The notes under the pieces: model-generated | What the model saw: the letters and a program-made list of their open reading frames with translations, nothing else | The model's database searches: none | What the model was told of the DNA's origin: nothing | Program-made: the position numbers and the translations under genes | Source: a virus | Length of the DNA stretch: 21,685 bases | Direction: 5' to 3' (one strand) | Virus record (IMG/VR): IMGVR_UViG_3300032069_000058 | Span: 1-21,685 of that record | Shown: positions 1-21,685 of the stretch, one piece after another | Numbering within the stretch: position 1 is the stretch's first letter | Layout of the letters: every line of letters begins with the position of its first letter

Positions 1-112
1 CAAGCGCTCCTCGGTCCAGAGCAGACGCGGACTTTTGTCGTGGCGGGTTAGTGCCGGTTCAGAATAAAGTGGATGAGCAAGGACACGAGATTGTCGGAGT
101 GTGAGCGGTGAG

Positions 113-167
113 AATAGTTTGGAGTTTTGGGGACAATAGTTTGGAGGTAGGAGAGAATAGTTTGGAG
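113..167. repeat. Three direct repeats AATAGTTTGGAG
   Basis: The 12-mer AATAGTTTGGAG occurs at 113-124, 135-146 and 156-167, so the spacing is 22 and 21 bp, about two helical turns. Nothing nearby identifies it as an iteron or operator. It may be one of the simple intergenic repeats seen elsewhere in the window. Confidence 0.7.
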
Positions 168-260
168 GTTGGGGGCGAGAAACACAAATGCGCCCGCTGC
201 GAGCCCGATCCACTTGGGTCATAGACCTCACAGCCGAGCGCTGGCGGTTTGGCTTTCTGG

Positions 261-286
261 GGCCGCCTGGCGCGATCCAGGCGGCC
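261..286. terminator. Strong hairpin downstream of the methyltransferase gene
   Basis: GGCCGCCTGG and CCAGGCGGCC form a perfect 10-bp stem around the loop CGCGAT. It lies 113 bp beyond the stop codon of the methyltransferase gene, in its direction of transcription. No T-run follows on either strand, so a standard intrinsic terminator is not shown; a factor-dependent or non-canonical end, or a plain repeat, is equally possible. Confidence 0.3.
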
Positions 287-398
287 AAATTTCAAAGTCC
301 TCCAGGCGAGAGGTTACCTTATCGCCAACTACTCGCTGGCCGCCCAACCAGGGCCAAATGCGCGCCCCATGGCCATTCCTGGCGACGACCGGCCCGCG

Positions 399-1163
399 TT
401 AGTAGTTCCATACCAACAACTCTTTCTGGACCCGACCATTGTCGGTCCCCAGGGAACTTGTGACCTGCGTCAGGCGCTCATGATAGCCGCGCCAGAGGAG
501 TTTCATGCGAGCGTTCCCTGGCCCGCTCAAGACAAACTTCCCTTGCAGGTGCTCGAGGCACGCGTGCAGCTCGCGCCATTCCGCCCAGCCAAACAACCGC
601 CCATATCCCGTGGTCTCCGGGTAAGGCGGATCGATATAAAACAGCGCCTGCGGCGAATCGTATTTCTCGACAATCTCCTGCCACGGCGCGCACTCGAGGC
701 ACGTACGCGACAGGCGCTTCGCCCACCTCCAAACGCGACCTCGAAACCGGTCGAGTTGCCAAGTGCCTCCATGGCGCGCTGCCGGCGCCCAATACTCGCC
801 TAGGCCTCCGAACGACCCCGCCGAGAGATAGAGGAACCGCGCGGCGCGCAAGATGCTCGAAAATCTCATCCCAGCATCGAGCACCTCGGCAAACAGCGCA
901 CGGGAATTGGGCAGCAGGCGCAAACAGCGGACCAATTCGTGCGGGTGGAACTTGATGGTCAATAGGACGTTCACGAGGTCACCGTCTAGATCGTTCAGAA
1001 CCTCGGACCGCGACGGCCGTTTGACGAAATAGACGGCCGCGCCGCCGCAGAACGGTTCGACATAAATCAGCTTTTCGTAGTCCCCCGGAAACAGTTTGAC
1101 GATTGCCGGGGCCAGTTGGCACTTCGAGCCGCGCCAACGCAGGATGCAATCCGCTTTGTTCAC
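399..1163 (-). CDS. DNA adenine-N6 methyltransferase, D12 (Dam-like) class
   Basis: A 254-residue protein that should transfer a methyl group from S-adenosylmethionine to N6 of adenine in a specific DNA site. Class motifs appear in the usual order: an N-terminal LRWRGSK, then EPFCGGAAVYF (AdoMet-binding motif I, about residues 36-46), NDLDGDLVN, and catalytic DPPY at about 178-181. The length fits single-domain Dam-like enzymes. I place the start at GTG 1163 because GGAGG lies six bases upstream; TTG at 1166 is only three bases from it. No restriction enzyme gene is visible, so it looks like an orphan methyltransferase, common in phages, where it may protect phage DNA or alter regulation. It is the last gene of the co-directional run. 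The recognition site cannot be read from the sequence. Confidence 0.9.
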   Translation of the reverse strand: MNKADCILRWRGSKCQLAPAIVKLFPGDYEKLIYVEPFCGGAAVYFVKRPSRSEVLNDLDGDLVNVLLTIKFHPHELVRCLRLLPNSRALFAEVLDAGMRFSSILRAARFLYLSAGSFGGLGEYWAPAARHGGTWQLDRFRGRVWRWAKRLSRTCLECAPWQEIVEKYDSPQALFYIDPPYPETTGYGRLFGWAEWRELHACLEHLQGKFVLSGPGNARMKLLWRGYHERLTQVTSSLGTDNGRVQKELLVWNY

Positions 1164-1209
1164 CAACTGCCTCCGAGGGCGAGAGCCTGCTTGCCTGCCA
1201 CCATAATTT

Positions 1210-1272
1210 CAGATTGCAGCAATCTGTCGGCCTGAAGGCCGACGCTACTGCGACGGTGAGACACCGCCGCTA
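1210..1272. repeat. Composite palindromic repeat (three adjacent hairpins, GTAGCG type)
   Basis: Three inverted repeats lie side by side: CAGATTG-CAG-CAATCTG (1210-1226), TCGGCCT-GA-AGGCCGA (1227-1242), and GCGACGGTG-AGA-CACCGCCGC (1250-1270, one mismatch). CGCTAC occurs at both 1244-1249-like and 1268-1272-like edges, the reverse of GTAGCG. It fills the gap between the methyltransferase gene and the small ORF upstream. It resembles the other GTAGCG-bounded elements at 12233-12276 and 18150-18216 and looks like a host REP-type repeat. Confidence 0.7.
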
Positions 1273-1276
1273 CAGC

Positions 1277-1375
1277 TCACATATTCGTCACGCCGGCGCT
1301 CAAGGCGTAGGCATTCGTGCCGTCGAAGATGAAATCCTGGGCGCTGCAAGTCGAAAGCGTCGCGCCGATGGTCAT
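1277..1375 (-). CDS. Very small ORF (32 aa) after the fibre gene
   Basis: ATG at 1375 is preceded by GGCGGAGGAACAGC, a strong ribosome-binding site, and begins 14 bp after the fibre stop codon. The peptide starts MTIGATLSTCSAQDF, contains FDGTNAYALSAG, and ends right at the edge of the palindromic repeat. It could be a genuine short protein or the 5' remnant of a longer gene cut off when the repeat arrived. No family is recognised. The only support is the ribosome site and operon-like spacing. Confidence 0.4.
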   Translation of the reverse strand: MTIGATLSTCSAQDFIFDGTNAYALSAGVTNM

Positions 1376-1389
1376 GCTGTTCCTCCGCC

Positions 1390-2751
1390 TTAAAACACAC
1401 GATTGCAATACCAAGTCATCACGCGGTTCCCGGTGCCGCTGTAGGCGACGGCGGCAAACAGCCCCAGTTCCGGGGACCAGGCGATCCCATACCAGCCGTT
1501 GTCGGCGGCGGACGTTCGGATCGTCCAGTTGATGCCGTCGGGCGAGGTCATGACGCGGTTCCCGCTGCCGGTGTTGGCGACGGCGGCAAACAGCCCCAGT
1601 TCCGGGGACCAGGCGATCCCAAGCCAGTCGTTGTCGGCGGCGGACGTTCGGATCGTCCAGTTGATGCCGTCGGGCGAGGTCATCACGCGGTTCCCGGTGC
1701 CACTGTAGGCGACGGCGGCAAACAGCCCCAGTTCCGGGGACCACGCGATCGCACGCCAGGAGTTGTCGGCGGCGGACGTTTGGATCGTCCAGTTGATGCC
1801 GTCGGGCGAGGTCATCACGCGGTTCCCGGTGCCGCTGCTGGCGACGGCGGCAAACAGCCCCAGTTCCGGGGACCAGGCGATCGCCATCCAGCTGTTGTCG
1901 GCGGCGGAGGTTCGGCTCGTCCAGTTGATGCCGTCGGGCGAGGTCATCACGCGGTTTCCGGTGCCGGTGTAGGCGACGGCGGCAAACAGCCTCAGTTCCG
2001 GGGACCAGGCGATCGCATACCAGTTGTTGTCGGCGGCGGACGTTCGGATCGTCCAGTTGATGCCGTCGGGCGAGGTCATCACGCGGTTTCCGGTGCCGGT
2101 GTCGGCGACGGCGGCAAACAGCCCCAGTTCCGGGGACCAGGCGATCCCATGCCAGTCGTTGTCGGCGGCGGACGTTCGGATCGTCCACGCAGTTCCCGTA
2201 ATATAGTTGCGCGCCACGGCGTTTGCCTTCTTAAAGGAATAAAACTGGCCGCGCATCGCAATATTCTTCCCCGCGTTTAAGGGCCTGCAGATGACCCGCC
2301 CCGCTGAATCCATCGTGCAGGCGGAAGGGGTAAACCAGGACCGCACATCGGTAACGCTGCTGATCGCCGAGGCCCCAGTCACCACTTTGGCCAGGGGAAT
2401 CTGGCTCACTGCAAATCCTGCAATGTTGAATGCCGGCGCGCACATTGCCGCTGGATTGAGATAGACGTAATTCGTCTGGCTGGCGGTCAGGGTCAGCGTG
2501 CCGCCAGCATAGAAAACCGGCACGGGCGGGTTGCCGCAATAGGCCGTCCCGGCAGCGATATTGAGTACGAGTCCGGCGCCGGCGCTGGCCTTGTAATCCG
2601 CCCAGGTGCGTCCTTGGAGGTACTGCGAATTGGCAACGAACAACGGCGCCGTGGAAGTCGGCTGTTGGGCGGTGAGAACAGTAGGCAGTAAGCAGAAGGC
2701 AGAAAGCAACAAGAACAGAACAATCAAACACCGCTTCAATTTTTCGATCAT
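1390..2751 (-). CDS. Tail-fibre-like protein with signal peptide and six propeller repeats
   Basis: A 453-residue protein. Residues 1-29 look like a Sec signal peptide: a basic start (MIEKLKRC), then a Leu-rich core ending LTAQQ. Residues about 33-140 resemble the N-terminal domain of phage fibres (NYVYLNPA, then IPLAKVVT, SVTDVRSWF). Residues 189-453 are six 44-residue repeats of the form WTIRTSAADNxWxxIAWSPELGLFAAVAxxGxGNRVMTSPDGIN, each carrying an Asp-box-like SPDGINW except the last, which ends NRVMTWYCNRVF. This suggests a six-bladed beta-propeller for binding a receptor or glycan. The start at 2751 follows AAAAGGAGCAAACG; an upstream in-frame extension overlaps the preceding gene and has no phage-like sequence. 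It may be a receptor-binding fibre or a secreted lysogeny-expressed protein; the signal peptide argues for export. Confidence 0.75.
   Translation of the reverse strand: MIEKLKRCLIVLFLLLSAFCLLPTVLTAQQPTSTAPLFVANSQYLQGRTWADYKASAGAGLVLNIAAGTAYCGNPPVPVFYAGGTLTLTASQTNYVYLNPAAMCAPAFNIAGFAVSQIPLAKVVTGASAISSVTDVRSWFTPSACTMDSAGRVICRPLNAGKNIAMRGQFYSFKKANAVARNYITGTAWTIRTSAADNDWHGIAWSPELGLFAAVADTGTGNRVMTSPDGINWTIRTSAADNNWYAIAWSPELRLFAAVAYTGTGNRVMTSPDGINWTSRTSAADNSWMAIAWSPELGLFAAVASSGTGNRVMTSPDGINWTIQTSAADNSWRAIAWSPELGLFAAVAYSGTGNRVMTSPDGINWTIRTSAADNDWLGIAWSPELGLFAAVANTGSGNRVMTSPDGINWTIRTSAADNGWYGIAWSPELGLFAAVAYSGTGNRVMTWYCNRVF
1393..2187 (-). repeat. Six tandem 132-bp coding repeats
   Basis: The phrase TTGTCGGCGGCGGA recurs on the plus strand at 1499, 1631, 1763, 1895, 2027 and 2159, an exact 132-bp period. 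The units are nearly identical; amino-acid changes fall mainly in three codons per unit. Five units are complete and the one nearest the stop codon has a different end. Such identity favours recombination between units and can collapse in assembly. Confidence 0.95.
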
Positions 2752-2800
2752 CGTTTGCTCCTTTTGAAGGTCATCATTGCGTCTAACGGCAAAGCCCCTA

Positions 2801-3139
2801 TCAATTAACGGCCGCCGAAAAGATGGCCGGATAGAGTTCCTTTTGCCGTTCGAGTGCGGCGCGCACCTTCTCGGTTGACGGATCGAAGCGCCGGACGAGT
2901 CTGCCTTCCGCAAGTCCGCAGGTCTGACATAGGTACTCGAAGCAGCCTGCCGGTTCGTTGCTCTGGTGGACGATCTCGTCCTGGGGTCGAGCGCCATCCG
3001 CATGAACCAGCGTCACGCTGATCTGGCGGACCAGGAACGCCTCGTGCCCCAGGCGGATTTCCCCGCCGCATTTGTCGCAGTTGACAACCGTAGCGCGGTA
3101 CATGCGACCATCCAGCGTTACCTCTTGAATTTGCTTCAT
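2801..3139 (-). CDS. Small protein with paired CxxC motifs (putative zinc ribbon)
   Basis: A 112-residue protein of unknown function. CDKC at residues 21-24 and CQTC at 71-74, with an extra Cys at 66, suggest a bound zinc ion or other metal. The C-terminal part (about 83-108) is charged and likely helical. ATG 3139 follows a near-perfect ribosome site, AAGGAGGAAATCGAA. It lies between the unknown protein at 3187 and the fibre gene, so it may help assemble or regulate the fibre, but nothing in the sequence shows that. No phage family is recognised. Confidence 0.7.
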   Translation of the reverse strand: MKQIQEVTLDGRMYRATVVNCDKCGGEIRLGHEAFLVRQISVTLVHADGARPQDEIVHQSNEPAGCFEYLCQTCGLAEGRLVRRFDPSTEKVRAALERQKELYPAIFSAAVN

Positions 3140-3186
3140 TTCGATTTCCTCCTTCTCTCTCTTTCTAGTTTCGGCCTGGGCCGCTC

Positions 3187-3582
3187 CTAACTGATAGTTC
3201 CTGGCAACAGCGCAACCTGCGCAGTGTTCGCCGACTTCGAGCCATCGGAATTAGGCAACGTGATTGTGATGCCCGTGGCCAGCGTCTCCGAGCCCTTCAC
3301 GAAATTCTCAATCGTTCGCTGGATCGCCACGAGCGTATTCGGCGCAACCCAACCTTTGAAATCTCCGCGCACATACACCGCCCCAGTCGATAGGTGAATG
3401 CTGACGTTGATGCCCGGAAGGTTTGTAGAGGGCGCGAAATCCTGGGCCGCGTAATTGCCGTAGGCATATACGAGCTCAACCACCCGATTGTGTAAATCCA
3501 ATCTGGCGGTCACCAAGGTAGCGTTGACCAGGGTCTCGCTGAGTGGCGCCGGAAGGATGAGCGGAGCATTCAAAGTGATCAT
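3187..3582 (-). CDS. Hypothetical protein next to the tail tip gene
   Basis: A 131-residue protein with no recognised domain. It has alternating hydrophobic segments suggestive of beta strands and a more helical stretch near IQRTIENFVKG. Translation starts at ATG 3582; its ribosome site TAGGAGAT includes the stop codon of the tip gene, so the two are tightly linked and probably co-translated. Position directly after a J-like tip protein suggests a virion or tail-tip accessory role, but that is inference from context only. Confidence 0.75.
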   Translation of the reverse strand: MITLNAPLILPAPLSETLVNATLVTARLDLHNRVVELVYAYGNYAAQDFAPSTNLPGINVSIHLSTGAVYVRGDFKGWVAPNTLVAIQRTIENFVKGSETLATGITITLPNSDGSKSANTAQVALLPGTIS

Positions 3583-3591
3583 CGAAATCTC

Positions 3592-6500
3592 CTAGCCGAG
3601 TTCTGTAACTTGCAAATTGCGATAAAGGCTGTTACTGCCTAGCGTTCCAGCCGCGTTTCCGCGGGCCCATTGAATCTTGTAGGTATAAGTCCCCGCCGCG
3701 GGAGCATCAGACCAATTAAAGCTCACGCCGAAAACCGAAGTCGCCACGGGGGTGATAAATCCGTAATCGGTAAGTAAGATTGTTGTCCCGCGGAGCAATT
3801 GAAATCTTCCCCCGGCATTTGCGGTGTTCTGGCTGCAAGAGGCGCTGAAAATGATCAGGATCTTGTTTCCCTGTGTGGTGACGGTCACAGACATTTCCGG
3901 CATGTCCACGTATGAGTCGCTAGTAGTCGTTGGGCTAGAAGTGGTTGGGGTGGCCTTGGCAATGTTTTTCAGCTTCAAATTCCCGGAAGTGTCAGTTGCC
4001 GCATTCATTCGGGTGATGGTTGGCCCCATGCGAGTCGAGCCGTCCGGCACGTTGTCCAGGTGTTTGGCCGTATGTCCCGCCTGGCTGAAATCGATCAGGG
4101 CGCGATTGGCGGCGTCCACCTCCGCTACTGCCTTGCGCGTGGTGGTGTTCGCCACGTTGTCGAGATTCTTGTTGAAGTGAATCGCCTCGGAGAAGTCAAT
4201 CAAGGGCTTGCCGGAAGAGATCCGCGTAGCGAGCGGTCGCGCGTAGGTGGTCCCGTCGATGAGGATGTCCACACTTTTGCCGGTCGTGATTTCCGCGCCA
4301 ATTTCGTATCGGCCAACAAAAAGCCGGGTTGCTAAACCGTAACCGAAATTGCTGGACCCGTCGATTTGAAGCCATGGACGGGCCCTGATCTTGCCTGCTG
4401 GCACCGTGATCCATCCGGTCACGTAAGTCCAATCCACTCCCGCGCCAACACTTCCACCTGGAATCCACTCATTTCCACCGCCCGCCGAGTCCTGAAAATG
4501 CAGACCCAGCGCGACGGGATAATTTGCATTCAAACCGCTAAGCCAACCCGCGACAAAGTACTTGTCCCCCGCGCGAACGGGAAACCAATTGTTGTCCTCG
4601 GAGCTATCCCGCGCGATAAATTTGAGCGCATAAATCCAATCTCGACCCGAAACTGCGACAACGGTCACTCCGCTGCCCCAACTTGTCTGACTCCCCGAGT
4701 CGCCGGTCGGTCCCAGGATTAGGTTGTGAAGATCCTGTGGCTTGTTTGTGTAGCCGCGTTGCCAGTCGAGGGCTGCGGCATTTAGAATGTTGCTCCCATC
4801 AATTGCGGCGCTGGCCCGACCGACCCCGGTTTCAATCTCAGAAGTCGTTTTATAGGGCGTCCCGGTGGTGAGTTTATAGACCAAATCGAGCGCATTGTAG
4901 CCGCGCCAGCCGCCATCACGTTGGTTCGGCGTAGTGCGCGCGTAGGTGGTCCCGTCGGGGACGTTGTCCAGGTGCTTGGCGGTGTAGGCCCGGCTGAAAT
5001 CCAACCCGGCCGCCACCACAACGTTGCCTGCGTCGATGGCGGAAGAAGCCCGACCCACCCCCGTCTCGATCTCGGAAGAGGTTTTGTTGGGCGTGCCGGT
5101 GGTGAGTTTGTAGAGCGTGTCGAGCGCATTGTAGCCGCGCCCGCCACCGTCGCGCTGATTGGGTGTGGTGCGGGCGTAGATCGTGCCATCCGCCATCTCC
5201 GCGTCCATGTCCACGACCTTGCGGGCAAAAACCTCGTCGAAATAGACCGTTCCGGCAGCATTTGAATAGATCTCGACCTGGGCGTAGACGGTATTGGTTG
5301 GCGCCACTCCCGAGGCGGTAAGTGTTACCCAGCTCGTCGAGGTTGTAGATGCAAAACCAGACCCAAGCAATCCTCCTGCAGCATCTCGGAAACTAACACG
5401 CAGAACCGCCGTGCCCGAGTCAACCTTGGCTTGACAGGAAATGTAGATTTTATCTCCTGCTGGCGCGCCGCGAGAAAGCCATCTTCGCAAGGTGGCCACT
5501 CCAGATTGACCCGTGGCAACAATCTTGAGGCTGCGCGTCCCCGAATATTGCGTCGTGGTTTCATAGGACAGGGTCGGCGCTCCGAGGAAAAGCTTCCAGC
5601 CGGGTGGCGGGAGGATGGTTCCGGAAGCCTCGAAATTGCCATTCTCAACTGCGGTTGCGCCGAGATCGGGCGGACGAATATAGGTTGGGCTGTCCGGCAT
5701 CTGATCGATAAATGGGCTTGCAGGATCGAAGCTTCCTCCCACCGCCTCGTCCACGGGATGCCCACTCGCCACCGCCGTAGGCGCACCCCAATTTACCCAT
5801 GCCGTCCAGGGACTCGAGGCGTACCGCGAGCGAGCGCGTGCATAGCGGGTGACCCGAGGCAACCGCAGGGTCTTGGTAAGGGCGCTGCCGAGTCCAAGGT
5901 CCAGAACGCTTAGAGTGAACCCCGAGTCCGAGGCAATCTCGACTTGATGCTCGAGCGTGGCGAGGGCGCCTGCGCCCACAGCAATCTCGAAGTGGAAGAT
6001 GCCCTTCTCGCCGGTGAATGCAACCCAGGTTGGTGGGTTCGGCGGCTCGAGAGGGGCAGCGGCAGGGGCGGTGCCGGCGGGGATGCTGGTTCCTTCGACC
6101 CCCTGCTGTGCCCCGGCGGCGTCGCCGAAGATCGAGGGGTCATACTGCTGGAGGAAGAGTTCGCGCAAGAAAGCGTTCCCAGGGACGCGGCCACTCGAGT
6201 CGGCAATAGGCTCATCCGTCACCTCGATCACTTCCCAATCGCGCGTGCTGGTGAAGTTATGGTCTTTGGGTGCGATAACCACGTCGCCGGGGAGGAGATG
6301 CCCACCATCCATCGTGACCAATAGATGTGCCTGCTCCTTGAGCAGCGAGCGCTTCATCCAGTAAAGTACCAAACGTTCGGAACGCTCTTTGGTGTTTGCC
6401 CCGAGGTCCATATCCTTCGGGATCACCCGGCCAACCTGGTCCTGGTGCGCTTCCTCGTTGTGGATGGCGGTAAAAGGGGCGAAATCTTTCGAGTGGTCGG

Positions 6501-7497
6501 CGCCGCCGGATTCTGTATCGCGGATTTTGAGCGTGATCTGGTTGGTTATCTGCCGGAGGTCCTTTGCGGGGATCTCGAAACTCGAGTCGCGAATCATATC
6601 GGTAGTGATGGTGAAAATCGACGCGCGCGGCTTGTCCACGTAGAGGCCCAGTTTGCCGCCCACTTCCATGATGTATCCCCGGCAGACGGTGTTCAGAGTG
6701 TCGAAAATCGTCGCCAGGTTGGTTTTCTCGATGAACGCGACGTGCCCTTCGAAGCGTTTCACCCCGCCACCAATGTCCACGTCGCAGTCATCTGCGGAGG
6801 TCTTGAACATGGCGAAATCGATACGAGCCTTCTCGGCGGTGGTAAGTGGGGCGTTCACCAAGGCGCGGGGCTTGAGGTAGAGCGCGATGTAGGCGTCGAG
6901 CAGCTCCCAGGCGGGGTTTGCGGAGTAGGCATAGCCGGTCTGGTTGCCGGCGGCGTCGAAGATGCGCACTCGGCGCGTTTTGAAGATTCCTCGCACATCG
7001 AATTCCGGCCCCGGAGCAGTGGGGTCAGGGGCAAGTTTGAATGCACTGTAACAAGTCCGCGAAAAGGTGGTCTGCGTGAACCCCGCCGGGAAGAACGAGC
7101 AAATCTTCTGGTTGCGCACTGCCGGGTTCGATTCCGTGCCGACTTCGCCATCAATGCCAGGATGGAAGTGGTAGAGGCTGGTATCGGCAATGTTGATGAC
7201 TTTGCCGTTCACCCAAGCAACCTCAGCGCCATCCCACTCGCCGTCCCCGAGGGCCACAAATAAAACCGTCGAGCCATCCGCCTGTTTGTGCTGAAACGCT
7301 GGAGTGCCAGCCACCATGTGGCGGCCGTAGGCAAGCGTGATGGGCTTGCCCATGCGCGATTCGAGCAGCTGCAGCGCCGCCACGTCACTGTGTGTGGGGA
7401 GGCGCGTCCCGGCCCCTTGTCCGGTCCCCCACGGGCGGCCAGGGCCGCCACTTCCGGGAGGATACAGGCCGGGCCGGTCATATGGTGGCATTGCCAT
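3592..7497 (-). CDS. Central tail tip / host-specificity protein (J-like)
   Basis: A 1301-residue protein, the size and position expected for a lambda J-type tip and receptor-binding protein. Residues about 30-450 form the tip-attachment part (AYGRHMVAGTPAF, later DGGHLLPGDVVIAP and WEVIEVTDEP). About 485-585 looks like a fibronectin-type module, and 613-760 and 921-1070 resemble carbohydrate-binding jelly rolls (VENGNFEASG, PGWKLF, TSWVTLTASG). A 78-residue unit is repeated at 770-847 and 848-925, and a short motif like DFSxAxHxxKHLDNVxDGT recurs at about 833, 1101 and 1136. The last 100 residues look like a beta-sandwich head. The start at 7497 overlaps the preceding stop (TGATG) after GGAAGTGA; a 49-residue upstream extension is the shadow of the L-like gene. 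Confidence 0.88.
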   Translation of the reverse strand: MAMPPYDRPGLYPPGSGGPGRPWGTGQGAGTRLPTHSDVAALQLLESRMGKPITLAYGRHMVAGTPAFQHKQADGSTVLFVALGDGEWDGAEVAWVNGKVINIADTSLYHFHPGIDGEVGTESNPAVRNQKICSFFPAGFTQTTFSRTCYSAFKLAPDPTAPGPEFDVRGIFKTRRVRIFDAAGNQTGYAYSANPAWELLDAYIALYLKPRALVNAPLTTAEKARIDFAMFKTSADDCDVDIGGGVKRFEGHVAFIEKTNLATIFDTLNTVCRGYIMEVGGKLGLYVDKPRASIFTITTDMIRDSSFEIPAKDLRQITNQITLKIRDTESGGADHSKDFAPFTAIHNEEAHQDQVGRVIPKDMDLGANTKERSERLVLYWMKRSLLKEQAHLLVTMDGGHLLPGDVVIAPKDHNFTSTRDWEVIEVTDEPIADSSGRVPGNAFLRELFLQQYDPSIFGDAAGAQQGVEGTSIPAGTAPAAAPLEPPNPPTWVAFTGEKGIFHFEIAVGAGALATLEHQVEIASDSGFTLSVLDLGLGSALTKTLRLPRVTRYARARSRYASSPWTAWVNWGAPTAVASGHPVDEAVGGSFDPASPFIDQMPDSPTYIRPPDLGATAVENGNFEASGTILPPPGWKLFLGAPTLSYETTTQYSGTRSLKIVATGQSGVATLRRWLSRGAPAGDKIYISCQAKVDSGTAVLRVSFRDAAGGLLGSGFASTTSTSWVTLTASGVAPTNTVYAQVEIYSNAAGTVYFDEVFARKVVDMDAEMADGTIYARTTPNQRDGGGRGYNALDTLYKLTTGTPNKTSSEIETGVGRASSAIDAGNVVVAAGLDFSRAYTAKHLDNVPDGTTYARTTPNQRDGGWRGYNALDLVYKLTTGTPYKTTSEIETGVGRASAAIDGSNILNAAALDWQRGYTNKPQDLHNLILGPTGDSGSQTSWGSGVTVVAVSGRDWIYALKFIARDSSEDNNWFPVRAGDKYFVAGWLSGLNANYPVALGLHFQDSAGGGNEWIPGGSVGAGVDWTYVTGWITVPAGKIRARPWLQIDGSSNFGYGLATRLFVGRYEIGAEITTGKSVDILIDGTTYARPLATRISSGKPLIDFSEAIHFNKNLDNVANTTTRKAVAEVDAANRALIDFSQAGHTAKHLDNVPDGSTRMGPTITRMNAATDTSGNLKLKNIAKATPTTSSPTTTSDSYVDMPEMSVTVTTQGNKILIIFSASCSQNTANAGGRFQLLRGTTILLTDYGFITPVATSVFGVSFNWSDAPAAGTYTYKIQWARGNAAGTLGSNSLYRNLQVTELG
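4744..5190 (-). repeat. Internal 234-bp duplication in the tip gene
   Basis: Two adjacent coding units, 5190-4957 and 4956-about 4744, each begin DGTxYARTTPNQRDGG and share GYNALD, YKLTTGTP, SEIETGVGRAS and AAID. Differences are scattered substitutions rather than shifts in reading frame, consistent with an older in-frame duplication that lengthened the stalk. Confidence 0.85.
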
Positions 7498-8153
7498 CAA
7501 ATCACTTCCATCTGTTTGCGCCCGCCGTCGCGCCCGGCGCCCAACTGCTCGCTGCTGGGCGGATAAACCGTCTCGAGTGTGGAGTTCACCTGAAGGAATG
7601 CGTTGAAGCGGTGCGTCCGCGCGCGCGTGGTGCAGGCCGCCCAAGTTTTGTCGCAGGTGCTGAGCGCGCCAGTGTAGCCGCAGCGATCGCTCTTAAAGCG
7701 TTCGGTACAGATGCGCGCGAAATCGCGCCCCGGCGCTTCCACCGCCTGCGGGTCCCAACTCGGGATGATCGTCCAGGTAATCAACTGCTCATTTGCCTCG
7801 CGGCTATTCAGCAGGCCGCGAATCAGTTCGCAGGCATCGGTCCGGCCTTCCGTGAGCCCGGTAAAATAATCGAGGACGCGCACTGCCGCCCCGTCCCAGT
7901 TCTCGCCAAAAAGTAACGCCTCGAGTGCCGAAGTATTGGCCAGAGCGATCGACGCAGAATCCGCTTGGAGCGACCGGTAACGATGAACCGCTTCCGGCAG
8001 GATTAGCCCCGGCAAATAGTGGTTCCCCGCATAGTCCGTCTCTTCCTCGGCGTAGTAATGCGTGGCGACGTCGGTCGTGATCTCCGCCAGACGAATCACC
8101 TGGCCGCGGTAGCCGGTGGGATAATCAGCGCCTGAAACCATTTTCCTAGGCAT
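7497..8153 (-). CDS. Tail tip protein, lambda gpL-like with four-Cys metal site
   Basis: A 218-residue minor tail protein. The C-terminal half carries four cysteines at 149, 158, 167 and 174 within ICTERF, DRCGYTG, STCDKT and AACTTR, followed by RFNAF; this matches the cysteine signature of L-like and BR0599-type tip proteins. Lambda gpL holds an iron-sulphur cluster with such residues, so the same is plausible here. The N-terminal part has the usual gpL-like THYYAEEETDYAGNHYLPGL. ATG 8153 is preceded by TGAGGATTTGAAAT. The stop overlaps the J-like start by one base, indicating translational coupling. A 96-bp gap separates it from the M-like gene; this contains AT-rich simple sequence and no ORF I can support. 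Confidence 0.88.
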   Translation of the reverse strand: MPRKMVSGADYPTGYRGQVIRLAEITTDVATHYYAEEETDYAGNHYLPGLILPEAVHRYRSLQADSASIALANTSALEALLFGENWDGAAVRVLDYFTGLTEGRTDACELIRGLLNSREANEQLITWTIIPSWDPQAVEAPGRDFARICTERFKSDRCGYTGALSTCDKTWAACTTRARTHRFNAFLQVNSTLETVYPPSSEQLGAGRDGGRKQMEVI

Positions 8154-8249
8154 ATTTCAAATCCTCACACCAAACCGCAAAGTCGCAAAGATTTTCAACC
8201 GTTCAGAGTAAAAAGCCTTGCTTGGCGCCTTAATGTGAAACATTTCTCT

Positions 8250-8594
8250 TCACGCCAAGGTCGTCTCCAGCAACGTGCACTTCCACTCGAACTGCTCGTA
8301 ACCGATCTCGTCCCACTCCGGTGGCGCGGCAAACATCAGGATGCGGTCCACCTGCGGCGAAAAGCTCTTGTCTTCGAACTTGAAGATATCGGTGGCCTGT
8401 GCCTCATAAAAATTCAGCAACGTGGTCATGTCTGCCGACGGTCCGATGCCGACAAGGTCCAACATCCATTGATCCGTGCCCTTCGATCGGACGTACATCT
8501 TCCCCGACTCGAGCGGCTGGCGGACCTTGCGGTCGCGCAGTTTCCGCGGGATCGAGTAAGAGGGCGTAAGTGGGAAGACGTCGGTGACGGCCAT
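8250..8594 (-). CDS. Minor tail protein, lambda gpM-like
   Basis: A 114-residue protein immediately after the tape measure, the place and size of lambda gpM (about 109 residues). The pattern TLLNFYEAQATDIFKFED followed by hydrophobic strands and YEQFEWKCTLLET resembles M-type minor tail proteins that join the tape-measure end to the tip. ATG 8594 is three bases past the tape-measure stop (TAG AAA ATG) with no good ribosome site of its own, so it probably depends on reinitiation. The family assignment rests on context plus weak sequence resemblance. Confidence 0.65.
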   Translation of the reverse strand: MAVTDVFPLTPSYSIPRKLRDRKVRQPLESGKMYVRSKGTDQWMLDLVGIGPSADMTTLLNFYEAQATDIFKFEDKSFSPQVDRILMFAAPPEWDEIGYEQFEWKCTLLETTLA

Positions 8595-8597
8595 TTT

Positions 8598-10976
8598 CTA
8601 AATCGCCCCATCTGCCTGGGCATCACGCACTGCGGTAACCACCATGTTCATTGCCTCCCGCCGTGACATCCCGCGCTCGGGATAGACGTTGATCGTGCCA
8701 ATATGTAGTGCCGTGGGCGAGGCAAGCCCCGGCCCTACCGATCCGCCCGAATCGAACCGTGGCGCGCGGTTAAGTGCCGCGAGGAAGTTCGCGCCCAGAG
8801 CGTCCACCGCCGAGCGCTGCATCACAAATTCCCCCGGATGCAGGATGGCAAGCACTCCACTCCCTACTCCCAGTACTTGTCCGCCTACCGCAAATTCCGG
8901 GATGCTCATCCCGCCGAGTACATTGGCTGAGGTTTCGCGCTGCCGCTGGAGGTTGTTCAGTGCGGTGATCTCGTCCTGGATCACTCGCGTCAAATTCTCC
9001 GCACCCTTCTGGCCCCACTTACCGGTCCCTGAAGCGAGTTCCGCCTGCTGGCCTTGCTGGATCAGCGCTTGCATCCCCGCGAGCGCCGACTGGTAATCGG
9101 TCTCGAAGTTTCTGAACTGCGCGTAGAGATCGTTGGCAGCAAACTCCACACCTTGTTCGATCTCTGTGGCCTTTTCCTTCGCCCGGCCGCGTCCCCAGGC
9201 CCCAATCAGCGCGCCAATGCCTGCGGCGATTCCGGCAATCGCCAGACCGATCGGGCCGCCGAAGAGACCCACGCCCAGCAGTCCCGCGATCCCCAAACCT
9301 ACCAACCCTCCACCAATCGCGCCCTTGACTGGTCCGCCCGCTCCGAACGCGCTCCCGAGCAATGCCCCCCCACCCAAGATCATCCCAGCTGAGGGGAGGC
9401 CGCTGGCCATCAATTCCTCGAGGGAAGCTTTGCCAAAAGCCAACCGGCCAAACACTCCGGAGCTCGCCCCACCCGCTGCGCCGGGAATACCACCCGCGCC
9501 GGCGCCGTAAGGTGCAATCGCGCCAGACGTAAGTCCGCCGGTTATCCCCTCGATCCCGATGCCGCCCGGTAATGCCGCCGTCCCGGCGGCATACCCCAGA
9601 GCCGGCGAGACGCCAGCGCTACCAAGGCCAAACATCGAGCCGAGAAGCGACCCGAAGATTCCCCCGCCGCCTCCACCCGCCTGCGCCCCGGTCATCTGTT
9701 TCATCCCCGACCACGCCAGGGCAATCTCCCGGCTCACCCACTTCGCAAACGATCCGAGCAATTGCATCAGGAACTGGTGGAATACATCGGAGAGTGACCG
9801 CGCGTGGATGAACACCCGGTCGATGAATGACTCGATGTGGCGCGCCCGCGCCTCGACCAGGGATGCCACTTCCCGGTTTTGTGCCTGAATCTCCCGCGCA
9901 GCATCCGACAGGGTCTTCAGTTGGACGTGAGAGCGCCGTTCCGCCTCCCCGATGGCACTTTCCTGGTCCCTGATATCCTCCATGGCCATCTTGTGGCGTT
10001 GCTCTTGAAAATATTTGTCCGTGTCCAACTCCAGCTTTTGGGTCTCCTCAGTCATTTTCCTGAGTGTCTCCTGGTTGGCGACTTGCGCCTCACTCCACGC
10101 CGCCAAGGATTCCTGTTGCTGGGTCCGGAGCCTCTTTGCCGCTTCTCCCGCTTCTTTGAGGGCTTCTGTCTGCTCCTTGATTTTCTCCACAGGAATGGCT
10201 AACTCAAGTTCCTTTTGCCGCGCAGTGAGATTCTTCAACTGGTCTTCGAGGAGTCCGATCTCTTTGCGGTTGATCAACCACATTCCCGGACTGAAAAGTC
10301 CCGTCTGCGGGAGGGTCTCTAGCGATTTGATGTGCTGTTGGACCTTGTAGATTTCGGCGCCCACACCGGCAATCTCGCGGCGTAATGCCTCCGTACTCCC
10401 AGGTTTGCCGAAGGCTTGCAAGGTCTCATTGGCCTTTGCGACCTCCTTGAAGACGTCCGCGCTGGCCGCTTCGATTCCTCGCAATTTGTCCAGCCATTCG
10501 TCTCCTTTGGCGATCACTGTAACTATCGCTGCACCAACCGCCAAGATCACCGTAGCGCTGAATGCCGCAGCCATCGCCCCCTGCACCATGGGCATCCGCG
10601 CAATCAGACGCTCCAGGCCCATGGGGAGTTGGATGCCAAGTTGTGCAGCCAGCATGCTGGCGCTCTCTGTGGTCTGGCGCGTCGCCATGCTCATCCCGCG
10701 CATCTCGGTGCGGGCCAGATTCATCTGCCCTTGTGCCTTGCCCAGTGCCGCATTCAATCGCGCTACATCTCGAGGGTCGGTGGCGGCTTGCAGTTCTTTG
10801 CGCAGGTTCACCACCTCCCGCGTTGCCGCTATCAACCGACTGCGCACCTGCTCGAACCCGGCGATGCCCGTCTGCGCGAGGTTCTGGATCTCGCTCCCGA
10901 CCTGCTTCACACCCGCTGCGGCCGGGCCTGTGTCCAAGGTGACTTGACCGTAGATGTTAAATTGCGATGTACCCAT
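8598..10976 (-). CDS. Tail tape measure protein
   Basis: A 792-residue protein that would set tail length and reach through the tail lumen. Features in order: a helical N-terminus, a hydrophobic segment at about 131-156 (AAAFSATVILAVGAAIVTVIA), a long charged coiled-coil region at about 170-400, a Gly/Ala-rich hydrophobic region at about 430-600, and a C-terminal LHPGEFVM motif at about 712 typical of tape measures. At roughly 1.5 angstrom per residue it would fit a tail of around 120 nm, but cleavage could change this. ATG 10976 lies 34 bp after the previous gene; its ribosome site is weak. It follows the chaperone-like pair and precedes the M- and L-like genes, as in lambda-type tails. Confidence 0.93.
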   Translation of the reverse strand: MGTSQFNIYGQVTLDTGPAAAGVKQVGSEIQNLAQTGIAGFEQVRSRLIAATREVVNLRKELQAATDPRDVARLNAALGKAQGQMNLARTEMRGMSMATRQTTESASMLAAQLGIQLPMGLERLIARMPMVQGAMAAAFSATVILAVGAAIVTVIAKGDEWLDKLRGIEAASADVFKEVAKANETLQAFGKPGSTEALRREIAGVGAEIYKVQQHIKSLETLPQTGLFSPGMWLINRKEIGLLEDQLKNLTARQKELELAIPVEKIKEQTEALKEAGEAAKRLRTQQQESLAAWSEAQVANQETLRKMTEETQKLELDTDKYFQEQRHKMAMEDIRDQESAIGEAERRSHVQLKTLSDAAREIQAQNREVASLVEARARHIESFIDRVFIHARSLSDVFHQFLMQLLGSFAKWVSREIALAWSGMKQMTGAQAGGGGGGIFGSLLGSMFGLGSAGVSPALGYAAGTAALPGGIGIEGITGGLTSGAIAPYGAGAGGIPGAAGGASSGVFGRLAFGKASLEELMASGLPSAGMILGGGALLGSAFGAGGPVKGAIGGGLVGLGIAGLLGVGLFGGPIGLAIAGIAAGIGALIGAWGRGRAKEKATEIEQGVEFAANDLYAQFRNFETDYQSALAGMQALIQQGQQAELASGTGKWGQKGAENLTRVIQDEITALNNLQRQRETSANVLGGMSIPEFAVGGQVLGVGSGVLAILHPGEFVMQRSAVDALGANFLAALNRAPRFDSGGSVGPGLASPTALHIGTINVYPERGMSRREAMNMVVTAVRDAQADGAI

Positions 10977-11010
10977 GATCTTTGCTTACGTTCCTAACTT
11001 CTGCCCATCG

Positions 11011-11352
11011 CTAGAATTTCTCTCCGCAAACACAGGTTTTGGTGAACCGCGGCAGAAACCGGCCGCAATGCCCACAACGGCGATGTTTCTTGAGGAATGC
11101 ATTCCAGCCCTCATCGAGCGATTCCAGACCACGCGCCACATCGACACGCAGCGGCAAATTCAAGCCACCGCGCGCCCACGCTTTCGCCAGGCGTCCGAGG
11201 AAGTCGAGCCAGGCGGAATAGGCTGCCGGGATCTCCGGCGGCGTTACCATATCAGCGTGCGCCCCAGCAACTTCCACTCGCGCCGCATACTCAAATTGCA
11301 GTTCGGCGTAGTGGCGCAGCCGGGAATAATCGCTGGCAACCTCAATGGGCAT
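11011..11352 (-). CDS. Second chaperone-position protein with C-terminal zinc knuckle
   Basis: A 113-residue protein between the first chaperone-like gene and the tape measure. It is mostly helical (about 10-85) and ends with CGHCGRFLPR and CVCGEKF, a four-cysteine metal-binding tail. I chose ATG 11352 because GGAGGGGGC precedes it; TTG 11379 in the same frame is weaker. The first 11 bases overlap the end of the upstream gene, and the frame is the one reached by a -2 shift from that gene. It may be made independently, or as a fused extension like lambda GT, or both. The zinc tail is unusual for that role. Confidence 0.7.
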   Translation of the reverse strand: MPIEVASDYSRLRHYAELQFEYAARVEVAGAHADMVTPPEIPAAYSAWLDFLGRLAKAWARGGLNLPLRVDVARGLESLDEGWNAFLKKHRRCGHCGRFLPRFTKTCVCGEKF

Positions 11353-12097
11353 CGCCCCCTCCGGAGTCGTCGAGCTCAATCCGTTCGGCGCGAAAAAGTT
11401 CGCGAATAGCAGCCGCCTTGTGGGGGGTATCCATCAAACTGAAACCGCCTGGGGATTGGAGGTAACCCTCTGTCTCCACGATCAATTCCTCATAGAGAGC
11501 CACAAGGGTGGGCAATTGCGGCAGTGCCCTTGTGCTGAGGATGTCGCTCGCAGGTTTCCTCTGCCCGCCGATTTTAGGACGCAACAAGGCCCGGCGTTCG
11601 GCGGCTTCCTGGAACCGCAACTCATGTTCAACCAATGGCCGCTTGAACCGGTGAACGAGCTGGGAATAGAACTCGCCATTCCACCAAGCTTCGAGTTTTA
11701 TGGCGATGGTTTCGCTGTCGCGCAGGGAATCCTGGTCGGCGGCAGGCTGGACGCGGTCGAGGCCACTCACCGCCAGCGCGCGGTGTTCGAGCGGGACGCG
11801 CTCCGTCCATTGCGGCACGATGTTGAAGGGATAACCCTCCACCGTCTTGATCCGGCGTCGCCAAAGGTCGTCCGCAGCTTCGCGCTGCGAGACGTGAGTT
11901 TCGATTTCCTCGCCGGTGAATGTCACTCTGGGTTTCAAGGTGCGCTCGTACGCAATCCAATCGTCTGCGGTGGGCGGGGCGAACCGGTGGACTAATCGTT
12001 TCTCCCCTGCCCTGAGGGCGACGAAGCGCTCCGGCGCGGCCAGATCGAGCAATTTAGTTTCAACTGTTGACTGTGAATTGTGGATTCCTTCGGACAT
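11342..12097 (-). CDS. Putative tail assembly chaperone (G-like by position)
   Basis: A 251-residue protein with no clear family motif, located between tail tube and tape measure, where long-tailed phages encode chaperones that coat the tape measure during assembly. It is charged, mostly helical, and Arg/Glu-rich. ATG 12097 (MSEGIHNSQ) follows GGAGGCAAGGCA; the longer frame back to 12187 lies in an intergenic repeat region and lacks a ribosome site. Its 3' end overlaps the next gene at a G-rich sequence (see 11350-11362). The role is inferred from order only; 251 residues is longer than lambda gpG (140). Confidence 0.6.
   Translation of the reverse strand: MSEGIHNSQSTVETKLLDLAAPERFVALRAGEKRLVHRFAPPTADDWIAYERTLKPRVTFTGEEIETHVSQREAADDLWRRRIKTVEGYPFNIVPQWTERVPLEHRALAVSGLDRVQPAADQDSLRDSETIAIKLEAWWNGEFYSQLVHRFKRPLVEHELRFQEAAERRALLRPKIGGQRKPASDILSTRALPQLPTLVALYEELIVETEGYLQSPGGFSLMDTPHKAAAIRELFRAERIELDDSGGGDAH
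11350..11362 (-). promoter_or_regulatory. G-rich overlap: ribosome site and possible -2 frameshift site
   Basis: Minus-strand GGAGGGGGCGATG sits at the gene overlap. In the upstream frame it reads GGA GGG GGC GAT; a slip back by two bases after GGC gives GCG ATG CCC, exactly the downstream frame. Phage Mu is known to use a -2 shift in its tail chaperone pair, at a G-run followed by CGA as I recall it. The same bases also form a ribosome-binding site for ATG 11352, so simple overlap is the alternative. Confidence 0.4.
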
Positions 12098-12232
12098 TGC
12101 CTTGCCTCCGTTTTCCCCGCGCTGCGGGACTAGAAATTTGAAATTCGCCAGCAAGCAAGGGCTGGATCCCAAATCTCCGGGGAGCAAGGCCCGAAGTCTC
12201 GATTGGCCGGGGCCGCAGCCCGCCCCAACCTA

Positions 12233-12276
12233 TAGCGCCGCCATCTTGGCGGCATGCCGGCTGGAAGCCGGCGCTA
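12233..12276. repeat. GTAGCG-type palindromic repeat after the tail tube gene
   Basis: The 44-bp element begins TAGCGCCG and ends CGGCGCTA, with two inner perfect hairpins: GCCGCCA-TCT-TGGCGGC (12237-12253) and GCCGGCT-GGA-AGCCGGC (12256-12272). It lies just downstream of the tube stop codon, without a T-run. It looks like a REP-type element of the host that has inserted between phage genes. Confidence 0.75.
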
Positions 12277-12282
12277 CAAAAC

Positions 12283-13326
12283 CTACGTTCCGAGGTATGC
12301 CGCCTCGACGTTTTCAACCGTGACCGTAACGATTTCCGCGGCTGCCGGTTTGAAAACCTGCGGCGACATATCCCACGCGACATACCCGCCGGCGTCGATG
12401 AACTTCGGCGCGGTGATGCGGACGTTGGGCGTATAGATGGTCAACTTGTGAGGCTCGGTGCCGCTGATGATTTCTCCCGTGATGACTACCTTGAAACCCT
12501 GCAAGGTATCACCAACGAAAAGGCCCTTCAGGTCGTCCGGATACTTGGCGAACATGGTCAACTTCAGCACCACCGTCCGTTTACCGATCCAGAACCGGCC
12601 CTTGTAGAGATTGGTGCCGGGATAGTAGGCGGTATCTTCGAGTGCCCCATTCGAGATCTCGATGGAGAATGCCTGGACACGGTCCGCAATCGAAACCTCC
12701 GACCCGGGAGTTCCCAGCAGGATATCGAGCCCCTTCTCGTAGAGATATCCCAGACTGGCCACGGTATCGAGCGCGGGCACGTTAGCCAAATCGGCGTCGA
12801 CGTAATCACCACTGCCGATCCACTTCGAGCTGATTTGCAGGACCGGCTGGCCGCGGGAATAGGAGACTGAGAATCCCGCGCACACCGCACCCTTCGACTT
12901 GACCCGCAGATCCGGCGCCATCTTAAACCAGTGTCCGGTCGAAGGAACTTGGTGACTGATAGTGACCGGGTCCTGGAAAATGATGACGTGCTCGTAGGCG
13001 GCAGGCGGTCCCACGGCCTTCTGCGTGGTCGTCACTTTCCCCATGCCGAAGGCGGCGATGTGCCCGGCCACCAGCGCGCTTAATTCAAAGTTCAGCGGAT
13101 AACTCAGGTTCTGGCGGGTCTGGGCGCGTTCGGTGGGCCATTCTGAACCTTTCCAGGCTTTGTCGGCATCATCCAGAAAGGTTTTCACGATCTCCGGGGA
13201 ATCGAAACCGCTCGGGGGCGTGGAACGCGTGAACTTGGCATCGGCCAGCGCCGTGCCGTAGGCTGTCTCCTTATTCGGGGAGAAGGCAAACCGCCCTTCG
13301 TAGGGTCGTTGTGGTTCGAATGGCAT
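12283..13326 (-). CDS. Major tail tube protein
   Basis: A 347-residue protein that should form the tube of a long non-contractile tail. It begins with a typical tube N-terminus (EGRFAFSPNKETAYGTALAD) and is rich in beta strands with two similar halves (about 1-190 and 195-347), as seen in siphovirus tube proteins. ATG 13326 follows GGAGGTTTTGCC, a strong ribosome site. No sheath gene lies beside it, which separates this tail from the contractile tail of Mu itself. The chaperone-like genes and tape measure follow downstream. The family call rests on the N-terminal pattern plus gene order. Confidence 0.82.
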   Translation of the reverse strand: MPFEPQRPYEGRFAFSPNKETAYGTALADAKFTRSTPPSGFDSPEIVKTFLDDADKAWKGSEWPTERAQTRQNLSYPLNFELSALVAGHIAAFGMGKVTTTQKAVGPPAAYEHVIIFQDPVTISHQVPSTGHWFKMAPDLRVKSKGAVCAGFSVSYSRGQPVLQISSKWIGSGDYVDADLANVPALDTVASLGYLYEKGLDILLGTPGSEVSIADRVQAFSIEISNGALEDTAYYPGTNLYKGRFWIGKRTVVLKLTMFAKYPDDLKGLFVGDTLQGFKVVITGEIISGTEPHKLTIYTPNVRITAPKFIDAGGYVAWDMSPQVFKPAAAEIVTVTVENVEAAYLGT

Positions 13327-13382
13327 GGCAAAACCTCCGATTCAGAATAGGGAGCCACGATCTAATCGGGGCCCGTATTTTC

Positions 13383-13423
13383 AATGCCGCTTCCTTTGAG
13401 AAACTTTTTGCTGAGGCGGCATT
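13383..13423 (-). mobile_element. 41-bp palindromic mini-element, copy 1
   Basis: On the minus strand it runs AATGCCGC, then CTCAGCAAAAAGTTTCTC and AAAGGAA, then GCGGCATT. The 8-bp ends are perfect inverted repeats. It is preceded by AAAGTTG and followed by GAAAA. Its left boundary overlaps the TGA stop codon of the 68-residue gene, so the insertion sits exactly at that gene's end. Confidence 0.7.
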
Positions 13424-13629
13424 CAACTTTCGGTTTCCGCGATCTCCTCAAACCAGCCGGTAGCCTGGAGGAACAGCAACCATTCCCCCCGCGTGGCAGA
13501 AAATGGTTGATCCGACCGCCGAAAAGTGCCCGCAAAACGCACGTTGCCGAGACTGACTTCCTCCGGAGCGTCGACTTTCAACTTGAAATTTATCCAATCC
13601 TGTCCGTGTTGCTCTTTCTCTTGGGTCAT
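13423..13629 (-). CDS. Small hypothetical protein before the tail tube
   Basis: A 68-residue protein beginning MTQEKEQHGQDWINFKLKVD and ending GWFEEIAETES, with WLLFLQATGWF as the hydrophobic core. ATG 13629 has the ribosome site GAGGAAACC. In Mu a small gene (gp38) occupies the equivalent slot after gp37, but I see no clear sequence likeness. The stop codon TGA is formed at the edge of mini-element copy 1 and a double copy lies just upstream of the start. The open frame extends further upstream, but that part is the shadow of the gp37-like gene plus repeats. Confidence 0.75.
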   Translation of the reverse strand: MTQEKEQHGQDWINFKLKVDAPEEVSLGNVRFAGTFRRSDQPFSATRGEWLLFLQATGWFEEIAETES

Positions 13630-13654
13630 GGTTTCCTCGGTACTTTTAACGTTC

Positions 13655-13695
13655 AATGCCGCTTCCTTTGAGAAACTTTTTGCTGAGGCGGCATT
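13655..13695 (-). mobile_element. 41-bp palindromic mini-element, copy 2
   Basis: Same sequence and orientation as copy 1, perfect over all 41 bp. It is preceded on the minus strand by GAAAGTTG and followed by GAACGTTAAAAG. Only 15 bp separate it from copy 3, and those bases (GAAAGTCGAAAGTTG) match the flanks of copy 4. Confidence 0.75.
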
Positions 13696-13710
13696 CAACT
13701 TTCGACTTTC

Positions 13711-13751
13711 AATGCCGCTTCCTTTGAGAAACTTTTTGCTGAGGCGGCATT
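13711..13751 (-). mobile_element. 41-bp palindromic mini-element, copy 3
   Basis: Identical to copy 2 and in the same orientation. It is preceded on the minus strand by AAAAAAAGTTG and followed by GAAAGTCG. It lies 13 bp past the stop codon of the gp37-like gene. Confidence 0.75.
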
Positions 13752-13763
13752 CAACTTTTTTTC

Positions 13764-14222
13764 TCATTCCGTATTCACAAAGTGCGTGTCCACCTCGAGC
13801 TCCATTACGTACCAGGTGCCTTCGCTCGAGTGTTGGAGCAACTCCTCGCCAACCCATCCCAGCAACCCCTGACCCCCGGACGCGAACGTAATTTTCTTGC
13901 CCGGAAGCGTCCGCAAAGCATCGAGCAAATCGTAGGCACCTTTCGCGCCAGTGGCCGTGTCGCCTTGCTGCTCCGCGAGCGCCCCGCGGAGGTTCGACGC
14001 CCCGACAGCCACCCTCCAATGCGGCTTGGCGACGTAACTCAACCCGCGCACCCCCTTCGACTGTCCCAGGCCGCCAGCGTAAATCACCAGCACCGCCGGG
14101 GGAATCGCCAGGATGTCGCCATCGTCGTCGAAGTGCTGGCTCGCCGCCGTTTGCACGCTGATGCCGGGCAGGGTCGCCTTCACCAAGTCGATAATCGCAT
14201 TCTCGATCTCAGCGAGTTTCAT
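13764..14222 (-). CDS. Mu gp37-like protein (DUF1834 type)
   Basis: A 152-residue protein with the features of the gp37 family of Mu-like phages: N-terminal IENAIIDLVKATLPG, central PAVLVIYAGGLG, a W-containing strand (WRVAVGASNLRG), then GAYDLLDALRTLPGKK. The family is found after the G-like morphogenesis gene and is thought to act at the head-tail joint or tail terminus. ATG 14222 has no good ribosome site. The 136-bp gap to the G-like gene is filled by repeats, including mini-element copy 4, so its expression may depend on read-through from upstream. Confidence 0.85.
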   Translation of the reverse strand: MKLAEIENAIIDLVKATLPGISVQTAASQHFDDDGDILAIPPAVLVIYAGGLGQSKGVRGLSYVAKPHWRVAVGASNLRGALAEQQGDTATGAKGAYDLLDALRTLPGKKITFASGGQGLLGWVGEELLQHSSEGTWYVMELEVDTHFVNTE

Positions 14223-14248
14223 TGAAAAGAGTTAAGAGTCGAAAGTTG

Positions 14249-14289
14249 AATGCCGCCTCAGCAAAAAGTTTCTCAAAGGAAGCGGCATT
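14249..14289 (-). mobile_element. 41-bp palindromic mini-element, copy 4 (inverted)
   Basis: Perfect copy in the opposite orientation to copies 1-3: on the plus strand it starts AATGCCGCCTCAGC and ends GGAAGCGGCATT. Its flanks (CGAAAGTTG and GAAAGTCGAAAGG) continue into a repeat that recurs at 19691-19756 without the insert, giving an occupied and an empty version in one window. The strand label follows the element's position in the operon rather than its orientation. Confidence 0.8.
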
Positions 14290-14358
14290 GAAAGTCGAAA
14301 GGTCTTGCTTTGAACTTTTAACTTTCGACTCTCGACTGCCCTTTTGGACTTTTCACAA

Positions 14359-14991
14359 TCACCATTCACCCACTGGGGCCGGTCCACCACCGCCCGCGCG
14401 GGTCCCGCCGGGATCGAACGTGGCGCGCAGATAATCGCGCGCAGCTTCCGCCAACCGCGCGGGGTCCTCCGGTCTCAGGACCAAGTACCGTCGCGCGGGC
14501 ATCAATACGCGTTTCGCGAACATAAACTGCCCACCGCCAATCGGGAAGCGCAGGAACTTCCGATTCTTCGGCACAATCGTGCCGCCGAGCTGATGGATGC
14601 GCGCCCCTCTCCAATTTGATCCGATACGCACCAGGCTGGCAGCCGCATCCACCGCAAACGTCACGGTGCGGGCGAGACTTCCTGACGGCCCTCCCAGAAT
14701 CTTTTCGGTTTTATTCCAGCGCAAAAAGCCTGCGGTATTCTGCCCGGACTGCTGGAACGCTTTGCGCGAGCGCTTTTTCCCGTGCTCGTATTTGGCGATG
14801 CGCGATCCAGCAAACACTCGCCGCCAGCTTCCCGCCGGGGAGCCTTCCTCGTAAAACGTCTGCATCACCGAGCCCAGCATCAGGCTCCCCAGGATGCGCA
14901 GCACCGGCCCTTTGTCCCGGAGGCGTTGCGCCAGGTTGCCGAATTTCCCCAGCGCTTCCGTTGCATTAATCCTGAAAACAGGTTCGCTCAT
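14359..14991 (-). CDS. Virion morphogenesis protein, Mu gpG-like
   Basis: A 210-residue protein of the phage virion morphogenesis family (Mu G; tail completion or head-tail joining). Typical pieces in order: MQTFYEEGSPAGSWRRV (43-59), a basic stretch (GKKRSRK), VRIGSN, IHQLGG (132-137), and PARRYLVLRPED (165-176). ATG 14991 lies 20 bp after the gp36-like stop codon and has only a distant GAGGGAAT as ribosome site, suggesting coupled translation. It sits between the gp36-like and gp37-like genes, exactly as in Mu-like phages. Confidence 0.88.
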   Translation of the reverse strand: MSEPVFRINATEALGKFGNLAQRLRDKGPVLRILGSLMLGSVMQTFYEEGSPAGSWRRVFAGSRIAKYEHGKKRSRKAFQQSGQNTAGFLRWNKTEKILGGPSGSLARTVTFAVDAAASLVRIGSNWRGARIHQLGGTIVPKNRKFLRFPIGGGQFMFAKRVLMPARRYLVLRPEDPARLAEAARDYLRATFDPGGTRAGGGGPAPVGEW

Positions 14992-15011
14992 AAGCTAATG
15001 GCCGGATTCCC

Positions 15012-15443
15012 TCAGAATTTATCGAGGTTGTCATCTGAGAATGTCCCTAGCTTCTCCGTCGTGCGCACTTGCTGAGCATCGGACTGCGCCGTGGCCCCCG
15101 TAGGCTGATCCACCTGGGCGCGCCCTGCCGCCAAGTCTTTCAAAAAGGCCATCGCCGCCTCGTAAGCTTTCTGCGTATCCTCCCGGATGGCCCGGCGGCG
15201 CTGTTCGAGATACCAGATGGTCAAAGCCCGAGCCAGTTGCTTCACTTTGACGGAGGTGGCGAGCGGCGTAGCATAGCGTCCCCGGGCATAACTATCGATA
15301 TCGGCGCCCGCCGCCTCGATTGCCGCCGTCACCCGCGCCTGCGCCGCCGCGCCCAACATTCCGGTATTCTCATCGTCCGTGAGCTGGATCAGTTCCGCCT
15401 CGGTGATGAAGTCTTTCAGTTCCGCCAGGGTGATATACGCCAT
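15012..15443 (-). CDS. Mu gp36-like protein (DUF1320 type)
   Basis: A 143-residue helical protein with the family pattern: YITLAELKDFITEAELIQLTDDE, then a helix with AAIEAAGADIDSYARGRYATPL and QLARALTIWYLEQRRR, then a charged C-terminus with FLKDLAAGRAQ. Mu gp36-like proteins act in head completion or neck formation. Start and stop overlap the preceding gene as TAATG, indicating translational coupling. The final 35 residues are less conserved in type and likely flexible. Confidence 0.88.
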   Translation of the reverse strand: MAYITLAELKDFITEAELIQLTDDENTGMLGAAAQARVTAAIEAAGADIDSYARGRYATPLATSVKVKQLARALTIWYLEQRRRAIREDTQKAYEAAMAFLKDLAAGRAQVDQPTGATAQSDAQQVRTTEKLGTFSDDNLDKF

Positions 15444-15751
15444 TATTCCTCAACAACGAACACATCGATGTCGCCTTCCAAACTCTGTCCGGTGGAAGTC
15501 GTCACCTTGACCGTGACCTTGTGGTGTTCGCCATCCACGCCATCCTTGAGCCAGAAGACGACCTTCGTTCCCGTCACCGCCGGTGCGGGGCTGCTGCCCA
15601 CAAGGGCGCTGGTCGAATCGGCGCCGGTCGCCAAGTTGACGCTGGCAACCGAAACCAGCGTCAACGTTTCCCCTGCCACCAAGCGCAGAGCGAAGTCAAG
15701 GCTGTAGTCCTGGACCTCATACGGCTGCTTCTGAATGGTTCCAACGCTCAT
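15443..15751 (-). CDS. Ig-like structural protein, fibre-tail adaptor-like
   Basis: A 102-residue all-beta protein. The order KQPYEVQDYSLDFALRL, then TLVSVASV, then VVFWLKDGVDGEHHKVTVKVTTSTG matches phage proteins annotated as fibre-tail adaptors or small Ig-like capsid proteins. ATG 15751 follows directly after the stop codon of the 53-residue ORF (TAA ATG) with AAGGACC as ribosome site. Its end overlaps the gp36-like start. The exact place in the virion cannot be read from the sequence. Confidence 0.7.
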   Translation of the reverse strand: MSVGTIQKQPYEVQDYSLDFALRLVAGETLTLVSVASVNLATGADSTSALVGSSPAPAVTGTKVVFWLKDGVDGEHHKVTVKVTTSTGQSLEGDIDVFVVEE

Positions 15752-15913
15752 TTACAGGTCCTTGTGCTCTCGACGGCTTTTGAATTCCCCCCGCTTCGCA
15801 AGGAGAGCGAGTTTCTCCTTCGCTCGCAGGCTAAAGCTTCGTTTGGGAGGAACCACAACGCCACAGTAAAACGCTCCATCATCGAAAATCGGGAAACTAA
15901 AGGCGCCGGTCAT
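15752..15913 (-). CDS. Small basic ORF (53 aa)
   Basis: A 53-residue peptide beginning MTGAFSFPIFDDGAFYCG and ending with the basic stretch KRGEFKSRREHKDL. ATG 15913 has a modest GGGGGATTGAA upstream. Its stop codon TAA is immediately followed by the ATG of the Ig-like gene, which supports real translation and coupling. No family is recognised. It is short, so coding status rests on the frame and spacing. Confidence 0.55.
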   Translation of the reverse strand: MTGAFSFPIFDDGAFYCGVVVPPKRSFSLRAKEKLALLAKRGEFKSRREHKDL

Positions 15914-15969
15914 TTCAATCCCCCACTCATACCCATCCTATTGCCTCCGCCATCCAGGCGAAGTTCCGG

Positions 15970-17064
15970 TCACCGCGACACGTTTCGGAACCAAATCAAA
16001 TAATCCGCATCAAGTATTACGTTTGAGGTGCTGTTTGCTATTGCCTGCCAAACGATCCGTAGCCCGCTGTCCGTCCGATTCAACGTGCTGGTGGCGACCA
16101 AGGAACCGTTGATGTAAAATCGTGTAGACGTGGCATCGCCCTCCATTCTGAGGACAATCCAAGCGCCAGCGGAGGCTGGGACGAGCGTATCAATATCGTT
16201 CGTCCCGCTGGACTTCGTGATTGCTCGCCAATTGGGGCTTGCCGCGGAGTCATACTCGAAAAAATGCCCCGCAGTCGGTGGATTAGCGTTGTGGGCCGTG
16301 AATACCCCAGCCCGGAATTTGGCGTTGGTGAGCGTCGAGAGTTGAATCGCCGATTCCCACCGCCAGAGTGGATCGCTCGCCAGGCCACCGACTGAATAAT
16401 TAGCATAGATGTACACGAACTCACCGGCGCCTGGCACAGTTCCTGACTCGATATGAACAGTGCCGGGGTGGTTCGCGTCCATTAACGCCCCGCCAATGTA
16501 TCCGGTATTGCCGGACGGACTGCCAATCGCGCCAAAAGCCGCACTGTCCGACGAGATGAAGTCTGCGAACACAAAGCTGGTCGGATGGGTGTAAGTGGGC
16601 AAATTGGCTGCGGGCAATTTCGCCGAAGCGTCCAAGGGCGCGTAGCCGCTCGCGATGTTTTTGTTCGCCGTGGCCTCTTTGGCGGCAAGGTCAGTGACTA
16701 AGTTCGTCACATCGCCTTCGGCATGCGCGTGCGCAGGAAGTTGTGTGCCCGGCAACTTAGTTGTGGCATCAAGCGTAGCCACGCCGCTCGCTGCGCCCTT
16801 TTCCGTCACAGGGATAGCGCCCACATCGCCCGCCGTGGCGTCCGCGCCTGCCGTAACAATCCCCTGAGCGTTGTAGGTGATTTTGGTCTTTGTCGCCCCG
16901 CTTACGGCGGCCTTGTCCGCCTTGGCGGCAAGGTCGGTGACCAGGCCTGTAATCTCCGCCTCAGTGAGATTCCCGGTGTGGTCGGCATTCCAGTGGGATG
17001 CCTGGACCTGGGTGGGGTCGGTGCCATCGGGCTTCGATGATGTGAAGGCGTGCTTTATCGGCAT
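15970..17064 (-). CDS. Tail-fibre-like protein with C-terminal lectin-like domain
   Basis: A 364-residue protein. The N-terminus (KPDGTDPTQVQASHWNADHT) is a common opening of phage fibre proteins. Repeats follow: TDLAAK at 43-48 and 123-128, and the paired GVATLDATTKLPGTQLP and GYAPLDASAKLPAANLP, as in fibre shafts. The C-terminal 195 residues resemble a concanavalin-type lectin or LamG sandwich (AWIVLRMEGDATSTRFYING near the end), suitable for glycan binding. ATG 17064 has no ribosome site; a 22-residue leader frame overlaps the start. Its location between capsid genes is unusual for a fibre, so it may decorate the head or be a displaced tail fibre. Confidence 0.75.
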   Translation of the reverse strand: MPIKHAFTSSKPDGTDPTQVQASHWNADHTGNLTEAEITGLVTDLAAKADKAAVSGATKTKITYNAQGIVTAGADATAGDVGAIPVTEKGAASGVATLDATTKLPGTQLPAHAHAEGDVTNLVTDLAAKEATANKNIASGYAPLDASAKLPAANLPTYTHPTSFVFADFISSDSAAFGAIGSPSGNTGYIGGALMDANHPGTVHIESGTVPGAGEFVYIYANYSVGGLASDPLWRWESAIQLSTLTNAKFRAGVFTAHNANPPTAGHFFEYDSAASPNWRAITKSSGTNDIDTLVPASAGAWIVLRMEGDATSTRFYINGSLVATSTLNRTDSGLRIVWQAIANSTSNVILDADYLIWFRNVSR

Positions 17065-17123
17065 CTGTCAATACTCACAAGTTCGGTCCGCGAGGAATAA
17101 CCGAGCTGCCACATTGCGCTCAT
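17055..17123 (-). CDS. Possible 22-residue leader peptide overlapping the fibre start
   Basis: ATG 17123 follows GCGAGGTGAAGC, a good ribosome site, and encodes MSAMWQLGYSSRTELVSIDR plus two residues; its TAA stop lies inside the first codons of the fibre gene. Ribosomes ending here could restart at ATG 17064, which has no ribosome site of its own. Coding is inferred from the ribosome site and overlap, not from homology. Confidence 0.4.
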   Translation of the reverse strand: MSAMWQLGYSSRTELVSIDRCR

Positions 17124-17133
17124 GCTTCACCTC

Positions 17134-17172
17134 GCAAGGAGCCGAAGGAGCTGAACTCCTCGACTCCTCGGC
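17134..17172. promoter_or_regulatory. Long purine-rich hairpin before the leader ORF
   Basis: GCAAGGAGCCGAAGGAG and CTCCTCGACTCCTCGGC can pair as a 17-bp stem (13 Watson-Crick pairs, two wobbles and two mismatches on the minus strand) around a 5-base loop. It starts 18 bases past the stop codon of the signal-peptide protein and ends just before the leader's ribosome site. There is no T-run, so it may be an RNA stability or attenuation structure rather than a terminator. Confidence 0.4.
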
Positions 17173-17190
17173 TTCTTCGACTTCTTCGAA

Positions 17191-18072
17191 CTACTGCGTC
17201 AGCACTCGCGCCGACGTCGTCGCCGCATCAGTCGTCAGGCACAGCGCCTTGGTAGTGCCCACCAGAGACTCGACTGGATAAAATCCAATCGCTGGCGATC
17301 CTGCCCCAATGGAAAGTAGAGTCGCAGTGCCGGTGCCACAGTTGGTCCCCGTCCCGGAGCTCACCGTAACCAATCCTGTTGTCGCGGTCGCCTTCTCGAC
17401 GAAGACTCCCAGCAGGACAATCGACCCAGAGCCAGGCGCTGCCACCACTTGCGTCATAGTAGCGCTCGCCACGGCCGCTGATAGAGTGCCGAGCCTCCCC
17501 ACTTGCAACACGCCGGCGCCCTGTGCCCCCACACCATTCGAGACGTCCAGGAAACCAGTCGTGCCGTTAGTGAGTCGTGTGTACCAGTAACTCCCCGGAG
17601 CGCCCGAGCCCGTCGATTGCGTCACAGCGCTGAGGGTAGCATTTAGATTCCACCCCACCCCGTTGATGAGCGTCCGGTAGATGGTGATGCTTCCCGAGCC
17701 CGTCCACGAACTCACCGTCCCGAGGAGGTATTGGTCAATGTTGTTGACTACCTTGTTCACGTCCGCAGCACAGGAAAAATTGTTGTTGGCATCATCGAGC
17801 GCGTTGGTCGCCGTGGCGGCCGTCTGACCCCCATAGAACGTCAGGGTGCAGGCGGAGACGGTGCCAGTCTTGCGGACGCTGACCAGCATGGCGGCATAAT
17901 TGCCGACATACTCGGCCGCCGTCGTCAAGTTGCCGTTGCCCGTCATCACGATGCCGGCGTCCATGGCGCGTTTCGAAATCACCACCGGCGTGCGTGTCTG
18001 CGCGAAAACCGGCAAGGCCATGGCTAGCGCCAGCAGCCCTGCCAGAAGAAAAGATAATCCTCGGTTCTTCAT
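17191..18072 (-). CDS. Secreted protein of unknown function with signal peptide
   Basis: A 293-residue protein. Residues 1-24 form a clear Sec signal peptide: MKNR, a hydrophobic Leu/Ala core, and a VFAQ cleavage site. The rest is rich in Thr, Ser, Gly and Ala with beta-strand patterns, and has four cysteines spaced to allow disulphides, which fits an exported protein. I choose ATG 18072 because AAAGGAGAAC precedes it; an upstream in-frame ATG at 18126 lacks one. It lies directly after the major capsid gene, where structural proteins are expected, but those rarely carry signal peptides. It could be a lysogeny-expressed cargo gene or a virion protein that passes through the membrane. No family is recognised. 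Confidence 0.75.
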   Translation of the reverse strand: MKNRGLSFLLAGLLALAMALPVFAQTRTPVVISKRAMDAGIVMTGNGNLTTAAEYVGNYAAMLVSVRKTGTVSACTLTFYGGQTAATATNALDDANNNFSCAADVNKVVNNIDQYLLGTVSSWTGSGSITIYRTLINGVGWNLNATLSAVTQSTGSGAPGSYWYTRLTNGTTGFLDVSNGVGAQGAGVLQVGRLGTLSAAVASATMTQVVAAPGSGSIVLLGVFVEKATATTGLVTVSSGTGTNCGTGTATLLSIGAGSPAIGFYPVESLVGTTKALCLTTDAATTSARVLTQ

Positions 18073-18087
18073 TTCGTTCTCCTTTGG

Positions 18088-18103
18088 CCCCGACGCGTCG
18101 GGG
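18088..18103. promoter_or_regulatory. 16-bp perfect palindrome before the secreted protein gene
   Basis: CCCCGACGCGTCGGGG is a perfect palindrome just upstream of the AAAGGAGAAC ribosome site of the secreted protein. It may be an operator, an RNA hairpin near the ribosome site, or part of an intergenic repeat. No promoter boxes are evident. Confidence 0.4.
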
Positions 18104-18149
18104 CGGAAATTCAGCGTGCGATTCACAACTACACTTCATCCGACGTAAA

Positions 18150-18216
18150 CGTAGCGTCCCGATTTATCGGGACATCCCGAAGGGGACATGGTGGCGATCT
18201 AAAGATCGCCGCTACG
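18150..18216. repeat. GTAGCG-bounded palindromic repeat after the capsid gene
   Basis: The 67-bp element starts CGTAGCG and ends CGCTACG, with inner hairpins GTCCCGAT-TT-ATCGGGAC (18156-18173) and GGCGATCT-AA-AGATCGCC (18193-18210). A further small hairpin, CCGTC-GCCT-GACGG (18220-18233), lies beside the capsid stop codon. It shares the GTAGCG edge with the repeats at 1210 and 12233. Confidence 0.75.
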
Positions 18217-18235
18217 AATCCGTCGCCTGACGGAC

Positions 18236-19195
18236 TCAGATCGCGCCGGTGATCAACGCTCCAGCATCCGCTGTGGTGATCTTCACATCGGAATGCCAGA
18301 AATGGACGTCCACGGCGCGCCCTTTGCGCCCCGGGGGGTAGAGGTCGTAGGTTTCCACCCCGATCCCGCCCACCGTATCCGGCGCCCCCGACCACAGAAA
18401 CGTCTTGGCAAAGCTGACGTCCTGCATCGAGGGACTGACCGCGGTGTAGCCAATCCAGATGGTGCCGGCCGTCCAGGCGAAGCCTTTAACCCCGCCCGCC
18501 TTCTTGCGCGCCGAACTCAGCGAGCAGGGGATCTCGAAGACTTGCGCGATCTGTTGCAGGGTGATCGCGCCGCCCACCACGTTCACGAAGCGCTTCTTGA
18601 TGTCTTCGTGAACTTTGAGCGCGGCCAGGACGTCCCAACTGAAGACGATCCGGTTGGGGGTGAACCCGCAACCCAGCGCGACAGCTTTCGCCAGGCCGAG
18701 GATGTCGCCGATGGGATCGGAATTGAGGGGATCCGACCACTTCTTGCCGCCACTGAGCGCCAACTTGTTCCCGGCGCCGTAGGCGCTGCCAGCGGTGACC
18801 GTGGCGATCAACGCGAGTTCGCGCTTCAGCCGGATGATGCGTTCCAGAGCCTGCTGGGTCGCCCGCTGTTCGGGTGAGTAGATGCCCTGAGCCGCCCGCT
18901 CCTCTTCGCGGGCATAGGGAAAGGTGGCCGCATGGTCTTCGCACTGGTAACTATCGCGCGAGAGACTGGCGGCCAGTTCCTTCGGCGCCGCCAGAGGGCC
19001 GCGGACCACGTCGCCGGGATCCTCGAGCGCTTCCTCGCCGAAGATGACGTACTTGCCGCCCTGGTCGGGGACCGAAGCGAGCGGGGCAATCACGTCGGCG
19101 ACGAATGCCGAAGGCGCATTGACCTGCTCGATGGCGAAGTTCGTCAGATCGAGATCGACGTGCGCCGCAAACGGATTCGTGATCAGACTTGGCAT
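18236..19195 (-). CDS. Major capsid protein
   Basis: A 319-residue protein at the place of the major capsid gene, between decoration protein and head-completion genes. The family pattern includes an N-terminal arm (NPFAAHVDLDLTNFAIEQVNAP), a long helix (ERIIRLKRELALIATV), an FTPNRIVFSWDVLAALKVHEDIKK stretch typical of HK97-fold capsid proteins, and a C-terminal strand region (GRAVDVHFWHSDVKIT). ATG 19195 follows AGAAGGAGAACCT. The size fits a T=7-type capsid subunit. The fold is inferred from pattern and context, not from a structural match. Confidence 0.88.
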   Translation of the reverse strand: MPSLITNPFAAHVDLDLTNFAIEQVNAPSAFVADVIAPLASVPDQGGKYVIFGEEALEDPGDVVRGPLAAPKELAASLSRDSYQCEDHAATFPYAREEERAAQGIYSPEQRATQQALERIIRLKRELALIATVTAGSAYGAGNKLALSGGKKWSDPLNSDPIGDILGLAKAVALGCGFTPNRIVFSWDVLAALKVHEDIKKRFVNVVGGAITLQQIAQVFEIPCSLSSARKKAGGVKGFAWTAGTIWIGYTAVSPSMQDVSFAKTFLWSGAPDTVGGIGVETYDLYPPGRKGRAVDVHFWHSDVKITTADAGALITGAI

Positions 19196-19214
19196 AGGTT
19201 CTCCTTCTGAAATT

Positions 19215-19259
19215 CAGGTTTCAGGTTACAGGTTACAGGCGGGCCGTCAGTTGACGGCC
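19215..19259. repeat. CAGGTT/ACAGGTT repeats and hairpin
   Basis: Three to four tandem CAGGTTTC/CAGGTTA units (19215-19237) are followed by a perfect hairpin GGCCGTCA-GT-TGACGGCC (19242-19259). It lies upstream of the ribosome site of the capsid gene, between it and the decoration gene, and resembles a simple host intergenic repeat. Confidence 0.6.
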
Positions 19260-19285
19260 TGTCACCTATCCCCTCTAACCTGGTC

Positions 19286-19675
19286 TTACGCGCCTTGCAT
19301 GGTACTCGGGGCAATCTCTGCCTCGAACAGATCGTCTTCGAGCGTGGCGAGAGTCAGCGCCACTCCGGCGCAGAGCGCATTGACCCCGGAAGCCGGCGCT
19401 GCCGCCTTCCACTTGCCATCCGTGCCGGCGACCTCGATGAGATCTCCGACATTGATGCCGGATTTGGCTACGCAGACCGCCTGGCCCGCCGTGACGATAG
19501 TCAACGGTCGCCCGGCGGCATCCGCTTTGATCAGAGTGACGCCCAACGAGCGCACTCCCGCCCCCGTGGGCAGTTTGGCCTGTGCGTTGGTATCGGTCCC
19601 CGGCATCACGGCCAGGCCCGCGCCGATCGCGCCGCCTTCCGCCAGCCGGGTAATGGTGCTTCTCGGTTCTGCCAT
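19286..19675 (-). CDS. Head decoration protein
   Basis: A 129-residue all-beta protein matching capsid decoration proteins found before the major capsid gene: GAGVRSLGVTLIKADAAGRP, TIVTAGQAVCVAKSGINVGDLIEVAGTDGKWKAA, then ALTLATLEDDLFEAEIAP. It would bind the mature capsid surface and stabilise it. ATG 19675 follows AAGGAGCACAAC, a strong ribosome site. The length agrees with the family. The preceding gap holds the empty copy of the mini-element target repeat. Confidence 0.85.
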   Translation of the reverse strand: MAEPRSTITRLAEGGAIGAGLAVMPGTDTNAQAKLPTGAGVRSLGVTLIKADAAGRPLTIVTAGQAVCVAKSGINVGDLIEVAGTDGKWKAAAPASGVNALCAGVALTLATLEDDLFEAEIAPSTMQGA

Positions 19676-19690
19676 GTTGTGCTCCTTGTC

Positions 19691-19756
19691 GAAAAGTTAA
19701 GACTCGAAAGTTGAAAGTCGAAAGGTCTTGCTTTGAACTTTTAACCTTCGACTTTT
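19691..19756. repeat. AAAGTCGAAAG repeat: empty site of the mini-element
   Basis: GTTAAGACTCGAAAGTTGA is followed directly by AAGTCGAAAGGTCTTGCTTT, GAACTTTTAACCTTCGACT. The same string, with two single-base differences, flanks mini-element copy 4 near 14230-14330, with 42 extra bases inserted after GTTGA. AAAGTCGAAAGGT (19714-19726) can pair with ACCTTCGACTTT (19744-19755), with one bulge, to form a large hairpin. Confidence 0.8.
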
Positions 19757-19763
19757 GACTTTT

Positions 19764-20423
19764 TCACGCCGGCTGGCCGTCGCCATCGATCCCTGCCGCC
19801 TGCTCTTCGCTGAAGACGATGGCACGCGCCTCCATATACCCGAGTTTCTTGCCCGCCTTCGCCGCCTCCTCTTGCAGACGGTGAATGCGGGTGACGCGCC
19901 ATTCGTTCACAACTTGCTTGCCGGATGAGAGGTTTTTGGGCCGCTCAACACCGGAAGGTTGCAATCTGGCGCCGGCGCCGGCCGGTGCGGCCAGCTCGCC
20001 GAATTCCACGATCTTCGGCAATCCTTCCAGGAACTTCTGGAACAGCTCGACCGCCGATTTCTTCTCTTTCTTTCCCGCCTCGCCGAATTCGATGGTTTGC
20101 TCTGCCGGCAGTGCTTCCATGAATTCAACCAGGCCCAGCTTCTCGAACGCCGGGATCCATTTCCCCAGGGGCTTCAACCGCTCGATGAATTCGTGGATTT
20201 GCTTTGTGCGGCCGGCCTTGGCCACCTCCGCCCTCTGCTGCTCCGCGAATCGCTTTTCGGCCTCGGCTTTCGCCTCCGCCGCCGCCTTGGCTTCCGCCGC
20301 CTTCATTTCAGCTTCGGAGAACGTCTTGACCGTAGCGGCCCCGGTCAGATCGGGCTCGCGCTTTTTCAGTCCCAGCGATTCCAAAACCTCGCCGAACGCT
20401 TTCTTGATGTCGCCAATTTCCAT
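19764..20423 (-). CDS. Nested scaffold protein from an internal start (Mu Z-like)
   Basis: An in-frame ATG at residue 276 of the protease gene follows GAGGAGGAACAA, a much better ribosome site than the main start has. It would yield a 219-residue protein (MEIGDIKKAF onward) made of the coiled coil and C-terminal part only. Mu and lambda make their scaffolds exactly this way, from starts inside the protease gene. This scaffold would direct capsid assembly and be degraded. Use of the start is inferred from sequence and precedent. Confidence 0.6.
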   Translation of the reverse strand: MEIGDIKKAFGEVLESLGLKKREPDLTGAATVKTFSEAEMKAAEAKAAAEAKAEAEKRFAEQQRAEVAKAGRTKQIHEFIERLKPLGKWIPAFEKLGLVEFMEALPAEQTIEFGEAGKKEKKSAVELFQKFLEGLPKIVEFGELAAPAGAGARLQPSGVERPKNLSSGKQVVNEWRVTRIHRLQEEAAKAGKKLGYMEARAIVFSEEQAAGIDGDGQPA

Positions 20424-21248
20424 TTGTTCCTCCTCGATCTCCACGAAACCCTTCGAATCGGCATCGTGGAAAACTGATTTCAGACCCTTCACCTCGGGCG
20501 GTCGCGCGCCCAGAAACGCCAGGTGACGCAGATAGAGTCCCTTGCCGCCCAGATCGTTGTATAAAGCAATCGAGCGTTTGTTGAAGCGCCCCTGCTTCAC
20601 CAGGTCCTCGAAGCCCCGGTCCACCTGGCCGAGCTGCGCTTCGAGGACATCGGCCGAGCGCCGAAGAGATTCCACCCAACCGTAGGCCGGCGAATCCCCC
20701 TCCGGATGACCGACCACCACCGGCGCCTGATGGACCTTGGCGTCGTAGTTGGCCACGATCTTGTCCAGGTCGTCGCGACCGTACTTCCCCTTCTCGCCGT
20801 AGTCTCCGGCGCGGAAGACCTCAATCCACTTGCCATCGAGCTCGCCCATATTGTGGCTCTGCGGCCAGGGCATTTTTTCTTCTTCATAGAGTTTGCGGAG
20901 TTTGGCGATGGCCTTCTCCTTGTCCGGCCCTTCGTACGGTCTGCCGCGAAATCCCTTGGGGGCCATGAGCGCCGCGTGCGCATCGCCCAGCAGGCGCGGG
21001 TCGAATTTCCCACTCGGATCCTTCACCCGCAGGTCCCAGGTGGTCGGCTTTTCCGGGTCCCCAACCACCAAGTAATGGCTCGCTGGATGTTCGCCATCCG
21101 TTTCTTTTTTTGTTACCGTTTCCGCCATCTCCGCCTCTGTGTCTGCCTGAAGTCTGCCGCAAATCCTCCGGGCACTTTCCGCATCGTGCCCTTTCTTGGT
21201 CTGGTCGAGCACGCAGGCCTCGAAGTTTTCATATCCCGCAAAGGGCAT
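19764..21248 (-). CDS. Capsid maturation protease with C-terminal scaffold (Mu I-like)
   Basis: A 494-residue protein. Residues 1-35 (NFEACVLDQTKKGHDAESARRICG) are a short domain often seen at the start of phage head proteins. Residues about 135-270 form the protease part, with WIEVFRAGDY, APVVVGHPEGDSPAYGWV (175-192), KRSIALY and LRHLAFLGARPPEVKGL (240-256), resembling Mu I-type proteases; the catalytic residues are not assigned with confidence, Ser226 and His242 being candidates. Residues 310-350 are an Ala/Glu/Lys coiled coil and the rest is scaffold-like. The order F, protease, decoration, capsid fits Mu-like heads. ATG 21248 is 10 bp after the upstream stop and has a weak ribosome site. 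Confidence 0.85.
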   Translation of the reverse strand: MPFAGYENFEACVLDQTKKGHDAESARRICGRLQADTEAEMAETVTKKETDGEHPASHYLVVGDPEKPTTWDLRVKDPSGKFDPRLLGDAHAALMAPKGFRGRPYEGPDKEKAIAKLRKLYEEEKMPWPQSHNMGELDGKWIEVFRAGDYGEKGKYGRDDLDKIVANYDAKVHQAPVVVGHPEGDSPAYGWVESLRRSADVLEAQLGQVDRGFEDLVKQGRFNKRSIALYNDLGGKGLYLRHLAFLGARPPEVKGLKSVFHDADSKGFVEIEEEQMEIGDIKKAFGEVLESLGLKKREPDLTGAATVKTFSEAEMKAAEAKAAAEAKAEAEKRFAEQQRAEVAKAGRTKQIHEFIERLKPLGKWIPAFEKLGLVEFMEALPAEQTIEFGEAGKKEKKSAVELFQKFLEGLPKIVEFGELAAPAGAGARLQPSGVERPKNLSSGKQVVNEWRVTRIHRLQEEAAKAGKKLGYMEARAIVFSEEQAAGIDGDGQPA

Positions 21249-21258
21249 CGTGTCTATC

Positions 21259-21685
21259 TCACAGCGGTTCGCCGCTTGCCAATTGCCGCAAAGTTACCCA
21301 AGCACTCCCTTCGAATCCGGGATCGCGGCCGCCACCCGCCGGCAGGCGTTCGGATCCCGGCACGTTAAGGCTGGCACCAAGTGCTGCTGCCCCTTCCGAG
21401 CGCAGTAGGGGCTCGACCTGGCACCGGCACCTAAAGCCATTGGGCGGGTAGATGTAACTCCATACGGCATCGTCGGCGGACGCTACAAACTGATCGAGTG
21501 CCGCATGGTTTGGCCGCACCCGATCGTCCTCGGCCGTGCGGTATCGCCAGAAGGGCAAGCCCAACATCACCTCGGGATCGCGCATCTGCTGGTAACGACC
21601 GTTGGCATAAGCGGTCGCCATGTTCTGGTTGAACACCAGGTCCGCGTGATAGGAGTTCAGGCGCGTCACCCCGGCAGAATCAAAA
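21259..21685 (-). CDS. Mu gpF-like head morphogenesis protein, C-terminal part
   Basis: The frame is open to the right edge, so the gene continues beyond it; the GTG at 21669 is not taken as the start because coding continues upstream as FDSAGVTRLNSY. Family features are visible: an N-terminal-type LVFNQNMATAYANGRYQQM, then WRYRTAEDDRVRPNHAALDQF, and WSYIYPPNGFRCRCQVEPL. These match the minor head proteins of the Mu F family, which act with the portal in capsid assembly. It ends 10 bp before the protease gene. The portal gene would be expected next outside the window. Confidence 0.88.
   Translation of the reverse strand, partial: FDSAGVTRLNSYHADLVFNQNMATAYANGRYQQMRDPEVMLGLPFWRYRTAEDDRVRPNHAALDQFVASADDAVWSYIYPPNGFRCRCQVEPLLRSEGAAALGASLNVPGSERLPAGGGRDPGFEGSAWVTLRQLASGEPL

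Follow-up and report, generated by a model that had tools for sequence, protein, structure and literature searches.

The stretch of DNA analysed here, called the window below, comes from a tailed soil phage. It is a 21,685-bp virus record of IMG/VR and carries head and tail genes, of which all that could be identified lie on the minus strand. Five IMG/VR fragments (L133-L137) encode a neck protein with about 60% amino acid identity to that of the window, together with other proteins whose identity to their counterparts reaches about 85%, and the capsid protein of L006 is 94% identical to the window's. A search for the host with the major capsid protein gave a best identity of about 35% among Terriglobia genomes, 28% in one genome of Verrucomicrobia and no strong match in a phylum sample, and neither Terriglobia nor Verrucomicrobia was adopted as the host. 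A phage DNA collection searched with positions 13300-14400 of the window gave no match. Near the left end of the record a short tandem repeat, GAGAATAGTTTGGAGGT, is present in about 3 copies at 110-175, and a 132-bp tandem repeat of 5.9 copies is found at 1415-2187, within a protein gene near the tail genes. The latter encodes a 44-residue repeat (..SPDGINWTIRTSAADNDW..AWSPELGLFAAVA..) that is probably propeller-like.

A pattern search of the window detected a 41-bp hairpin, AATGCCGCCTCAGCAAAAAGTTTCTCAAAGGAAGCGGCATT, in exactly four copies with no differences among them, whereas control patterns rendered 0 matches. The copies are spread over about 900 bp and three gene junctions. Copy 1 (13383-13423, minus strand) immediately adjoins the stop codon (AGT TGA) of the gene that terminates at this point. 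Copies 2 (13655-13695) and 3 (13711-13751), both on the minus strand, share the junction 13654-13763 (minus strand), where they form a 100% identical tandem (13652-13758) with a period of 56 bp (8 x 7). Copy 4 (14249-14289, plus strand) is located in a junction of 136 bp (14223-14358, minus strand), where it breaks the left arm of a 7-bp-periodic palindrome. Copies 1-3 are sense and copy 4 antisense to transcription.

The palindrome occupied by copy 4 comprises a left arm (AGTTAAGAGTCGAAAGTTG, 14230-14248) and, beyond the hairpin, the remainder with an inner hairpin and the right arm (14290-14337), both on the plus strand. The same palindrome is found without the hairpin at 19694-19759 (plus strand). 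Copy 4 has exactly 42 bp extra, as the initial annotation had noted: when these are taken out of 14230-14337, the two sequences align without gaps over 66 bp, from AGTTAAG to CGACT. The two single-base differences counted there hold for the first 59 bases only, since the full 66 bp contain four, at alignment offsets 8, 51, 59 and 61. The 41-bp perfect repeats and the shared 66-bp palindrome are far beyond chance. The empty form folds as a hairpin (z -3.25) and the occupied form as a branched structure (z -4.54), and the hairpin of copy 4 splits an arm of a palindrome in which the two arms pair. Lying 5.4 kb from each other, the sites are paralogous and not allelic, and therefore the pair is no proof of movement. 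Their description as occupied and empty sites in one window is correct in that they are a real pair of the same palindrome, but they do not represent an allelic before and after; nor are they the rare evidence of movement for which they had been taken, with precedents known such as the REPs in target palindromes of Thermomicrobium roseum (PMC3733652).

Around the junctions the sequence is GTTGAA-TGCCGC...GCGGCA-TTGAAAG when occupied and GTTGAAAG when empty. Six start points for the 42 bp yield an identical empty sequence, so that the shared junction word is the 5-bp TTGAA, GA being part of it. An insert of 40 bp plus a 2-bp GA duplication, as originally proposed, is one of these six equal readings, but GA is not fixed by them, and 1-5 bp of TTGAA are equally possible. 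In the widest reading a 37-bp core (TGCCGC...GCGGCA, 14251-14287 in copy 4, plus strand) lies between two TTGAA, at 14246-14250 and 14288-14292 (plus strand), and the empty form has a single TTGAA (19711-19715, plus strand). Ends of TGCCGC and GCGGCA with TTGAA on both sides are present in all four copies. MITEs are recognised by terminal inverted repeats together with a target-site duplication of fixed length; because the same word flanks every copy here, such a duplication is inseparable from a TTGAA carried by the element itself. A 13-codon frame, ATG...TGA (MPPQQKVSQRKRH), in the 42-bp insert was rejected as a coincidence, since the stem supplies its ATG/CAT and the flank its TGA, and since the copies face both ways relative to the genes.

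The flanks common to the four copies are AAAGTTG at the left and GAA at the right, and every hairpin sits at AAAGTTG^AA, in one orientation relative to this motif, which agrees with the expectation that the junctions always fall after GTTGA. The window contains 21 GTTGAA words and only 5 AAAGTTGAA words, four of them occupied and one empty; the chance of choosing AAAGTTGAA sites among the GTTGAA words is 0.0008, a figure that ignores selection against coding sites. The word GTTGAAAGTCGA occurs without hairpin in coding sequence at 13582.

The target motif belongs, as a single unit, to a 7-bp-periodic array, which at copy 4 is palindromic and composed of the units AAAGTTG and AAAGTCG. When the two hairpins are taken out of the junction 13654-13763, a continuous heptad array results: AAAGTTG AAAGTCG AAAGTTG AACGTTA AAAGTAC. 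A 12-mer of the heptad palindrome occurs 29 times in one Terriglobia (Acidobacteriota) genome, versus once for the reversed control, and many of the heptad palindromes in that material have long stems. A heptad 20-mer is also present in Flavobacterium, Phycisphaerae, Anaerolineae and others; this type of array is therefore widespread and no proof of the host. Palindromes of AAAGTTG and AAAGTCG recur across unrelated phyla in the loci collected (L009-L117), which include Flavobacterium, Phycisphaerae, Paludibacteraceae and Terriglobia. Further 7-bp-periodic stretches, of the CAGGTTA and CAGAAGG types, are located in the window at 19205-19280 and 2660-2720.

The homologous junctions in related phages were compared with those of the window. 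The 136 bp that carry copy 4 in the window correspond in L133-L137 to an ATGA by which the neck gene overlaps the gene that follows it, and the place of copies 2 and 3 is taken there by a junction of a few bases with a ribosome-binding site; in L007 the genes likewise abut at the copy-4 junction. At the junction of the empty palindrome, L006 and L135 carry other palindromes, and neither the empty nor the occupied palindrome was found at either place in any close outgroup. At these homologous loci, the comparison of which had been suggested, relatives at 60-85% amino acid identity are free of the window's arrays and hairpins. It is very probable that the lineage of the window's phage acquired both, loss in the relatives being formally possible.

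Palindromes of other kinds also vary at these junctions. Among L133-L137, which are 92-94% identical, some carry a 19-bp palindrome (GCCTGCCTATCGCAGGCAG) at an allelic position where others lack it, and a 39-bp REP-like tandem repeat changes in copy number (see L135, 6747-6846 and 7729-7888), which indicates that palindromes turn over at these phage junctions. This variation is a better before-and-after set than the occupied and empty pair of the window. Related phages also differ in the heptad arrays of the same junctions. Pairs of GTAG-tagged palindromes in the classic REPIN layout (GTAG hairpin ... hairpin CTAC or CTATA) were observed in gene junctions of the window at 12233-12277 and 18151-18215, the first of which was not found in 195 Verrucomicrobia and 200 Terriglobia genomes. 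In L006, many gene junctions between 1142 and 8701 carry palindromes (ATTGAGTG / CACTCAAT) that are 8-bp-periodic, those of the window being 7-bp-periodic.

Neither IMG/VR nor the genome samples searched yielded a close relative of the hairpin. With the loop core fixed, its pattern had 0 matches in IMG/VR viral contigs; an exact 24-mer had 0 in genome contigs, and 399 Terriglobia gave 0 when as many as 3 mismatches were allowed. When about 1 Mb of fetched loci was scanned for GC-rich hairpins bordering on AAAGTYG, the only ones other than heptad arms were the four of the window. The stem with a free loop matched only a terminator-like hairpin and coding sequence, and TTGA plus the stem gave two look-alikes in 396 Acidobacteriota, both read as coding. 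A Y1 transposase (PF01797) is absent from the 21.7-kb window and from the related phage fragments, all of which are fragments; genes for such enzymes are present in the sampled Terriglobia that carry the same heptad palindromes.

Our preferred reading, to which we give somewhat less than an even chance, is that the 41-bp hairpin belongs with the insertion elements of the REP/MITE kind, being small, palindromic and non-autonomous, and that it has a strict target, was copied into pre-existing arrays and was mobilised in trans. The arrays would have come first and the hairpin would then have been copied into them: single-stranded DNA would fold into the hairpin, a cut would be made beside it and the element joined 3' of GTTGA by a putative Y1 (HUH) transposase that the host would provide in trans, a route suggested for REPs, each insertion leaving TTGAA on both sides. 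A host Y1 transposase, favoured because of the analogy with REPs (PMC3116915, PMC6006769), would be the most economical agent. Insertion into existing arrays is favoured because an arm of a self-pairing palindrome is broken and because the orientation of the hairpin follows the target and not transcription. Structure and parsimony also favour insertion over loss, although slippage between the TTGAA repeats would yield the same empty form. In support of the preferred reading stand the difference of exactly 42 bp with TTGAA on either side, the occupation of four of the five AAAGTTGAA sites, the continuous heptad array restored at copies 2 and 3, the abutting genes or short normal junctions of five relatives at the same places, the turnover of other palindromes among L133-L137, the GTAG-tagged pairs of the window and the Y1 genes of the sampled Terriglobia. 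Against it count the lack of a transposase in the phage fragments and of a GTAG or CGTC foot, and the 0 copies of a donor hairpin in the genomes searched; the copies are also few, only four, of which copies 2 and 3 may represent a single tandem duplication, and their clustering in some 900 bp would be consistent with local copying too. A more far-reaching version, in which a hairpin with a 37-bp core moves alone as DNA into the nine-base target AAAGTTG^AA, in fixed orientation and with TTGAA ends, by means of an enzyme other than a GTAG-type RAYT, and in which heptad palindromes serve as safe intergenic landing pads, appears improbable to us.

The serious and main rival to transposition is that recombination or template switching between heptad arrays spread the hairpin from junction to junction, with no transposase, the hairpin travelling together with its array flanks and copies 2 and 3 being a tandem duplication. 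Its probability is appreciable, though clearly lower than that of our preferred reading. Such copying would account for identical copies so close together, for the 60 identical bases, flanks included, that copies 3 and 4 have in common, for the exact 56-bp tandem and for the variation of heptad arrays at the same junctions among related phages. However, the right flanks of copies 1 and 2 match the others for GAA only and then diverge, and GAA alone is too short for homologous recombination, so that micro-homology template switching would be required; moreover, copy 4 is inverted relative to the other three.

It can also be the case that the empty form at 19694-19759 is the product of a deletion, by slippage between the TTGAA repeats, of a hairpin formerly present there, that is, a loss and not a gain. 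Direct repeats of 5 bp such as those around the hairpin are a textbook substrate of slippage deletion, removal would leave exactly one TTGAA, and, the two palindromes being duplicates, one ancestor could have held the hairpin. We nevertheless regard this as unlikely: three more copies in other surroundings imply that the hairpin spread anyway, and at copy 4 it breaks one arm of a palindrome that pairs. That the hairpins are conserved RNA elements (terminators or mRNA stabilisers) under selection is very improbable, for although they fold well and lie between co-directional genes, their orientation to transcription is mixed, they are missing from all relatives, and no terminator was called at the copies, where an intrinsic one was discarded as the sense strand, which reads GCGGCATTGAA in the first three copies and GCGGCATTCAACTTTCG in the fourth, has no T-run.

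For REP-like palindromes, few clear insertion junctions are available. In this phage all four copies agree in junction word, orientation and target, an unoccupied paralogous target is present in the same 21.7 kb, and the relatives provide an element-free background. Furthermore, phage gene junctions gather several palindromes of host type, namely heptad or octad arrays, GTAG REPs and the 41-bp hairpin, and related phages carry different kinds of palindrome at one and the same junction.

Among known systems, REPs and REPINs, which RAYT (TnpA-REP, Y1 HUH) transposases mobilise, are similar in being short intergenic palindromes in several identical copies, single or paired. REPs measure 20-40 bp, comparable to the 41-bp hairpin in its gene junctions, they are thought to move as single-stranded DNA (PMC3116915, PMC6006769) and sometimes sit inside other palindromes (PMC3733652). 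The hairpin differs in its lack of a GT[AG]G or CGTC foot, in its four copies, in its location in a phage and in having no transposase seen alongside. One strand has GTTG (or TTGA) as its foot, GTTG being also in the empty site, and the bases that precede the hairpin on the other strand end in TTC in every copy; with no GTAG or CGTC foot, it is kept out of the REP families defined by these tags. REPs are further characterised by many host copies and a cognate RAYT. The hairpin gave 0 matches in the genome samples, none of them known to be from the host, and the phage fragment has no Y1 gene. In Thermomicrobium roseum, GTAG-23 REPs lie within small target palindromes of which the genome has hundreds of copies, and CGTC-1 repeats of Halothiobacillus neapolitanus likewise sit inside target palindromes (PMC3733652). 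Both resemble the present case in that a small palindrome is inserted into a larger repeated one, but they are tagged and chromosomal and have other targets, while the hairpin is in a heptad-array palindrome of a phage. Repeats of class 3 Y1 transposases, in Acidobacteria and Planctomycetes, are atypical hairpins without GTAG, many of them in Solibacter usitatus, and have the foot CnGA in place of TTGA or GTTG (PMC6006769).

IS200/IS605 elements are joined by a Y1 transposase 3' of a fixed short target, in a specific orientation and with no duplication of the target. The hairpin has the target GTTGA and a fixed orientation, but the TTGAA on both sides may be either a duplication or a carried word, and the Y1 enzyme that is missing from the phage fragments may act in trans. 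Bacterial heptanucleotide arrays, such as those of TAACTGA, are intergenic direct repeats of one unit (PMC4679880); those of the phage are also 7-bp-periodic and intergenic, but their units vary (AAAGTTG, AAAGTCG) and form palindromes. Hairpin elements (RHE) of sponge and fungal mitochondria have spread in the intergenic DNA of compact genomes, and in Allomyces no flanking duplication was reported (PMC2800124). These too are small hairpins spreading intergenically, although mitochondrial and of other sequences. T4-type phages reportedly have mobile regulatory stem-loop cassettes, said to have been described by Arbiol in 2010, that are intergenic, shuffle among genomes and carry promoters. The hairpin is, like them, an intergenic stem-loop of a phage, the carriage of promoters being a trait of the T4 cassettes. 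Overall, it resembles the small palindromic repeats of bacterial genomes, of which it is a clean example, though not a unique one.
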